Origin: Janthinobacterium sp. 344
Lineage (GTDB): Bacteria; Pseudomonadota; Gammaproteobacteria; Burkholderiales; Burkholderiaceae_D
DNA: 64,000 nt
Assembly: GCF_900112025.1 (NCBI RefSeq)
Contig: NZ_FOKL01000016.1
Location: 1-64,000, forward strand
Direction: 5' to 3'
Every line of letters begins with the position of its first letter. The first letter of the stretch is position 1. The position numbers were made by a program, and so were the translations under genes. The notes below the pieces were generated by a model. It worked only from the letters and a program-made list of their open reading frames with translations, was not told where the DNA came from and did not search any database. This document shows, one piece after another, positions 1-64,000 of the stretch.

Positions 1-257
1 CTGCTCCTAGTACGAGAGGACCGGAGTGGACGAACCTCTGGTGTACCGGTTGTCACGCCAGTGGCATTGCCGGGTAGCTAAGTTCGGAAGAGATAACCGC
101 TGAAAGCATCTAAGCGGGAAACTTGCCTTGAGATGAGATTTCCCAGAGCCTTGAGCTCTTTGAAGGGTCGTTCGAGACCAGGACGTTGATAGGCTGGGTG
201 TGGAAGTGCAGTAATGCATTAAGCTAACCAGTACTAATTGCCCGTACGGCTTGTCCC
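1..257 (+). rRNA. 23S ribosomal RNA, 3' end (partial)
   Basis: The window opens inside a 23S rRNA gene. The first 20 bases carry the sarcin-ricin loop (AGTACGAGAGGACC), and the sequence then follows the conserved 3' domain through the AAGCTAACCAGTACTAATTG segment. The 3' end is placed near the CTTGTCC segment by analogy with other betaproteobacterial 23S genes and could be off by about 10 bases. The 5S gene follows about 135 bases downstream, as expected for an rRNA operon. Confidence 0.95.
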
Positions 258-392
258 TATAACCTTAGCAGGTACAGAGGATAAGACGGTACAACGTTGC
301 GAGTGTGTTGATACCATTCATTACCCCGATCTTTGCTTCTTCCAGATTCAGACAGTTGTTGCCCTACAGGGAACAGTATGTCGTACAAGTTA

Positions 393-508
393 TGCCTGAT
401 GACCATAGCAAGTTGGTCCCACCCCTTCCCATCCCGAACAGGACCGTGAAACAACTTTGCGCCGATGATAGTGCTGCAACCAGTGTGAAAGTAGGTTATC
501 GTCAGGCT
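393..508 (+). rRNA. rrf: 5S ribosomal RNA
   Basis: A 116-base segment begins TGCCTGATGACCATAGC and ends GTTATCGTCAGGCT. The two ends pair to form the closing helix of 5S rRNA. The internal CCCATCCCGAACAGGACCGTGAAAC block is the hallmark of bacterial 5S. It lies downstream of the 23S end and is followed at once by a strong intrinsic terminator, so it is the last gene of the rRNA operon. Confidence 0.96.
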
Positions 509-517
509 TGTTATTCG

Positions 518-554
518 AAAAAACCCCCATCGTTGATACGGTGGGGGTTTTTTT
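518..554 (+). terminator. rRNA operon intrinsic terminator
   Basis: A run of A then CCCCCA is followed, after a short loop, by TGGGGG and seven T. The AAAAAACCCCC/GGGGGTTTTTT arms form a long stem with a U tail. It starts about 10 bases after the 5S gene and closes the rRNA operon. Confidence 0.93.
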
Positions 555-608
555 ACGTCCGCTGGATTTGGCGATACCAGCGCTTGCCGGGTTTTTGAAA
601 GGGATATC

Positions 609-1916
609 TTGTCTGCTGTGCATACATTGGAGCAATTACGCGCTGGCCAACTGGCCGGCGTGCGCCGCCTGAAGCTGTCGTGTGGCCTGAGCGAGTTCCC
701 CTCCGAGATCTTTGACCTGGCCGACAGCCTGGAAATTCTCGATTTGTCCGGCAACGCACTTTCCATGCTGCCGGATGACTTGCCGCGCCTGTACAAGCTG
801 CGCATCATTTTCTGCTCGGACAATTTGTTTACCACCTTGCCCGCCGTGCTCGGTTCCTGCCGCGAGCTGAGCATGATCGGCTTCAAGGCCAACCGCATCC
901 GCCACGTGCCGGCCGCGGCCTTGCCGCCCAAGCTGCGCTGGCTGACCCTGACCGATAACTGCATCGAAGTCTTGCCGGACGAGCTGGGCCAGTGCGGGCA
1001 GTTGCAGAAACTCATGCTGGCGGGAAACTGCCTGAGCCACTTGCCCGCCTCGCTGGCCGATTGCCATCGCCTGGAACTGGTGCGCATCGCCGCCAACCGT
1101 TTCACGGCGCTGCCCGCTGTCCTGTTGTCCTTGCCGCGCCTGGGCTGGCTCGCCTATGCCGGCAATCCGTTTACGCAAGCGCAGGAACTGGCGGCACTGG
1201 CCGATGCGGCTACCGCAGGCGTGGCCTGGACGCGGCTGGAGCTGGCGCAGCAACTGGGCGAGGGCGCGTCGGGCGTCATTTACCAGGCCCGTCTGGATGG
1301 ACGGGATGCTGTTGCCGTGAAGGTATTCAAGGGGGCGATGACCAGCGATGGCTTGCCGCGCAGCGAGATGGCCGCCTGCGTCAGTGCGGGCGCCCACGCA
1401 GGCCTGATTCCCATCCTGGGCACCCTGGACGCGCATCCGCAACAGGCGATGGGGCTGGTGATGCCGCTCATCGATGCGGCCTTCCGCAACTTGGCTGGTC
1501 CGCCCAGCCTGCAGTCATGCACGCGTGATGTGTATGCCGAGGACCTGCGTTTCAGTACGCAGCAAGCGCTGGCGATTGCCCATGGCATCGCCTCGGCAGT
1601 GCGCCAGCTGCATGCGCGCGGCATCGTGCATGGTGATCTGTATGCCCACAATATCCTGCATGCGGACGCGGGCGCCTGCCTGCTGGGCGATTTTGGCGCC
1701 GCCTCGATGTTCGTGCCCGGCTCGCCTGAAGGGGCCTTGTTGCAAGGCATCGAGGCGCGCGCCTTTGGCGTGCTGCTCGGTGAGTTGATCGGGCATGCCG
1801 AGCTGCCATTGCCCGCCCTGCAGGCCCTGATGGATGCCTGCATGCAGGAAGAGCCGCTGCGGCGGCCACCGTTTGACGTCATCGAACGGGCATTGCGGGA
1901 CCTGCTCCCGGCATAA
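609..1916 (+). CDS. Leucine-rich-repeat protein kinase (eukaryotic-like Ser/Thr kinase)
   Basis: 435 residues. The N-terminal ~190 residues are tandem leucine-rich repeats (for example LEILDLSGNALSMLP and LRWLTLTDNCIEVLP), a protein-interaction scaffold. From about residue 215 there is a protein kinase domain: glycine loop LGEGASGVIY, catalytic-lysine motif VAVKVF (K238), catalytic loop HGDLYAHN (D343) and LGDFG (D361). The key residues for phosphotransfer are all present. HGD instead of HRD, and no lysine in that loop, are typical of divergent bacterial or RIO-like kinases. No membrane segment is seen, so it is probably cytoplasmic. The start is TTG at 609, chosen because GAAAGGGA lies 5 bases upstream. 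It begins only 54 bases after the rRNA terminator. Substrate unknown. Confidence 0.85.
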   Translation: MSAVHTLEQLRAGQLAGVRRLKLSCGLSEFPSEIFDLADSLEILDLSGNALSMLPDDLPRLYKLRIIFCSDNLFTTLPAVLGSCRELSMIGFKANRIRHVPAAALPPKLRWLTLTDNCIEVLPDELGQCGQLQKLMLAGNCLSHLPASLADCHRLELVRIAANRFTALPAVLLSLPRLGWLAYAGNPFTQAQELAALADAATAGVAWTRLELAQQLGEGASGVIYQARLDGRDAVAVKVFKGAMTSDGLPRSEMAACVSAGAHAGLIPILGTLDAHPQQAMGLVMPLIDAAFRNLAGPPSLQSCTRDVYAEDLRFSTQQALAIAHGIASAVRQLHARGIVHGDLYAHNILHADAGACLLGDFGAASMFVPGSPEGALLQGIEARAFGVLLGELIGHAELPLPALQALMDACMQEEPLRRPPFDVIERALRDLLPA

Positions 1917-1957
1917 AAAAATGGCGCAGCCTGCGAAGGCTGCGCCATTTTTGTTTT
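1915..1957. terminator. Bidirectional intrinsic terminator
   Basis: AAAAAATGGCGCAGCC and GGCTGCGCCATTTTT pair with a 6-base loop. A T-run lies on one side and an A-run on the other, between the convergent kinase gene (stop at 1916) and the minus-strand oxidoreductase gene (stop at 1972). It can therefore serve both. Confidence 0.9.
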
Positions 1958-1971
1958 CAAGTTCAGCAGAT

Positions 1972-3237
1972 TCAGCCGGCTGCCAGGATTTCTTTTTCCG
2001 GCAAGGCGATCTGGTTGTCGACGCTGAACTGGTAATCCTTGAAGACGTGTTCGGCCGTCAGGATCTGGTATTCGCCATTGTCCAGCTTGTGCGTGGTGTC
2101 CTTCAGGCGGTACGTATAGTGGCCGCAGGTCCAGCAGTTGAAGTTGCGCATGTGCGTGCACAGGCAGGTCTTGTCCATCACGACGACGGTTTTTTGCTCC
2201 GGATGGGCAGCGACTTCGCGGTTGTACGAGTTGATGTAGGCACAGTTGCCCGTCGCATCGAGCAGGTAGCCATACGATTCGCAGCCCGGGCGGATACCGG
2301 CGCCGATGGCGGGCGTGTTTTTCAGCATGCGCATCGGGTAGCCCGTCGGCGAGACGCCGTTAACGATGATGTCTTCTTCCGAGGCCTTGTAGTATTCCTG
2401 CTTGACCTTGTGCGGCAGGCCGCATTCATTCGTCACGGTAAAGCGCGTCGCCACTTGCACGCCGGCCGCGCCCGCTTCCAGGAAGGAGACGGCATCGCTG
2501 CCCGTGAAAATGCCGCCAGCGGCGATCAGCGGGATGTCCAGCTGTTCCGCCTTCAGGTAAGCCAGCAGTTCGGCCGTGATCGTGTGCAGGTCGTAATTGG
2601 CCCAGTCCATGCCGAAACCCAGGTGGCCGCCGGCCAGTGGGCCCTCGACGATGATGAAGTCGGGCAAACGGTCCAGCTTGGCGTTCTTGCGCAGGAAAAT
2701 CTGCAGGGCGCGCACGGACGAGACGATGATGCCCAGCTTGGCATCGCGGAAGCGCGGATGGTCCGCCATCAGGGCGAACGAACCGAAGTGCAAGCCGGCG
2801 GACAGGGTGATGCCGTCGATGCCGGCGTCCAGCGCCGCGTTCAGGCGCACGCGCAAGGTTTCGCGCGGGCCGTTCATGGTCAGCTTCTCCATGCAATTGA
2901 CGAAGATCAAGCCATCGCCTTTTTTCGCTTCCATGGTGCGACCGATATGCAGACGCTGCGCTTCGGCCAGACGGCCCAGGTCGAACTGCACGACGGCCTT
3001 GTCGCTGTTATTGATGTTGAACTTGTACAGTTTCGTCTTGTCTTTGACGAAAGTGGTGTCGAAACGGCGATCCGACACGTCTTCCACCATGGCATCGGAG
3101 ATATGCCCGATACCGTTCAGCCGGGCCGCTTCCAGGGCCAGCTCCGACGTGGAAATATCCACACCCATTCCGCCTATCATGATGGGCACATATTCTTTTT
3201 TGCCAAATCGCAGGCGGAAATCATCAACACGTTTCAT
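1972..3237 (-). CDS. Nitronate monooxygenase-family flavoprotein
   Basis: 421 residues with a TIM-barrel FMN-binding fold of the 2-nitropropane dioxygenase/nitronate monooxygenase type. Visible motifs are PIMIGGMGVDIS near the N-terminus, FIIVEGPLAGGHLGFG in the middle, IPLIAAGGIFTGSDAVSFL and AAGVQVATRF, which in this family bind the FMN phosphate. Members oxidise nitronates to carbonyl compounds and nitrite, but many are functionally unassigned. The C-terminal ~90 residues extend beyond the barrel and hold a cysteine-rich stretch, CLCTHMRNFNCWTCGHY, which could bind metal or iron-sulphur. The ATG at 3237 (MKRVDDFRLRF) is the natural start. The true substrate cannot be read from the sequence. 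Confidence 0.8.
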   Translation of the reverse strand: MKRVDDFRLRFGKKEYVPIMIGGMGVDISTSELALEAARLNGIGHISDAMVEDVSDRRFDTTFVKDKTKLYKFNINNSDKAVVQFDLGRLAEAQRLHIGRTMEAKKGDGLIFVNCMEKLTMNGPRETLRVRLNAALDAGIDGITLSAGLHFGSFALMADHPRFRDAKLGIIVSSVRALQIFLRKNAKLDRLPDFIIVEGPLAGGHLGFGMDWANYDLHTITAELLAYLKAEQLDIPLIAAGGIFTGSDAVSFLEAGAAGVQVATRFTVTNECGLPHKVKQEYYKASEEDIIVNGVSPTGYPMRMLKNTPAIGAGIRPGCESYGYLLDATGNCAYINSYNREVAAHPEQKTVVVMDKTCLCTHMRNFNCWTCGHYTYRLKDTTHKLDNGEYQILTAEHVFKDYQFSVDNQIALPEKEILAAG

Positions 3238-3423
3238 TGCTATCCTTAGACTACCGTGGTTATCACTGAGCCAGATGTACGGTCATGCCCGCTGCCGGTC
3301 CGGCGTGCGGGCGTGCATGTCGCTGTGCACAGCTTCAATTCTACCCCAAGCGGGCAGGCTCTCCGAGGCGGAGCCTGCCATCATGCCGCGCGAACGCAGG
3401 CCTGATCGCGCGCTTGCTCGAAA

Positions 3424-3909
3424 TTAATCGCGGAAATTGTTAAATTCCAGCGGCATGTCCGGCACGTCCTTGCGCAGCATGGCCATGGCCGCCTGCAGGT
3501 CGTCGCGCTTGGCGCCCGTGACGCGCACGGCTTCACCCTGGATGCTCGCTTGCACTTTCATCTTGCTGTCCTTGATGACGCGCACGATCTTTTTCGCATC
3601 ATCCGATTCGATGCCATTCTTGATCTTGATGATCTGCTTGACCTTGTCACCGCCGATCTTCTTGATGTCGCCTTCGTCGAGGAAGCGCACATCGACCTTG
3701 CGTTTGGTCAATTTGTTGGTCAGCACGTCGCGCACCTGGCTGAGCTGGAATTCCGAGTCGGCGAACGCGGTCAATTCGTTTTCCTTGTGCTCGACGCGCG
3801 CGTCGCTACCCTTGAAGTCGAAGCGGGTCGTGATTTCCTTGTTGGATTGTTCGACGGCATTCTTGACTTCGATCATATCGGCTTCGGAGACTACATCAAA
3901 TGACGGCAT
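3424..3909 (-). CDS. yajQ: YajQ-family nucleotide-binding protein
   Basis: 161 residues, the usual length of the YajQ/UPF0234 family. It starts [21 protein letters not shown] and carries the family pattern [20 protein letters not shown] and a C-terminal ending [10 protein letters not shown]. Family members bind nucleotides; some in Xanthomonas and Pseudomonas bind cyclic di-GMP and affect transcription. It is a cytoplasmic protein with two ferredoxin-like halves. Monocistronic here: the next minus-strand gene starts 186 bases further on. A role in c-di-GMP signalling would fit the wsp operon nearby, but that link is inference. Confidence 0.92.
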
Positions 3910-4044
3910 GGTCTGTTCCTTTTCTTGTTAAAGCGAGCGCACGCTCGGCGCGCTGGGCCTTGGCGGCTGATTCTGCGCCATGGGACGGCCCTGTTAAAGA
4001 TGCGACATTTTAACGGACAACGGGCAAGTCGCCCTTGTCCTGAG

Positions 4045-4073
4045 GTGGTTTTTTGTCGCTTTCGCTCTATAAT
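4045..4073 (+). promoter_or_regulatory. Probable murB promoter (-10 clear, -35 weak)
   Basis: A perfect TATAAT lies at 4068-4073, 21 bases before the murB ATG. No good -35 hexamer is present at the usual distance; the best is a T-rich stretch near 4045-4052. Transcription would start near 4080 and leave a very short leader. Confidence 0.45.
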
Positions 4074-4094
4074 CGAGCAAAATTTCCCTATCCC

Positions 4095-5123
4095 ATGCAT
4101 CCAGAGCTCACCATCGAACACAATTACTCCCTCCAGCGCCTGAATACCTTCGGCATCCCGGCCAACGCGGCCGCTTACGTCCGCATCACGTCGCAGGCCC
4201 AATTGCAGGCTGCGCTGCAAGACCCCGCCTTGTCCGCCATGCCGCACTTGATCCTGGGCGGCGGCAGCAACATCGTGCTGACGGGCGACTTTCCCGGCGC
4301 CGTGCTGCACATGGCCACGCGCGGCATGCGCCTGGCGCAGGCGGACTTCGAGACGATACTCGTCACGGCCGCGGCCGGCGAAAACTGGCACGACTTCGTG
4401 CAGTGGACCCTGGCCCAAGGCGTGGGCGGGCTGGAAAACCTGTCATTGATCCCCGGCACGGTGGGCGCGGCGCCTATCCAGAATATTGGCGCGTATGGCG
4501 TTGAAATCAAGGATTATCTGCATAAGGTGAGCGTCATGCACAGCGCCAGCGGCATCGTCTTCGACATGGACCGCGACGCCTGCCGCTTCGCCTACCGCGA
4601 CAGCATCTTCAAGCAGGCGGACGGCCGCGAGCTGATCGTGCTGGAAGTGACGTTTGCCTTGCCCGCCGAGTGGCGGCCGAACTTGCGCTACGCGGAACTG
4701 GCGCAGGCCGTAGCCGAGCGCAATCTTGCCGAACCGACAGCACAGCAGGTGGCCGAGACGGTGATGGCGATCCGCCGGCGAAAATTGCCGGACCCGGCCG
4801 TGATCGGCAATGCGGGCAGTTTCTTCAAGAATCCCGTGGTGTCGCGCGAACAATGCGCGGCCCTGCTGGAACGCTTTCCCACCCTCGTGCACCATGCGCA
4901 GCCCGATGGCACGGAAAAGCTGGCGGCCGGCTGGCTGATCGATCAGTGTGGCTGGAAGGGGAAAAACCTGGGGCCCGCGGGAGTGTATCCCAAGCAGGCG
5001 CTGGTTCTGGTGAATAATGGCGGCGCTCGTGGCGCGGACATTACCCGGCTGGCGGAAGCGATACAGGATGATGTAGAGGCGAAATATGGCGTGCGCCTGT
5101 CGCCCGAGCCTGTGTTTATCTAG
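4095..5123 (+). CDS. murB: UDP-N-acetylenolpyruvoylglucosamine reductase MurB
   Basis: 342 residues from the ATG at 4095 (MHPELTIEHNYSLQRLNTFG), the same length as E. coli MurB (type I). It reduces UDP-GlcNAc-enolpyruvate to UDP-MurNAc with NADPH and FAD in cytoplasmic peptidoglycan synthesis. The FAD-binding half shows LILGGGSNIVLTGDFPGAV and ENLSLIPGTVGAAPIQNIGA. The C-terminal substrate domain shows IGNAGSFFKNPVVS, whose serine is the proton donor in the family, and GWKGKNLGPAGVYPKQALVL. The reading frame is open further upstream to 4053, but that part overlaps the promoter -10 and lacks a ribosome site, so 4095 is preferred. Confidence 0.97.
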   Translation: MHPELTIEHNYSLQRLNTFGIPANAAAYVRITSQAQLQAALQDPALSAMPHLILGGGSNIVLTGDFPGAVLHMATRGMRLAQADFETILVTAAAGENWHDFVQWTLAQGVGGLENLSLIPGTVGAAPIQNIGAYGVEIKDYLHKVSVMHSASGIVFDMDRDACRFAYRDSIFKQADGRELIVLEVTFALPAEWRPNLRYAELAQAVAERNLAEPTAQQVAETVMAIRRRKLPDPAVIGNAGSFFKNPVVSREQCAALLERFPTLVHHAQPDGTEKLAAGWLIDQCGWKGKNLGPAGVYPKQALVLVNNGGARGADITRLAEAIQDDVEAKYGVRLSPEPVFI

Positions 5124-5193
5124 ATAGTCGATCCGTGCTTGAAAAAATGTTCAGGGCAGTGCAATGCAGCCATGGACGTTTTTTCTGCGCAGA

Positions 5194-5508
5194 TTAGCCG
5201 AAGTGGCAAACGTAGTCGACAGTTTCGACCGTTTCGATATCAAAATAGCTATTGCCCGGGATGTTGAATTCCGTACCCGCGCCATAGCTGTTCCATTGCG
5301 TCGCGTCGGCCAGGCGCACCTTGCACAGGCCGCCGACGACTTCCATGATTTCCGGCGCGCCCGTATTGAAGCGCAGCGATGACGGAAAAATCACGCCCAC
5401 GCTTTTCTTCGTGCCATCGGCCAGGATGACGTTGTGCGAGACGCACTTGCCATCAAAGTAGATATTCGATTTCTTGACGACGCTGACATTGTCCAGTTGT
5501 GTGCTCAT
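5194..5508 (-). CDS. ppnP: Pyrimidine/purine nucleoside phosphorylase PpnP
   Basis: 104 residues, a small cupin of the PpnP (YaiE/UPF0345) family. Motifs SNIYFDGKCVSHNVILADGTKKS and GVIFPSSLRFNTGAPEIMEV match the family; the length is typical (about 94-106). Family members phosphorolyse several nucleosides to free base and ribose-1-phosphate. It lies 25 bases behind wspR on the same strand, so it may be read through from the wsp operon. No functional link to surface sensing is known to me. Confidence 0.93.
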   Translation of the reverse strand: MSTQLDNVSVVKKSNIYFDGKCVSHNVILADGTKKSVGVIFPSSLRFNTGAPEIMEVVGGLCKVRLADATQWNSYGAGTEFNIPGNSYFDIETVETVDYVCHFG

Positions 5509-5533
5509 GCTTCACTTTCCTTGCGGTTAAAAA

Positions 5534-6559
5534 TCAGTCATTGACGTCATCGGCGCTCAGCACGCTGTTGCGTCCGCCACGCTTGGCCGCATACAGGGCG
5601 CGGTCGGCGCGGTTGATCAGCTGCTCGATGGTCGAATCGGGCGAGGGCACGACGGTGGCCACGCCAATCGAGATGGTGACGATGCCCGTGCTGGCTGCCG
5701 GGTTTTCGATCTGCAAGCCTTCCAGGTGGCGCCGGCACGCTTCGGCGATCATCAGCGCGCCTGGCGCCTCCGTTTCGGGCAGGATCAGGGCAAATTCCTC
5801 GCCACCGTAGCGGGCCGCCAGGTCGGCGGGGCGTTTCAGGTGTTCTGTCAGCACGGCGGCGACTTTCTTCAGGCCCAGGTCGCCCGCCAGGTGGCCGAAA
5901 TGGTCGTTATAGCTCTTGAAATGGTCGATATCGCAGAACAGCAGGCTCAGTGGCGCCTTGTCGCGCTGGCCCCGCTGCCATTCGAAATGCAGGGTTTCAT
6001 CGAAGCGGCGGCGGTTGGCGATGCCCGTCAAGCCGTCGAGGGCGGCCAGTTTCTGCAACTCGATATTCGCGTCGGCCAGATTCTTTTGACTTTCGCGCAG
6101 GAAGCGGAATGCCTGGTCGCGCTGCAAGCGGCTGATGTGGGCCGCCGAGTGGTAGCGTATGCGCGCCAGCAATTCCAGCCGGTCCGGCAATTTCACCACG
6201 TAATCATTGGCGCCCACGGCAAAGCTGTGCGCCTTGAGTTTCGGATCATCCTTGGCCGACAGCACGATCACCGGCACGTGCGCCAGCGCCTCGTGTTCGC
6301 GGTACAGCTGGATCAAGGCGAAGCCGTCGATGCCGGGCAGCACTAGGTCTTGCAGGATGACGGTGGGCTGCAGGCGCAGCGCCGTGTCCAGCGCCTGGCT
6401 GGCGTCGGTCACGTAATGGAATTCGATATCCTGCTGGTCGCTCAGCATGCGCCGGATTGCCTCAGCAATAATCAACTGGTCGTCCACCAGCAGGACGCTG
6501 ACCTTGAATTCGGTCAGCGCAGGCTCGTGCTGGATGAAACTGGAGGAAAATTCTGGCAT
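5534..6559 (-). CDS. wspR: WspR: response regulator with diguanylate cyclase (GGDEF) output
   Basis: 341 residues. An N-terminal receiver domain (phosphoacceptor D71 in VILQDLVLPG) is followed by a helical linker and a GGDEF domain. The active-site motif is GGEEF (252-256), an active form. An RPAD sequence (243-246) five residues before it is an intact inhibitory I-site, so product feedback is expected. It makes cyclic di-GMP when phosphorylated by WspE. The open frame runs to 6781, but homology starts at MPEFSSSF (ATG at 6559), and the longer form would overlap wspF. Last gene of the wsp operon. Confidence 0.95.
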   Translation of the reverse strand: MPEFSSSFIQHEPALTEFKVSVLLVDDQLIIAEAIRRMLSDQQDIEFHYVTDASQALDTALRLQPTVILQDLVLPGIDGFALIQLYREHEALAHVPVIVLSAKDDPKLKAHSFAVGANDYVVKLPDRLELLARIRYHSAAHISRLQRDQAFRFLRESQKNLADANIELQKLAALDGLTGIANRRRFDETLHFEWQRGQRDKAPLSLLFCDIDHFKSYNDHFGHLAGDLGLKKVAAVLTEHLKRPADLAARYGGEEFALILPETEAPGALMIAEACRRHLEGLQIENPAASTGIVTISIGVATVVPSPDSTIEQLINRADRALYAAKRGGRNSVLSADDVND

Positions 6560-6569
6560 TGCATTCTTT

Positions 6570-7622
6570 TCAGATGTTAGGGGAGGGCTCCCCCCCATTG
6601 TTGAGTTTGACGCCCAGGCGGCTGCGCAGGCTGGCGCCGATCTTATCCAGAGGCAAAATTTGCTGTGCCGCATCGAGTTCAGCCGCCGCGCGCGGCATGC
6701 CATACACGGCACTGCTGGCCTGGTCTTGCGCCATGGTCGTCTTGCCCGCGCGGCGCATGGCCAGCAAGCCGTCGCCGCCATCGCGGCCCATGCCGGTCAG
6801 CAAGACGCCTATGGCATCGCCACGCCAATGCTGTGCCACGCAATGGAAAAAGACGTCGACCGACGGACGGTAAACATACTCGCGTGGTGCTGCATCGTAA
6901 CTCAAACGATAATTTTGATCTAGAAGCAAGTGATCATTGGTCTTGGCGACGAGCACCGTGCCGGCCACCAGTTCGTCGCCGTCGGCGATCACGCGCACGG
7001 GCATGTCCAGCTGGTCATCGAGCCATTTGGCGAAGTGCGAGGCGAAGGTTTCATCGATATGCTGCACCACCACGATGGCGCAGCCGGGCGGCGCGTTCCA
7101 GCCGGACAGCACCCTGGCCACGGCCGAAGGACCGCCCGTCGACGCGCCGATGGCCACCAGCGACGTCACCTGGCCGTCGCCCCGTTCCGCGCCATTCGCG
7201 GGCGCCTGGCGCGGCGGCGGCGCTTCGGCGCTGTGGCGTATCAGCTTGCCGATGGTCTTGATCTTCGCCAGCAGCTCGCTGTCGCCGCCCACCTTGCCCT
7301 GCAGGACAGGCGTGGCGGTGACGTCGAGCGCGCCGGCGCCCAGGGCGCGGAAGACCTGGTTGACATTGTCCTGCGGGCGGCCCGTGACGACCAGGATGGC
7401 GCACGGGCTTTGTTCCATGATCAGGCGCGTGGCCTCGACGCCATCCATCTCCGGCATGTTCAGGTCCATCAGGATCAGGTCGGGACGGTTGTCCAGGCAC
7501 ATGCGCACCGCTTCCAGTCCCGTGCGGGCGATCCACAGCACCTGGTGTTCCTGCGTGCTGGCCACCACCCGGCGCAAGGCCTCGGCGGCCATCGCGACAT
7601 CGTTGGCAATGGCAATTTTCAT
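6570..7622 (-). CDS. wspF: WspF: CheB-like methylesterase
   Basis: 350 residues. A receiver domain (phosphoacceptor D53 in LILMDLNMPEMDG) precedes a CheB methylesterase domain. The catalytic triad elements are visible: the serine in GASTGGPSAV, the histidine in VVQHIDETFASHF and the aspartate in GMGRDGGDGLLAM. By analogy with Pseudomonas it demethylates WspA and resets the pathway; in that genus loss of WspF locks WspR on. The start chosen is ATG at 7622 (MKIAIANDV); eight extra codons upstream in frame lack homology. Its start overlaps nothing and lies 10 bases behind the wspE stop. Confidence 0.95.
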   Translation of the reverse strand: MKIAIANDVAMAAEALRRVVASTQEHQVLWIARTGLEAVRMCLDNRPDLILMDLNMPEMDGVEATRLIMEQSPCAILVVTGRPQDNVNQVFRALGAGALDVTATPVLQGKVGGDSELLAKIKTIGKLIRHSAEAPPPRQAPANGAERGDGQVTSLVAIGASTGGPSAVARVLSGWNAPPGCAIVVVQHIDETFASHFAKWLDDQLDMPVRVIADGDELVAGTVLVAKTNDHLLLDQNYRLSYDAAPREYVYRPSVDVFFHCVAQHWRGDAIGVLLTGMGRDGGDGLLAMRRAGKTTMAQDQASSAVYGMPRAAAELDAAQQILPLDKIGASLRSRLGVKLNNGGEPSPNI

Positions 7623-7632
7623 GAAACACAGC

Positions 7633-9945
7633 TCATAGACGCGCATCTCCTATCAGGTCGGCCACCGCGTCGAGCAAGGTCTCGTCATGGAAGCTGCCCT
7701 TGGTTAGATAATAGTCGGCGCCGGCGGACAGGCCGCGCGCGCGGTCCTCCGGGCGATCCTTGTACGACACGATCATCACCGGCAGCTTGTGCAGGTGCAG
7801 ATCCTTCTTGATCAGCGACACCAGTTCAATGCCATCCATGCGCGGCATGTCGACGTCGGTGATCACCAGGTCATATTCTCCGCTGCGCACCACGTTCCAG
7901 CCGTCGATGCCATCGATGGCCACGTCGACCTCGAAGCCGCGCCCCAGCAGCAGCTTGCGCTCCATCTCGCGCACCGTCAGCGAATCGTCGACCACCAGGA
8001 TACGCTTGGCGCGGCGCTGCTGCGCCTGGCCCGCCTGCGCCAACTGGTGCAGGCCGCCTTCGTGCAGCAGCTTGTCGATCGACAGCAGCAGGTCGGGCAC
8101 GTCGAGGATCAGCACCGGTTCGCCGTTATCCAGCAGGGCGGCGGCGGAAATGTCGCGCATCTTGCCGAAGATCGGGTCGATGGCCTGCACCGCCAGGCTT
8201 TGCTCGCCGCGGATGGCGTCCACCACCAGCGCATAGCTTTGCTTGCCGCGTCCGATCACCACCACCGGCAAATCATCGGCGCTGCTGGCGCTCTCGCCCA
8301 GTTCCAGCACCTGCGCCGCCGAGACGAGACCCAGGTGCTCGCCCTTGAGTTCAAAGAACTGCTTGTTTTCCAGCGTATGGATGGCCGCCTGCGGCACGCG
8401 CACCACGCTTTCCACCTTGACGATGGGGATGGCATAGGCTTCGCCCTGGATGTCGATCACCAGCGCGCGCACGATCGACTGCGTCAGGGGCAGGGTGATG
8501 AGGGCGCGGAAACCGCGTCCCGGCTCGGACTCCAGGCGCACCGTGCCGTTTTGCTGGCGTATCGTCTCGTGCACGATGTCGAGGCCCACGCCGCGCCCTG
8601 ATAGCTGATTCGCCGTCGCCTTCAGGCTGAAGGCGGGCAGGAATAAAAACTCCAGCAGCTCGCCCGGCGACAGCGCGGCCGCCATCGCGGGGCTGGCCAT
8701 CTTGCGCTCGATCACGGACTGGCGGATTTTTTCCAGGTCGACGCCGCGCCCGTCGTCGCTGATCTCGATGCTGAGCATGCCGGCGCGGTGGCGCGCTTCC
8801 ATGCGTATCGTGCCCAGCGCCTCCTTGCCCGCCTCGATGCGCTCGTACGGGCCTTCCATGCCGTGGTCGATGGCGTTGCGCAGCATGTGGTTCAGCGGGC
8901 TTTCGATCTTCGCCAGGATGTCGCGGTCGACCAGGGTGTCTTCGCCGTCGATCTCCAGCTGCACTTCCTTGCCCAGGCTGCGCGCCAGGTCGCGCACCAT
9001 ACGGGGAAACGCGTGGATGCCGTCGCGGAAAGGGCGCATGCGCAGCGCCAGCACTTCATCGACCATGCCCTGCGAGACGGCCAGCAGGCGCCGTTCATAG
9101 GTTTCGATGTCGGCGATGTGTTCGAGCATGAACTGCTTCAGCGGCTGCGTCTTTTGCAGCGCCAGCAGGGATTTTTCCATCAGGCCCGCGTCGCCGGAAC
9201 GCGAAATGGCTTCGTGCAGGTGCTCGATGGCGGAAAACAGGCTGCTCTGGTTGCGCTTGAAGCGCTGCAGGGCGCCGATGAACGGGTGCATCTGGTGCGC
9301 ATTGATGCGCGATTCGCTGGCCAGCGACAGCAATTTATCGAAATTTTGCGCCGGCGCCTTGGCCGCCGACGCGGCACCGCCGGCACGCGGCGCGGCGGCC
9401 GGCTCCTCGCCCGCCAGGCCGCTGGCCACGGGGGCTTGCGGCTCGGCTTCGGACGGCAATGGCGCAGGCGCTGGCGCAACTGGCGCAGCTGCCGCTGCTG
9501 GCGCCGAAGGCAGGGCCGGCAATTCGGGCAGGTCGGCGATGCCGGCGATGGCGTTCAGGGTCTGGTCGATCTGCGCCGCGTTGGCGGCCAGCCAGGCTTC
9601 GGCGCCCGCGTCGTCCAGGCGCGACAGCTGCACGATCAGGTCGACGCCCGACAGCAGCACGTCGACCCGTTCCGGCGTGAGTTTCAATCGGCCGTGCTGG
9701 GCGGCGACAAAGCTGTCCTCCATGCCGTGCGCCAGCTGCACCACCACTTGCAGGCCGACGATGGCGGCCGCGCCCTTGATCGAGTGCGCCGCGCGCATCA
9801 TCGATTCGACGGCGGCTGCATCGCCCGCATGGCGTTCCATGGCCAGCAGGCCATCGGTCAGTATCTGCGTCTGGCTGTCGGCCTCCATGCGGAACAGGTC
9901 CAGCATGGAAAAGGCACTCAGGTCGCCCTGCTGGTCCTGGCTCAT
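7633..9945 (-). CDS. wspE: WspE: hybrid CheA-type histidine kinase with receiver domain
   Basis: 770 residues. Order: an HPt domain (H54 in RAAHSIKGAA), an Ala/Pro-rich linker, a dimerisation region, a CheA-type ATPase (NHMLRNAIDHGME, DDGRGVD, SGRGVGLDIV), a CheW-like domain, and a C-terminal receiver (RILVVDDSLTVRE, phosphoacceptor in VITDVDMPRMDG). This fused receiver is the WspE architecture. It takes signal from WspA through WspB/WspD and phosphorylates WspR and WspF. The start is ATG at 9945 (MSQDQQGDL); its first 4 bases overlap the wspD stop. The open frame continues far upstream but only as a shadow of wspD. Confidence 0.95.
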   Translation of the reverse strand: MSQDQQGDLSAFSMLDLFRMEADSQTQILTDGLLAMERHAGDAAAVESMMRAAHSIKGAAAIVGLQVVVQLAHGMEDSFVAAQHGRLKLTPERVDVLLSGVDLIVQLSRLDDAGAEAWLAANAAQIDQTLNAIAGIADLPELPALPSAPAAAAAPVAPAPAPLPSEAEPQAPVASGLAGEEPAAAPRAGGAASAAKAPAQNFDKLLSLASESRINAHQMHPFIGALQRFKRNQSSLFSAIEHLHEAISRSGDAGLMEKSLLALQKTQPLKQFMLEHIADIETYERRLLAVSQGMVDEVLALRMRPFRDGIHAFPRMVRDLARSLGKEVQLEIDGEDTLVDRDILAKIESPLNHMLRNAIDHGMEGPYERIEAGKEALGTIRMEARHRAGMLSIEISDDGRGVDLEKIRQSVIERKMASPAMAAALSPGELLEFLFLPAFSLKATANQLSGRGVGLDIVHETIRQQNGTVRLESEPGRGFRALITLPLTQSIVRALVIDIQGEAYAIPIVKVESVVRVPQAAIHTLENKQFFELKGEHLGLVSAAQVLELGESASSADDLPVVVIGRGKQSYALVVDAIRGEQSLAVQAIDPIFGKMRDISAAALLDNGEPVLILDVPDLLLSIDKLLHEGGLHQLAQAGQAQQRRAKRILVVDDSLTVREMERKLLLGRGFEVDVAIDGIDGWNVVRSGEYDLVITDVDMPRMDGIELVSLIKKDLHLHKLPVMIVSYKDRPEDRARGLSAGADYYLTKGSFHDETLLDAVADLIGDARL

Positions 9946-10628
9946 CGTAGTAGTCTCGCAAGTTGAAAGCCGATCAGCGCCGTGTCCAGGCAGCCGATGC
10001 GCATGTCGCCCTCGGTGATGACGCCCGACAGGAAGCGCGACAGGCCCTTGTTGATGGTGGCGGCGGGCGCCTGCACCTTGGCCGAGGAAAAGCGCACGAT
10101 GCCGTGCAGGTCGGCCACGGGCAGGGCATACGCCTGTTCTTCCCAGCGCATCAGCAGCAGGCGCGCAAACGTGTGGCGGCCCTTGGCCGCCGGCGCGCCC
10201 TGTTCGTCGATGCCCAGCAGCTGCGCCAGCGACATGCACGGATACAGCTTGCCGCCGATGTTGACGATGCCGGCCAGGCCGCGCCCGCCGCGGTGCGGCA
10301 GCGCATGGGGCGCGGCCTGCGGCGCGACGGAATCGAACACGCGCGTGGGCAGCGCCAGCCATTCGCGGCCGATGCGAAACACCAGCACCGAGCTGTCGCG
10401 CACGTCGCCGTCCGCGCCGAGCTGGCGGAAGTGGCTGGCCCAGTCCTGCTGGTAGTGCGCGTCCACGGGGCGCTGCAGGTTGCGCTGGGCGGCGCCCGCA
10501 TACACGTCGCAGTTGCGGCAATGCACGTTGGCCGGCAGCTTGGGGCAGCTCTGGTCGCCGACCACGCCGATATGGTTCCAGCAATCCTCGATGGCGTCAG
10601 GGGACTCGCTGCCGATGATGGTTGTCAT
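9942..10628 (-). CDS. wspD: WspD: CheW-like scaffold protein
   Basis: 228 residues, a CheW domain (VLVFRIGREWLALPTRVFDSV through GIVNIGGKLYPCMSLAQLLG) behind an N-terminal extension. The extension carries four cysteines (C16, C28, C37, C40, the last two as CRNC), a feature I associate with WspD-type CheW proteins and a possible metal or redox site. It couples receptor WspA to kinase WspE. It starts 9 bases after wspC ends, and its stop overlaps the wspE start by 4 bases. Confidence 0.92.
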   Translation of the reverse strand: MTTIIGSESPDAIEDCWNHIGVVGDQSCPKLPANVHCRNCDVYAGAAQRNLQRPVDAHYQQDWASHFRQLGADGDVRDSSVLVFRIGREWLALPTRVFDSVAPQAAPHALPHRGGRGLAGIVNIGGKLYPCMSLAQLLGIDEQGAPAAKGRHTFARLLLMRWEEQAYALPVADLHGIVRFSSAKVQAPAATINKGLSRFLSGVITEGDMRIGCLDTALIGFQLARLLR

Positions 10629-10637
10629 GCGTTCCCC

Positions 10638-11879
10638 TTAGTTGGACGCCTGGCGGCGCTGGTAGATGCGCGCCGCGCGCGCCTTCAGGGTGGTGGCCGC
10701 CGTGTGGTTGCCATTGCGTTCGGCCAGCAGGGCCAGGTGGCACAGCGCCTCGTAATGGTCGGGCTGCAGGTAGATGCAGCGGCGCCAGTAGTCGTCGGCC
10801 AGGTCCATCTTGCCGGCCAGTTCGTTGATGATGCCCAGCATGAAATATGCTTCCGCCGCCTCGGGCACCCTGGCCAGGTGGGCATGGCATTTTTCACCCG
10901 CTTCGCGCAGCAGGCCGCGGTCGGCCAGCAGGCGCGCCTCGGCCAGCAGGTCCGTTGGCGCGGACGGTGTCTGCACGGGCACGGGACGGGGGCGTGGCGC
11001 CGCCGGCAATGGCGCAGCAGTGGTGCGGGCGGGCGCGGGACGGGGCGCGGGCGGCACGCTGCGCAGCGCGCGCGCCGGCGGCAAGGCGGCCACCTGGATC
11101 ACGGCCGCAGGCGGCGTCGCCTCCTTCTTCAGCGCGAAGGCCTGGCGGAACTGCAGCGGCGCGAAGCCATTCTGGCAGAACGACGGCACTTCCGCGTAAC
11201 CGGCCAGCAGCATGCCATCGTCGGCCAGCAGGGCGGACAGGTTGGCGATGGCCGCGCGCGTGGTCGGTTTGTCAAAATAGATCAGCAGGTTGCGGCAGAA
11301 AATGACGTCGTAGTGCTTTTTGTAGGTGGCCGTGTCGAATTGCAGCAGGTTGCCCTGCCTGAAAGTGACCTGCTCGCGTAAGGCGTCGATGATGCGGTAG
11401 GCGTCGTCGGCCACGTGCGTGAAATAGCGCTCGCGGAAGGCCACGTCCTGCGCGCGGAAGGCGTTGCGGCCATAGATGCCCGCCTGCGCCCGCTCGATGC
11501 AGCCGGGGCTCAGGTCATACGCGTCGATGCTGAAGGCCTGCTTCGGCACGCCGCCGTCGCGCAGCGCCATGGCCATCGAATACGGTTCTTCGCCGCCCGC
11601 GCACGGGATCGACAGGATGCGCGTGGCGCGCCCGCGCGCCCAGCGTTCCTGCACCAGTTCGACGGTGGCGTAAAACGCCTGCGGATCGCGGAACAGCCAC
11701 GATTCGGGCACCACCACCAGCTCGATCAGCTGCGTCATTTCGGCCGGCGTGATGGCCTGCAGATAGGCTTCGCTATCGGCAAATCCCGTTTGCTCCATGC
11801 GCTGGCCGACGGCCCGCTCGGCCACCGATTTCGACACGGACAGGCCGGTGGCGCGGCGCAGCAGGGTTTGCGCCGTCAT
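10638..11879 (-). CDS. wspC: WspC: CheR-type methyltransferase with C-terminal TPR
   Basis: 413 residues. A CheR methyltransferase (about 1-260) shows ILSIPCAGGEEPYSMAM, the SAM-binding motif, and DVIFCRNLLIYF. A Pro/Ala-rich linker (about 270-330) leads to TPR repeats (about 335-413, e.g. AAEAYFMLGIINELAG). This CheR-TPR fusion is the known WspC form and methylates glutamates on WspA, raising signalling. The start overlaps the wspB stop by 4 bases, indicating translational coupling. Confidence 0.94.
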   Translation of the reverse strand: MTAQTLLRRATGLSVSKSVAERAVGQRMEQTGFADSEAYLQAITPAEMTQLIELVVVPESWLFRDPQAFYATVELVQERWARGRATRILSIPCAGGEEPYSMAMALRDGGVPKQAFSIDAYDLSPGCIERAQAGIYGRNAFRAQDVAFRERYFTHVADDAYRIIDALREQVTFRQGNLLQFDTATYKKHYDVIFCRNLLIYFDKPTTRAAIANLSALLADDGMLLAGYAEVPSFCQNGFAPLQFRQAFALKKEATPPAAVIQVAALPPARALRSVPPAPRPAPARTTAAPLPAAPRPRPVPVQTPSAPTDLLAEARLLADRGLLREAGEKCHAHLARVPEAAEAYFMLGIINELAGKMDLADDYWRRCIYLQPDHYEALCHLALLAERNGNHTAATTLKARAARIYQRRQASN

Positions 11880-12331
11880 GCCGCGCTCCCGCGCTGGAAC
11901 AGCAGCGCGCGCACGTCCGGCGGCAGCAAGTGCTCCAGTTCCACCAGTTGCACGATGCCGTCCGCGTCGCTGGCCACCTGGCCCAGGAAGGGCGCCGTGG
12001 CCACGCCGCTGTCATCGAGTTTTTGCGGGTCGATGTCGGCGATGCCGCGTACCTGCGAGGCCAGCAAGCCCAGCGCATGCGTGGCGCCATCGGGCGCGCG
12101 GTAGTCGACGACGACGATGCGCGTGTCGAACTGCGCCGCCGCCGGCGCCAGGCCGGCCAGGCGCGACAGGTCGATCACGGGCACGGGCGCGCCATGCAAG
12201 TCCATCAGGCCGGCCACATAGTCTGGCGTGAGCGGCAACTGCTTCAGTTCCAGCAGCGGCAGCACGCGCACGATGCCGGCCAGTGGCAAGCCATAGCGGT
12301 CGCGTCCGATGTGAAAAAGCAGTACTTTCAT
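11876..12331 (-). CDS. wspB: WspB: CheW-like scaffold protein
   Basis: 151 residues, a single CheW domain: MKVLLFHIGRDRYGLPLAGI at the start, then YVAGLMDLHGAPVPVIDLS in the middle. It links the WspA receptor with the WspE kinase. It sits 3 bases behind wspA and overlaps wspC by 4, the second gene of the operon, as in Pseudomonas. No unusual features beyond its close coupling. Confidence 0.93.
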   Translation of the reverse strand: MKVLLFHIGRDRYGLPLAGIVRVLPLLELKQLPLTPDYVAGLMDLHGAPVPVIDLSRLAGLAPAAAQFDTRIVVVDYRAPDGATHALGLLASQVRGIADIDPQKLDDSGVATAPFLGQVASDADGIVQLVELEHLLPPDVRALLFQRGSAA

Positions 12332-12334
12332 GGG

Positions 12335-14146
12335 TCAGATGGTCACGGCGAAGGTCGAGACGCTCGATTGCAGGTCGCCGGCCGCATATTGCAGCTGGTG
12401 CACCGCCTCGCTGGTGGCCTTCAAGGACTCCACCGTCTGCTGCGTGGCGTCATTGAGCTGCATCATGGTGTCGGAAATCTGCGACGCGCCGATGGCCTGC
12501 GACTGCATGCCTTGCAGCACGGCGTCAAATTGCGGCGTGAGTTTTTGCACCTGGTCCATCACGGACGACAGCTGCTCGGCCACTTGCCGCACCTCGCCCA
12601 CGCTGCGGCGAATTTCCTCCGAGAATTTATCCATGCCCATCACGCTGGCCGACACGGCCGACTGCATTTCCTTGAGCATCTGTTCGATATCCCAGGTGGA
12701 GACGGAGGTCTGGTCGGCCAGGCGGCGGATCTCGGTGGCCACCACGGAGAAGCCGCGGCCCGCCTCGCCCGCCTTTTCCGCCTCGATGGCGGCGTTCAGC
12801 GAGAGGATGTTGGTCTGGTCGGCCACCTTGGTGATGGTGATCAGCACGCTGTTGATATTGCTGGCCTTTTCCGACAGGGCGGCCAGCTTGGCGTTGATGG
12901 AATCGGTGGCCGAGACCATGTGCTGCATGGTCGAATCCATGCGTTTCAGGTTGTTTTGCGCTTCGGCCGTGGCGTTCGTCGTGTAGTCGGCCACGGCGGT
13001 GGCGTCTTCCATGGTTTTCAGCAACTGGCTCGTATTGGCCGAGATTTCCTTGGTGGTGCTGAGGATTTCCACGCTGGTTTGCGCCTGCTCGATGCCCGTG
13101 GCTTCCTGCTGGCGCGCCGAGGCGGCGATTTCCGTGGCCGAGGTGGTCACCTGGATGCCGGCCTTTTGCACGTTGTTGAGCAGGCTGCGCAGGTTTTCGA
13201 ACATCTTCGCCAGGCCATTGCCCAGCTGGCCGATGGCGTCGCTGCCCGTGATGCTGACCTTGCCCGTCAGGTCGCCCGAGGCGGCCTTCGACACCACTTC
13301 CAGCAGCGAGTCGACCTTGGCGCGCAGGGTATTCGTGGCCGCCAGTTCATTGGCCTGGTTGTCCTGGATGGTTTGCGCCATGCGGTTGAATTCTTGCGTG
13401 ACCTTGCCCAGCTCGTCACCGGAGACGATGGCGGCGCGCGCGCCTTGCTCGCCGCCGGCGATGCGGCCGACGGCATCGGTCAGGTTGTTCAGCGGGCCGA
13501 GGATGGACTTGGCCAGGATGTAGGAAATGCCCAGCGCCAGCACGATGCACAGCACGCCGCCCAGCGCCAGGGTCAGCAGCATGGTTTCCTGCAGGCGCGC
13601 CGAGGTGGCGGTGCGTTCGGCCAGCAGGCGGTTTTCCTCGGCGGCCGCTTCGTCGAGCAGCTTGTTCGCCTGCAGGATGCCGGGCGAGCCGGCGGCAGGC
13701 ACCAGGCGCGCCACCGCTTCCGTGGCGCCCGGCGTATTGCCCAGTGCGCGGCGTTTTTCAATCAGCGGGTTGATCCATTCCTTGACCCAGTCCGTGGCCA
13801 GCTGGTCGATCTTGCGGAAGCGTTCCGCCTGCGCCTTGTTATCGGTCGTCATGGTCATGGCTTTTTGCGTGTGCTGCGTGAGCACGGCCGTCTCGTCCGT
13901 TTCCGGGTTCAGCGAGACTTCATTGCCGCTCAGGATGTAGCCGCGCGTTTCCACCTGGATTTGCAGGATGGAATTATGAATCTTGTCGATCTCGACCAGC
14001 ACTTCCATCGTGTGCCGGTCCCAGGCATTGGCTTCCGACAGGCGCGTGAAGCTGTTGTAGGCTACACCCAGCAGTATCAGGATGATGGCCACGATCGAGC
14101 CGAAGCCCAGGTACAGTTTATTCTTGATACTCAGGTCTTTGAACAT
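12335..14146 (-). CDS. wspA: WspA: methyl-accepting surface-sensing receptor
   Basis: 603 residues. The N-terminus has a membrane segment (KLYLGFGSIVAIILILLGV), then a periplasmic four-helix-type domain to about residue 185, then a second membrane segment (LALGGVLCIVLALGISYIL), a HAMP domain (SILGPLNNLTDAVGRIAGG) and a cytoplasmic MCP signalling domain. The conserved hairpin tip LNAAIEAEKAGEAGRGF is intact. It is the first gene of the seven-gene wsp operon. In Pseudomonas WspA responds to surface contact or envelope stress; the stimulus here is inferred. The start is ATG at 14146 with GGAG about 10 bases upstream. Confidence 0.93.
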   Translation of the reverse strand: MFKDLSIKNKLYLGFGSIVAIILILLGVAYNSFTRLSEANAWDRHTMEVLVEIDKIHNSILQIQVETRGYILSGNEVSLNPETDETAVLTQHTQKAMTMTTDNKAQAERFRKIDQLATDWVKEWINPLIEKRRALGNTPGATEAVARLVPAAGSPGILQANKLLDEAAAEENRLLAERTATSARLQETMLLTLALGGVLCIVLALGISYILAKSILGPLNNLTDAVGRIAGGEQGARAAIVSGDELGKVTQEFNRMAQTIQDNQANELAATNTLRAKVDSLLEVVSKAASGDLTGKVSITGSDAIGQLGNGLAKMFENLRSLLNNVQKAGIQVTTSATEIAASARQQEATGIEQAQTSVEILSTTKEISANTSQLLKTMEDATAVADYTTNATAEAQNNLKRMDSTMQHMVSATDSINAKLAALSEKASNINSVLITITKVADQTNILSLNAAIEAEKAGEAGRGFSVVATEIRRLADQTSVSTWDIEQMLKEMQSAVSASVMGMDKFSEEIRRSVGEVRQVAEQLSSVMDQVQKLTPQFDAVLQGMQSQAIGASQISDTMMQLNDATQQTVESLKATSEAVHQLQYAAGDLQSSVSTFAVTI

Positions 14147-14272
14147 GGGAGGGCTCCGGAAGCGGGAAGGTCAGCATAATTGCACTGTAGCATTTTGCCA
14201 TGCGTACCGCAAAAGGGGGGCAATCTCGGGGCGTGCCGGGGCGTAAATCGCGGCCGAGTGCGCTGTAAATGC

Positions 14273-14298
14273 AAAAAAGCCGCCCGCAGGCGGCTTTT
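14273..14298 (-). terminator. Intrinsic terminator of argF-argG
   Basis: On the minus strand, AAAGCCGCC and GGCGGCTTTTTT pair around a 4-base loop and end in a T-run, about 40 bases behind the argG stop. It also insulates argG from wspA. Confidence 0.9.
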
Positions 14299-14336
14299 GC
14301 CGGGAGTACAGGAAGCGTTGCCGCCTCCCGTCCGGC

Positions 14337-15572
14337 TTACTTCTGGCCGCGCTTTTCGCGGGCGATGGCGGCGATGCGCATGCGCAAGGCGTTCAGCTTG
14401 ATGAAGCCGCCGGCGTCGGCCTGGTTGTAGGCGCCGCCGTCTTCGTCGAAGGTGGCGATGTTCATGTCGAACAGCGAATCGGTCTTCGAATCGCGCGAGA
14501 CGACGATGACATTGCCCTTGTACAGCTTGATGCGTACCCAGCCGTTCACGGTTTCCTGCGTGTGGTCGATCAGGGTTTGCAGGGCGACGCGCTCGGGCGC
14601 CCACCAGTAGCCGTTGTAGATCATCGACGCGTAGCGCGGCATCAGGTCGTCTTTCAGGTGGGCCACTTCGCGGTCCAGGGTGATCGATTCGATGGCGCGG
14701 TGGGCCTTGAGCATGATGGTGCCGCCCGGGGTTTCATAGCAGCCGCGCGATTTCATGCCGACGTAGCGGTTTTCCACCAGGTCCAGGCGGCCTACGCCAT
14801 GCTTGCCGCCAACCTTGTTCAGTTCGGCCAGCACGGTGGCGGGCGACATGCGCACGCCGTTGATGGCGACGATGTCGCCTTTTTCGTATTCGATGTCCAG
14901 GTATTCCGCTTCGTCCGGCGCCTTTTCAGGGCTGACGGTCCAGCGCCACATGGTCTCTTCCGCTTCGGCGCTGGGGTTTTCCAGGTGGCGGCCTTCAAAG
15001 CTGATGTGCAGCAAGTTGGCATCCATCGAGTACGGCGCGCCGCCGTTCTTGTGCTTCATGTCGATTTCGATGCCGGCGTCTTCCGCGTACTTCAGCAGTT
15101 TTTCGCGCGACAGCAGATCCCACTCGCGCCATGGGGCGATGATTTTCACGCCCGGTTTCAGCGCATAGGCGCCCAGTTCGAAACGCACCTGGTCGTTGCC
15201 CTTGCCGGTCGCGCCGTGCGAGATGGCGTCGGCGCCCGTGGCGTTGGCGATTTCGATCAGGCGCTTGGCGATCAGCGGACGGGCGATCGAGGTGCCCAGC
15301 AGGTATTCGCCTTCGTAGACGGTGTTGGCGCGGAACATCGGGAAGACGAAATCGCGCACGAATTCCTCGCGCACGTCTTCAATATGGATGTTTTCCGGCT
15401 TGATGCCGAATTTGATGGCCTTGGCGCGTGCCGGTTCCAGTTCTTCGCCCTGGCCCAGGTCGGCCGTGAAGGTGACGATTTCGCACTGGTAGTTATCTTG
15501 CAGCCATTTCAGGATGACGGAGGTGTCGAGTCCGCCCGAATAGGCCAGGACTACTTTTTTAATGTCGCTCAT
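14337..15572 (-). CDS. argG: Argininosuccinate synthase
   Basis: 411 residues. It joins citrulline and aspartate with ATP in arginine synthesis (cytoplasm). The N-terminus has the PP-loop [18 protein letters not shown]; further family segments are [36 protein letters not shown] and [13 protein letters not shown]. The length fits the shorter (~400-residue) ArgG type rather than the E. coli 447-residue type. It follows argF by 69 bases on the same strand and is followed by a terminator, so argF-argG probably form one transcript. Confidence 0.97.
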
Positions 15573-15641
15573 ATTGCTTCCAGTTGTCGTTGTCGATGTA
15601 TGTGTTGCGATGCTGCCAGGTTTTATGCAGTGCCAGGCGAA

Positions 15642-16562
15642 TTATTGGATTTTACCGAGTAACAGGTATTCGATCAGCGCTTTTTGCACGTGCAAACGGT
15701 TTTCCGCCTCGTCCCACACCACCGATTGCGGGCCGTCGATCACTTCGGCGGCCACTTCCTCGCCGCGGTGGGCGGGCAGGCAGTGCATGAACAGGGCGTC
15801 CGGCGCGGCGCGGGCCATCTTCGCGCCATCGACGATCCAGCCGTCGAAGGCGGCGATACGTGCCGCGTTTTCCGCTTCGTAACCCATGCTGGTCCACACG
15901 TCCGTGTTGACCAGGTGCGCGCCTGCGCAGGCGTCGGACGGGTTGGCAAAGAAGGTGTAGCGCTCGGTCTTGACTTGCGACAGGTCGATGTCATAGCCCT
16001 TCGGCGTCGATACGTTGACGTGGAAGCCGAACACTTCGGCCGCCTGCAGCCACGAATACAGCATGTTGTTGGCGTCGCCGATCCAGGCGACGACCTTGCC
16101 GGCGATCGAGCCGCGGTGTTCGATATAGGTGAAGATGTCGGCAAAGACCTGGCACGGGTGGTGTTCATTGGTCAGGCCATTGATCACGGGCACGCGCGAA
16201 TTGGCGGCGAAGCGTTCGATGATTTCCTGGCCAAACGTGCGTACCATGATGATGTCGCACATGCGCGACATGACCTGGCCCGCGTCTTCCACCGGCTCGC
16301 CGCGGCCCAGTTGCGAGTCGCGCGTGTTCAGGTAGATGGCGGCCCCGCCCAGCTGGTGCATGCCGGCCTCGAACGAGAGGCGCGTGCGGGTCGAGTTCTT
16401 TTCAAAGACCATCACCAGGGTGCGGTCGATCAGTGGATGGTAGATTTCGTAATTCTTGAACTTGCGCTTGATCAGATGGGCGCGTTCGATCACATATTCG
16501 TACTCTTCCAACGTGAAATCGGAGAACTGGAGGTAATGCTTGATCGGTTTTTTTGTCGACAT
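15642..16562 (-). CDS. argF: Ornithine carbamoyltransferase
   Basis: 306 residues. It makes citrulline from ornithine and carbamoyl phosphate, the step before ArgG. The carbamoyl-phosphate site is in KNSTRTRLSFEAG. The ornithine-binding and catalytic cysteine motif is MHCLPAHRGEEV. VNTDVWTSMGYE is the SMG-loop region. The start taken is ATG at 16562 (MSTKKPIKHYLQF); three codons further upstream are in frame but add nothing conserved. It is transcribed from the promoter about 200 bases upstream. Confidence 0.96.
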   Translation of the reverse strand: MSTKKPIKHYLQFSDFTLEEYEYVIERAHLIKRKFKNYEIYHPLIDRTLVMVFEKNSTRTRLSFEAGMHQLGGAAIYLNTRDSQLGRGEPVEDAGQVMSRMCDIIMVRTFGQEIIERFAANSRVPVINGLTNEHHPCQVFADIFTYIEHRGSIAGKVVAWIGDANNMLYSWLQAAEVFGFHVNVSTPKGYDIDLSQVKTERYTFFANPSDACAGAHLVNTDVWTSMGYEAENAARIAAFDGWIVDGAKMARAAPDALFMHCLPAHRGEEVAAEVIDGPQSVVWDEAENRLHVQKALIEYLLLGKIQ

Positions 16563-16757
16563 AATGACCACTTGAAGATGCGCAGGCCGCCGGCGGCGTG
16601 CCTTTCCCGCCGGGTTGCATCAGCGTCAGACTGCCTGCTGATGCTTGCCTTGCCCGGCGCGCTGCTGTGTTGATCGGTGCCCGTGCCGGTATGCCGCGCG
16701 GGTCGATGCGGTTTGCCAAGTTGTAAATCGTGCAATGGCAGGGACTTCAGCCATTCA

Positions 16758-16786
16758 ATTATAAGGGTTTTGCTTTTAGATTGGAA
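16758..16786 (-). promoter_or_regulatory. Predicted argF-argG promoter
   Basis: On the minus strand a perfect TATAAT (16758-16763) lies 17 bases behind TTCCAA (16781-16786; 4 of 6 to TTGACA), in an AT-rich patch of an otherwise GC-rich gap. It lies about 195 bases before the argF start and leaves a long leader in which I see no recognisable riboswitch. Confidence 0.6.
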
Positions 16787-16847
16787 AGACTGGCCGGATG
16801 GGGACTTGTGTAGACAAGTGGCCGCGTCCAGCCCGGGTCTTGCCGGC

Positions 16848-19694
<2,847 letters not shown>

Positions 19695-19870
19695 TCGACA
19701 AATCTCCCCGCGGCGTCAGCCTGCAAGGGATCAGGCCGTACTCCATTGTCGTGCATTGTAAGCTGCAAACGGGGGGAATTGTTCAGTACGCTGGACAGAT
19801 TTCATGTGGCGGCGCGGCGCCGCGCAGCGTCAGCTGCCGCGGCGGCGGCACCGTGCGCAGGCGGCTTCGC

Positions 19871-20335
19871 TCAGCGCGAGACGAGGCGGATCGACGTCGC
19901 GCCGTCCTCGCGCATGGCGCTACGGCTGTCGGCGGGTATGCGCAAGCCGGGCAGTACCTGGGCGTCGTCGATGACCACATGTTCGCCGGCATCGCTGAAG
20001 GCGAAGGCGGCGCCGCGCCGGGTGACGAATTTTCCTGGCGCCTGCGGGAACAGTTCCACTTCCGCCTTGTCGCGGCGCTGGTTCTTGTCGCTCAGGCGAC
20101 CAAAGAAATGCTGGCTCTGTTCGCGGACGATGAGGATTTGATCATTCGACAGTAAATACTGCTGTTCGATCTGCTGTGCTTCCTCCGCCGTGACGCGATA
20201 TGGCGAGTTGACGCTGACTCTGACGCTGTCAGGCGTGGCGGGAGGGCTTTGCGCCAGGGCGCCGGCGCTGGCAAGGGACAACAGGATGGCGGCAATCGGG
20301 AAAAAACGTACGCTTGGCATGACATTCACCTTCAA
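19871..20335 (-). CDS. Exported hypothetical protein
   Basis: 154 residues, not recognised. It has a signal peptide (SVRFFPIAAILLSLASAGALAQ, cleavage probably after ALA-Q near residue 29), then a Pro-rich start and a compact domain containing EEAQQIEQQYLLSNDQILIV, FGRLSDKNQRRDKAEVELFP and VVIDDAQVLPGLRIPAD. Predicted to be periplasmic. It lies upstream of the histidine kinase on the same strand with a 176-base gap, so co-transcription is possible but not shown. No enzyme motif is visible. The signal peptide and codon use support a real gene. Confidence 0.7.
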   Translation of the reverse strand: MKVNVMPSVRFFPIAAILLSLASAGALAQSPPATPDSVRVSVNSPYRVTAEEAQQIEQQYLLSNDQILIVREQSQHFFGRLSDKNQRRDKAEVELFPQAPGKFVTRRGAAFAFSDAGEHVVIDDAQVLPGLRIPADSRSAMREDGATSIRLVSR

Positions 20336-20521
20336 TCAGGGTTGAGGATAGGGGATTAGACCGTGGCGTCACTGCGAGGTTTCCTGCAGGGACTGATGCC
20401 AAGGTAGCAAGCGCCCCGCGTCATCGCCAGCGCCAGGCGATGAACGGCCGGTTTCATGCGCTGAACTGCAGAAAACCGGCATTGAATGGTTTTTGGGATT
20501 AAACGTGGAAAGCAGGCTCGA

Positions 20522-20542
20522 CGGCAAAATTATATTTTGCCG
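20522..20542. terminator. Palindromic hairpin behind rsgA
   Basis: CGGCAAAAT and ATTTTGCCG are perfectly complementary around a TAT loop. The hairpin lies about 55 bases beyond the rsgA stop and could stop or stabilise the rsgA transcript. There is no long T-run on the minus side, so it is not a classical terminator. Confidence 0.4.
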
Positions 20543-20596
20543 GTTTGCCGATGGCTATCGTGAAGTTCGACAGGCTGCCTGCCTCCTGATGCGGGA

Positions 20597-21502
20597 TCAG
20601 TACAGGGTCTGCGCCGATTCGTGCAGCAGCTGGCCATACAGGGTATGGCGCATCTTGGTGATCTTGCCTTCAGACAAGGCTTGCAGGATGGCGCACTGCG
20701 GCTCGATCAGGTGGCGGCAGTTATAGAACTTGCAGCCGCCCAGATAGGGCTGGAACTCGCGGAAAGCCCGCTCGAGCATGCCTTCGGACAGATGGTACAG
20801 GCCGAACTCCTGGAAGCCGGGCGAGTCGATGATGGAACTGTTGGCCCCCAGTTCATCGAGCTTGTACAGGCGCGTAAAGGTCGTCGTGTGCTTGCCCGTG
20901 TCGAGCGCGGCCGAGATTTCGCGCACGGCGATGTCGGCGTCCGGCACCAGCAGGTTGATCAACGACGACTTGCCCATGCCCGACTGGCCGATCAGGATCG
21001 ACGACTGGCCCGCCAGCAGGGGCGCCAGGGTGGCCACGGCGTGTTCCGGTGCGGCGCGCGCCGACACTTCATCGACGGGATAGCCCATCGAGGAATATGG
21101 CAGCAGGCGTTCGCGGGCCCGTTCCAGCGAAGCCGTCACGTCCGTCTTGTTGAGGATGATGCGCGCCTCGATGCCGGCCGCGTCGGCCGCCACCAGCGAG
21201 CGCGAGATCAGGTCGTCGGCAAAGCCCGGTTCCGTCGCCACGACGATGAACAGCTGCGTCAAATTGGCCGCCAGCAGCTTCGATTTGTACTGGTCCGAGC
21301 GGTACAGCAGGGTCTTGCGTTCCTCGATGCGGTCGATGACGGCCTGGTCGTTGGAAGTGCGCGTCAGGTGCACGATGTCGCCCACGGCCACATTGGTTTT
21401 CTTGCCGCGCGTCACGCATTGCAGCTTGGCGCCATCCACGTCGGCCAGGTAGTGGCGGCCGTGGGCGGCGATGATGATGCCCGTCAACTTGCCTTCGCTC
21501 AT
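20597..21502 (-). CDS. rsgA: Small ribosomal subunit biogenesis GTPase RsgA
   Basis: 301 residues. An N-terminal OB fold ([18 protein letters not shown]) is followed by a circularly permuted GTPase in which the G4 motif NKTD comes before the G1 motif [10 protein letters not shown] and G3 [11 protein letters not shown]-terminal zinc motif is [14 protein letters not shown]. It helps late maturation of the 30S subunit. The ATG at 21502 (MSEGKLTG) overlaps the phhB stop by 4 bases; the frame is open further upstream, but that part is a shadow of phhB. Confidence 0.96.
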
Positions 21503-21864
21503 GGGGCCACCTGGCTGCTTTGATAGAGCAGGTCCGCCTTGGCGGCGCAGATAAAGTCGTTTTCGGACAGGCCGCCGGCGCCTTGGTTGACCGAGTGCGT
21601 GTCGTAGCGCACGGCGCAGGTTTTGTAAGTAATGATGAGCTCCGGATGGTGATCTTGCGTATGGGTCATATAGGCCAGGGCGTTCACGAACGCCAGGGTC
21701 TGGTAATAATTCTTGAAGCCGAAGTCGCGGCACAGCTTGCCGTTTTGCAGCGTCCACTGGGGCAGCAGGGCATGCAGGGTGGCGATATCCGTGTCGCCCA
21801 GCGCCTGCTGGCGCGGCGCGCAGCGCAGCTGGGCCAAGTCTTGCAATGTGGATGGCGTATTCAT
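21499..21864 (-). CDS. phhB: Pterin-4a-carbinolamine dehydratase
   Basis: 121 residues. It dehydrates 4a-hydroxytetrahydrobiopterin to recycle the pterin cofactor of aromatic amino-acid hydroxylases. The family signature is present: [22 protein letters not shown], with the paired histidines, tyrosine and third histidine in place, followed by an aspartate in LSENDF. The ATG at 21864 ([10 protein letters not shown]) overlaps the peptidase stop by 4 bases and its own stop overlaps rsgA by 4 bases, so three genes are translationally coupled. Confidence 0.94.
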
Positions 21865-23141
21865 GCGGCAGCCCCTTTCAGGTGGCGGATGCGCACGCTG
21901 GCCGGCGGGTGCGAGTCGTAAAAGGCCGAGTGCAGCGGGTCGGGCGTCAGGGTCGAGGCATTGTCCTCGTACATTTTTACCAAAGCCGAAACCAGGTCGT
22001 CCGCCTGCGTGTGCGTGGCGGCGAAGGCGTCGGCCTCGAATTCGTGCTTGCGCGAGCTGAGCGAGGTCAACGGTCCCAGCAGGAAAGTGAAGACGGGCAA
22101 GGCCAGCATGAACAGCAGCAGGGCCAGCGCATCGGTCGGCTGGCCAGTGAGCGCCAGCGCGACAGGGTCGACGCCCAGACCCGCATAGAACCACGGCTGG
22201 GTCTTCAGGAAACCCAGCAGCGCGAGGAAGCCCAGCGAGATGAGGAACATCATGGCGATGCGCTTGACGATGTGCTTGAGCTTGAAGTGCCCCAGTTCAT
22301 GCGCCAGCACGGCTTCGATTTCCTGCGGTGCCAGGCGCGACAGCAAGGTGTCGAAGAAGACGATGCGCTTGTTGGCGCCGAAACCCGAGAAATACGCATT
22401 GCCGTGGGCGCTGCGCTTCGAGCCATCCATGACGAACAGGCCTTTCGAGGCGAAACCCACGCGCTGCATCAAGCCTTCGATGCGGCTTTTCAGCGCCTCG
22501 TCGGCCAGCGGCGTGAATTTGTTGAACAGCGGGGCGATGACGGTGGGGAACAGCACCATCATCAGCAGCTGGAAGCCGCTCCAGACGCACCACGCGTACA
22601 GCCACCACAGGCCGCCACTTTTCGCCATCAGGGTCAGCACGACCCAGATCAGCGGCAAGCCGATGGCCGCGCCCAGGCCCACGCCCTTGAGCATGTCCGT
22701 GAAGAACAGCTTGCGCGGCATGGTGTTGAAGCCGAAGCGCTGTTCCAGCACGAATTGGCGGTAATAGTCGAAGGGCAGGTCGATCAGGCCGGAAATGGCG
22801 GCAAAGGCGGCGATCAGGCCGATCTGGTACAGCATCGGCGATCCCGGCCCCGTGAGTTCGTGCAAGTACAGCGCCAGCCATTGCAGGCCACCCAGCAGGG
22901 TAAAACCGATCAGCACGGCATAGTTGACCAGCAGGGTCAGCAGCCCGAACTTGGTCTTGGCCACCGTGTAGTCGGCCGCCTTCTGGTGCGCGGCCAGGGG
23001 GATCTTTTCCGCGAATTCGGCAGGCACGGCAGCGCGGTGCGCCAGCACGTGGCGGATCTGCCGCGAGGCGAGCCAGAAGCGCACGGCCAGGGTCAAAACG
23101 AGGACGGATACAAACAAAATCGAAAACGCGAGTGAATACAT
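21861..23141 (-). CDS. M48-family (Ste24/CAAX-type) membrane metallopeptidase
   Basis: 426 residues. Several membrane segments flank a zinc peptidase core with the HExxH motif in [14 protein letters not shown] and the third ligand region in [16 protein letters not shown]. It starts with a membrane helix ([20 protein letters not shown]) and carries a second pair near residues 65-125. The topology and the TMPRKLFF / VLGHELGH order fit the Ste24-like branch of M48. Substrates in bacteria are unclear; membrane protein quality control is a common suggestion. It is the first gene of the unit with phhB and rsgA and is divergent from orn. Confidence 0.92.
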
Positions 23142-23197
23142 TCTGTGCCTGTGAGAAAATGGCTGATTATTTAGTTTGATTAGGCCAAGAGAGAATT

Positions 23198-23794
23198 ATG
23201 TCACAAGCGACCGACTTAACCACATCCACCTCCGCTCCCGTCGTCCCGGCACGTCCCAATGAGATGAACCTGGTCTGGGTCGACATGGAAATGACGGGCC
23301 TGGAGCCCGATACCGACCGCATCATCGAAGTGGCGGTGGTGGTGACGGACATGCATTTGAACCTGCTGGCCGAAGGCCCTGTGTTCGTGATCCACCAGTC
23401 GGATGAAACCCTGAACAAGATGGATGCCTGGAACAAGGGCACGCATGGCCGCTCGGGGCTGATCGACAAGGTCAAGGCGTCGACCGTGACGGAAGCGCAG
23501 GCGGAAGCGGAGCTGATCGCCTTCCTGAAGAAATATGTGCCGGCAGGCAAGTCGCCCATGTGCGGCAACACCATCGGCCAGGACCGCCGCTTCATGGTGC
23601 GCGGCATGCCGAAGCTGGAAGCGTTCTTCCACTATCGCAATGTTGATGTGTCGACACTGAAAGAGCTGTGCAAGCGCTGGAAGCCGGAAATCGCCACCGG
23701 CTTCAAGAAACACCAGAAGCACACGGCGCTGGCCGATATTCTGGAATCGATCGAAGAATTGAAGTACTACCGCGAGCACTTCATCAAATTGTAA
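23198..23794 (+). CDS. orn: Oligoribonuclease
   Basis: 198 residues. A DEDDh 3'-5' exonuclease that degrades short RNAs, including pGpG, the c-di-GMP breakdown product. Motifs are Exo [18 protein letters not shown], Exo [12 protein letters not shown], and Exo [18 protein letters not shown] start ATG at 23198 (MSQATDLT) follows AGAGAGAA, a modest ribosome site. The first ~20 residues are a Ser/Thr-rich tail slightly longer than in E. coli Orn (181 residues). The structured repeat copy A lies 8 bases behind its stop. Confidence 0.96.
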
Positions 23795-23802
23795 GTTGAA
23801 AA

Positions 23803-23918
23803 CGCCTCACAAAACCTACTGCGCGTCGGTATAGGCGGCCTGCGATGCTCACCGTACTAGAGTACGGTTGCGCTTCTTAGCCACCTCTCCCTTCCGCTCG
23901 CTACGGTTTTGTGAGGCG
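23803..23918 (-). repeat. Structured intergenic repeat, copy A
   Basis: A 116-bp element. The ends are perfect 14-base inverted repeats (CGCCTCACAAAACC / GGTTTTGTGAGGCG). The core, read on the minus strand, contains GAAGCGCAACCGTAC-loop-GTACGGTGAGCATCG with an apical hairpin. It fills the gap between the convergent stop codons of orn and the gene at 23933. Core sequence recurs at 25385, 38046 and 48797. Like copy D it belongs to the GGAAGGNAGAGGTGG subtype. Confidence 0.85.
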
Positions 23919-23932
23919 TCGCGAAGGTTCTG

Positions 23933-24277
23933 TTACATCGTATCAAAGTCAAAATCGAGGGTGTGCCAAACGCCGTCTTCATCCCGCCACTCCAGCGCAA
24001 ACGGTCCCGTTTGCCGCAAGTGCGTGATCCAGCGTACTTCGCCCGGCTGGCGGAAATAGGTCGTGCACTGGCCGAACAGCTGGCCCAGCCGGCACAGCAC
24101 CAATCCCTCGCCCGCCACGGCGCACCATTGCTCATCGGCATCGATCAGGGCCACGGCCGGATCGCCATAGAATTCGCCCAGGCTCGCTTGCCGGCCATCG
24201 GCGCGCGTCACCCTGGCATGTTCGTATTCGTGCTGGACGAGATATTGGGCGCTGCGCGCCAGTTCCTGCTGAGTCAT
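23933..24277 (-). CDS. Hypothetical protein
   Basis: 114 residues, not recognised. The sequence starts MTQQELARSAQYLVQHEYEH and is rich in aromatic and acidic residues towards the end (WRDEDGVWHTLDFDFDTM). There is no signal peptide or membrane segment, so it is probably cytoplasmic. The ATG at 24277 overlaps the stop of the LysR gene by 4 bases, so the two are co-translated; this is the main evidence that it is real. The frame stays open upstream to 24520, but that part is a shadow of the LysR gene. Confidence 0.68.
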   Translation of the reverse strand: MTQQELARSAQYLVQHEYEHARVTRADGRQASLGEFYGDPAVALIDADEQWCAVAGEGLVLCRLGQLFGQCTTYFRQPGEVRWITHLRQTGPFALEWRDEDGVWHTLDFDFDTM

Positions 24278-25218
24278 GCTGCCTCCACGGTGGGCCAGAC
24301 GGTTTCCTGGTCGGCGCGCGCCTCGGCGATCAGCCATTCGCAAAACAGGTGCACGAGGGGCCGCGTTTCCGCCTGGGGCGAGCGCAGCAAATAATAGCAG
24401 TGCGGGCCGCGCACGGCGTGGTCGAACACGCGCACCAGGCGGCCCGAGCGCAGATCGTCGCCGATCAGGGGACTGGCGGCAATCGCCACGCCCTGGCCGC
24501 TGGCGGCCGCGTCGAGGCACAGATAGGTGTGCGAAAAGCGCGCGCCGCTGTTGCCGCTATTGCCGCTGTAATGCACGCCGCAGCTGTGCAGCCAGCGCGT
24601 CCAGTCGATCTCGCCGGGCAGGTGCACTTCCGGTTCGTCGTGCAGCAGCGGGTAGCGCAGCAGGTCGGCGGGCTGGCGCAGGCTGGCGGCGTTGGCGCGG
24701 AAATCGGGACTGCAGACGGCGGAAAACCATTCTTCCATCAATAAATCCACTTTCAGGCCCGGATAGCGGCCCGGCCCCAGGCGGATGGCCACGTCCACGC
24801 CGTCGCGCGCCAGGTCCACCGGATGCATCGAGGCCAGCACGCGCAGCTCGATCTGCGGGTAGCGGTCGCGCAAGCGGCCCAGGCGCGGCATCAGCCAGCG
24901 CGAGACGAGCGAGCTGGTGGCCGTCACCGTCACCACCTTGTCGTCGCCCTGGCGCCGCGCCTGCTCGGAAACGTCGGCCAGCTGGTTGAGGATGGGCCCC
25001 AGCGAGGCCGCATAGCGCTGGCCGGCGTTGGTGAGCACCACGCCGCGCGGCAGGCGCTGGAACAGCACGATGCCCAGCCACGCTTCCAGCTGTTTCACAT
25101 GGTGGCCGATGGCGCCGGCCGAGACGTGCAATTCCTCGCCCGCCCGCTGGAAGCCTTCATGGCGGGCGGCCGCCTCGAAGGCGTGCAGGGCGGCAAGTGG
25201 GGGCAGGGGACGTGACAT
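24274..25218 (-). CDS. LysR-family transcriptional regulator (GcvA-like)
   Basis: 314 residues from the ATG at 25218 (MSRPLPPLAALHAFEAAARH). The N-terminal winged helix-turn-helix reads GEELHVSAGAIGHHVKQLE; the effector domain occupies about 90-300. The PLPPL-LHAFEAAARH start is typical of the GcvA-type branch. GAAGAG lies 5 bases before this ATG; a TTG four codons further upstream is also in frame. It is divergent from the EamA transporter gene and probably controls it, which is inference from arrangement. It is translationally coupled to the 114-residue gene behind it. Confidence 0.9.
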   Translation of the reverse strand: MSRPLPPLAALHAFEAAARHEGFQRAGEELHVSAGAIGHHVKQLEAWLGIVLFQRLPRGVVLTNAGQRYAASLGPILNQLADVSEQARRQGDDKVVTVTATSSLVSRWLMPRLGRLRDRYPQIELRVLASMHPVDLARDGVDVAIRLGPGRYPGLKVDLLMEEWFSAVCSPDFRANAASLRQPADLLRYPLLHDEPEVHLPGEIDWTRWLHSCGVHYSGNSGNSGARFSHTYLCLDAAASGQGVAIAASPLIGDDLRSGRLVRVFDHAVRGPHCYYLLRSPQAETRPLVHLFCEWLIAEARADQETVWPTVEAA

Positions 25219-25245
25219 GGCACTCTTCAAGAATTGAGCCTCAGT

Positions 25246-25273
25246 AATATTCGGCCTATCCGTGAAGAATATT
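25246..25273. promoter_or_regulatory. Operator-like inverted repeat between lysR and eamA
   Basis: AATATTC (25246-25252) and GAATATT (25267-25273) are perfect inverted repeats 14 bases apart, just upstream of the LysR gene in an AT-rich patch. They could be a binding site for that LysR protein. The rest of the 300-base gap holds a second AATATT near 25375 and repeat copy B. Confidence 0.4.
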
Positions 25274-25384
25274 GGTTTGTTTCATTTTGCGCAAGCGAAT
25301 ATGATGCCGTCACTGCATGAAGTGACCCGCAATAGGATTCACGCATGCGGTATCCCCCAGTCTTGCCATTCATTAATATTTACA

Positions 25385-25502
25385 ACGCCTGGGTAAACCG
25401 TCGCGAGCGGCAGTGATTTGTGGCTGAGAAGCGCAACCGTACTCCAGTGCGGTGAGCATCGCCGGCCGCCAAGCGCGACGCGCAGCAGGTTTGCCCTGGC
25501 GT
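25385..25502 (+). repeat. Structured intergenic repeat, copy B
   Basis: A 118-bp element with imperfectly paired ends (ACGCCTGGGTAAACC / GGTTTGCCCTGGCGT) and the shared core GAGAAGCGCAACCGTAC...GTGCGGTGAGCATCG. It ends 4 bases before the AAAGAGG ribosome site of the EamA transporter gene, so it must lie in that gene's leader if transcription starts upstream. It belongs to the GGCAGTGATTTGTGG subtype, like copy C. Confidence 0.82.
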
Positions 25503-25520
25503 ACTCAAAGAGGTTTAGTC

Positions 25521-26432
25521 ATGTCTGATCGCCGCGCCGTTGCGCTGGTGTTGTTGTCGGCTGCCGGTTTCGGCAGTTCCGCCGTATTTGCCAAGGCGGC
25601 CTATGCGTCCGGGGTCAACCCGTCGACCATGCTGGCCTTGCGTTTCGTCATCGCCGCCATGCTGCTGCTGCCGCTCGTGTGGCTCGGCGGCTGGCGCTTG
25701 CCGCGCGGCCGCCTGCTGGCCGGCTACATGCTGATGGGCCTGATGTACACGGCCCAGTCGCAAGGTTATTTCAATGCGCTGATGTATGCCAGCAGCGGCC
25801 TGTGCGGCATGCTGCTGTATGTGTATCCCGTGCTGGTGACGATCCTGGCGCTGGCCTTGGGCTGGGAAAAGCTGGACCGGCGCATGCTGGTGCTGCTGGC
25901 GCTGGCCATCGCCGGCATGGCCACCACCCTGGGCGGCAAGCTGCAGGGCCAGCCGGTCGGCATCGCCCTGGCCTTGATGGCGGCCGGCGTGTATGCCGTA
26001 TATATCCTGTTTGGCAACAGCCTGTCGAAAAGCCCCGAGAATATCCACCCGCTGGCCGCCTGCGTGGTGATCCTGGGCACGGCCGGCCTGGCGAACAGCG
26101 CGATTGCCGTGTGGCAGGGCGTTTCCTTGCCGGGCACGCCGACGGGCTGGCTGGCCGTCAGCGCCATCGCCCTGTTTTCGACGGCCATCGCCATTGCCGC
26201 CTTCTTTGCCGGCGTGGCGCACATCGGCGCGGCCAAGGCATCGATCATTTCCACGTTCGAACCCGTCATCACGATGGCCTTCGGCGTGACCCTGCTGAAG
26301 GAGTCCGTCAGCGGCACGCAGCTGCTCGGCGGCGCCATGGTGCTGACGGCCGTGATCTTGCTGGCCCAGCGTTCCAGCCCGAAACCGGCGGCGCAGACGG
26401 CGTCCATGCCGGGCGCGCAGGCCAGCGCCTGA
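25521..26432 (+). CDS. EamA/DMT-superfamily transporter
   Basis: 303 residues and about ten membrane segments in two EamA repeats (VALVLLSAAGFGSSAVFAKA opens the first; a second begins near residue 150 with GIALALMAAGVYAVYILFG). The fold is that of drug/metabolite exporters of the inner membrane; the substrate cannot be told. The ATG at 25521 is chosen because AAAGAGG lies 7 bases upstream; the frame is open to 25452, but that part is inside repeat copy B. Divergent from the LysR gene. Confidence 0.9.
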   Translation: MSDRRAVALVLLSAAGFGSSAVFAKAAYASGVNPSTMLALRFVIAAMLLLPLVWLGGWRLPRGRLLAGYMLMGLMYTAQSQGYFNALMYASSGLCGMLLYVYPVLVTILALALGWEKLDRRMLVLLALAIAGMATTLGGKLQGQPVGIALALMAAGVYAVYILFGNSLSKSPENIHPLAACVVILGTAGLANSAIAVWQGVSLPGTPTGWLAVSAIALFSTAIAIAAFFAGVAHIGAAKASIISTFEPVITMAFGVTLLKESVSGTQLLGGAMVLTAVILLAQRSSPKPAAQTASMPGAQASA

Positions 26433-26479
26433 TTCCCGTTTTTTCCTGAACTGATCGGCAATACCGATCGGTCTCCTTT

Positions 26480-26515
26480 GCGCCGCGACGGGTTTCCTGC
26501 CGCGGCGCTTTTTTT
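26480..26515 (+). terminator. Intrinsic terminator behind the EamA gene
   Basis: GCGCCGCG and CGCGGCGC pair around a 13-base loop and run into seven T, about 48 bases beyond the stop. It separates the transporter from the haem operon. Confidence 0.88.
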
Positions 26516-26535
26516 GGGCTGCGCGCAAATAACGC

Positions 26536-26563
26536 TTGATTGCGAATGATTCTCATTTATAAT
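26536..26563 (+). promoter_or_regulatory. hmuS promoter overlapped by a Fur box
   Basis: TTGATT (26536-26541) and TATAAT (26558-26563) are 16 bases apart. The spacer, 26542-26560, reads GCGAATGATTCTCATTTAT and matches 12 of 19 positions of the classical Fur box, including the AATGAT half and the TCATT half. Iron-loaded Fur binding here would block RNA polymerase, so the haem operon should be switched on by iron starvation. Confidence 0.8.
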
Positions 26564-26636
26564 CGATGGCAAGATTCCCCCACCACCAGCCAGCCCGTCC
26601 CCATGCCAGCCAGTGTTCGCCTTGAAAGGAGACACC

Positions 26637-27737
26637 GTGTCGAGCATGCCCCCTATTTGCAATACCGAGCTGATCGCCGGCGAATTCGCCCGCCTGCGGC
26701 GCGAAAAGCAAGCCCGCCACCGCGATATCGCCGAGGAGCTGGCCATTTCCGAAGGCGAGCTGATCGCCGCGCACGCGGGCCTGAAGCTCGCCGATGGCGC
26801 TTTGCTGGGCGCCGAGCGCCTGCAGGCCGACTGGCCCGCCATCGTCCAGGCGCTCGAGCCGCTGGGTGACGTCATGGCGCTGACGCGCAACGCCTCGTGC
26901 GTGCATGAAAAGACGGGTGTCTATCGCAATGCCAGTCACAACAATCACGTGGGCCTGGTGCTGGGCGGCGAGATCGACCTGCGCGTGTTCTACCGCCAGT
27001 GGGCGCATGGCTTTGCCGTGCGCGAGGTGAACGCGGGCGCGAACGAGGTGCAGCGCAGCCTGCAGTTCTTCGACGCCGCCGGCCACGCCGTGCACAAGAT
27101 TTTCCTCAAGCCGCAAAGCGATATTGCCGCCTACGATGCGCTGGTGACGCGCTTTGCCGCCGCCAACCAGGCGGCCGGCATCGCCGTGACGGCGCCGGCG
27201 GCCCCGCCGGCGGAACTGCCCGACGCGCAGATCGACGTGGCCGGCTTTCGCGCCGCCTGGGCCGATTTGCGCGACACGCACGAATTCTTCACTTTGCTGA
27301 AAAAATTTTCGGTCTCGCGCCTGCAGGGCCTGCGCCTGGCCGAATCGCGTTTCGTGCAGCCGCTGGATAAATCCTGCGTGCTCGACCTGCTCAATGACGC
27401 GGCCCTTGAAAAGGTCGCCATCATGGCCTTCGTCGGCAATGCCGGCATGATCCAGATCCACTCGGGACCCGTGCACAAGATCGCCGTGATGGGACCGTGG
27501 ATCAACATCCTCGATGCGCGCTTCAGCCTGCATTTGCGCGAAGACCATATCGCCAGCGCCTGGGTGGTGAAAAAGCCCACCGTCGATGGCCTGGTGACGT
27601 CCGTGGAACTGTTCGACGCCAAGGGCGACACCATCGTCATGTTCTTTGGCGAGCGCAAGCCGGGCATGCATGAACTGTGCGAATGGCGCCAGATCGTCGA
27701 GCGCGTGGCGCAGGAGGGCGAATTATGCGCCGCATGA
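26637..27737 (+). CDS. hmuS: Haemin-degrading factor HmuS
   Basis: 366 residues from GTG at 26637, which has AAAGGAG 5 bases upstream; an in-frame GTG at 26613 lacks one. It has the two tandem HemS/ChuX-like halves of the family (e.g. CVHEKTGVYRNASHNNHVGLVL and the second-half HVGNAGMIQIHSGPVHKI). Family members bind haem in the cytoplasm and open its ring to release iron or pass it on. First gene of hmuSTUV; its last 13 bases overlap the start of hmuT. Confidence 0.94.
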   Translation: MSSMPPICNTELIAGEFARLRREKQARHRDIAEELAISEGELIAAHAGLKLADGALLGAERLQADWPAIVQALEPLGDVMALTRNASCVHEKTGVYRNASHNNHVGLVLGGEIDLRVFYRQWAHGFAVREVNAGANEVQRSLQFFDAAGHAVHKIFLKPQSDIAAYDALVTRFAAANQAAGIAVTAPAAPPAELPDAQIDVAGFRAAWADLRDTHEFFTLLKKFSVSRLQGLRLAESRFVQPLDKSCVLDLLNDAALEKVAIMAFVGNAGMIQIHSGPVHKIAVMGPWINILDARFSLHLREDHIASAWVVKKPTVDGLVTSVELFDAKGDTIVMFFGERKPGMHELCEWRQIVERVAQEGELCAA

Positions 27738-28660
27738 TCGCCGCCAGCGTGGCGCGCCGCATCGCGCTGAAAAAAATGGGCGCGGGGGCCCTGGCCCTGG
27801 CCGCGCCGATGCAGGTGCTTGCCGCCGTCGCCGACGCCGGCAAGCCGGTGGCAAAAGCGCGGCGCATCGTCAGCGTGGGCGGGGCCTTGACGGAAATCGT
27901 CTACGCGCTCGATGCGCAGGCGGAACTGGTGGGCGTCGATACGACGTCGCTGTATCCGGCCACGGCGCAACAGCTGCCGCAGGTGGGCTATGCGCGCACC
28001 TTGTCGGCCGAAGGCGTGCTGTCGCTGGCGCCCACGCAGCTGATCGCCACCGAGGAAGCGGGACCGCAAACGGTGCTGCGCCAGGTGCGCGATGCGGGCG
28101 TGCCGGTGGCGGTGCTGAGCGCGAATAACCAATTCGAGGGCTTGCTCGAACGGGTAAAACAGGTGGGCCAGATCACGGGCCGCGCCGAACCGGCCGCGCG
28201 CCTGGCGCACAGCCTGCAGCAGCAGTGGAGCGGCGCCCTGGCCAAGGTGCGCCAGCGCCAGCATGCGCCCGTGCGCGTGCTGTTCATTCTCGCGCATGCG
28301 CCGAATCAGGTGATGGTGGGCGGGCGCGAGACGGGCGCCGACGCCATGCTGGCCTATGCGGGCGCCGTCAATGTGATGGGCGGGCAGGGCGGCCAGGGTG
28401 GATTCGCCGGCTACAAGCCGCTCACGCCCGAAGCCGTGATCGCCGCGCGGCCCGACATCGTGCTGGTCACGGACCAGGGCCTGAAGGCTTCGGGCGGGGT
28501 GGATGGCATCCTCAAATTGCCGGGCCTGGCGCAGACGCCGGCCGGCAGGCAGCACCGCATCGTCTCGCAGGAAGCCATGCTGCTGCTGGGCTTTGGCCCG
28601 CGCATGCCGCAGGCGCTGGCGGCACTCGACGCCGCCTTTGACAAAGCCATGGCCGCATGA
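27725..28660 (+). CDS. hmuT: Haem ABC transporter, periplasmic binding protein HmuT
   Basis: 311 residues. A signal region contains twin arginines (ARRIALKKMGAGALALAAP), so export by Tat is possible. The mature part is a class III binding protein (RRIVSVGGALTEIVYALD, VGYARTLSAEGVLSLAPTQL, ALDAAFDKAM at the end). It would collect haem in the periplasm and hand it to HmuU. The ATG at 27725 lies inside the end of hmuS, and the gene ends overlapping hmuU by 4 bases. Confidence 0.92.
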   Translation: MRRMIAASVARRIALKKMGAGALALAAPMQVLAAVADAGKPVAKARRIVSVGGALTEIVYALDAQAELVGVDTTSLYPATAQQLPQVGYARTLSAEGVLSLAPTQLIATEEAGPQTVLRQVRDAGVPVAVLSANNQFEGLLERVKQVGQITGRAEPAARLAHSLQQQWSGALAKVRQRQHAPVRVLFILAHAPNQVMVGGRETGADAMLAYAGAVNVMGGQGGQGGFAGYKPLTPEAVIAARPDIVLVTDQGLKASGGVDGILKLPGLAQTPAGRQHRIVSQEAMLLLGFGPRMPQALAALDAAFDKAMAA

Positions 28661-29709
28661 ATGTCGCTTCCCTGGTTGCCGCCGCGCCGTGGCGCTGGCC
28701 ACGCCGGGGCGCCGGCGGGCTGCTGGCCGCCGCCCTGGCTGGCGGCCTGCTCATCGCCGTACAGGCGGGCGCCGTGCCCGTCACTGTGGCCGACTGGCTG
28801 GCGCCGTTTCAAGCGGGCGACGCGGCGCTCTCCGGCGGCGCCTACGTGCTGTGGCATATCCGCCTGCCGCGCGCGCTGTTCGCCGTCCTGATCGGCGCCG
28901 CGCTGGCGCTGGCCGGCGGCTTGACGCAGGGCCTGTTCCGCAATCCGCTGGCCGACCCCGGCCTGTTGGGCATCAGCAGCGGCGCCGCCTGCGCGGGCGC
29001 GGCCACCATCGTCTTTGCGGCCAGCCTGCACCTGGCGCCCGAGCTGCGCGTGTGGCTGCTGCCCGCCGCCGCCTTTGCCGGCGCCATGCTCATTTGCGTG
29101 CTGCTCGACCGGGTCGCCCGCTGGGCCACGCAAGGGTCCATCGTCGGCCTGCTGCTGACGGGCGTGGCGCTGAACGCCATCACGGTGGCCGTCATGGGCC
29201 TGTGCATCTACATGGCCAGCGACGACCAGTTGCGCACCCTGACTTTCTGGACCCTCGGTTCGCTGTCGGCGGGCAGCTGGCGCCAGGTGGCGGCCCTGCT
29301 GCTGGTGCTGGCGGGCGCCTTGTGGGCCACGCGTCTGCTCATGCGCTCACTCAATGCGCTGGCCTTGGGCGAGGCACAGGCCTTGCACGTGGGCGTCGAC
29401 GTGGGCCGCCTGCGCACGCAGGTCATCGTGCTGGTGGCAGTGCTGACGGGCTTTGCCGTCGCGTGGTGCGGCGGCATCGGCTTCATCGGCCTGATCGCGC
29501 CGCACCTGGTGCGCACCTGGCTGGGGGCCGACCAGCGCCGTGTGCTGCCCCTGGGCATGCTGGCGGGCGGCTTGCTGCTGCTGTCGGCCGATACCCTGGC
29601 GCGCACGGTGGCCATGCCGGCGGAAGTCCCGGTCGGCATGTTCACGGCCCTGCTGGGCGGGCCATTCTTTTTGATGCTGCTGCGGCGCTTCCGCCACCGC
29701 AGCGCCTAG
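28657..29709 (+). CDS. hmuU: Haem ABC transporter permease HmuU
   Basis: 350 residues, an inner-membrane permease of the BtuC/FecCD family with about ten membrane helices. Family segments include LPRALFAVLIGAALALAGG, NPLADPGLLGISSGAACAG and GGIGFIGLIAPHLVRTWLG, the last being the coupling helix that contacts the ATPase. It starts 4 bases inside the hmuT stop. It forms the haem channel with HmuV. Confidence 0.94.
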   Translation: MNVASLVAAAPWRWPRRGAGGLLAAALAGGLLIAVQAGAVPVTVADWLAPFQAGDAALSGGAYVLWHIRLPRALFAVLIGAALALAGGLTQGLFRNPLADPGLLGISSGAACAGAATIVFAASLHLAPELRVWLLPAAAFAGAMLICVLLDRVARWATQGSIVGLLLTGVALNAITVAVMGLCIYMASDDQLRTLTFWTLGSLSAGSWRQVAALLLVLAGALWATRLLMRSLNALALGEAQALHVGVDVGRLRTQVIVLVAVLTGFAVAWCGGIGFIGLIAPHLVRTWLGADQRRVLPLGMLAGGLLLLSADTLARTVAMPAEVPVGMFTALLGGPFFLMLLRRFRHRSA

Positions 29710-29720
29710 CCGTGACGACC

Positions 29721-30509
29721 ATGACGCCTTTACTCGAACTGCGCTTCGCCACCACACAACTGGGCCCGCAGTATTTTGGTCCCTTCAACGTACGGGTGGC
29801 GGCGGGCGAGCGCATCGCCATCCTCGGCCCCAGCGGCGCGGGCAAGTCGACCTTGCTGAAACTGATGGCGCGCGAACTGCGCCCGCAGGCGGGCCAGGTG
29901 CTCTTCGCCGGCCGGCCGCTGGCGCAGTGGCCGCTGGCGCAGCTGGCCCTGCGCCGCGCCGTGCTGCCGCAAGGCTCGAACGTGGCCTTCGGCCTGCTGT
30001 CGGACCTGGTGATCGGCCTGGGGCGGGTGGCGCGCCTGGTCGACCCGCAGCTGGAGCGCATCGTGCAGGAGGCGGCCGCGCTGGCGCATGCCACGCATCT
30101 GCTGGGGCGGCGCCTGGACACCCTGTCCGGCGGCGAGCAGGCGCGGGTGCAGCTGGCGCGCATCTTCGCGCAGATGTGGGATGTGCAGGACGGCTTGATC
30201 CTCGTCGACGAACCGCTGGCCGCGCTCGATCCCGGCCTGCAGTTCGATCTGCTCGACAGCCTGGAACAGTTTTGCGCCACGCGCGGCCACGCCGTCATCG
30301 CCATCCTGCATGACATCAACCACGCCTTGCTCGGTTTTGACCGGCTGCTGCTGGTGCGCTCGGGCCAGCTGATCGCCGATATTCCCGGCAATGCCGATGC
30401 CGTGCCCGCACTGGCCGCGCTGTACGGCATCGCCTTGACGACGGCGACCAGCAGCGATGGTCATGTATGCGTCATCCCAGCCAGAAGCGTGGTACGCCGG
30501 GCAGCCTGA
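29721..30509 (+). CDS. hmuV: Haem ABC transporter ATPase HmuV
   Basis: 262 residues. It powers haem uptake. Walker A is ILGPSGAGKSTLLKL, the signature LSGGEQARVQLARIF, and Walker B LILVDEPLAALDPG; the switch histidine lies in ILHDINHAL. The start is ATG at 29721; a GTG at 29712, 2 bases behind the hmuU stop, is an alternative that would add three residues. No TonB-dependent haem receptor or exbBD gene is seen in the operon, so outer-membrane uptake must be encoded elsewhere. Confidence 0.92.
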   Translation: MTPLLELRFATTQLGPQYFGPFNVRVAAGERIAILGPSGAGKSTLLKLMARELRPQAGQVLFAGRPLAQWPLAQLALRRAVLPQGSNVAFGLLSDLVIGLGRVARLVDPQLERIVQEAAALAHATHLLGRRLDTLSGGEQARVQLARIFAQMWDVQDGLILVDEPLAALDPGLQFDLLDSLEQFCATRGHAVIAILHDINHALLGFDRLLLVRSGQLIADIPGNADAVPALAALYGIALTTATSSDGHVCVIPARSVVRRAA

Positions 30510-30528
30510 CTCACTCACTCAATCAAAC

Positions 30529-30963
30529 TTACCAGACGTCCGCCGCGCGCGGCCGCGCCATCTGGCCGCTGCCCAGCAGCCACACCATCAGCGCATCGGC
30601 TTCCTCGCGCGTGGCAGCGACTTCCTGCAGGATGCCGAAGGCTTTCATGGCGCCGGCCGCCATCGCTTGCAGGCGCGCGCGTTGCGCCGCATCCGGCTCG
30701 ATCGACACGAGGCCCCGGCAAATGGCGGCCAGCGCCAGCTTGTGATGCTTGAGCCACAGGCCGCGGCGCTTGCGGTCGACATGCGCCTCGTCGCTGCGCT
30801 CCTCTTCGAACAGCATGACGAACGGTTCGCCATGGCGCAGCAGGGCGTCCATGTCGTTTTCCCACAGGGGCGCATAGCCTTCGACGGCCGTTTCAGGGCG
30901 AAAACGGACGATGGGAAAATCGCTGACGTCGTGGATGGAAAAGTGCGAGGGATGCGGTTTCAT
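30529..30963 (-). CDS. Hypothetical protein of the efflux operon
   Basis: 144 residues, not recognised. It starts MKPHPSHFSIHDVSDFPIV and has no signal peptide or membrane helix; the middle FVMLFEEERSDEAHVDRKRR is charged. The C-terminal half is probably helical (about 75-135). Its ATG overlaps the stop of the outer-membrane channel gene by 4 bases, so it is the fourth gene of the efflux operon. It is probably cytoplasmic. It ends 19 bases from hmuV, which runs the other way. Confidence 0.68.
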   Translation of the reverse strand: MKPHPSHFSIHDVSDFPIVRFRPETAVEGYAPLWENDMDALLRHGEPFVMLFEEERSDEAHVDRKRRGLWLKHHKLALAAICRGLVSIEPDAAQRARLQAMAAGAMKAFGILQEVAATREEADALMVWLLGSGQMARPRAADVW

Positions 30964-32399
30964 GGTGTATTGCCTTCCGTTGTGGATGAGAGGGATTGCC
31001 AGCCGCCGCCCAGCGCCTTGTAGACCTGGACCAGCGACAGTGATGCGGTGGCGCGGCTGTCGACCAGCGCCGCCTCGTTGTTCAACAAGGTGTTTTGCAC
31101 GTGCAGCACGTTGATCAAGTCCGCGCCGCCCTGGCGGTACTGCAGTTCCGCGCTGCCCAGCGCGCGGCGTCCCTGCCTGACGGCTTCATCGAGGCTGGCC
31201 TGGCGGCGCTGGTTCGCCTGGTAGCCGGACAGTGCATCTTCCACTTCGTGCCAGGCGGCCAGCACGGTATGGCGGTAGGCGATGGCCGCTTCCTGCTGCT
31301 GCGCCTCGCGCAATTGCAGATTGCCGCGCAGGCGGCCGCCATCGAACAGGGGCACGCTGAAGCCGGGACCGAAGGCGAAGCGTTTGGCGTCCCAGCCGAT
31401 GTCGGACAGCTGCATGGCTTGCAGGCCGATGCTGCCCGACAGGGTAATGCGCGGATAAAAATCGCCGTGCGCCACGCCGACATCGGCCGTGGCCGCGTGC
31501 AGCAGCGCTTCGGCGCGGCGAATGTCGGGACGCCGTTCGGCCAGGCCGCTCGGCACGCCCAGTTGCACCTGCATGGCCACGGCCGGAATGTCCTTGCCCG
31601 CCGCCAGTTCCGCCTGCAGCGCTTGCGGCGGCAAGGCCAGCAATAGGGCGAGGGCATTGCCCAGGCGCGCCACGCGCTGCTGCAGCGGCGGCAGGCGCGC
31701 CTCGATGGTGGCCACGTGGGCCGCCGCTTCGGCCACGTCGAGCTGCGTCGTCGCGCCTTCCTGCAGGCGGATGCGCGTCAGCGACAGGGTGTGGCGGGCG
31801 ATGTCGAGCACCTGCTGCGTGATGGCCAGGGTCTGCTGCGCGCCGCGCAGCTCGATGTAGTCGCGTGCCGTCTCGGCCAGCACGGCCAGCAGCACGCCGC
31901 GCTGCGTTTCCAGCGCCACGTCGACACGCGCATCGGCCGCCTCCACTTCGCGCCGCACGCGGCCCCACAGGTCCAGCTCCCAGGCCGCGTCAAGGTTGCT
32001 TTGCCACAGGTTGTAGGCGGACTGGCCGTTCAGGCGCGACGGGTCGCTCAAACCCTGCTCGCTGTTGCGCGCGCGGCTGTAGCCGCCATTCGCGCCCAGC
32101 GACGGGCCTTGCGCGGCGCCGGCCACGCCGCGCGCGGCACGGCTTTGTTCCAGGCGGCTGCCGGCCGCCAGCACGTCCAGGTTGGCGCCGGCGGCGCGCC
32201 GCACCAGCGACGATAACGTGGCGTCGCCGAAGCTGTCCCACCAGCGCTGCTCGATGGCCGCATCCTGGCCTGCGGCGAAACGGGGATCTTCCGCCTGGCG
32301 CCATGCTTGTCCCAGTGCGCTGTGCGGACGCTGAAAATCGCTGCCGACGCTGGCGCAGCCGGCCAGGCCCAGGGCCGTGATGAGTATCAGTGCTTTCAT
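30960..32399 (-). CDS. Outer-membrane efflux channel (NodT family)
   Basis: 479 residues, a TolC-like lipoprotein: lipobox LGLAGC with C15, then the family pattern GSDFQRPHSALG and two outer-membrane-efflux repeats. RRPDIRRAEALLHAATADVGVA is typical of NodT/OprM proteins. It would carry drugs from the MFS-HlyD complex across the outer membrane. It overlaps the HlyD gene by 4 bases and the following gene by 4. Confidence 0.92.
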   Translation of the reverse strand: MKALILITALGLAGCASVGSDFQRPHSALGQAWRQAEDPRFAAGQDAAIEQRWWDSFGDATLSSLVRRAAGANLDVLAAGSRLEQSRAARGVAGAAQGPSLGANGGYSRARNSEQGLSDPSRLNGQSAYNLWQSNLDAAWELDLWGRVRREVEAADARVDVALETQRGVLLAVLAETARDYIELRGAQQTLAITQQVLDIARHTLSLTRIRLQEGATTQLDVAEAAAHVATIEARLPPLQQRVARLGNALALLLALPPQALQAELAAGKDIPAVAMQVQLGVPSGLAERRPDIRRAEALLHAATADVGVAHGDFYPRITLSGSIGLQAMQLSDIGWDAKRFAFGPGFSVPLFDGGRLRGNLQLREAQQQEAAIAYRHTVLAAWHEVEDALSGYQANQRRQASLDEAVRQGRRALGSAELQYRQGGADLINVLHVQNTLLNNEAALVDSRATASLSLVQVYKALGGGWQSLSSTTEGNTP

Positions 32400-33466
32400 C
32401 GCGCGCTCACCTGTTGCTGCTGTTGGCGGCGCATGGCCGTATCGATGCGCACTTCGGCCGACATGCCCACGCGCAGGCGGTGTCCGTCATCCTGGCCGGG
32501 ATCGAGCGCGATGCGGACGGGGATGCGCTGCACCACCTTGGTGAAGTTGCCGGTGGCGTTTTCCGGCGCGATGGCGGAAAACGTCACGCCCGTTGCCGGG
32601 GAGATGCTGTGCACGGTGCCGCGCAGCGTGGCGCCCGGATAGGCGTCGATGGCGATGCTGGCGCGCTGTCCCTGGCGCACGTGCGTGAGCTGGGTTTCCT
32701 GCAGGTTGGCGACGACGAAGCTGCGGTTCAAGGGCACCACGGCCATCAGGCTGGCGCCGGGCGCTACCAGGGCGCCGACGCGCACGGCGCGGCGTCCCAC
32801 CACGCCGTCGATGGGGGCGCGCAGCTGCGTGTGCGACAGATCAAGTTCGGCGCGCCGCAGGCTGGCTTGCGCGCGCAGCAGGGCCGCGTCGGCCGCGCCC
32901 AGCTGCGCCTGCAAAATGTCCGTCTGCTTGCGCGTGGCGACGAGGGCGGCGCGGTTCTGCGCCAGGCGGGCGCGGCTCACGTCGAAGCGCGATTGCGCCT
33001 GCTGGGCGTTCTGCACGCTGCCGGCGCCCTGGCCGGCCAGGTGCGTCGAGCGGGCCAGCTCCTGCTGCGCCAGCGTGTCTTCCGCCTGGTTGGCCTCGAC
33101 CAGGGTGGTGGCCTGGTCGATCACCGATTGCTGGCGCTGCAAGGTGGCGCGGGCATTCGCCAGCTGCGCCTCGGCGCCGGCGACGTCGGCGCGGGCCGAG
33201 GCGGCGGCTGCCTGGTAGTCGCGGTCGTCGATGCGCGCCAGCAGCTGACCCGCCTTGACAGCCTGGTTGTCTTCCACCAGCACGTCGCGCACGATGCCGC
33301 CCACCTTGGGGGAGAGCACGGTGTAGTCGGCGCTGACAAAGGCGTCGTCGGTGGCTTGCTCTTCGCCGCGGGAAAACAGCAGCTGCCAGGCGCAAAAGGC
33401 GAGGGCGCAGGCCAGCAGGGCCAGGCCGAGCAGAAAGGCGCGCGAGCGCAGTAGGGGTTTTTGCAT
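32396..33466 (-). CDS. HlyD/EmrA-family membrane-fusion protein
   Basis: 356 residues. One N-terminal membrane helix (AFLLGLALLACALAFCAWQLL), then a periplasmic adaptor: the lipoyl-like part around YTVLSPKVGGIVRDVLVEDN, a long coiled-coil hairpin (about 95-205) and RAPIDGVVGRRAVRVGALV. This is the EmrA type, which pairs with DHA2-type MFS exporters. The start is ATG at 33466; the frame stays open into the MFS gene only as a shadow. It lies 26 bases behind the MFS gene. Confidence 0.92.
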   Translation of the reverse strand: MQKPLLRSRAFLLGLALLACALAFCAWQLLFSRGEEQATDDAFVSADYTVLSPKVGGIVRDVLVEDNQAVKAGQLLARIDDRDYQAAAASARADVAGAEAQLANARATLQRQQSVIDQATTLVEANQAEDTLAQQELARSTHLAGQGAGSVQNAQQAQSRFDVSRARLAQNRAALVATRKQTDILQAQLGAADAALLRAQASLRRAELDLSHTQLRAPIDGVVGRRAVRVGALVAPGASLMAVVPLNRSFVVANLQETQLTHVRQGQRASIAIDAYPGATLRGTVHSISPATGVTFSAIAPENATGNFTKVVQRIPVRIALDPGQDDGHRLRVGMSAEVRIDTAMRRQQQQQVSAR

Positions 33467-33492
33467 GGGGATACTCTTTCGTAAAAATAAAC

Positions 33493-35016
33493 TCAGGCTG
33501 CGCGCGGCGGGAAGACGCGCGTCGGCATGACGGGAATGATCAGGATCATGGCCAGCGCGATGGCGGCCACGGTGAGGTACAGGTCGGACGAGGTCAGGGT
33601 GACGACTTGCGCATGCATGCGCGCGCTCAAGCCGGCCATGTCCACGGCGCCGGGCAGGTTGCCCAGGCGGTCGCTGAGCACCGTCGAATGGAAATGGTTG
33701 CGGCGCGTGATCAGCGTTTCCAGCACGGCGCCGGCGACGACGGCCGACATGCCCTTGATGGTGTTGAACCAGGCCGAGGCAAACGGGCCATCCTGCGGCG
33801 CCAGGCCCGTGGTGGCCAGCAGCAGCAAGGGGATCACGGCCATGGGCTGGGCGAAGATCTGCACCGCTTGCAGCAGGAAGAAATGCGCGCGGATCCAGTC
33901 CGGCGACATGCGCGCGCCCAGCACGCAGGACGCGGCCAGCAGGCCCAGGCCGAGGGCCAGCACCCAGCGGCAGTCGACGGCGCGCAGGTTGCACAGGGCC
34001 GCCACCAGCGGCAGCGCGATCAGTTGCGGCAGCGCCACCATCAGCATCACGGGCGCCGTTTGCAGCGGTCGGTAGCCATGCACCTGCGCCAGGTAGGACG
34101 AAGGAATCAGGATCACGGCCAGCAGCACGAACAGCACGCCGCCCAGGGTCAGCAGGGCGTGGCTCAGGTTGCGCCGCGACAGCAGCTGCAGCTTGAAGAA
34201 GGGCAGCGGGTGCGACCACTCGTTAATCAGGAAGAGCGCCAGCAGCACGGCGCCGCCGCCCGTCAGCACGCAGATCAGGGGCGAGTGGAACCAGTTCAGG
34301 CGATCGCCCTGCAGCAATCCCACCACCAGCATGCTGATGGCGGGCAGGCCCAGCAGCAGGCCGCGCCAGTCGAACTGGCGGAAACGCTCCAGGCGCAGCG
34401 GGTCTTGCGGCAAGCCCCAGGAAACCATCAGCAGGGCGACGATGCTGCCCGGGATGACTTGCCAGAAGGCCCACTGCCAGCCCAGGTACTCGGTCCAGAA
34501 GGCGGCCAGCGGCGTGCCCAGGCTGGGACCGAAAGTGGCGCTCAGCGCATAGCCGCCCAGGCCATACAGCTTGATGTTGGGCGGCAGGAAGCGCAGCGCC
34601 ACCGTCATCAGCATGGGCGGCAGGGCGCCGCCGGCCGCGCCCTGCACCACGCGCAACATGAGCAGCACGGACAGGTTCGGCGCGAACGGGCATAGCAGGC
34701 CGGCCGCCATGCAGATGATGATGGCCGCCGCCGTCAGGCGCCGCAGCGAGAAGGTGACGGAACACCACGGCGCGAAGGCCATGGCGGACACCGAGGCGGC
34801 CGCATACAGGGCGACGAGCCAGCTGGCGTCGTCGCGCGAAATGCCCATGGCGCCGCGAATATCGGCCAGCGCGATCTTGGTGATGTTTTCATTCAGGCCG
34901 GCCACCAGCACGGCCAGCAGCACGCCGGCCAGGCCCGTGGCCAGGCGCGGGCCAAAGACCGGCGGGGTGGGAGGCGCAGCTGCGGGGGCGGCGCCGGGTA
35001 AGGGGACAGCGGACAC
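33493..35016 (-). CDS. DHA2-family MFS efflux transporter (EmrB-like)
   Basis: 507 residues with about 14 membrane helices, a proton-driven exporter of the EmrB/QacA type. Family segment: ALADIRGAMGISRDDASWLVALY at the first cytoplasmic loop region. The start is GTG at 35016 with GGAG 7 bases upstream. It is the first gene of an operon with a fusion protein, channel and unknown protein, giving a complete tripartite pump. Its substrates are not predictable. The upstream region (35040-35100) is AT-rich and holds TTAATCTTGTGAAAATTGAT, in which a LysR-type site could sit. Confidence 0.91.
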   Translation of the reverse strand: MSAVPLPGAAPAAAPPTPPVFGPRLATGLAGVLLAVLVAGLNENITKIALADIRGAMGISRDDASWLVALYAAASVSAMAFAPWCSVTFSLRRLTAAAIIICMAAGLLCPFAPNLSVLLMLRVVQGAAGGALPPMLMTVALRFLPPNIKLYGLGGYALSATFGPSLGTPLAAFWTEYLGWQWAFWQVIPGSIVALLMVSWGLPQDPLRLERFRQFDWRGLLLGLPAISMLVVGLLQGDRLNWFHSPLICVLTGGGAVLLALFLINEWSHPLPFFKLQLLSRRNLSHALLTLGGVLFVLLAVILIPSSYLAQVHGYRPLQTAPVMLMVALPQLIALPLVAALCNLRAVDCRWVLALGLGLLAASCVLGARMSPDWIRAHFFLLQAVQIFAQPMAVIPLLLLATTGLAPQDGPFASAWFNTIKGMSAVVAGAVLETLITRRNHFHSTVLSDRLGNLPGAVDMAGLSARMHAQVVTLTSSDLYLTVAAIALAMILIIPVMPTRVFPPRAA

Positions 35017-35122
35017 AGGGAACTCCGTGGATGAGAATCAGTCCACGCAGTATAGGTAGCCGTTAATCTTGTGAAAATTGATAATTCGTGAAGTCTGAAT
35101 TGCGTCTGGCGCAATGATGAGT

Positions 35123-35149
35123 GGGGTCGGACCCTATGGGTCTGATCCC
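35123..35149 (+). repeat. GGGTC-type hairpin, copy 1
   Basis: GGGGTCGGACCC and GGGTCTGATCCC pair around a TAT loop. It lies between the MFS gene and the LysR gene. The motif recurs at 35216 and, degraded, at 40751. Confidence 0.65.
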
Positions 35150-35206
35150 GGTCTTTGTCGCTGGGTTTGGCATCTGGCGGGTGAGTTCAAATCAAACTTC
35201 CCCCAA

Positions 35207-36142
35207 TCAAATGCTGGGGGCAGACCCGCAAGGGTCTGAGCCCGTGCACAAGTCCTTGATCATGCGCCGCAGCCAGCGGTGCGCATGGTCGTGGTCCAGG
35301 CGCGGGTGCCAGGCCTGCATCACGTCGACGCTGTCGACGGGAATCGGCAGCTGGAAGGTGCGCAGTTTCAATCCCAGGCGCTCGACGATGGGCAGCAGCG
35401 GCGTGGGCATCAGCGGCAGCAGCAGCCGGGAATCGGCCACGGCGAAGATGGCGGATTGAAAATTGGGGCTGATCAGCGAGACCCGGCGCGTGTAGCCCCG
35501 CTCGGCCAGGGCGATATCGAAGGGGCCGCGCGCCAGGCCGCGGCGCGACACGCTGATGTGTTCGTATTCCGTAAAGCTGTCGAGATTGACGGGGCCGTCG
35601 AAGATCGGGTGATCGCTGCGGGCGATGCCGACAAAGGTGCTGGTAAACAGCTGCTGCAGCTTGATATCGGGCGCGAAGGCGCGCCGCGCGCTGATATACA
35701 GGTCGATGCGGCCCGCCTGCAGGGCGTCGCCATTCGCCACGCCATCGCCTTCCGGGACGAAGCGCAGCACCGTGTGCGGCGCGTGGCTGGCCAGCAGGTC
35801 GCGCAGCTTGCCGCCATATGCGCCGATGAACACGTCGTTGGCGCACAGGCTGAAGGTGCGTTCCAGCGTGCGCAAGTCGATTTCACGGCCCGAGGTAAAG
35901 ATGGCATGCGCCTGCTCGACCACGCCGCGCACCTGCTCGCGCAGCTCCAGCGCGCGCGGGGTGGGCGCCAGGCCCCGTCCCGAGCGCACGAAGACGGGGT
36001 CGCCGATGGCGTCGCGGATGCGCGCCAGGGTGCGGCTCATGGCCGGCGCGCTCAGGTTCATGCGCCGCGCGGCGGCCACGGCGCTGCCTTCCTCGAGCAG
36101 GATGTCGAGGGCGACGAGCAGGTTCAGGTCCGGGAGTTTCAT
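35207..36142 (-). CDS. LysR-family transcriptional regulator
   Basis: 311 residues. The N-terminal helix-turn-helix is MNLSAPAMSRTLARIRDAIG, followed by FVRSGRGLAPTPRA, as in NodD/SyrM-like LysR proteins; the effector domain fills about 90-298. It sits upstream of the MFS operon on the same strand, so it may regulate that operon. The last ~13 residues (CTGSDPCGSAPSI) are encoded by the GGGTC hairpin at 35216 and look like a late extension of the protein. The start is ATG at 36142. Confidence 0.9.
   Translation of the reverse strand: MKLPDLNLLVALDILLEEGSAVAAARRMNLSAPAMSRTLARIRDAIGDPVFVRSGRGLAPTPRALELREQVRGVVEQAHAIFTSGREIDLRTLERTFSLCANDVFIGAYGGKLRDLLASHAPHTVLRFVPEGDGVANGDALQAGRIDLYISARRAFAPDIKLQQLFTSTFVGIARSDHPIFDGPVNLDSFTEYEHISVSRRGLARGPFDIALAERGYTRRVSLISPNFQSAIFAVADSRLLLPLMPTPLLPIVERLGLKLRTFQLPIPVDSVDVMQAWHPRLDHDHAHRWLRRMIKDLCTGSDPCGSAPSI
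35216..35243 (+). repeat. GGGTC-type hairpin, copy 2, inside a LysR C-terminus
   Basis: GGGGGCAGACCC and GGGTCTGAGCCC pair around a GCAA loop. The element lies within the last codons of the LysR gene, whose stop codon (35207-35209) is just beyond it. Confidence 0.65.
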
Positions 36143-36222
36143 GCGGCGATTATAGCCCGGGGGGCGGGCGCCGGCGCTGCGCCGGCAGGACGCCGGCGCA
36201 ACAGGGGAGTGCTACTGCGGTA

Positions 36223-36921
36223 TTACTCGGCTGCCGGCTCGGCGCCGCAGCATTTCTTGTACTTCTTGCCGCTGCCGCAAGGGCAGTCGTCGTTGCGGCC
36301 CACTTTCGGCTCGTCGCGCTTCAGCGTTTGCACGGGAGCCTTGCGGCGCGGGACCCAGAAACGGTGGATGGCCGGCAGGTTCGCTTCCAGTTCCTGCGCC
36401 AGCTTGTGCGCCTTGACCGGGTCTTCCACCAGCTTCAGCTCTTCTTCCTTGATTTCGTCGGCGCCCAGCAGGTAGATCGGCTGCATCAGCGCGGCCACTT
36501 CGGAATCCCAGATTTCGTTCCACGAGCCCGGACGCAGTTCCATGCCGTCCCAGAAGCCCCAGCACCAGGCTTCGGCGTCGATCAGGGTCTGGCCTTCGTA
36601 GTCGTGTTCGACGAACAGGGCTTCGAATTCCTTGGGCGCCACTTCAAACGTCACCAGCACTTCGTTCATGAAGCGCATGATCAGGTTGACGATGCGCTCT
36701 TCTTCCTTGCTGTTCTTGAATTTCGGCGCATCTTCGGCATTTTCGCCCCACACGCGCGGCAACCACTCTGCCGGCATGATCGGTTCCGGACCGATGGCCA
36801 CGGCCGTCAGATAGCCGTGCAGCATATCCATGGTCATGGCATCTTCGGAGCACCGGTCCGACAACAGGAATTGGTCTAATTCGTCAAATTCTTTTTCTGA
36901 TAATGGCTGTTCGAGTGACAT
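36223..36921 (-). CDS. YecA/UPF0149-family protein with SEC-C zinc motif
   Basis: 232 residues from the ATG at 36921 ([19 protein letters not shown]). The N-terminal ~180 residues are a UPF0149 (YecA/YgfB-like) helical domain. The C-terminus carries a SEC-C zinc-binding motif, [23 protein letters not shown] modules bind zinc and ribosomes or SecB-type partners in other proteins; the role of this family is not well known. The frame is open to 37032, but that overlaps the divergent srkA promoter region. Confidence 0.9.
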
Positions 36922-37015
36922 GGCTTGCTCTTTGATGAAATGTAAGGCGCCAGTATACGCCTTGCGGCGCTTCATCACCGAAGTGTTTGCACCGGCGGCG
37001 CGCGCGCGCCTTACA

Positions 37016-38038
37016 ATGTCGCTCATGCACAATGAAAACCAGCCGCACGAGGACGACCGGCCCGTCCATCCCTTTTCCGCCCTGAGCCCCGATTGCGTGC
37101 TCGACGCGCTCGACAGCGTGGGCTTGCGCGGCGATGGCCGCCTGCTGGCCCTGAACAGCTATGAAAACCGGGTCTACCAGGTGGGCATCGAGGACAGCGC
37201 GCCCCTGGTGGCGAAGTTTTACCGCCCCGCGCGCTGGAGCGATACGGCCATCCTGGAAGAACACGCCTTCGTCTCGGAGCTGGTCGAGCGCGAAATCCAG
37301 GTCGTTCCCGCGCTGGAGATCAATGGCAGCACCCTGCACCGGTTCCAGGGTTTCCGCTTCGCCGTCTTCCCCCGCCACGGCGGCCGCGCGCCGGAACTGG
37401 ACGACCCGCACACGCTGGAATGGATAGGCCGCTTCATCGGCCGCATCCACGCCGTCGGCGCGCTGTCCGCCTACAAGGAGCGCCCGGCGCTCGATCCGGC
37501 CACCTTCGGCGTGGAGCCGCGCGACTTCCTGCTGGCGAATGACTTCATTCCGCCCGAGCTGCTGGCCGCGTATGCCAGCGTGGCGCAGCAGGCGCTCGAG
37601 GGCGTGAAGCGCTGCTACGACCGCGCCGGCGACGTGGCCGTGCTGCGCCTGCACGGCGACTGCCATGGCGGCAACGTGCTGTGGACGGACGCCGGCCCGC
37701 ACTTCGTCGACTTCGACGACAGCCGCATGGGTCCGGCCATCCAGGACCTGTGGATGATGCTGTCGGGCGAGCGCGGCGACATGGTGCGCCAGATGAGCGA
37801 CATCCTGGCCGGCTACGAGGACTTCTGCGATTTCGACCCGCGCCAGCTGTACCTGGTCGAAGCCCTGCGCACGCTGCGCCTGATCCATTATTCGGCCTGG
37901 CTGGCGCGCCGCTGGGACGACCCGGCCTTCCCCGTCGCCTTCCCGTGGTTTAACACGCAGCGCTATTGGCAGGACCGCATCCTGGAACTCAGGGAGCAGG
38001 TGGCGCTGATGGATGAAGCGCCGCTCTGGCCCATCTGA
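37016..38038 (+). CDS. srkA: Stress-response Ser/Thr kinase SrkA (YihE/RdoA family)
   Basis: 340 residues from ATG at 37016; a second ATG at 37025 is equally possible and no ribosome site decides. It is a choline-kinase-fold protein kinase: nucleotide-lysine region [14 protein letters not shown], catalytic loop [14 protein letters not shown] and metal-binding [17 protein letters not shown]. In E. coli SrkA phosphorylates proteins under stress and counters MazF-type death. Members are about 330 residues, so this one is complete. It is divergent from the YecA-like gene with a 94-base gap. Repeat copy C starts 8 bases behind its stop. Confidence 0.93.
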
Positions 38039-38045
38039 ATGCATA

Positions 38046-38169
38046 TTTTGCCAATAAAACCGTAGCGAGCGGCAGTGATTTGTGGCCGAGAAGCGCAACT
38101 GGGCTGAAGCCCAGTGAGCATCGCCGGCCGCGAAGCGCGACGCGCAGTAGCGCAGTTTGATTGGTGAAA
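38046..38169 (+). repeat. Structured intergenic repeat, copy C
   Basis: A 124-bp element, GGCAGTGATTTGTGG subtype. The outer arms differ in sequence from the other copies (TTTTGCCAATAAAAC / GTTTGATTGGTGAAA) but still pair, with wobbles. The apical hairpin is CTGGGC-TGAA-GCCCAG, quite different from the CCGTAC/GTACGG of other copies yet fully complementary. The remaining gap to 38287 shows only a short AT-rich stretch before the next gene. Confidence 0.82.
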
Positions 38170-38287
38170 TGATGAAAAGACCGGTAAAAGCGGCTCTTCT
38201 TGCCGCGCTGATTTGTGCATGCCTGTTCGATAATGGTGGTAATAAATTCCCATAAGCAACGGAATTCACCCGAATAAGCGAGAAATC

Positions 38288-40726
38288 ATGCAAGCACAGC
38301 AAAATCAGCGCCAGGCCGCTTCCCTCACCGTCGCGTATTCGGCCGACGACGAGTTCGACCAGGACAGCATCGTCTCGCTGCATGATTTCAAGGACCTGGA
38401 GCGCAAGGCGGAAGCGCCGGCGCCAGCGTCCCCCGTCGCGGCACCCGAGCCGCAGGCCGAGGCGGACGCGGAAGCCGAGGTCAAGGCGCCCGCCGCCGAC
38501 CGCCAGAAAATGGAACTGAAAGCCATCCACGAGGCGATTGCCCGCGTGGAAGCGGAAGCGAAGGCCACCTGCGCCGCCGAAAGCCGGGCATTGGCCGAGG
38601 CGCGCGTGCGCTCGCTGGCCGAGGACCGCGCCGCCATCGATGCGGCCGCCGCTGCCGCCGCGCAGCAGAATGCGCAGGCCGCCGAAGAGGCGATTGCCGC
38701 CAACCGCGAACGCCTCGACACCATGCGCGCCGCCGCGCAAGCCAGCGTGGCGCGCCTGGAAGCCGTCAAGCAGGAGACGGCCGAACTGCGCGCCCGCGTG
38801 GAATCCGATAATGAAATCCGCCTGGCCGCCGAACAGCGCGCCCGCGCCGAGCAGGAAAGCCGCCTGCGCGCCAGCGAGCAGGTGGCGGTGCAGTCGGAAC
38901 TGGCCGAGCAGGCCGCCCGCGCCGCCGAGGAATTGCAGGTGCAGACGGAGCAGGCGCGCCTGCAGGCCGTCGAGCGCGTCGCCGCCGTACAGGCGGCCAA
39001 GGATGAAATGGTGGGCATCGCCTCGGCCGATGCCCGTGTCGCCGTGCTGGCCCGCGAACGCGAGCGCCACGCCCACGGAGCGCGCCAGACGGCGCAGATG
39101 CTGGCCGAAGCGGAAAGCGAGGCGCTGGACTTGACGGTGCAGCGCGAGCGCGCCGACCAGATCGCGCTGGAATCGGCCTTCAACCGCGCCGCCGCCGAAG
39201 TGCGCGCCCTGGAAGAAGCGCGCGCGCTGGCGCACCTGGAGCAGGAACGCGAAGCCATCGCCCTGGCGCAGGCGGAATCGGAACGCCATGCGGCGCAATC
39301 GCTGCACCTGCGCCTGCAGACGGAAAAGGAATTGCGCGACGCGGCGATCCACCGTGAACGCCTGGAGATGGTGGCCGTGGCCAGCGCCCAGGCGCGCCGC
39401 GATGCCGACGTGCGCATCCTGGCCGCCACGGAAGCGCGCATCGAAGTGGACCGCCAGCTGCGCGCCGTGGCGCTGGCCCGCGTCAGCGCCGAACAGGATG
39501 CGGAAATCGCCGGCCACGCCAAGCTGGAAGCGGAAACGGCGGCCCTGGAACAAACCAGGGCGCGCGAAGCGGCCGAGCAGGCTGCCGCCATTGCCGCCGC
39601 GCTGGAACTGGACGAGCAGCGCCGCGCCGCCGGCCTGGCGCACGAACGCGCCGAACAGGCACGCCAGGCGGCGCAGCTGGCCGCCAGCCAGAACGACGCC
39701 GAGCAGGCAGCGGTCCATGCCGGCGCGGCCACATTGGCAGCGCAGGAACAGGCGGCCCAACTGGCGCAGGAAAAAGCCCATGAGGCAGCGCGCTTGCTGC
39801 AGGCGGAGCAGGAACGCGCGGCCGCCGAACAGGCCGCCATCGCGGCCTTGAAAGACAAGCTCGCAGCGGAAGCGCAGGCCTTCAACGCGGCGCAGGAACG
39901 CATCAATGCCGAAGCGGCGCAAGCGGAACTGCTGCGCGGCCAGCACGCGGCCGAACAGGCTTTGAAGGAAGCCGCTGAAAAAGAAGCCAACGCCATCCGC
40001 ATCCTGATGGATCAGGCGCTGGTCGAAGGCGAACAGAAAGCGGCGGCCGCGCAAGCCGTGCAGGCGCAGGCGCGCCTGGCCGTGGAACTGGGCCAGGTGC
40101 ACAGCGAGCGGGCCCGCGTGGAGGAAGACAAGGCGCAGGCAGCGGAAGCGCTGCTGGCCTCCGAGCGCGATTTCGTCGCCGCCGAGCGCGAGTCGCTGGC
40201 GCTGATCGCGCAAAAGCTGGTGCAGCAGCGCCAGACCACGGCGGCCGAGGAACGCGCATCGAACGCCATCGCCGGCCGCCTGGACGCGGAAAAGCAGGCG
40301 ACGGCCGCCGCCGAAGCGCGCGCCGCGATGGAGCAGCAGGCGCTCGATGCCATGCGCCAGCGCGAGCAGCTGGAACTGGCGGCGCAGCAGGCCGCCAGCG
40401 ACAAGCTGGAAGCGCAGCAAGCCTTGCTGGCCAGTGCCCAGGCCCACGCCGCCTTGCAGCGCAAGGCCGCCGACACGACGCGCGCCATGGCCGCCGCCAA
40501 GCAGCAATTGCTGGCGCTGGACGTGGCCCGCGCGCAGCAGCAGGAAAGCGAACTGGCCGCCTTGCGCGCCAGCCTGGAACAGCCGTCCAGCGCCTTTGCC
40601 AGCTCGCTGGTCGCCGCCCGCGCCAAGGCCGAGCAGGTCAGTTCGGCCAGCCTGACGCGCGAAGTGATCGAGCGCCTGACGCAGCCGAATGACGCCCCGG
40701 TGGGTGCCGTCTGGCGTTCGCGCTGA
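38288..40726 (+). CDS. Long Ala/Glu-rich coiled-coil protein
   Basis: 812 residues, not recognised. An acidic N-terminus (about 20-40: SADDEFDQDSIVSLHDFKDL) and a Pro/Ala linker lead into an almost unbroken helix from about residue 75 to 780, built of repeating A/E/R/Q heptads such as EQARLQAVERVAAVQAAK. The last 35 residues (SLTREVIERLTQPNDAPVG) are a separate short segment. It has no signal peptide or membrane helix. No enzyme motif is present. A structural or scaffold role is likely from composition only. Promoter unknown; the start ATG follows GCGAGAAATC, a weak site. The long minus-strand frame over it (36884-40765) is a composition shadow. Confidence 0.8.
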   Translation: MQAQQNQRQAASLTVAYSADDEFDQDSIVSLHDFKDLERKAEAPAPASPVAAPEPQAEADAEAEVKAPAADRQKMELKAIHEAIARVEAEAKATCAAESRALAEARVRSLAEDRAAIDAAAAAAAQQNAQAAEEAIAANRERLDTMRAAAQASVARLEAVKQETAELRARVESDNEIRLAAEQRARAEQESRLRASEQVAVQSELAEQAARAAEELQVQTEQARLQAVERVAAVQAAKDEMVGIASADARVAVLARERERHAHGARQTAQMLAEAESEALDLTVQRERADQIALESAFNRAAAEVRALEEARALAHLEQEREAIALAQAESERHAAQSLHLRLQTEKELRDAAIHRERLEMVAVASAQARRDADVRILAATEARIEVDRQLRAVALARVSAEQDAEIAGHAKLEAETAALEQTRAREAAEQAAAIAAALELDEQRRAAGLAHERAEQARQAAQLAASQNDAEQAAVHAGAATLAAQEQAAQLAQEKAHEAARLLQAEQERAAAEQAAIAALKDKLAAEAQAFNAAQERINAEAAQAELLRGQHAAEQALKEAAEKEANAIRILMDQALVEGEQKAAAAQAVQAQARLAVELGQVHSERARVEEDKAQAAEALLASERDFVAAERESLALIAQKLVQQRQTTAAEERASNAIAGRLDAEKQATAAAEARAAMEQQALDAMRQREQLELAAQQAASDKLEAQQALLASAQAHAALQRKAADTTRAMAAAKQQLLALDVARAQQQESELAALRASLEQPSSAFASSLVAARAKAEQVSSASLTREVIERLTQPNDAPVGAVWRSR

Positions 40727-40750
40727 GAGCCTGAAAACCCGATAACAGCC

Positions 40751-40776
40751 GGGGTCGGACCTCAAGGCGCGACCCC
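40751..40776. repeat. GGGTC-type hairpin, degraded copy 3
   Basis: GGGGTCG and CGACCCC pair around a 12-base loop that includes GACCTC, similar to the copies at 35123 and 35216. It lies in the 82-base gap between the convergent coiled-coil gene and the barrel-protein gene, where it could act as a weak terminator. Confidence 0.5.
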
Positions 40777-40808
40777 GCTCCCAGGGTTGGCTTGCGCCTG
40801 TATGCCGA

Positions 40809-41762
40809 TCAAAACTTCCTGCCCACCCCCACCAAAATCACATCCGCATCGCGGTGGTAATCCGTGATGACCCGGTTCCACGCCACTTGCGCCACCCAGC
40901 GGCGGTTGACGTGGTAGCGGGCCACGGCCGACAGCAGGCCGGCCATGCGCGCGCGGGGTTCTTCATTGTTTTCCGGGTCGAAGGCCAGGTAGGGCCCCAG
41001 GCCCATGCCGAATTCCACTTTTTCCGTGAGCGAGCGGATCAGCCATAGCTGGCTGGCCACGCCGCGCCGGCGCGTGATGTCGGTGCTGCCTTCATTCAGG
41101 CCCGTCACCGTCCAGTCCACGTATTTGCCGATGGCCCGGCGGTATTCCAGGGTCAGGGGCGTCGATGTCTCCGAGCGGAAGCTGTTGACGATGGTGTGGC
41201 CCGTCGAGACGGTGAGCGTATCGTCGTGCGCCCAGTTCTGCAGATGCAGCTTGGCGCCCGGTATGCCGTCATAGCGGTAGCCGGCACCGAGCAGGAAATG
41301 CGTGGTGTTGTCCTTGCCGTCGGGCTTGATGCGGTTGATCTGCGCTTGCGCATACCAGCGGTTGTCGAACTGCCAGCGCGCCTGCAGGCTGACGATGGAG
41401 CCCCAGCCGTGGTCATTGTCAAAATTGTGCGGCGCCAGGTCCGTCTTGGCCGTGTCGAAGAAAAAATAGCGGCCCGCGCCGGCGCCCAGCATCAGGCCCC
41501 GCTCCACGTTTTGCGTGCGCAGCCAGAACTGGCCGCCCATGCCGTCGCGGTGGTGGTTTTCCGGGTGGCCTTCATTGATGTACGACAGGCTGACGGCGTT
41601 GTAAGTGCCGACCGGCTGCGTGTAGCTGATGGCGGCGACAAAGGTGCGCTCATTGGTCGAGTTGACTTTCAGGGCGCCGGCCATGCCGGACAGATCCTGC
41701 GCCTGGGCGGACAGGGGAGCGATGGCGGCCAGCAGGGCCAGGAGGGGGAGGCGTAGGCGCAT
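40809..41762 (-). CDS. Outer-membrane beta-barrel protein
   Basis: 317 residues from ATG at 41762 (MRLRLPLLALLAAIAPLSAQAQ, a clean signal peptide; cleavage probably at AQA-QD). The mature part is a run of alternating amphipathic strands such as GTYNAVSLSYINEG, GLMLGAGAGRYFFFD and AGLLSAVARYHVNRRWVAQVAW, and it ends in phenylalanine, as expected for a barrel inserted by the BAM complex. Ligand unknown. The frame is open four codons upstream to a TTG at 41774, but no evidence supports that start. Confidence 0.82.
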   Translation of the reverse strand: MRLRLPLLALLAAIAPLSAQAQDLSGMAGALKVNSTNERTFVAAISYTQPVGTYNAVSLSYINEGHPENHHRDGMGGQFWLRTQNVERGLMLGAGAGRYFFFDTAKTDLAPHNFDNDHGWGSIVSLQARWQFDNRWYAQAQINRIKPDGKDNTTHFLLGAGYRYDGIPGAKLHLQNWAHDDTLTVSTGHTIVNSFRSETSTPLTLEYRRAIGKYVDWTVTGLNEGSTDITRRRGVASQLWLIRSLTEKVEFGMGLGPYLAFDPENNEEPRARMAGLLSAVARYHVNRRWVAQVAWNRVITDYHRDADVILVGVGRKF

Positions 41763-41867
41763 GGTGTTTCCCAATGGAGGTGAGGCACGCGGAAAGTGGG
41801 CTGGGCGTCATGCGATCAGGCAGGAATCCGGCACATTGCTTACATTCGTAAATTATTTCATTCAGAA

Positions 41868-41885
41868 ATACACTCTGCAGTGTAT
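41868..41885. promoter_or_regulatory. Operator-like palindrome upstream of the barrel gene
   Basis: ATACACT and AGTGTAT are perfect arms around CTGC in an AT-rich stretch about 105 bases before the barrel gene start. A dimeric repressor site is plausible. No -35/-10 pair is clear enough to call. Confidence 0.4.
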
Positions 41886-41978
41886 AAGAAAGTGAGAATG
41901 TGTGAGGCGCGTAACAATTCTTGCTAGAAATTTATTACGGGAGGGGCAAGCGACGGGGAGGAAACGGCAGGGGAGGAG

Positions 41979-42007
41979 CGCGCCGGCTGGAATGGCCGGC
42001 CGGCGCG
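41979..42007 (-). terminator. GC-rich hairpin at the end of the Ter cluster
   Basis: CGCGCCGGC and GCCGGCGCG pair (9 bp) around an 11-base loop, 24 bases behind the stop of the small membrane protein gene. No T-run follows on the minus strand, so Rho-independent termination is doubtful. Confidence 0.4.
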
Positions 42008-42030
42008 GTACTGCTGGCAGATGCTGGTGA

Positions 42031-42405
42031 TTATTGGCTCAACACGACCTTGTCGGCATAGTATTCCGTCTCGCCGAAGCATTGCGTCGGCACGCCCTTG
42101 TGCTGGCTGTAGGTGACGAGGATGCGCTTGCCGGCGGCGGCCGTCAGCTGCTTCGCCACTTCCTCGTCGCGCACGCTGAACTGGAATTTCTCCGGGATGG
42201 TGCCCGGCAGCGCCGTCAGCAGCAATTCACCTTCCCAGGTCTTGCAAATCCAGCCCCGCTTGGAGAACTTTTGCAGGTAGCCCGCCCGTTCGCCTTCCGA
42301 GTACGAGAAGCTGAGGGCCATCCACGTGTAGGCCGCCAGCAGCAGGAAGCCGGCCACGAGGAAGATGACGAAGGCGAAGGTGACTTTTTTGGTCGTAGGG
42401 GTCAT
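42031..42405 (-). CDS. Small single-pass membrane protein, end of ter operon
   Basis: 124 residues, not recognised. One membrane helix near the N-terminus (VTFAFVIFLVAGFLLLAAYTW), then a soluble part of about 90 residues with two cysteines (WICKTWEG and PTQCFGE) and a probable beta-rich fold ending AGKRILVTYSQHKG. The soluble part probably faces the periplasm, with the lysine-rich start in the cytoplasm; this is inference. It follows terA by 33 bases on the same strand, so it may be the last gene of the Ter operon. Confidence 0.7.
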   Translation of the reverse strand: MTPTTKKVTFAFVIFLVAGFLLLAAYTWMALSFSYSEGERAGYLQKFSKRGWICKTWEGELLLTALPGTIPEKFQFSVRDEEVAKQLTAAAGKRILVTYSQHKGVPTQCFGETEYYADKVVLSQ

Positions 42406-42438
42406 GTTAAGGGGTGAATTGTTTAGTTGGAGAAAGAG

Positions 42439-43686
42439 TTAGTCTTTCCGTCCGGCTTTCCAGTTCAGGCCAAAGCTGTATCGCTCGTCCATGGCCTGGT
42501 GCGCCGTGATTTTACCTTGGCCGCCGAAGTATTCCACCAATTTTGTCACCTGCAGGTTGCCGCCGTGGTTTTCCAGCATGGCGATGGCGCACATGGCGTG
42601 CTGGCTGTCGCTGTCGAGGCGCACTTCGACGGTGGGCTGGCCGGGAATTTCGATCGTCACGACGCCATCCGTGGCGGCCCAGTTCGGCACGCCCTCGTAG
42701 ATGAAGGCGTACACGAGCACGCGCTTGATCTGGTCGAAATGGGTGCCGTTGATGAAGATATTTTCGCCGCTGCTGACGCTGCCCGTGCGGTCGTCGCCTT
42801 CCAGGTGGATGTACGGTGGCCTGTCATACGCGCCCCAGCTGTTGCCCAGCGCCTGCACGGCGCTCTTGGCGCCATTGCTCATCTCGAACAGGCAGCCGAT
42901 ATCGAGGTCGATGCCGCCCGCACGGCTGGCCGGCTTGTTGAACAATTTGCCGAGGAAGCCCGTGTCCAGCTTCGAGGCGGGCGCCTGGCCTTGCGACGCG
43001 TTCTGGTTCCAGTTCAGGTTGACGCGGATGCGGCCATAGCCGCCGCTGTCGCGCTTGTCGAGCGAGATCTTGTCGCCGCGCTTTTCCAGGCGAATTTTCG
43101 ACAGCGAGATTTTGTTCGCCGGCGGCGCCGCTGGCGTGGGCACGGGACTCGGTGCCGGAGACGGCGCCGGGGCAGATTGCGCCGCCTCGCTGCCGCCGAA
43201 GTGCTTGAGCAGCGCCGCCAGGCCGCCGGCGAACCCCTGGCCCACGGCGCCGAAGCGCCAGCTGCCGTCGCGGCGATACAGTTCGCCGATGATGACGGCT
43301 TTCTCGTCCTGGAAGTCATTGCCCGTGAAGGCAAAGGTGGCGGCCTGGCCCAGCGTCAGGCTGGAGTTGCCCAGCGCGCGCATGCTGCCCTGTTCCGTCG
43401 CCGCCGTAAACACCAGCTTGTCGATCGAGGCGGGCAGGCGCGCCAGGTCCACCTGGAAGGTGGAACGGGGGCCGTTCAGCTCCACCGTGACGGCGTTGTC
43501 CGGCGCGCTTTTCTGGTTGTAGAACACCATGTAGCGGTCGTCCGACAGCTTGCCGGCCGCATCGACGCCGAAGCAGCTGACGTCCACTTCCATCGAGCCC
43601 GAAACGATATCGAGCGTGACGGCAAACGGACCATTCAAGCCCAGGTCAGCCAGTTTGCCTTTTTGTCCGCGTGTGAAATTGGTCAT
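42439..43686 (-). CDS. terA: TerA: tellurium-resistance protein with two TerD-type domains
   Basis: 415 residues. The N-terminal TerD domain (about 1-190) contains YMVFYNQKSAPDNAVTVELN and KAVIIGELYRRDGSWRFGAVGQGFAGGL. A Pro/Ala linker (about 195-215) leads to a TerA-type second domain with RIRVNLNWNQNA, GGIDLDIGCLFE and RVLVYAFIYEG. TerD-type domains are calcium-binding; TerA pairs with TerD/TerC in other bacteria. Its start overlaps the HpcH/HpaI gene by 4 bases, so it closes the biosynthetic block. Confidence 0.9.
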   Translation of the reverse strand: MTNFTRGQKGKLADLGLNGPFAVTLDIVSGSMEVDVSCFGVDAAGKLSDDRYMVFYNQKSAPDNAVTVELNGPRSTFQVDLARLPASIDKLVFTAATEQGSMRALGNSSLTLGQAATFAFTGNDFQDEKAVIIGELYRRDGSWRFGAVGQGFAGGLAALLKHFGGSEAAQSAPAPSPAPSPVPTPAAPPANKISLSKIRLEKRGDKISLDKRDSGGYGRIRVNLNWNQNASQGQAPASKLDTGFLGKLFNKPASRAGGIDLDIGCLFEMSNGAKSAVQALGNSWGAYDRPPYIHLEGDDRTGSVSSGENIFINGTHFDQIKRVLVYAFIYEGVPNWAATDGVVTIEIPGQPTVEVRLDSDSQHAMCAIAMLENHGGNLQVTKLVEYFGGQGKITAHQAMDERYSFGLNWKAGRKD

Positions 43687-44669
43687 GGTCGTGCAATCCC
43701 TTCGTCGCTTGAGAGTTGAGTCAATGAGGTAGTGGCCAGGTGCGGCGGCGCCGCGTCGGCCGCATGGCGGATGCCGAACAGGCGCGCCTGCTCGATGATG
43801 CGCAGGGCCCAGCTGCTATGCGTGGCCACTTCGCACATCGATTCCTGCATGCGGAACACGGCCGGGCTGTCCGGGTCGATGATGCGCAGCGCCAGTTCGA
43901 TGTCCGACTGCGCCACCTGGTAGTGGCGCTCGATCTGCGGCACCTGGTCCGGGTGGATGGCCGTCTTGGCGATCATGCCGTGCGCCATGTCCTGCGCCAC
44001 TTCCGCATCGAGCCAGGCGCCTTGCGACAGGTGCTCGAAGACGGGCGCCGTCAGCTGGAAACCGTGCGGCTTGAAGATCGTCACCAGGCGGCCGATGACC
44101 TGGCCCAGCGGCGTTGAATAAATCGTGCCGCTGGTAGGGCGGCGCAGGCCCAGCAGGGCCAATAAATCGTTGCCGCCGATGCGCAAGGCCAGGATGCGGC
44201 GCCGCACCTCGGGCGCCGACAGCACGATGCGGAACTGCTTCATTTCCTCGTCGTCGAACACTTCCGCCGTTTCCAGCGTCGGCATCAGCAAGTGATGCGT
44301 GTGGCGCACCAGCTCGAAATACGCGGCGAAGTTGTGGCGCGTGGATTTCGGCAGCACGAAGCCGCTCAATTTGTCGGCGCCGGGCATGCCCAGCACGCGG
44401 GCCAGCACGTCGAGATTGCGCACGCGCACGAAGCGCAGGGTATCCGATTCGGCGGCCATGTTTTGCAGCGCCAGCGACAGATTGAACAGCGCATAACTGA
44501 GGTCGCGTTCGGCGATGGCGTCTTCGGTGCACAGGATGACCGAGCGCAGATGGCTGAATTTGTCGCCGTTGGCGATCGCCAGCAGATCCTTGTGCGTGGT
44601 CGGCACATACATGGAGGCGCCCAGCGCCGCCTTGTGTTCACTTTGTGGATGTAGGGAGTTGTTATCCAT
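43683..44669 (-). CDS. HpcH/HpaI aldolase/citrate-lyase-family enzyme (Ter-linked)
   Basis: 328 residues, a TIM barrel of the citrate lyase beta/HpcH family: GASMYVPTTHKDL at the start, FVRVRNLD, GFVLPKSTRHNFAAY, LMPTLETAEVFDDEEM with the metal-binding glutamate, LRIGGNDLLALLGL and AIHPDQVPQI. Such enzymes make or break carbon-carbon bonds next to a carboxylate or CoA ester. In Ter-linked operons it is one of the predicted biosynthetic enzymes. It overlaps the StiP gene by 8 bases. Substrate unknown. Confidence 0.86.
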   Translation of the reverse strand: MDNNSLHPQSEHKAALGASMYVPTTHKDLLAIANGDKFSHLRSVILCTEDAIAERDLSYALFNLSLALQNMAAESDTLRFVRVRNLDVLARVLGMPGADKLSGFVLPKSTRHNFAAYFELVRHTHHLLMPTLETAEVFDDEEMKQFRIVLSAPEVRRRILALRIGGNDLLALLGLRRPTSGTIYSTPLGQVIGRLVTIFKPHGFQLTAPVFEHLSQGAWLDAEVAQDMAHGMIAKTAIHPDQVPQIERHYQVAQSDIELALRIIDPDSPAVFRMQESMCEVATHSSWALRIIEQARLFGIRHAADAAPPHLATTSLTQLSSDEGIARP

Positions 44670-45768
44670 CGACTGCGCTCCTGATAAGGGCGACCGCCTG
44701 GTAAGGCAGCGCCGGTTCTACGGTGACGGGTATGGCTTTTTCCTGCGCCAGAAGCAGCAAATGTGCCACGTCCGGGGCATTCGTGTCGCGCACGATCAGG
44801 CGCTCGGGCACGCGGCGCAGCAGCACGCGCGTCGCTTCGCCGATGCCTGGCTTGATCAGGTTGATGTCGCTGATGCCGTACTGCTGCCGCGCTTGCGCCA
44901 TGTAGGCTTGCGAGCGGGCCGCCATGGCCGGCGCATCGCTCGCCTCGGCCAGCGGGATGCCGCTGCTGGCGGCGATCGCCATGGCGTCGGCCACCAGGCC
45001 GTCGGCGAAAGCGCGCGACTGGTCGTGCTGCTCGAACTGCGCGTAATACACGCAGCCATGGAAGTCGTCCGGGCCGATGGCATCATTCAATACGGAGCGG
45101 CTGACCAGGCCCGAGACGGTGGCGTTCAAGATGCTCGACGGGATCAGGTAGTCGCCCGACGAGGCGGCGCAGGCGGCCGTGCCGGCCAGGTCGGACAGGA
45201 CGAACAGGCCGCCGTCGATGACCGTGCCATTGGCCGCGTTGAAATCGTGGACCGTCTGGCGCAGTTCGCGCGAAATCACGCCCTTGCCCGTCCAGCCGTC
45301 GACGAAGACGAGGGATTCAGCTGCATGGCCCTGCGCCAGGATGTGTTTCAAGGCATTCGCGTCGATGCCGCGGTCGCGGATGATGGAGACGGAATAATGG
45401 CTGCACTCGCGCTGGAACACCTGGCGCAGCAGGTGGCCCAGGATGACGCCCACGGGCGTGCCGGCCCGCGCCAGCGACACCAGCGTGATGGGGCCCGTGC
45501 GGCGCGCCGCGATCAGGGCGGCCAGGCGTAGGCAGTCACGCGCCATCTGCAGGCGGTTGGCCGCGAACGCGCTCTGGAACAGCGCCAGGTAGGCGGGCGA
45601 GGGCAGGGACTCGGGCGACAGCATCTCGCTGTAGTGGCGCTGGCCCGACTGGATCAATCGCTCTTTTTCAGCCAGGTCGAGGATGGGTTCGAGCGCCATC
45701 GGCGTGAGCAGAAACTCCACGTCTTCCTGGCGGTAGCTGCCGCTGAAATGCTGCGTGGCTTCGCTCAT
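44662..45768 (-). CDS. StiP-family phosphoribosyltransferase-like protein (Ter-linked)
   Basis: 368 residues from ATG at 45768 (MSEATQHFSGSYRQEDV). The fold is PRTase-like: LVSLARAGTPVGVILGHLL near 97-115 and a PRPP-loop-like segment, VFVDGWTGKGVISREL (154-169), replace the usual loop. Databases often name this family cysteine protease StiP, but nothing in the sequence points to proteolysis; the Ter-operon context suggests nucleoside-type metabolism. It overlaps the HAD gene by 4 bases. The frame runs open to 46014 as a shadow. Confidence 0.84.
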   Translation of the reverse strand: MSEATQHFSGSYRQEDVEFLLTPMALEPILDLAEKERLIQSGQRHYSEMLSPESLPSPAYLALFQSAFAANRLQMARDCLRLAALIAARRTGPITLVSLARAGTPVGVILGHLLRQVFQRECSHYSVSIIRDRGIDANALKHILAQGHAAESLVFVDGWTGKGVISRELRQTVHDFNAANGTVIDGGLFVLSDLAGTAACAASSGDYLIPSSILNATVSGLVSRSVLNDAIGPDDFHGCVYYAQFEQHDQSRAFADGLVADAMAIAASSGIPLAEASDAPAMAARSQAYMAQARQQYGISDINLIKPGIGEATRVLLRRVPERLIVRDTNAPDVAHLLLLAQEKAIPVTVEPALPYQAVALIRSAVDG

Positions 45769-46517
45769 AGCGCCGCCACCGTGAGGGCCGCCAGCTGGGT
45801 GCCGTTGGGGATGATGGCGTAGTCGCAGGCGGCCATGAAGCGCGCGTCCGAGCGGCTGTCGCCCATGCCGAAACTGAGGATGGGGCCATGTTCGGCTTCC
45901 AGCTCCGCGCGCAGGTAGGCGACGGCGCGCGCCTTGTTCAAGGTCTTGGGCAGCACGGCCAGGTTGTTGCCGTTGCGGTGGATGAAGTAGTCGGCGCCTT
46001 CGCCGGCGATCCATTCGCGCAGCACCTGTTCCTCGATGTCGGCCAGGCGCTCGCCGCGCGCTTCATGGTCCTTGACGACGATGTAGAACGGCGTGTTGTA
46101 GTCTTCGATCAGGCGCGCGCGCGAAGGCATGCCGGCCTTGGCCTGGAAATCGTCGATGATGCGCATGGCGTCGCGCAGGCCGGGCAGGGCCGTCTGCATG
46201 TCGTCCTGCATCAGGGCCAGCCAGCCCGCGTCGAGCGCGCCGCCCGGCTGCAGCACGATGCCGCCGTAATCGAGCACGCTGTAGCTGGTAAACGGCAGGT
46301 CGACTCTGCGAAACGCGTCGCCATTCCTCGCCGTGGCGGGGATCAGGGTCATGCCGCTTTGGGCGAATTCAAAGAAGGCGCGCTGGCGCGCCGTCGTAAA
46401 CGAACAGGCGTCGCCATTTTTCAAATAGGCGGCCGCTTGCAGATCGGTCTCGCCAGGGCATTTTTTCGGGGTCTGGAACAGTGTGTCGTCCAGATCAACA
46501 AACAGGAATTTCTTCAA
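45765..46517 (-). CDS. HAD-family phosphatase (Ter-linked)
   Basis: 250 residues. HAD motif I is FVDLDDTLF (nucleophile D8, acid D10); motif II a threonine in IPATARNGDAF; motif IV GMGDSRSDARFM. The mid cap and the DSRSD pattern place it near the sucrose-phosphate-phosphatase/Cof branch. It would remove a phosphate from a sugar-phosphate intermediate of the Ter pathway. It overlaps the neighbouring PRTase by 23 bases and StiP by 4. Confidence 0.87.
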   Translation of the reverse strand: MKKFLFVDLDDTLFQTPKKCPGETDLQAAAYLKNGDACSFTTARQRAFFEFAQSGMTLIPATARNGDAFRRVDLPFTSYSVLDYGGIVLQPGGALDAGWLALMQDDMQTALPGLRDAMRIIDDFQAKAGMPSRARLIEDYNTPFYIVVKDHEARGERLADIEEQVLREWIAGEGADYFIHRNGNNLAVLPKTLNKARAVAYLRAELEAEHGPILSFGMGDSRSDARFMAACDYAIIPNGTQLAALTVAAL

Positions 46518-47652
46518 TTTTGGTCTCTGACTGAAAGTGGAACAGGCGGCCGTTCAACTGGCCGGCGAGTTGCATGAGGGCCGGGCTGGCCGGGGTTTCA
46601 TGGCAGATGAAGACGTGCTGGTACTGGCCAGGCGCCACGTTGTACAGGTAGTTGGCGATGCCTTCGCCGTAATTGTCGTCGCAGCGGACGATATGGCCGA
46701 CGGCGCCCCACGACAGGATAGGCGAGCGCGTGGTCGATTGCACCACGACGTTCTTGCCCAGGTTTTCCAGTTCGCGCGCCAGCAGGAACGAGGGGTGCAT
46801 GAATTCGCCCGTGCCCAGCACCAGCACGGAGTCGCCGGCGCCGATTTCCTGCGCCAGCTGCACCGCCAGCCCTTGCGGCGGGCTCAATGCGCGGCCTACG
46901 CCGATGCGCCCGAAGGCGGGACTGGCGCCCCGTTCCTCGTTCGCCTCGAAACGCTGCGCGCTGGCCGCCACTGGAGCGGGCGCGGCGCCGGCCTGGAAGG
47001 CGTAGTGGCCGGAGAGCGCCGCGCCGATGGTCGTGGGCAGGCCGAAACGCTCACTCAGGCCCCCGTTGGCGGCCTGGCCCATGAAATTGGTGATGACGCC
47101 CAGGTGCAGCTTTTCCAGCTGCGGATAGCGCGCGCGGCACACTTGCACCAGGTTGCCGAAGGTGTTGCCGGTCGATGCTTCATCGTCGATCAGCACCAGG
47201 CTGCGGGCCGTGGAAAACAGGGCGCTGGCCGCGTCCGACAAATGCAAAAACTGGCGCGGCGCGTGGCTGTGCGATTCCTCGAATTCGAAGAAGGGCACGC
47301 TGCCGACGCGGTAGCGCGAACTGTGCAGGAACAGCGCTTGTCCATTCGGGTTGGCGCGCAGCCAGGCTTCGAACACGCCCTGGCCCAGGCCGACGGCCGT
47401 TTCCGCCATGGCGATGAAGACGACGGGGCCGGGCAGGCTGGGGGGAATCTGCGCGGCCAGGTCGTCGTGGATGGCTTCCATGGCGCGCGGCGTGACGGGC
47501 CAATGCTTGCCCAGCACCTTGGACAGGAACAAAAAGCCGCGCTTGGCGTTGGCGCGCGCGGCAAAGCCGATCAGCCAGTCCAGCGGGAAGCGCGCCTCGT
47601 CCACCTTCAGGGTCAGTTCGCCCGTGGGCATCTGCTGCTTGACGAGGTTCAT
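46495..47652 (-). CDS. Phosphoribosyltransferase with TRSP domain (Ter-linked)
   Basis: 385 residues from ATG at 47652 (MNLVKQQMPTGEL). The first ~230 residues are a PRTase domain with the PRPP loop VLIDDEASTGNT (153-164) and IAMAETAVGLGQGVF. The C-terminal part (about 260-385; VLVLGTGEFMHPSFLLAREL and VRCDDNYGEGIANYLYNV) fits the TRSP domain that accompanies it in Ter operons. The pair probably attaches a base to a phosphoribosyl group, which is inference. It overlaps the ATP-grasp gene by 4 bases. Confidence 0.88.
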   Translation of the reverse strand: MNLVKQQMPTGELTLKVDEARFPLDWLIGFAARANAKRGFLFLSKVLGKHWPVTPRAMEAIHDDLAAQIPPSLPGPVVFIAMAETAVGLGQGVFEAWLRANPNGQALFLHSSRYRVGSVPFFEFEESHSHAPRQFLHLSDAASALFSTARSLVLIDDEASTGNTFGNLVQVCRARYPQLEKLHLGVITNFMGQAANGGLSERFGLPTTIGAALSGHYAFQAGAAPAPVAASAQRFEANEERGASPAFGRIGVGRALSPPQGLAVQLAQEIGAGDSVLVLGTGEFMHPSFLLARELENLGKNVVVQSTTRSPILSWGAVGHIVRCDDNYGEGIANYLYNVAPGQYQHVFICHETPASPALMQLAGQLNGRLFHFQSETKIEEIPVC

Positions 47653-48686
47653 GGCAGCTCCACGGCGTAGGCGGCTTCCGCCACGCGCATGCCCTCGCGG
47701 ATGGCGGGCACGCTGAGCTTGTCGTAGCCCTGGTCGAAGCCGGCCAGCGCCAGGTAAGGCAGGTTGGGGCCGGCCGCGCAGGCCATGCCGATGCCGCCCG
47801 ACATGCGCGGATTGATTTCCAGCAGCGCCAGGCCGTTCGCGCCTTCGCGGAACTGGATGTTGAAGACGCCATTCAAGCGGTAGTCGCGCGCCAGCTTGTC
47901 GCAGGCGGCCAGCAAGTCGGCGCGCAGTTCGATCAATTGCCCGCTGCCGCCCGCGTGCAGCTTCTTGCGCGGCACGGCACACATGAGCGTGCCCTGGTCG
48001 GCCACGCAGTCGGCGCTGTATTCGTGGCCATCGAGGTATTCCATCAGCAGCAGGGTTTTAAATGTCCCCATCTGCGCCAGGCCGCTGCGCAGCTCCTGCG
48101 CATTGACCTGGTAGGCGGCGCCGGCCAGCAGCAGTTGCGCGCTGGAACGCTCTTCATCGAGTACGGCAAAGCCCAGGCCATACACGGACTCGGATGGCTT
48201 GATGCACAGCTTGCGGTGCAGTGGGCGCAGTTCGGCGTAGGCGGCGTCGTATTCTGCGATGGTGGTGACGGCGCGGTAGTCGGCCGGACGCGCCATGGGC
48301 AGGTCGAGGCCGTCGCAAAAGCGCGCCTTGTCGTGCATCAGGGCCAGGGTATCTTCGCTGGCCACGCTGAGCACGCGCGTGCCGATGGCGGCGAAGCGCG
48401 CGCTGGCGCTGCCGATCAGGCCCGCTTCCTTGCCGGGCCAGAAAATCGTGATCTCGCGGTCGCGGCAAAATTCCAGGCACCATTCCACATAATTGAGGCC
48501 CGTCAGCCCCGCCGGTTCAACCGCATAGTCATGCGCCGACAAAAAGGCGGCCGCATGCGCGTTCGTATTGCTGCACACGATGTGGTAGCGGGGCGCACCG
48601 CCCGTGGCGGCGCTGTCGGCTTCGCGGATCAGGCGCATGGCCGTGCCGACGGAGGAAAATGTTTTGTTGAACCAGACTCTTTGCAT
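47649..48686 (-). CDS. ATP-grasp ligase (Ter-linked)
   Basis: 345 residues. ATP-grasp fold: an N-terminal Rossmann part (MQRVWFNKTFSSVGTAMRLI), nucleotide-binding KLCIKPSESVYGLGFAVLDE, LLMEYLDGHEYSADCVA, and the catalytic C-terminal LLEINPRMSGGIG, whose E and N hold magnesium. It joins a carboxylate to an amine or thiol at the cost of ATP. It is the first gene of the six-gene overlapping chain; the 230 bases upstream contain repeat copy D and two hairpins, and any promoter must lie there. Substrate unknown. Confidence 0.88.
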   Translation of the reverse strand: MQRVWFNKTFSSVGTAMRLIREADSAATGGAPRYHIVCSNTNAHAAAFLSAHDYAVEPAGLTGLNYVEWCLEFCRDREITIFWPGKEAGLIGSASARFAAIGTRVLSVASEDTLALMHDKARFCDGLDLPMARPADYRAVTTIAEYDAAYAELRPLHRKLCIKPSESVYGLGFAVLDEERSSAQLLLAGAAYQVNAQELRSGLAQMGTFKTLLLMEYLDGHEYSADCVADQGTLMCAVPRKKLHAGGSGQLIELRADLLAACDKLARDYRLNGVFNIQFREGANGLALLEINPRMSGGIGMACAAGPNLPYLALAGFDQGYDKLSVPAIREGMRVAEAAYAVELP

Positions 48687-48745
48687 GTACGGGGACCGGG
48701 TAAAGAAAGGGGAAGCCGCGCGCAGGTGCGCGCGCGGGGATTCTA

Positions 48746-48792
48746 GCCAGGCAGACTTAACCTGGCCTTAGAAGTTTTTTGAACAAAAAACT
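48746..48792 (-). promoter_or_regulatory. Hairpins in the leader of the Ter biosynthetic chain
   Basis: Two inverted repeats lie upstream of the ATP-grasp gene: GCCAGG/CCTGGC at 48746-48765 and AGTTTTTT/AAAAAACT around GAAC at 48773-48792. On the minus strand TAGAAT near 48741 could be a -10, but no matching -35 is seen. Promoter position is uncertain. Confidence 0.35.
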
Positions 48793-48796
48793 GACA

Positions 48797-48914
48797 GCGC
48801 CTGACAAAACCGTAGCGAGCGGAAGGAAGAGGTGGCCGAGAAGCGCAACCGTACTAAAGTACGGTGAGCATCGCAGGCCGCCTATGCCGACGCGTAGTAG
48901 GTTTGGTCAGGTGC
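48797..48914 (+). repeat. Structured intergenic repeat, copy D
   Basis: A 118-bp element with paired ends (GCGCCTGACAAAACC / GGTTTGGTCAGGTGC, wobbles only) and an apical hairpin CCGTAC-TAAA-GTACGG. It lies between the ATP-grasp gene and the AIM24 gene, ending 2 bases from the AIM24 stop codon. Same subtype as copy A. Confidence 0.85.
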
Positions 48915-48916
48915 CT

Positions 48917-49636
48917 CTAGCCAGCCTTGCCGCTGGCCGTCCATTTTAAGAACGCGTCGCGGTTGCGCGAGCAGATGAAGACCTTGCCCGAGCCGGAAAA
49001 GCGCAGCACGATGCCTTCGCCGCTGGTCACGCTGTTGACGATATTGCCGAGGAAGCCGCCGATACCGCCGCCGCCGCCCGCGCCGCCGCCCGTGGTCACG
49101 GAAATCTCGTATTTCAGGCTATTGTCCCAGCACACCACGTGGGAATTGTCGATCACGACGTCCTTGCCCGGCTCGACGTCGAGCTGGAACATGGAGCCGA
49201 AGCCCGACACCACCACTTGCCCCGTGCCGGCCGTCTCCATGACGAAGAAGCCGCCCGACTGGGCGAACAGCGCGTTGCCGATGCTTTGCGTGCGCACCTT
49301 CATTTCCGTGCCCGAAGTGGCGGCGACAAAGGCGCCGTCGTTGAGCAGGTACTGGCGCGCGCCCACGTCGACCACTTCGATGGCGCCCGGCAGGGTGGGC
49401 GAGAGCAGGCAATCGCCGCTGCCGCGCACCGCTTCGATGTGCTGCTGGAAGAACGATTCGCCATTCGCGAAACGGCGCATGATGGCGCTGCCCAGGCCGC
49501 CTGTCATCTTGCCCTTCAAATCGAGCGCCGTTTCCATCATCACCATCGCATCGGATTCGCAATAGATGGTTTCGCCCTGTTTCATGCTGACGTGGAGGAA
49601 AGGATCGACGTCGCCCGTGACACTAAATACCGGCAT
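48917..49636 (-). CDS. AIM24-family protein
   Basis: 239 residues from ATG at 49636, with GGGAG 7 bases upstream. The AIM24/TIGR00266 beta-helix-like fold is indicated by LSPTLPGAIEVVDV, YLLNDGAFVAATSGTEMK, GGFFVMETAGTGQVVVSGFG and EGIVLRFSGSGKVFICSRN. A Gly-rich insert (about 184-196) precedes the last segment. The family is widespread and often near Ter proteins; its function is unknown. A terminator hairpin ends directly before its ribosome site, so expression may depend on read-through from terD. Confidence 0.86.
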   Translation of the reverse strand: MPVFSVTGDVDPFLHVSMKQGETIYCESDAMVMMETALDLKGKMTGGLGSAIMRRFANGESFFQQHIEAVRGSGDCLLSPTLPGAIEVVDVGARQYLLNDGAFVAATSGTEMKVRTQSIGNALFAQSGGFFVMETAGTGQVVVSGFGSMFQLDVEPGKDVVIDNSHVVCWDNSLKYEISVTTGGGAGGGGGIGGFLGNIVNSVTSGEGIVLRFSGSGKVFICSRNRDAFLKWTASGKAG

Positions 49637-49648
49637 GATAAATCTCCC

Positions 49649-49680
49649 AAAAAAAAAGCCGCCTGAACTGTGCAGGCGGC
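49649..49680 (-). terminator. Intrinsic terminator between terD and the AIM24 gene
   Basis: On the minus strand GCCGCCTG and CAGGCGGC pair around a 7-base loop and are followed by nine T, then directly by GGGAG, the AIM24 ribosome site, and its ATG. It should stop most terD transcripts before AIM24, or act as an attenuator. Confidence 0.88.
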
Positions 49681-49769
49681 AGTAATGATATGACAAAAGT
49701 ACCATTCACCTCGGAAAACCGTCGCGGGCACGCCGCATGCGCGGCGCGGCAGGTTTACCGGGCGTGAAT

Positions 49770-50345
49770 TTAAGCGTTCACGCCGAAGGAGCGGGCGAGG
49801 GGGCCCAGGCCGCCGTTGAAGCCCTGGCCGATGGCCTTGAACTTCCATTCGCCGTTGTAGCGGTAGATCTCGCCAAAGATCATCGCCGTTTCCGTCGAGC
49901 TGTCTTCGGACAGGTCGTAGCGGGCGATTTCGCGTTCGCCTTCCGCGTTCAGGCAGCGGATGAAGGCTTTCGAGACCATGCCGAAGTTCTGGCGGCGCGC
50001 GTCGGCGTCGTGGATGGTCACGGTGATGCTGATGCGGTCGATGTCGGCCGGCACACGGGTCAGGTCGATTTCGATGCGCTCATCGTCGCCCTCGCCTTCG
50101 CCGGTCTGGTTATCGCCCGTGTGGACGACGGAACCGTCGGTCGACTTCAGGTTGTTGTAGAAGATGAAGTCAGAGTCGCCACGGACTTTGCCGTCGCTTT
50201 TCAGGAGGAAGGCGCTGCCGTCAAGGTCGAAGGTGGCGCCGTCGGTCGAACGAGGATCCCAGCCGAGGCCGACGATGATCTTCTTCAGGTTCGGTGCTTC
50301 CTTGCTCAGGTTGACGTTGCCGCCTTTTTGCAAACTGATTGCCAT
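49770..50345 (-). CDS. terD: TerD-family calcium-binding stress protein
   Basis: 191 residues, the typical TerD length. Motifs: [40 protein letters not shown], a calcium-binding acidic segment [14 protein letters not shown], and [20 protein letters not shown]. TerD proteins bind calcium and confer tellurite, phage or colicin tolerance with TerC in other bacteria. It lies 99 bases behind the TerC-like gene and is followed by the terminator at 49649. Confidence 0.93.
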
Positions 50346-50444
50346 GTGGTGCTCCTTAAATAATTAAACTTAATCATGCCTTCATGGGATGAGCGCAAGG
50401 CGCTCGTGCCATCACTCTCTCAATTGGGGGCGGAACCCCCGATT

Positions 50445-51524
50445 TCAAGCTTGTGCCGCGTGCCGCTTGCGATAACGCAAGGATGACCACAGCGAGACCA
50501 GGATGAAGGCCACGCCCGACAGGCCCGTGAACCACTCTGGAATATGGTACTTGACGGAACCCAGCATGATCAAGGCCAGGATGCCGATCGCATAATGGGC
50601 GCCGTGCTCGAGGTAGACGAACTCGTCCAGGGTGCCCTTGTGCACCAGGAACACCGTCATCGAGCGCACGAACATGGCGCCGATGGCCAGGCCCAGCATG
50701 ATGATGACGACGTCGTTGGTGATGGCAAAGGCGCCGATCACGCCGTCAAAGCTGAACGAGGCATCCAGCACTTCCAGGTACAAGAACCCGCCGATGCTGC
50801 CGCGCGCCACGGTTTTCACCAGGTCGCCATTGCCGCTTTTCGCCGGCGCCGCATCGTCGTCATCGCCTTGCAGGTCCGGTTCGCCTTCTTCCAGCAAGCC
50901 GCTGATCCAGTTCACGCCGATGTAGACGGCGATGCCGACGATGCCCGACGCCAGCACGCTGTATTTGGCTTCCGCAGGGCCCATGGCCACGCAGGCGGCC
51001 ACGGCGCCCATGGTGATCAGCACGGCCAGGCTTTCGGTGCCCAGCGCGTTGACTTTTTCCTCGGCCCAGCCCAGCCAGTGCAATTCCTTCTCATCGTCGA
51101 ACAGGAAGTTCAGGAACACCAGCAGCAAAAAGGCGCCGCCGAAGGCCGCCACTTGCGCGTGGTTGTCCGTCAGGTGCTTGGCGTACACGTCGGGCGTGGT
51201 GGTGGCCATGGTCCACACATCGACCAGGCCCAGGCCCGTGGCCACGGAAACGATGACCAGCGGGAACAGCAGGCGCATGCCGAACACGGCCACGAGGATA
51301 CCCACCGTCAAAAACAGTTTTTGCCAGAATTCATTCCAGTGGCGCAAGACCGAGGCGTTGACGACGGCATTGTCGAACGACAGCGAGACTTCCATGATGC
51401 CCAGCACGCCCGTGATCCACAGCGCCTGGATCATGCCCGCCGTGCCGCCATGGCTGTAACCCCACCAGCCGGACACCGCCATGAGGATGAAGGTAACGAA
51501 GAAAGAAATTCTGAAATGCCGCAT
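50445..51524 (-). CDS. TerC-like integral membrane protein (DUF475)
   Basis: 359 residues with about eight to nine membrane helices. It carries the acidic intramembrane motifs of TerC/DUF475: IMEVSLSFDNAVVNASVL near residue 45 and LDASFSFDGVIGAFAITND near 255. An acidic cytoplasmic loop (EGEPDLQGDDDDAAP) is near 215. TerC-type proteins transport or sense metal ions and hold Ter complexes at the membrane. The start is ATG at 51524 with a GGGG site 5 bases upstream. First gene of the Ter region; the palindrome at 51591 lies upstream. Confidence 0.9.
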   Translation of the reverse strand: MRHFRISFFVTFILMAVSGWWGYSHGGTAGMIQALWITGVLGIMEVSLSFDNAVVNASVLRHWNEFWQKLFLTVGILVAVFGMRLLFPLVIVSVATGLGLVDVWTMATTTPDVYAKHLTDNHAQVAAFGGAFLLLVFLNFLFDDEKELHWLGWAEEKVNALGTESLAVLITMGAVAACVAMGPAEAKYSVLASGIVGIAVYIGVNWISGLLEEGEPDLQGDDDDAAPAKSGNGDLVKTVARGSIGGFLYLEVLDASFSFDGVIGAFAITNDVVIIMLGLAIGAMFVRSMTVFLVHKGTLDEFVYLEHGAHYAIGILALIMLGSVKYHIPEWFTGLSGVAFILVSLWSSLRYRKRHAAQA

Positions 51525-51590
51525 GGATACCCCGTTGTGTGGAAAGACGTTTGACTATCGGCGCGGCGCTTGGCGCCGCATCCAGTGTTG

Positions 51591-51612
51591 ATATACGTCA
51601 ATTGTTGTATAT
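51591..51612. promoter_or_regulatory. Operator-like palindrome upstream of the TerC-like gene
   Basis: ATATAC (51591-51596) and GTATAT (51607-51612) are inverted repeats around a 10-base centre (GTCAATTGTT) that itself holds CAATTG. It lies about 70 bases before the TerC start, in the gap shared with the divergent PAP2-like gene. On the minus strand TTGACG overlaps it and could be a -35. Confidence 0.45.
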
Positions 51613-51765
51613 GCCATGATTTTATATTACTTGCCGCCGGGGACGGCGTTTTATACGGCGCTGAGGGACAGTTCTGCTGGCGCGGCCGATCTGCGATAAT
51701 TGCGGCGCGCCAGTTCGGCTGCCGCAGCCCCTGACACACACTCTACCTATAAGAAGGAATACCCC

Positions 51766-52191
51766 GTGGATATCGCTTACCTCGTCACGCCCCTGATCAC
51801 CTGGATCCTGGTCGGACCGATCAAATTCCTGATCAACAGCGCCCGCACGCGCCAATGGGCATTTGGCCTGGTCGGCAATGGCGGCTTTCCCAGCAACCAT
51901 AGCGCCGTCGTTTCCAGCATGGCGACCCTGATCGCCTTGCGCGAAGGCATCGGCCATCCCGCCTTCGGCGTGGCCGTGACCCTGGCCTTCATCGTCATCA
52001 TCGACGCCAACAGCCTGCGCCAGCACGTGGGTAAGCAGGCCGCCGCCATCAACCGCCTGGCCGGGGAAGCGTCCAGCGCCGCGCACAAGACCTTGCGCGA
52101 GCGCATGGGCCATACCCTGGTGGAAATCGCCGGCGGCCTGTGCACGGGCGTGGCGATCGGTTTCCTGGTCAACTATGTGTTTGGCCGTTAA
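51766..52191 (+). CDS. Divergent PAP2-family membrane protein
   Basis: 141 residues from GTG at 51766, chosen because AAGAAGGAA lies 6 bases upstream; the frame is open to 51700 without a site. The divergent PAP2 (PF02681-type) signature NGGFPSNHSAVVSSMATLIAL is present, along with DANSLRQHVGKQAAAINRL. Two or three membrane segments are visible. Family members resemble acid phosphatases but have not been shown, to my knowledge, to act on a defined substrate. Monocistronic, ending in a strong terminator. Confidence 0.9.
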   Translation: MDIAYLVTPLITWILVGPIKFLINSARTRQWAFGLVGNGGFPSNHSAVVSSMATLIALREGIGHPAFGVAVTLAFIVIIDANSLRQHVGKQAAAINRLAGEASSAAHKTLRERMGHTLVEIAGGLCTGVAIGFLVNYVFGR

Positions 52192-52203
52192 GTTTCATTC
52201 TTG

Positions 52204-52247
52204 CTGAAACGCAAAACCCCGCCGGAAGGCGGGGTTTTGCGTTTCAG
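52204..52247. terminator. Long perfect hairpin terminator
   Basis: CTGAAACGCAAAACCCCGCC and its exact complement form a 20-bp stem around a GGAA loop, 12 bases behind the PAP2-like gene. The TTTT inside the arm and GC core make it a strong terminator for plus-strand transcription. Confidence 0.88.
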
Positions 52248-52300
52248 GGCGGAAAAACTACGTTTCATCCACCGATTAAAGCATTACAGGAAACCGCCGA

Positions 52301-52330
52301 TTGACATGGCCAGAGGCGCTCATGGATACT
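52301..52330 (+). promoter_or_regulatory. Possible promoter of the first RND operon
   Basis: A perfect TTGACA at 52301-52306 is followed 18 bases later by GATACT (4 of 6 to TATAAT). It is about 100 bases upstream of the adaptor start. AT-rich sequence follows (TTTTAATAAAAATAATTA). Confidence 0.45.
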
Positions 52331-52432
52331 TTGGCGCTTGTGGTTTTAATAAAAATAATTACCTGCTATTGCCTGACTGCCCTATCCGGGTGGCCGGGCT
52401 GGTGGCGGTGCTATCTATCCGGAGAATTACCC

Positions 52433-53602
52433 ATGTTGCGCAAAACCCTGTTCGTTCTGGCAATCGCTTCTGCCTTGGCCGCTTGTGGCAAAGAGTCCAA
52501 AGATCCTGGCAAGGGCGGCGGCAAGGACGAGAAGGCCAGCGCCGCCGTCAATTTGCTGGTATCCCCGGAAGACGTGCTGACCATTCAGAGCAATGCGCTG
52601 GCGTCGGGTCCCGTCATCACCGGCTCGGTGCAGCCCGAGCGCAATGCGGACTTGCGCGCCGAAGTCTCGGCCGTGGTGATCCAGGTCATGAAGGAAAATG
52701 GCGAAGCCGTGAAGCGCGGCGACGTGCTGGTGCGCCTGGATGAGACGGCCATCCGCGACAGCCTCAATTCGGCCGAGGAAGCCAGCCGCGCCTCGGGCCA
52801 GGTGCTGGAACAGTCGGAACGCATGTTCCAGCGCATGAAAACCCTGCGCGCCTCGGGCATGACCTCGACGCAGGCGCTGGAAGACGCGGAAATCCGCCGC
52901 AACAATGCGCAGAGCGACCTGTCGGCCGCGAAGAGCCGTGCCGCCCAGGCGCGCCAGCAGTTGCAGCGCACGCTCGTGCGCGCGCCGTTCGATGGCATCG
53001 TCAGCGAGCGCAAGGTATCGAATGGCGATACGGCGCAGATCGGCAAGGAATTGATCAAGGTCATCGACCCGACCAGCATGCGTCTGGAGGGCCTGGTGTC
53101 GGCCGACAAGATCGGCGTCGTCAAGGTGGGCCAGCCCGTGCTGTTCCGCATCAATGGCTATCCGGGACAGGATTTCGCGGGCAAGGTGCGCCGCGTCGAT
53201 CCGGCCGCCAACGCCGTCACGCGCCAGGTGGCCGTGCTCGTCGATTTCAACGACAAGCAACAGCCGCGCGTGGCCGGCCTGTATGCGGAAGGGCGCATCG
53301 AGACGGAAACCATCAGCGCGCTGATGATCCCCGACTCGGCCCTGGTGAAGGCTGGCGACGTGACGTACACGTGGAAAGTCAAGGACAAGGCCCTGCATAA
53401 AGCCACCTTGCGCATCGGCGCGCGCGACGTGCGCACGGGCCAGTGGGAAGTGCAAAGCGGCCTGGCCAGTGGCGACACCGTGCTGCGCACGCCGGGCTCG
53501 ACCTTCAAGGATGGCCAGAAAGTGGAGCTGACGGCGGCCAAGGCCGTGCCGGCCGCAGCCGTCGCCAGCAGCAGCACCGCCGTTGCCGGTAAAGGAAACT
53601 AA
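52433..53602 (+). CDS. RND efflux adaptor lipoprotein (membrane-fusion protein)
   Basis: 389 residues from ATG at 52433 with GGAG about 8 bases upstream. A lipoprotein: lipobox ALAAC with C18. The barrel-sandwich/hairpin order is visible in GSVQPERNADLRAEVSAVV, a coiled coil about 100-170 (SSAEEASRASGQVLEQ region), LVRAPFDGIVSERKVSNGD and a beta-barrel part after. It pairs with the RND pump 3 bases downstream. No outer-membrane channel is in this pair. Some members of this lipoprotein-adaptor type are regulated by acid or metal, but nothing here shows that. Confidence 0.91.
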   Translation: MLRKTLFVLAIASALAACGKESKDPGKGGGKDEKASAAVNLLVSPEDVLTIQSNALASGPVITGSVQPERNADLRAEVSAVVIQVMKENGEAVKRGDVLVRLDETAIRDSLNSAEEASRASGQVLEQSERMFQRMKTLRASGMTSTQALEDAEIRRNNAQSDLSAAKSRAAQARQQLQRTLVRAPFDGIVSERKVSNGDTAQIGKELIKVIDPTSMRLEGLVSADKIGVVKVGQPVLFRINGYPGQDFAGKVRRVDPAANAVTRQVAVLVDFNDKQQPRVAGLYAEGRIETETISALMIPDSALVKAGDVTYTWKVKDKALHKATLRIGARDVRTGQWEVQSGLASGDTVLRTPGSTFKDGQKVELTAAKAVPAAAVASSSTAVAGKGN

Positions 53603-53605
53603 GCC

Positions 53606-56600
53606 ATGTTCCTGTCCGATTTCAGTATCAAGCGGCCCACGGCCACCATCGTCCTGATCCTGGCGATGATGTGCGTCGGCTTGCTGGCGCTCAAGAAACT
53701 GCGCGTCAACCAGAATCCCGACGTCGAAGTACCGTTCATCGTCGTCAGCATTCCCTACCCTGGCGCCTCGCCCGACACGGTCGAGCGCGAAGTGGTCAAC
53801 CGCCTGGAAAAATCCTTGCAGAGCATTTCCGGCGTAACGGAAATCAACAGCGATTCGAACGAAGGCTCGGCCAGCATCTTCCTGAAGTTTTCCTTCAAGA
53901 CGAATCTGATCGAAGCGTCCGACGATATCCGCAACGCCATCGCCGCCGTGCGCTACAAGCTGCCGCTGGAAATGCGCGAACCGATCCTGCAGCGCATCGA
54001 TCCGGGCGCCGAGCCGATCATGCAGCTGGCCCTGTCGTCGAGCGTGCAAAGCCATGCGGAAATCTCGCGCCTGGCCGAAGACGTGCTGTCGGACCGCTTC
54101 CGCGCCGTCGATGGCGTGGCGCTGGTGAACGTGGGCGGCTCGCTGAAGCGCGAGCTGTCCGTGCTGCTGCGCGCGGAAAAGCTGCGCGAATACAACGTGT
54201 CCGTCAGCGACGTCGTCACCGCCTTGCGCAACCAGAACACCAATGCGCCGGTGGGCAAGGTGCGCGGCATCCTGGACGAGAAAAGCATCCGCCTGGTGGG
54301 CCGCATCGAATCGCCATCGGACTTCGAGCAAGTGGTGATCAAGCGCCGCGGCGAGGAAATCGTGCGCCTGGCGCAAGTGGCGACCATCGAGGATGGCTTT
54401 GCCGAAGTCAACAGCTTGAGCGTGCGCAGCGGCAAGCCGAACGTGGGCATTTCGATCACCCGCGTGCGCGACGCGTCCACCGTCAGCGTGGCCAACAAGA
54501 TCCGCGACATGGTGGCGGAGATCAACAAGACTTTGCCAAAAGGCACGATCCTGCAAGTGACGCGCGACGGGGGCGAAAATGCCCAGCATAGCCTGAACAA
54601 CGTCATCGAATCGCTGGTGCTGGGCGCCGTGCTGACGATCTTCGTCGTGTATGCCTTCCTGAACTCGTGGCGTTCGACCCTGATCACGGCGCTGAGCCTG
54701 CCCACGTCCGTGATCGCCGCCTTCATCGCCGTATGGCTGTGCGGCTTCACCCTGAACTTCATGACCTTGCTGGGCCTGTCGCTGGCCATCGGCGTGCTGA
54801 TCGATGACGCCATCGTGGTGCGCGAAAACATCGTGCGCCACATGCAGATGGGCAAGGACCGCCGCACGGCGGCGCTGGAAGGCACGGCCGAGATCGGCAT
54901 GGCCGTGGCGGCGACGACGTTTTCCATCATCGCCGTGTTCATTCCCGTGGCCTTCATGCCGGGGATCTCCGGTGAATGGTTCCGTCCGTTCGCTCTCACC
55001 GTGACGTGCTCGGTGCTCGTCAGCCTGGGCATCTCGTTTACGCTCGACCCCATGCTGTCGGCCTACTGGGGCGACCCGGTGGAGGAGCATGCGGCGCCGA
55101 AAAAGGGCATCGGCCGCGTGCTGGAGAAATTCAACCACTGGTTCGACCACCAGGCCGACCGCTACGGCAGGGTCATCGCCTGGGCCCTGCATCACCGCCG
55201 CTGGATGGCCGTGATCGCTTTCGGCAGCCTGGTGGGCGCCATCGCCCTGCACGCCACGCACGGCGGCACGAGCTTCCTGCCGGCATCGGATTCAGGCAAT
55301 CTGATGATCAATGTGCGCACGCCGTCGTCGAGCAGCATCGAGTATTCGCGTTTGAAACTGGAAGCGGCGGCCGTGCTGGCGCGCACCTTGCCTGAAACCA
55401 AGGACACCAACAGCTCCATCAATGCGGGCGGTGGCCGCGTGTATGTCGACATCGGCAAGCGCAACACGCGCAAGCGCTCGGCCAAGGAAATCGCCACCGA
55501 ACTGCGCGAGAAGATGTCGCGCCTGGTGGGCGCCGAATACGTGGTGCTCGACGACTTGAGCAACGGCGCGCAAAAGCCGATCCAGGTGGAATTCACGGGC
55601 CCGGATTCGCGCAAGCTCATGGAAATTACCAACGCCTACATGGACAAGCTGCGCGCCATTCCCGGCGCCGTCGACGTGGGCCTGTCCGAGCAGGATCCGA
55701 AGAACGAGCTGCAGATTGAGCTCAACCGTGGCCTGGCCAACTCGATGGGCATTTCCGTCAATGATGCGGCGCAATCGTTGCGCGTGGCCTTTGCCGGCGT
55801 GGAAGTGGGCGACTGGGTCGATCCGACGGGCGAAACGCGCGACGTGGCCGTGCGCCTGCATCCCGACGACCGCGTGGCGTCCGAGAACATCGAGCGCCTG
55901 CCGATCAGCGTGACGGGCACGTCGCAAATGGTGCCGCTGGACCAGATCGCCAATATCACCATGGGCAAGGGACCCTCCGGCATCGAGCACAAGAATGGCA
56001 AGCGCACGATCACCGTGTCGGCCAATGCGCAGGGCCGCTCGAACGGCGAAGTGACCACCGATGCCATGAAGCTGGCCAACTCCATCGATTTCCCGCCCGG
56101 CTACGGCCTGGCGCTGGGCGGTGCCGGCCAGGACCAGCAAGAGCTGTTCACGGAAATGCTGATCGCGCTGGTGATGGGTATCGGCCTGATGTATTTGATC
56201 CTGGTGATGCAGTTTGGTTCCTTCACGGCGCCCGTGGCCGTGATGATGTCGTTGCCGCTGAGCCTGATCGGCGTGGTGGTGGCGCTGGTGATCACCGAGA
56301 ACACCCTCAACCTGATGAGCTTTATCGGCATCATCATGTTGATGGGCCTGGTCGCCAAGAACGCCATCCTGCTGCTCGACGCGGCGCGCAAGCGCGAGGA
56401 AGAGGGACATGGCCGCGAAGACGCGCTGATGTATGCGGGCCGCATGCGTCTGCGCCCCATCCTGATGACCACGTTTGCCCTGATCGCCGGCATGTTCCCC
56501 GTGGCGCTGGGCCTGGGCGAGGGTGGCGAGTTCTACCGTCCCCTGGCGATCGCCATCATCGGCGGCACCATCACCTCGACCATCCTGACCCTGCTGGTGG

Positions 56601-56827
56601 TGCCGACCTTCTATGACAGCATCGAGATCGCGCGCGATGCCGCCGTGGCCAAGTTCCACCGCCGCGCCGCGCGCATGCCCGTGGCCGTGGCCATGATATT
56701 GACCTTGCTCGAATGCGTGCTGACCTTGCTGATGGTGCGCTTCGTCTACCGCATGCTGAAGAAAGCCGTGCTGTTCCTGATGGGACGCCGCGCGCCGAAG
56801 GCAAGCTCCGTCAGCCTGCAAAAGTAA
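53606..56827 (+). CDS. RND-family efflux pump (HAE-1-like)
   Basis: 1073 residues, the length of AcrB-type pumps. The first membrane segment is SIKRPTATIVLILAMMCVGL; the periplasmic porter opens YPGASPDTVEREV. Proton-relay aspartates D400 and D401 lie in IGVLIDDAIVVRENI. Helices repeat in the second half (LMYLILVMQFGSFTAPVAVM and LRPILMTTFALIAGMFPVAL). It would export hydrophobic compounds with the adaptor upstream. A C-terminal ~40-residue tail ends ASSVSLQK. The terminator at 56866 follows. Confidence 0.94.
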   Translation: MFLSDFSIKRPTATIVLILAMMCVGLLALKKLRVNQNPDVEVPFIVVSIPYPGASPDTVEREVVNRLEKSLQSISGVTEINSDSNEGSASIFLKFSFKTNLIEASDDIRNAIAAVRYKLPLEMREPILQRIDPGAEPIMQLALSSSVQSHAEISRLAEDVLSDRFRAVDGVALVNVGGSLKRELSVLLRAEKLREYNVSVSDVVTALRNQNTNAPVGKVRGILDEKSIRLVGRIESPSDFEQVVIKRRGEEIVRLAQVATIEDGFAEVNSLSVRSGKPNVGISITRVRDASTVSVANKIRDMVAEINKTLPKGTILQVTRDGGENAQHSLNNVIESLVLGAVLTIFVVYAFLNSWRSTLITALSLPTSVIAAFIAVWLCGFTLNFMTLLGLSLAIGVLIDDAIVVRENIVRHMQMGKDRRTAALEGTAEIGMAVAATTFSIIAVFIPVAFMPGISGEWFRPFALTVTCSVLVSLGISFTLDPMLSAYWGDPVEEHAAPKKGIGRVLEKFNHWFDHQADRYGRVIAWALHHRRWMAVIAFGSLVGAIALHATHGGTSFLPASDSGNLMINVRTPSSSSIEYSRLKLEAAAVLARTLPETKDTNSSINAGGGRVYVDIGKRNTRKRSAKEIATELREKMSRLVGAEYVVLDDLSNGAQKPIQVEFTGPDSRKLMEITNAYMDKLRAIPGAVDVGLSEQDPKNELQIELNRGLANSMGISVNDAAQSLRVAFAGVEVGDWVDPTGETRDVAVRLHPDDRVASENIERLPISVTGTSQMVPLDQIANITMGKGPSGIEHKNGKRTITVSANAQGRSNGEVTTDAMKLANSIDFPPGYGLALGGAGQDQQELFTEMLIALVMGIGLMYLILVMQFGSFTAPVAVMMSLPLSLIGVVVALVITENTLNLMSFIGIIMLMGLVAKNAILLLDAARKREEEGHGREDALMYAGRMRLRPILMTTFALIAGMFPVALGLGEGGEFYRPLAIAIIGGTITSTILTLLVVPTFYDSIEIARDAAVAKFHRRAARMPVAVAMILTLLECVLTLLMVRFVYRMLKKAVLFLMGRRAPKASSVSLQK

Positions 56828-56865
56828 GCCAGGCAGCCTCGGCTGCGCAATCCTTGTGCCAAGTC

Positions 56866-56893
56866 AAAGAGCCTTCTTCGGAAGGCTCTTTTT
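56866..56893 (+). terminator. Intrinsic terminator behind the first RND operon
   Basis: AAAGAGCCTTC and GAAGGCTCTTTTT pair around a TTCG tetraloop, with a T-run. It lies about 40 bases behind the pump stop and separates it from the second RND operon. Confidence 0.92.
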
Positions 56894-56991
56894 ACGTCTG
56901 GTGCTCTACAATCGTAGAGCGGATGGCGGCGCCTCCGCGATGTTCTTCCATCCGCTCACGCTGTGCTACTGCAAGGTATCGGATAAGAATC

Positions 56992-58500
56992 ATGCTCTCC
57001 AGCAAACGGCAGCCCCGTCCCGGCATCGTCTTCACGCTGTGCCTGCTGGCTGGCTGCGCCGTCGGGCCTGACTTCCGGCATCCCGCGGCGCCGGCTGGTG
57101 ACGAGCGCTACACGCCGGCGCCCTTGCCATTGGAAACGGCGTCGGCGCCGGGCCCCGGCGGCGAGGCGCAGCGCTTTGTGCCGGGCCAGGATATTCCCGC
57201 GCAGTGGTGGGCGCTGTTTCAATCGCCGGCCCTGGACCGGCTGGTGCGCGATGCCCTGACGCGCAGCCCCGGCCTGGCGTCGGCCCAGGCGGCGCTGCGC
57301 CAGGCCGATGAAAATTATCGGGCCCTGGCCGGCAGCCTGCTGTATCCCGAGGTGGACGCCCGGCTGGGCGTGAGCCGCGAAAAGACCAGCCGCCTGGAGG
57401 GACAGGGCGGCGTCTTCAATTTGTACAACGCCTCGGTGAATGTATCGTATGCGTTGGACGTGTTTGGTGGCAACAAGCGCCAACTGGAAGGCTTGCAGGC
57501 GCTGGTCGATTATCAGCAGTACCAGCTCGAAGCGGCCTACCTGGCCCTGACGGCCAACCTGGTGACGACGGCGATCCGTGAAGCGTCGCTGCGCGGACAA
57601 CTGCAGGCGACGGGCGAGGTGCTCGATGCGCAGCAGAAGCAGCTCGACGTGATCGAGCTGCAATTCCAGTTCGGCGCGATTGCGCGCGCGACGGTCCTGC
57701 TTCAGCGCAATACGGTGGCGCAGACGCGCGCCAGCGTGCCGCCGCTGGAAAAGGCCCTGGCCCTGACGCGCCACCAGCTCGCCGTCTACGCGGGCCGCTT
57801 GCCCGGTGAAGGGGGGATGCCTGAATTCGACCTGCCGTCGCTGCGCCTGCCGCAGGACTTGCCGCTATCGCTGCCATCGGCCTTGGTGCGCCAGCGTCCC
57901 GACATCCGCGCCAGCGAAGCGCTGTTGCAGCAGGCCAGCGCGCTGATCGGCGTGGCCACGGCCAACCAATATCCGCAAATCACCTTGACGGGCAACTACG
58001 GTTCGCTGGCGTCCAGCTTGCCCGCCCTGCTGCAAGGCGCATCCTCCGTCTGGGGCGTGGCCGCCGGGCTGGCCCAGCCCCTGTTCAATGGCGGCGCCTT
58101 GCGCGCCAGGCGGCGTGCCGCCATCGCCGCCTACGAGGTGGCCGCCGCCGGCTACCGCGCCACGGTGCTGGGCGCCTTCCAGAACGTGGCCGACAGCCTG
58201 CGGGCGCTCGAGGCGGACGCCGCCGCGCTGCGGCAGCAGGCCGAGGTGGCGGCGCTGGCCAGCGAATCGCTGGCGCTGAGCACGCAGCAATTCAAGCTGG
58301 GCGCCATCAGTTACCTGTCCCTGCTCGATGCCCAGCGCACGTATCAGCAAGCCAGGGTGGGCCTGGTGCAGGCGCAGGCGGCGCGCTATGCGGACAGCGC
58401 CGCGCTGTTCCAGGCGCTGGGCGGCGGCTGGTGGAACCGTCCCGCGCTCGATCCGGTGCCCGCCGCCACGGCCCTGCCGGCGAGGGCCGGCACAGACTGA
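56992..58500 (+). CDS. RND outer-membrane channel lipoprotein (OprM/NodT family)
   Basis: 502 residues from ATG at 56992 (MLSSKRQPRPGIV). Lipobox LLAGC with C22, then VGPDFRHPAAPAGD, the standard start of this family. Two efflux-channel repeats follow (e.g. QRPDIRASEALLQQASALIG). It forms the outer-membrane part for the adaptor and pump behind it and perhaps for the first pump too. The long upstream frame is a shadow. The adaptor starts 34 bases after its stop. Confidence 0.93.
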   Translation: MLSSKRQPRPGIVFTLCLLAGCAVGPDFRHPAAPAGDERYTPAPLPLETASAPGPGGEAQRFVPGQDIPAQWWALFQSPALDRLVRDALTRSPGLASAQAALRQADENYRALAGSLLYPEVDARLGVSREKTSRLEGQGGVFNLYNASVNVSYALDVFGGNKRQLEGLQALVDYQQYQLEAAYLALTANLVTTAIREASLRGQLQATGEVLDAQQKQLDVIELQFQFGAIARATVLLQRNTVAQTRASVPPLEKALALTRHQLAVYAGRLPGEGGMPEFDLPSLRLPQDLPLSLPSALVRQRPDIRASEALLQQASALIGVATANQYPQITLTGNYGSLASSLPALLQGASSVWGVAAGLAQPLFNGGALRARRRAAIAAYEVAAAGYRATVLGAFQNVADSLRALEADAAALRQQAEVAALASESLALSTQQFKLGAISYLSLLDAQRTYQQARVGLVQAQAARYADSAALFQALGGGWWNRPALDPVPAATALPARAGTD

Positions 58501-58534
58501 TTTTTGGGACGCCACAATCACAAGGGGGGCATCC

Positions 58535-59695
58535 ATGACGAAACGCACGAAGCGCATGCTGATCATGCTGGGGGCGGTGCTGCTGTTGCTTGCCCTGCTG
58601 GCGCTGGGTTTCTTCCTGCATATCCGGCAACTCATGGCCAGCGCGCCCAAGCCCGCGCCGCAGACGGTGTCGGCCACCATCATCCGCCGCGCGCAATGGC
58701 AGCCGCAGCTGTCGTCGGTGGGCACCATGGTGGCCGTGCGCGGCGTCGACGTGGCCAGTGAAATAGCCGGCCTGGTCAGGTCCGTCCATTTCAAGTCGGG
58801 GCAGGAGGTGGCCGCGGGGCAGCTGCTGGTGCAGCTGAACGCCGAGGCCGATATCGCGCAATTGCGCGCCCTGCAGGCGGCGGCCGACCTGGCCGCTTCC
58901 GTGCTCAGGCGCGACCAGCAGCAATTCGCCGTGCAAGCCATCAGCCAGGCGCAGATCGACAGCGACGAGGCCGACCTGAAAAGCCGGCAAGCCCTGGCCG
59001 CGCAACAAGCGGCGCTGGTGGAAAAGAAAACCATCCGCGCGCCGTTCGCGGGCAAGCTGGGCATTACCACCGTCAATCCCGGCCAGTACCTGAATCCCGG
59101 CGACAAGATCGTGACCTTGCAAACCATCGATCCCATCTACGTGAATTTCTATATCCCGCAAAAGCAGCTGAGCGGCCTGCAAGTGGGGCAAGCCTTGAAG
59201 CTGTCCAGCGACGCGTATGCGAACACGGCCTTTGCGGGCAAGGTCAGCGCCATCAGTTCCAAGGTCGATCCCGCCACGCGCAACGTGCAGGTCGAGGCCA
59301 CGGTGGCCAATCCGAAACGGCAATTGTTGCCGGGCATGTTTGCCAATGTGCACGTGGAAGCGGGCGACACGCGGCAATACCTGACCTTGCCGCAAACGGC
59401 GATCACCTACAACCCGTATGGTTCCACCGTCTTCGTCGTGCAGCCGGCGCGGCAAGCCCGGCAGACAGCCAAGGACGCAACGCCGCCGCCCAAGGCGGGC
59501 GAACTGGTGGTGCAGCAGGTATTCGTGACGACGGGCGAGACGCGCGGCGACCAGGTGGCCGTGCTGACGGGCCTGGCCGAAGGGCAGCAAGTGGTCACCA
59601 GCGGGCAGATCAAGCTCAAGAACGGCAGCCCCGTGGTGATCAGCAACACGGTCGAGCCGCGCAACAATCCGCAGCCCACGCCGCAGGAACATTGA
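58535..59695 (+). CDS. RND efflux adaptor (membrane-fusion protein)
   Basis: 386 residues. The N-terminal membrane anchor is MLIMLGAVLLLLALLALGFF, not a lipobox. The adaptor shows VGTMVAVRGVDVASEIAGLV, a short hairpin (about 100-150), TIRAPFAGKLGITTVNPG, and a beta-barrel with FYIPQKQLSGLQVGQAL. The start ATG at 58535 has AAGGGGGG 5-10 bases upstream. Its stop is 15 bases before the pump start. The MexE/MdtA-like type is plausible. Confidence 0.92.
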   Translation: MTKRTKRMLIMLGAVLLLLALLALGFFLHIRQLMASAPKPAPQTVSATIIRRAQWQPQLSSVGTMVAVRGVDVASEIAGLVRSVHFKSGQEVAAGQLLVQLNAEADIAQLRALQAAADLAASVLRRDQQQFAVQAISQAQIDSDEADLKSRQALAAQQAALVEKKTIRAPFAGKLGITTVNPGQYLNPGDKIVTLQTIDPIYVNFYIPQKQLSGLQVGQALKLSSDAYANTAFAGKVSAISSKVDPATRNVQVEATVANPKRQLLPGMFANVHVEAGDTRQYLTLPQTAITYNPYGSTVFVVQPARQARQTAKDATPPPKAGELVVQQVFVTTGETRGDQVAVLTGLAEGQQVVTSGQIKLKNGSPVVISNTVEPRNNPQPTPQEH

Positions 59696-59709
59696 GTCGA
59701 GGCGCCGCC

Positions 59710-62700
59710 ATGAACTTCACCGATATTTTTATCCGCCGGCCCGTGCTGGCCATGGTGGTCAGTCTGCTGCTGGTGGTGCTGGGCTTGCGCTCGCTGTTCA
59801 GCTTGCCCATCAACCAGTATCCGAAGACGCAAAACGCCGTGGTGACCATTTCCACCACCTATTACGGCGCCGATGCGCAGACGGTGGCGGGCTTTATCAC
59901 GCAGCCGCTGGAGTCGGCCATCGCCCAGGCGCAGGGCATCGATTACCTGTCATCGTCGAGCAGCAGCGGCGTGTCGACCATCACGGCCACCTTGCGCCTG
60001 AACTATGACGCCAACCGTGCCCTGACGCAAATCAATACCCAGGTCAGTTCCGTGCGCAACCAGTTGCCGGCGCAAGCCCAGGCGCCCGTGCTGACGGTGG
60101 AAACGGGGCAGACGACGGACGCCATGTATCTGGGCTTCTACAGCAAGACCTTGCCGACGAATAACGTCACGGATTTTCTCAGCCGCGTGGTCAAGCCCAA
60201 GCTCGATTCCGTCAGCGGCGTGCAGACGGCGGAACTGCTGGGTGCGCGCCTGTTTGCCTTGCGCGCCTGGCTCGATGCGTCGAAGATGGCCGCGTTTGGC
60301 GTCACGGCCGCCGATGTCAGCACTGCACTGGGCAACAATAATTACCTGGCCGCGCTCGGCTCCAGCAAGGGACAGATGGTGACGATACCGTTGACGGCCG
60401 GCACGGACCTGCATTCCGTGGACGAATTCAAAAAACTCGTCGTCAAGCGCAGCGGCGACGCCATCGTGCGCCTGGAAGACCTGGCCACGGTCGTGCTGGG
60501 GTCGGAAAACTATGACTTCAACGTCGCCTTCAGCGGCGTGCGCTCCGTCTTCATCGGCATCAAGGTGGCGCCGGAAGCCAATATCCTCGACGTGGCCGAG
60601 CGCGTGCGCGCCGCCTTCCCCGACATCCAGTCGCAGCTGCCGGCCGGCCTGACGGGCGAGATCGTGTATGACTCCACGTTCTTCATCAATACCTCCATCC
60701 GCGAAGTCATCAAGACCCTGGTCGAGACGCTGCTGATCGTCACCATCGTCATCTACCTGTTCCTGGGCAGCCTGCGCGCCGTCATCGTGCCCGTGATCGC
60801 CATGCCGCTGTCCCTGGTCGGCACGTTTACGGTGATGCTGGCGCTCGGCTATTCGATCAATCTGCTGACTTTGCTGGCCATCGTGCTGGCCATCGGCCTG
60901 GTGGTCGACGACGCCATCATCGTGGTGGAAAACGTCGACCGCCACATGAAGCAGGGCCAGTCGCCGCTCGATGCCAGCCTGCTGGCGGCGCGCGAGCTGG
61001 GCAGCCCGATCCTGGCCATGACGGTGGTGCTGATCGCCGTCTATGTGCCCATCGGTTTCCAGGGCGGCCTGACGGGCGCGCTGTTTACGGAGTTCGCGTT
61101 TACCCTGGCTGGCGCCGTGGCCGTCTCGGGCGTGGTGGCCTTGAGCCTGTCGCCCATGATGTGTTCGCGCTTCTTTCGGCCGGAACAGGATAGCGGGCGT
61201 TTCGTGCACGCTATCGACCGCGTGTTCGGCAAGGTGCATGAGCGTTACCGGCGCATCCTGCACAGTTTGCTCGACACCTGGCTGGTGCTGATCGTGCTGG
61301 CGGCGATACTGATGCTGGTGCTGGGCCTGATGTTCAAGATGTCGCAGTCCGAACTGGCGCCCGAGGAAGACCAGGGCGTGGTCCTGTCGCAAGTGGTGGG
61401 CGACCCGACGGCCACCTCGGACCAGATGCAGACGTATGCCGAGCAGATCTACCAGGTGGCCAAGGCCATGCCCGAATACAGCCAGATGTTCCAGATCACG
61501 GGCGTGCCGACGGTTAACTCGGGTTTTGGCGGCATGCTGATGACGCCGTGGGATACGCGCACGCGCAGCGCACGGGAAGTGCAGCAGGACTTGCAGGCGG
61601 GCTGGAACCGGATCGCCGGCGCGCGCGTCGCCGCCTTCCAGTTTCCCGCCTTGCCCGGCTCATCGGGCTTGCCGGTGCAGTTTGTCATCACCACCACGGA
61701 ACCGTTTGAAAACCTCGATGCCATTGCGCAGCAGGTGCTGGAGAAGGCGCGCGCGTCCGGCAGTTTTTATTTCATCGATACGGACTTGAAGATCGACAAG
61801 CCGCAGGCCACGGTGGTGATCGACCGCGACAACGTGGCCGCGCTGGGTATGACGCAGCAGGACGTGGGGGCGGCCCTGGGCGCGGCCCTGGGCGGCGGCT
61901 ACGTGAATTACTTTTCCATCGCGGGCCGCTCCTACAAGGTGATCCCGCAAGTGCTGCAGGTGGACCGGCTGAACCCGTCCGAAGTGCTGGATTTCCATAT
62001 CAAGACGCCGGACGGCACGATGATACCGGCCAGCACCGTGGCGCATATCCGCTACGACGTCGTGCCCGAATCGATCAACCGCTTCCAGCAGCTCAATTCC
62101 GTGACACTGTCCGGCGTCTCCGGCGCCTCGCAGGGCGACGTGCTGGCCATGTTGCGCAACACCTTGGCCGAGGTGGCGCCCAGCGGCTACACGGCCGACT
62201 ATTCGGGCCAGTCGCGCCAGTACGTGCAGGAGTCGGGCGGCTTTGTCGTCACCATGCTGTTTGCCGTGGTGATCGTCTTCCTGGCACTGGCGGCGCAGTT
62301 CGAGAGTTTCCGCGACCCCGTCGTGATCCTCGTCTCGGTGCCGCTGGCCCTGTTTGGCGCCACCATGTTCATTTTCCTCGGCTTTGCCTCGATCAACATT
62401 TATACGGAGGTGGGGCTGGTGACGCTGATGGGGCTGATCAGCAAGCACGGCATCCTGATCGTGGAGGTGGCCAACCAGCTGCAAAAGACGGGCAAGAGCA
62501 AGCGCGAGGCGGTGGAAGAGGCGGCCGGCGTGCGCCTGCGTCCCATATTGATGACGACGGCGGCCATGGTGTTTGGCGTGTTGCCGCTGGTGATCGCCTC
62601 GGGTGCGGGAGCGGCGGGGCGCCACGCGATGGGCCTGGTGATCTTTACAGGCTTGTCCATCGGCACCCTGTTTACCCTGTTCGTCGTGCCCGCCATGTAC

Positions 62701-62778
62701 CTGTTCCTGGCCGCCGACCACCAGGCCTTGCGTGCCGGCGCGGCGCAGGCGGCGCCCAAGGAAGCGCCGGCGCAGTGA
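59710..62778 (+). CDS. RND-family efflux pump (second system)
   Basis: 1022 residues from ATG at 59710, with GAGG about 8 bases upstream; a TTG at 59692 in frame overlaps the adaptor stop and is less likely. The first helix is IFIRRPVLAMVVSLLLVVLG. Porter start: NAVVTISTTYYGADAQTV. Proton-relay pair D400, D401 in GLVVDDAIIVVENVDRHM. The late helices read AALFESFRDPVVILVSVPL-like and LRPILMTTAAMVFGVLPLV. Completes a three-gene channel-adaptor-pump operon. Substrates are not predictable. Confidence 0.94.
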   Translation: MNFTDIFIRRPVLAMVVSLLLVVLGLRSLFSLPINQYPKTQNAVVTISTTYYGADAQTVAGFITQPLESAIAQAQGIDYLSSSSSSGVSTITATLRLNYDANRALTQINTQVSSVRNQLPAQAQAPVLTVETGQTTDAMYLGFYSKTLPTNNVTDFLSRVVKPKLDSVSGVQTAELLGARLFALRAWLDASKMAAFGVTAADVSTALGNNNYLAALGSSKGQMVTIPLTAGTDLHSVDEFKKLVVKRSGDAIVRLEDLATVVLGSENYDFNVAFSGVRSVFIGIKVAPEANILDVAERVRAAFPDIQSQLPAGLTGEIVYDSTFFINTSIREVIKTLVETLLIVTIVIYLFLGSLRAVIVPVIAMPLSLVGTFTVMLALGYSINLLTLLAIVLAIGLVVDDAIIVVENVDRHMKQGQSPLDASLLAARELGSPILAMTVVLIAVYVPIGFQGGLTGALFTEFAFTLAGAVAVSGVVALSLSPMMCSRFFRPEQDSGRFVHAIDRVFGKVHERYRRILHSLLDTWLVLIVLAAILMLVLGLMFKMSQSELAPEEDQGVVLSQVVGDPTATSDQMQTYAEQIYQVAKAMPEYSQMFQITGVPTVNSGFGGMLMTPWDTRTRSAREVQQDLQAGWNRIAGARVAAFQFPALPGSSGLPVQFVITTTEPFENLDAIAQQVLEKARASGSFYFIDTDLKIDKPQATVVIDRDNVAALGMTQQDVGAALGAALGGGYVNYFSIAGRSYKVIPQVLQVDRLNPSEVLDFHIKTPDGTMIPASTVAHIRYDVVPESINRFQQLNSVTLSGVSGASQGDVLAMLRNTLAEVAPSGYTADYSGQSRQYVQESGGFVVTMLFAVVIVFLALAAQFESFRDPVVILVSVPLALFGATMFIFLGFASINIYTEVGLVTLMGLISKHGILIVEVANQLQKTGKSKREAVEEAAGVRLRPILMTTAAMVFGVLPLVIASGAGAAGRHAMGLVIFTGLSIGTLFTLFVVPAMYLFLAADHQALRAGAAQAAPKEAPAQ

Positions 62779-63185
62779 GGTGCGGGACGCCGCACGCAAG
62801 AGCGCAAGCAAGGCGGAACGCAGAAGTAAACAAGACAGCAAGCGTCACGAAGATGGCGGGCATGAAGAAGACCGGCGTAAAGAAGAGGGCCGGCGTAAAG
62901 AAGATGATCGGCGTAAAGAAAAGGCCGGCGTCACGACGATAGCGAGAGCAAAGAAGAAGGTGAAAAGGAAGACGAAAAGGAAGACGCAAAAGAGGACGCA
63001 AAAGAGGACGCAAAAGAAGACGCAAAGGAAGATGCAAAGGAAGACGAAAAAGAAAGAAGACGCAAAAGAAAGAAGGCGCAAAAGAAAGAGGGCGCAAAAG
63101 AGAGCCTTCCCGGAAGGCTCTCCTGCATTGCCGATGGCGCATGCGAGACAAGGCGGCGCAACAGGCCGCCACGGGGCCATCGTCA
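62779..63185 (+). other. Purine-rich, Lys-coding low-complexity tract
   Basis: The gap behind the second pump contains a strongly purine-rich plus strand with tandem units of GGCGTAAAGAAGA (62870-62930) and GACGCAAAAGAG/GACGCAAAAGAA (about 62985-63095). All plus frames read as Lys/Arg/Glu/Asp-rich; one short frame, 62853-62942, encodes a 29-residue VKK-repeat peptide, and another reads as DAKE repeats without a start. The best single open frame begins inside the pump gene. I see a degraded or frameshifted basic-protein gene as one explanation. The hairpin GAGAGCCTTC-CCG-GAAGGCTCTC lies near 63101-63123. Confidence 0.55.
62853..62942 (+). pseudogene. Possible remnant of a Lys-rich repeat protein gene
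   Basis: 30 codons, MAGMKKTGVKKRAGVKKMIG and so on to TAG. Four VKK/MKK repeats resemble histone-H1-like or other Lys-rich bacterial repeat proteins, and the basic coding continues beyond the stop in other frames. No ribosome site is visible before the ATG. It may simply be non-coding purine-rich DNA. Confidence 0.3.
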
Positions 63186-63190
63186 ATGGC

Positions 63191-63250
63191 TCACAATAGT
63201 TCACAATAGTTCACAATAGTTCACAATAGCTGACAATAGCTGACAATGGC
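63191..63250 (+). repeat. Tandem 10-bp repeat
   Basis: Six copies in a row: TCACAATAGT three times, then TCACAATAGC, TGACAATAGC and TGACAATGGC. The period is exactly 10 bases, about one helical turn. A decayed seventh unit, TAACTATTGC, overlaps the end of the lipoprotein gene. It lies between the purine tract and that gene. Confidence 0.85.
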
Positions 63251-63624
63251 TAACTATTGCGTGGTGGTGGCGTGGTCGTGCCTGTTCCCGTGCCTGTACC
63301 GGTTCCCGTGCCTGGCGTGGTGCCATTGGTGGGGGGCACGGTAGGCGGCGTGGTCGTGCCGTCGGGATTGGTGGTGCCTGGCGTGACGCCAGGGGTGGTG
63401 GTGGCGGGCGGCATGGTGCTGTCGGGCGTGGTGCTGCCGCCCGTGCCCGAGGTGCCGGAATTGCCGCTGGTGCCAGGCGTGGTGGCGGGCGCGGCATCGG
63501 GCGTGGCGGCCGGTGTCGCCGGAGCGGTGCTGGTGTCGTTGCGCTTGTTGCAACCGCCCAGCAGCGCGCACACGATGGCGGTGCCGAGGACTAGCTTGCT
63601 GGTGCTAAGGAGTGGGGCCGTCAT
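63250..63624 (-). CDS. Thr/Gly/Pro-rich lipoprotein
   Basis: 124 residues from ATG at 63624 (MTAPLLSTSKLVLGTAIVC), preceded by AAGGAA. Lipobox ALLGGC with C25, so the mature protein is membrane-anchored. The rest is low-complexity Thr, Pro, Gly, Ala, with a GTGTGTGTG run near the end coded by tandem 12-bp units. Its stop (63250-63252) lies at the edge of the 10-bp repeat. No known domain. It is monocistronic, with about 270 bases upstream lacking a recognised feature. Confidence 0.75.
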   Translation of the reverse strand: MTAPLLSTSKLVLGTAIVCALLGGCNKRNDTSTAPATPAATPDAAPATTPGTSGNSGTSGTGGSTTPDSTMPPATTTPGVTPGTTNPDGTTTPPTVPPTNGTTPGTGTGTGTGTGTTTPPPRNS

Positions 63625-63896
63625 GATTGTTCCTTTCTCGTTGGAAGGCTGTCGTGATATTTCGTCGATCGCCAAGCCGCCTGCTGGATAGTGCACAGGC
63701 AACTAGCAATGCTGGCATCGCTTGCAAAAATTAGAGTGGGCAGGCGTGCGCAGGTTCACCGCAGTTACAAATCTGCGGCGATCGGCGGCGAGATAAATGG
63801 CGTGCTTTGACATGGCGCAAGCGCGCCACGGGAACGGGGGGCGATGGGAGCGGGTGCGACCGGGCCAGGACAGGGCGCCCTGGCCGCAGGCCATGC

Positions 63897-64000
63897 TTAT
63901 TTCGGGGAGGGCACCTTGCTCACTTCCACTTCCCAGTCCACGCCTGATTCGACATGGTGCTTGGCGGCAAAGTCACCCTGGCTGATGGCGACCGCCACGT
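63897..64000 (-). CDS. Hypothetical protein, C-terminal end (partial)
   Basis: The last 34 codons of a minus-strand gene that continues beyond the window. They read VAVAISQGDFAAKHHVESGV and on to WEVEVSKVPSPK, followed by TAA. Codon use is like that of neighbouring genes and the frame is open to the window edge. Family not recognised from this piece. Confidence 0.6.
   Translation of the reverse strand, partial: VAVAISQGDFAAKHHVESGVDWEVEVSKVPSPK

Follow-up and report, generated by a model that had tools for sequence, protein, structure and literature searches.

A chromosomal Ter-linked operon of Janthinobacterium with a candidate enzyme set for a ribosylated, nucleoside-like molecule

Introduction

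The closest described counterpart of the locus analyzed here is a biosynthetic module linked to Ter genes, which Anantharaman, Iyer and Aravind reportedly proposed in 2012 on the basis of comparative genomics. Other described systems bear on its individual parts. The segment terZ-F suffices to make Klebsiella resistant to tellurite (available part of PMC8115787), hence the enzymes are not needed for this resistance. CriT, which occurs with CrpP in the Hib capsule polymerase Bcs3, is a PRPP-dependent O-ribosyltransferase according to the accessible text of PMC10299916, and Rit1 modifies a ribose hydroxyl of the yeast initiator tRNA using PRPP (available part of PMC7694415). A Ter region has already been noted in the Acinetobacter phage vB_AbaM_ME3 (available part of PMC7824862).

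Here, we describe nine genes of Janthinobacterium sp. 344 that lie within a window of 64,000 nucleotides, i.e., the whole stretch of DNA that was analyzed (positions 1 to 64,000 of contig NZ_FOKL01000016.1). Judging by its gene families, the locus is a member of the already proposed Ter-linked biosynthetic module. We propose, with a probability of roughly 60%, that its five enzymes use PRPP to make a ribosylated, nucleoside-like molecule, and that the locus is a chromosomal operon of this known Ter-linked kind.

Results

The nine genes span positions 42439-51524, all on the minus strand, and each has a Pfam family name (Table 1). Pfam thus agrees with the outer coordinates and family calls made in a previous sequence-only reading of this DNA. 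The link drawn there to the published idea of a Ter metabolite was also borne out, since the same enzyme families lie beside Ter genes: ATPgrasp_Ter, PRTase_2 with TRSP, HAD, StiP and C-C_Bond_Lyase are all present and directly linked to TerD, TerA and TerC genes. The AIM24 gene had been given a start at 49705, but the start in Table 1 is most likely the correct one, given the conserved GGGAG/GGAG just upstream.

Table 1. Features of the Ter-linked locus, in the order of the minus strand (window coordinates)
Feature	Position	Strand	Basis or remark
TerC-like membrane protein, DUF475 branch	50445..51524	-	Pfam DUF475 E 1.1e-105, TerC E 2.5e-16
TerD	49770..50345	-	Pfam TerD E 2.9e-87
Terminator-like hairpin then T tract, between TerD and AIM24	49658..49680	-	Immediately ahead of the ribosome site of AIM24
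AIM24-family protein	48917..49636	-	Pfam AIM24 E 1.7e-55; most likely start ATG 49636
REP-like repeat core, between AIM24 and the six-gene block	48839..48874	-	21 genome sites
Conserved GC hairpin, leader of the ATP-grasp gene	48716..48737	-	9-pair stem over 10 rows
ATP-grasp ligase (ATPgrasp_Ter)	47649..48686	-	Pfam E 1.8e-43
PRTase_2 with C-terminal TRSP domain, predicted APRT/XPRT-like fold	46495..47652	-	Pfam, conserved motif, model
HAD phosphatase (Hydrolase_3/S6PP), TTG start	45765..46517	-	Pfam
StiP, predicted divergent PRTase-fold domain with C-terminal PELOTA_1	44662..45768	-	Pfam StiP E 8e-99, PELOTA_1 E 2.9e-33
CitE-like C-C bond lyase	43683..44669	-	Pfam C-C_Bond_Lyase E 1.7e-90
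TerA-like protein with TerD domain	42439..43686	-	Pfam TerD E 7.2e-34

The strong coupling by overlap that had been claimed for the locus applies to the six-gene block from ATP-grasp to TerA, where successive overlaps are 4, 23, 4, 8 and 4 bases. All five values are identical in 7 of 12 relatives, and the 23-base overlap with the TTG start of the HAD gene recurs in 13 of the 13 rows measured (window counted). The claim does not extend to the first three genes, TerC-like, TerD and AIM24, which are followed by gaps of 99, 133 and 230 bases and are not tightly joined. Similarly, the reported absence of TerB and TerY holds locally, in the genes scanned, but not genome-wide, where TerB has two matches over the cut-off on other contigs; the TerY_C profile had no match in the genome, although its control also matched nowhere. 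None of the nine proteins matches a PADLOC model (library of 2023) at E 0.001, and a named anti-phage defence system was rejected for this reason.

The locus had been described as an island, a term that we find unsupported. StiP is present in 38 of 40 Janthinobacterium genomes, and the G+C content of the locus (0.60-0.66) is inside the range of the window, so that a recent mobile origin was rejected for this genus. We take the locus to be a chromosomal operon, near-core in Janthinobacterium as judged by the StiP gene. Elsewhere, the order PRTase_2-HAD-StiP-lyase is kept in 40 of the 49 usable loci from an 80-locus search (which retained the top 80 of 588 confirmed matches) and in all 26 usable loci of 35 further regions, which were picked for StiP or a strong lyase match and whose genomes are partly common with the first set; a locus counted as usable if 5.5 kb or more flanked StiP on each side. 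Nine of the 49 deviate from this order, 6 of the 49 are without at least one of PRTase_2, HAD and lyase nearby, and in 17 no ATP-grasp gene was detected in the neighbourhood. When neighbours were clustered over 82 lineages, the frequent ones were Ter families (TerD, TerA, TerB, AIM24 and TerC), with TerB present in 29 (its representative checked by Pfam); the commonest other family, an ABC transporter ATPase, occurs in 10. A Polaromonas plasmid carries the same arrangement next to Ter genes. This arrangement also adjoins the ter genes of two enterobacterial plasmids, one from E. coli (IncHI2A) and one from K. variicola, in which the gene at the HAD position is annotated only as hypothetical.

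We aligned each enzyme with relatives hand-picked for spread, with minimum lengths required: 45 of 75 for StiP, 42 of 61 for PRTase_2, 34 of 62 for the lyase, 41 of 69 for HAD and 29 of 40 for ATP-grasp, the window protein being added to each set (all 75 StiP loci, L121 to L195, passed the minimum length). The expectation that both PRTases keep their catalytic residues holds for PRTase_2, whose PRPP motif is intact (D156, D157, E158, G162 and T164 invariant in 43 rows, as are E126, H128 and H130), but not for StiP, which lacks the usual acidic pair. The PRTase_2 model (pLDDT 93.9) has structural matches spanning residues 19-221, the best being E. coli APRT (Z 11.7); this confident model points to an APRT-like enzyme with a type I PRTase fold and an acidic PRPP motif. 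In the HAD protein, D8, D10, T62, K195, D220 and D224 are invariant in 42 rows, and we take these to be motifs I to IV. The lyase has a CitE-like family match and a profile match to 3qll (E 3.6e-16); its R82, E133, D168, K235, H239, P240 and Q242 are invariant in 35 rows and presumably correspond to the metal-site acids and the K-x-x-x-HPxQ motif, both of which are present. In ATP-grasp, E290, N292 and R294 are invariant in 30 rows.

The StiP model (pLDDT 94.9) has a PRTase fold. Its longest structural match is a CriT stretch of 199 residues (Z 12.1, rmsd 3.8, 10% identity). Two crystals of this one protein gave Z 12.1 and 10.7, with coverage of its flanking helical bundle HB-1 judged from end points only, and PyrR and HPRT match at 10.2 (PyrR) and below, which leaves CriT only modestly above. 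A sequence-profile search of solved structures with the PRTase domain (E up to 10) gave two weak hits, at E 0.15 and 0.7, neither of them a PRTase. D157 is conserved in 46 of 46 rows, but the next residue is G in 43, T in 2 and A in 1. Since the vicinal acidic pair is absent, the model is best described as that of a divergent PRTase. No cysteine is invariant: C239, the most conserved, is present in 42 of 46 rows, and no other column has more than 20 cysteines.

StiP has a second domain, PELOTA_1 and L7Ae-like, that went unmentioned in the sequence-only reading. The C terminus matches PELOTA_1 as given in Table 1 and L7Ae with E 0.0011 (domain profile), and Lys306, Glu311 and Arg314 are found in 46 of 46 rows. 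The Asn that stands beside this Glu in L7Ae alignments is replaced by Gly, Ala or Ser in all 46. From its model and family matches, StiP looks like a fusion of a PRTase-fold domain with a domain of an RNA-binding type.

Each of the 12 Janthinobacterium rows with AIM24 (window counted; L083 and L113 seem to be the same genome) has the hairpin preceding this gene, with the stem GCCGCCTG/CAGGCGGC, a loop that varies among rows and a T tract, and the same form was not seen in rows outside Janthinobacterium. In the leader of ATP-grasp, 2 rows differ at both positions of one stem pair, and two pairs are broken, in one row each; the covariation term is 0.05 over the 10 rows and gives no support to the stem. 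This alignment excludes L083, L121 (differing leader) and L120 (without AIM24). The REP-like repeat occurs at its genome sites with at most 3 mismatches, vs 0 sites for a reversed control, and AIM24 is separated from the six-gene block by 230-243 bases in the 3 rows with the repeat (window, L114 and L115) and 64-125 in the 9 without it. The repeat is outside the machinery. The three Rfam matches score below the gathering thresholds of their families and fall at 52194-52299, beyond the nine genes; a known RNA element in the leaders was rejected on this basis.

Because hairpins precede both AIM24 and ATP-grasp, it is doubtful from the sequence that the nine genes share a single transcript, and of the co-transcription suggested earlier it is the coupling of the six-gene block that stands. 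An organization in two or three transcription units, with only this block as one operon, has about even odds: the two hairpins, the first with its T tract, and the gaps of 133 and 230 bases argue for it, but a simple scan of this strand found no sigma-70-like promoter in the gaps before AIM24 and ATP-grasp, which makes partial read-through as likely, and the terminator-like sites overall (16) are only somewhat above those of shuffles (10.8, sd 3.5).

Discussion

The reactions, the substrates, the order of the steps and the reading of the product by Ter proteins are what we infer from the genes. PRTase_2, APRT-like and with a full PRPP motif, would join a base to ribose-5-phosphate, and StiP would consume a second PRPP to modify a different acceptor, for which a hydroxyl in place of a base is quite possible. 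The HAD enzyme would be the phosphatase that takes off the 5-phosphate(s). The CitE-like lyase and the ATP-grasp ligase would make or trim a side group and couple it, and TerD and TerA would bind the product or a metal and, under stress, work at the membrane together with the TerC-like protein. The complete set with overlapping frames, the gene order kept in most loci, the frequent Ter neighbours, the plasmid copies beside ter genes, the invariant catalytic residues and the predicted folds support such a pathway. Against it are the loci with deviating order, those missing a component or the ATP-grasp gene nearby, the dispensability of the enzymes for tellurite resistance in Klebsiella, and the fact that no substrate or product was seen in the literature searched.

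In one alternative, which corresponds to the original proposal, both PRTases act on nucleobases and the pathway yields a plain modified nucleoside. The APRT/XPRT-like PRTase_2 with its full motif and the matches of StiP to PyrR and HPRT (Z about 10) are consistent with this, but StiP is without the vicinal acidic pair and has its longest match in the O-ribosyltransferase CriT, and we regard the plain nucleoside as possible though rather unlikely. The StiP model may leave room for an O-ribosylated product, and O-linked or RNA-linked ribosylation would be a bold sub-reading of it. For example, StiP, alone or with HAD, could phosphoribosylate RNA at a ribose hydroxyl (cf. Rit1), with the remaining pathway decorating the mark. 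The fusion of a CriT-like PRTase fold to an L7Ae/Pelota-like domain with three invariant charged residues invites this idea, and PRPP-to-RNA transfer has a precedent (available part of PMC7694415). Yet the L7Ae Asn is replaced throughout, no RNA target is known, and a small molecule fits the lyase and the ligase better, which makes the idea improbable. It would be an equally long shot for StiP to be an RNA-docked, PRPP-dependent O-ribosyltransferase, its CriT-like domain transferring ribose-5-phosphate to a hydroxyl of RNA or of a nucleoside held by the L7Ae-like domain, HAD dephosphorylating the product and the lyase and the ligase decorating it. If true, the Ter metabolite would be an O-ribosylated RNA or a disaccharide nucleoside, a stress mark of bacteria, plasmids and at least one phage.

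Two further readings give StiP another role. A PyrR-like, non-enzymatic role, in which StiP binds the leader hairpins and regulates its own operon, could account for the PyrR fold match (Z 10.2), the L7Ae-like domain and the conserved leader hairpins; however, rows from outside the genus have StiP but did not show the AIM24 hairpin in this form, and the invariant charged residues of StiP suggest catalysis, so that we consider such a role very unlikely. The label "cysteine protease StiP," widespread in database records, is very probably wrong: the label itself is all that speaks for a protease, whereas StiP lacks an invariant cysteine and its model is a PRTase fold. We rejected this scarcely credible candidate.

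No product has been identified for this pathway in the literature searched, and the open-access part of it contained no report of StiP as CriT-like, as an O-ribosyltransferase or with a characterized product. Relatives of StiP occur on 2568 of 72,556 plasmid records, 1684 of which are predicted to be conjugative. Janthinobacterium is a cultivable soil genus, and its near-core copy offers a clean setting to seek the product. The StiP model sharpens the term "nucleoside-like" into two questions: which acceptor receives the PRPP ribose, and does StiP bind RNA?

How does the locus compare with known systems? With the Ter-linked module, as papers citing the 2012 proposal describe it, it shares its enzyme families, several of which have Ter in their Pfam names or descriptions. 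It differs in being chromosomal and near-core (by StiP), in having a DUF475-type TerC and AIM24, and in lacking TerB and TerY beside it, TerB being a common neighbour in other lineages. The ter cluster of enterobacterial plasmids has the same order of ATP-grasp, PRTase, HAD-position gene, StiP and lyase, and its StiP is about 40-45% identical to that of the window among the matches listed. There, the cluster is divergent from the ter genes, whereas in Janthinobacterium it is co-directional with TerC-TerD-AIM24. In phage vB_AbaM_ME3, PRTase_2, HAD and StiP are in the same order and adjoin TerC/TerD-like genes; tblastn of its record with the lyase and the ATP-grasp protein of the window gave no match at E 1e-5. 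Pfam searches with the HAD of the two plasmids and the phage gave one S6PP match just under the cut-off (19.9 vs 20.3 bits) and none for the other two, and the family profile of the window HAD matches that of the phage only, not the two plasmid HAD-position genes.

At the level of the enzymes, PRTase_2 resembles adenine phosphoribosyltransferase in its fold and PRPP motif, but differs from it by the extra TRSP domain and the invariant E126, H128 and H130. The comparison of StiP with CriT/CrpP rests on the accessible text of PMC10299916. Both StiP and CriT are PRTase-like domains without the vicinal acid pair, that of CriT using PRPP, and a HAD phosphatase works with CriT and is encoded next to StiP. 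No acid is found in StiP at the place corresponding to CriT Asp680, as judged by chain order only, and StiP is without HB-2, a helical insertion of 80 residues (716-795) that separates the second and third strands of CriT; at this place in the StiP model, strands 122-127 and 153-160 are separated by 25 residues. Of the DxD motif, CrpP has retained just the first Asp and the Ter HAD has retained both. Finally, StiP differs from CriT by its added L7Ae-like domain.

A probable five-enzyme module linked to Ter proteins

Very probably, the operon encodes a genuine PRPP-using module of five enzymes (ATP-grasp, PRTase_2+TRSP, HAD phosphatase, StiP and C-C bond lyase) tied to Ter proteins, and we give this plain module reading a probability of 0.6. 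All nine genes that the sequence-only reading had placed in a Ter-linked set were recovered and named by Pfam (see the table). The last six, from ATPgrasp_Ter to the TerA-like gene, overlap by 4, 23, 4, 8 and 4 bases, which bears out the range of 4 to 23 bases claimed earlier. Of 12 Janthinobacterium relatives, 7 share all five values and every one keeps the 23-base overlap. The first three genes (TerC, TerD and AIM24) are more loosely spaced, with gaps of 99, 133 and 230 bases.

Features of the window and the two further ter loci of the same genome
Feature	Position	Strand	Remark
Nine-gene cluster	51524-42439	minus	DUF475/TerC, TerD, AIM24, ATPgrasp_Ter, PRTase_2+TRSP, HAD hydrolase, StiP+PELOTA_1, C-C_Bond_Lyase, TerA-like with TerD domain
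Terminator-like hairpin, then T tract	49680-49658	minus	directly ahead of AIM24 ribosome site
Second hairpin	48737-48716	minus	ahead of ATP-grasp gene
REP-like repeat sites	48839-48874, 23842-23877, 25427-25462		three of the genome's 21
ATP-grasp leader	48687-48700		last ~14 bases ahead of ATG; CCGGTCCCCGTAC and close variants
124-residue protein	42031-42405		next after TerA
812-residue reading frame	38288-40726		rich in alanine, glutamate and glutamine
Further ter locus (L072)	G000:C20:73586-76833		five enzymes not nearby
Further ter locus (L071)	G000:C10:99838-103412		five enzymes not nearby

Gene order was counted in two sets that have some genomes in common. Among the best 80 of 588 confirmed StiP matches, 49 loci had at least 5.5 kb on either side of StiP; these hold PRTase_2 in 45 cases, HAD in 46, the lyase in 46 and ATP-grasp in 32, and 42 have at least one TerD, TerA, TerC or AIM24 gene near StiP. 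The order PRTase_2-HAD-StiP-lyase occurs in 40 of the 49 (32 of 41 outside Janthinobacterium), with ATP-grasp directly ahead of it in 27, and six lack at least one of PRTase_2, HAD and lyase (L147, L148, L155, L168, L169 and L176). The second set comprised 35 regions picked for StiP or a strong lyase match; all 26 usable ones have the four-gene order, and 23 have ATP-grasp. When neighbors were clustered over 82 lineages, the frequent families were TerD, TerA, TerB, AIM24 and TerC, TerB standing beside StiP in 29 (cluster representative Pfam TerB, E 1.1e-22), and no additional enzyme came close to the five in frequency. The commonest further family was an ABC transporter ATPase, in 10 of the 82 (near StiP in L147, L154, L157, L168, L169, L170, L176, L177, L178 and L184).

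Neither the 124-residue protein (88-99% identity in three relatives within the genus) nor the 812-residue frame has a Pfam match; the latter is probably a long coiled coil.

Distribution

The best 80 of the 588 matches span Proteobacteria to Clostridium, Planctomycetota, Nitrospira and cyanobacterial bins, the best being from Janthinobacterium. The search found StiP in 38 of 40 Janthinobacterium genomes, and a sample of 195 genomes from the family gave 41 with it. Seven TerD-domain matches occur at three loci of the genome itself, and TerB passes the cut-off on two other contigs. One of the other two TerD loci reads TerC(DUF475)-TerD-AIM24-TerD and the remaining one carries TerD-domain, TerA-like and TerF-like vWA proteins; tblastn found none of the five enzymes in the 18 kb around each. 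A StiP relative occurs on 2568 of 72,556 plasmid records. Among 50,697 phage records StiP has matches in 3: two records of phage ME3 and an unverified fragment. In ME3, PRTase_2, HAD and StiP stand together and the window's lyase and ATP-grasp are unmatched; a passage of PMC7824862 already remarks on this case. Acinetobacter phage PBAB25 (H37, record MG366115, 40 kb) carries a sequence related to the PRTase portion of PRTase_2, with StiP unmatched.

Transcription and intergenic repeats

The coupling proposed from sequence alone stands for the six overlapping genes; upstream, co-transcription is doubtful across the hairpins before AIM24 and ATP-grasp. The stem of the former is identical, and its loop variable, in all 12 Janthinobacterium rows (the window among them) that carry AIM24. 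In the latter (9 pairs, 10 rows), 2 rows show a two-sided change of one pair and two pairs are each disrupted in a single row; with a covariation term of 0.05 this hairpin has no real covariation support. The terminator scan by itself proves little, since 16 terminator-like sites in the region compare with 10.8 (sd 3.5) in shuffled sequence. No minus-strand promoter-like site was found by scanning the TerD-AIM24 and AIM24-ATP-grasp gaps.

The REP-like palindromic repeat has 21 genome sites at up to 3 mismatches (reversed control, 0). It lies in the AIM24-ATP-grasp gap of the window (230 bases) and of relatives L114 and L115, and is absent from the other relatives measured. In L115, L116 and L109 the TerD-AIM24 gap (187-201 bases) holds another kind of palindrome-rich stretch, and these intergenic sites seem to be collecting small repeats. 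The last ~14 bases of the ATP-grasp leader are nearly constant in 10 rows, and no clear ribosome site is visible in them.

Catalytic residues and the possible chemistry

The sequence-only reading had named loss of PRTase catalytic residues as evidence against the module. Such residues are kept in PRTase_2, where D156, D157, E158, G162 and T164 are invariant (43 rows, chosen by hand for spread), but in StiP only in part. There S98, R101, G103, H124, S128, R131, D136, D157, W159, K162, G163, S223, R224 and H237 are invariant (46 rows), and StiP lacks the paired acids of ordinary PRTases because the residue after D157 is G (43), T (2) or A (1). Also invariant are D8, D10, T62, K195, D220 and D224 in HAD (42 rows), R82, E133, D168, K235, H239, P240 and Q242 in the lyase (35 rows), whose profile finds CitE-type lyases with 3qll as best hit (E 3.6e-16), and positions including K163, E290, N292 and R294 in ATP-grasp (30 rows). 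We take the catalytic roles of these residues from the respective families.

The PRTase_2 model (mean pLDDT 93.9; best Foldseek E 7e-7) aligns with E. coli APRT over 175 residues (Z 11.7, rmsd 3.1), APRT matches covering residues 19-221. For the StiP model (mean pLDDT 94.9), the two Foldseek hits with the best E-values have unrelated folds and a low TM-score, followed by HPRT, PyrR and Bcs3, the Hib capsule polymerase, at probabilities of 0.95-1.00. A second comparison places Bcs3 best (8a0c, Z 12.1, 199 aligned, rmsd 3.8; crystal 8a0m, Z 10.7, 218 aligned, rmsd 4.5), with a small lead of 0.5 to 1.9 Z units over PyrR and HPRT-type PRTases (Z 10.2 downward, 124-171 aligned). The matched stretch, residues 636-964, lies inside CriT, the O-ribosyltransferase of Bcs3.

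StiP residues 285-364 match PELOTA_1, and the C-terminal profile (44 rows) matches L7Ae (E 0.0011), pairing KPGIGEATRVLLRR with KKGTNETTKAVERS. Lys306, Glu311 and Arg314 are invariant (46 rows), and the corresponding L7Ae residues presumably contact RNA; Glu311 is preceded by G, A or S, in place of the Asn of the printed L7Ae rows. StiP matches are at least 330 residues long in all 75 loci L121 to L195, so the two domains occur jointly there. A single Rhizobium plasmid record has a match to the C-terminal third alone.

A base-only chemistry, with the APRT, HPRT and PyrR likenesses on one side and the absent acid pair of StiP on the other, seems unlikely to us. O-ribosylation directed at RNA or nucleosides would be a striking result; the CriT-like fold and the L7Ae-like domain point that way, the loss of the L7Ae Asn beside Glu311 does not, and we hold it to be quite improbable. 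The plain reading, a PRPP-using module tied to Ter proteins, remains the one that we prefer.

Comparison with known systems

As described in PMC10299916, CriT transfers ribose-5-phosphate from PRPP onto a hydroxyl, and the HAD enzyme CrpP then takes off the phosphate; CriT likewise has no vicinal acid pair and relies instead on Asp680 and Glu818, which sit on two loops. In chain order, StiP resembles CriT in having a PRPP loop with a single acid, preceded by loops bearing serine and arginine, but shows no visible acid at the place of Asp680, nor is the HB-2 insertion seen. Judging from the model, StiP may work like CriT, without necessarily belonging to the CriT family.

The general idea of the module is already published; the operon adds a new member, chromosomal and near-core. 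New here are, for StiP, the lost acid pair, the CriT-like fold and the residues kept in the L7Ae-like domain, together with the checks on PRTase residues and co-transcription, the counts of gene order and the likely breaks in transcription. The same arrangement, in divergent orientation, is found next to ter genes on two plasmids, one from E. coli (IncHI2A) and one from K. variicola, and their gene in the HAD position is annotated just as hypothetical. On a Polaromonas plasmid, the same arrangement adjoins TerD genes and a TerY-C-containing set.
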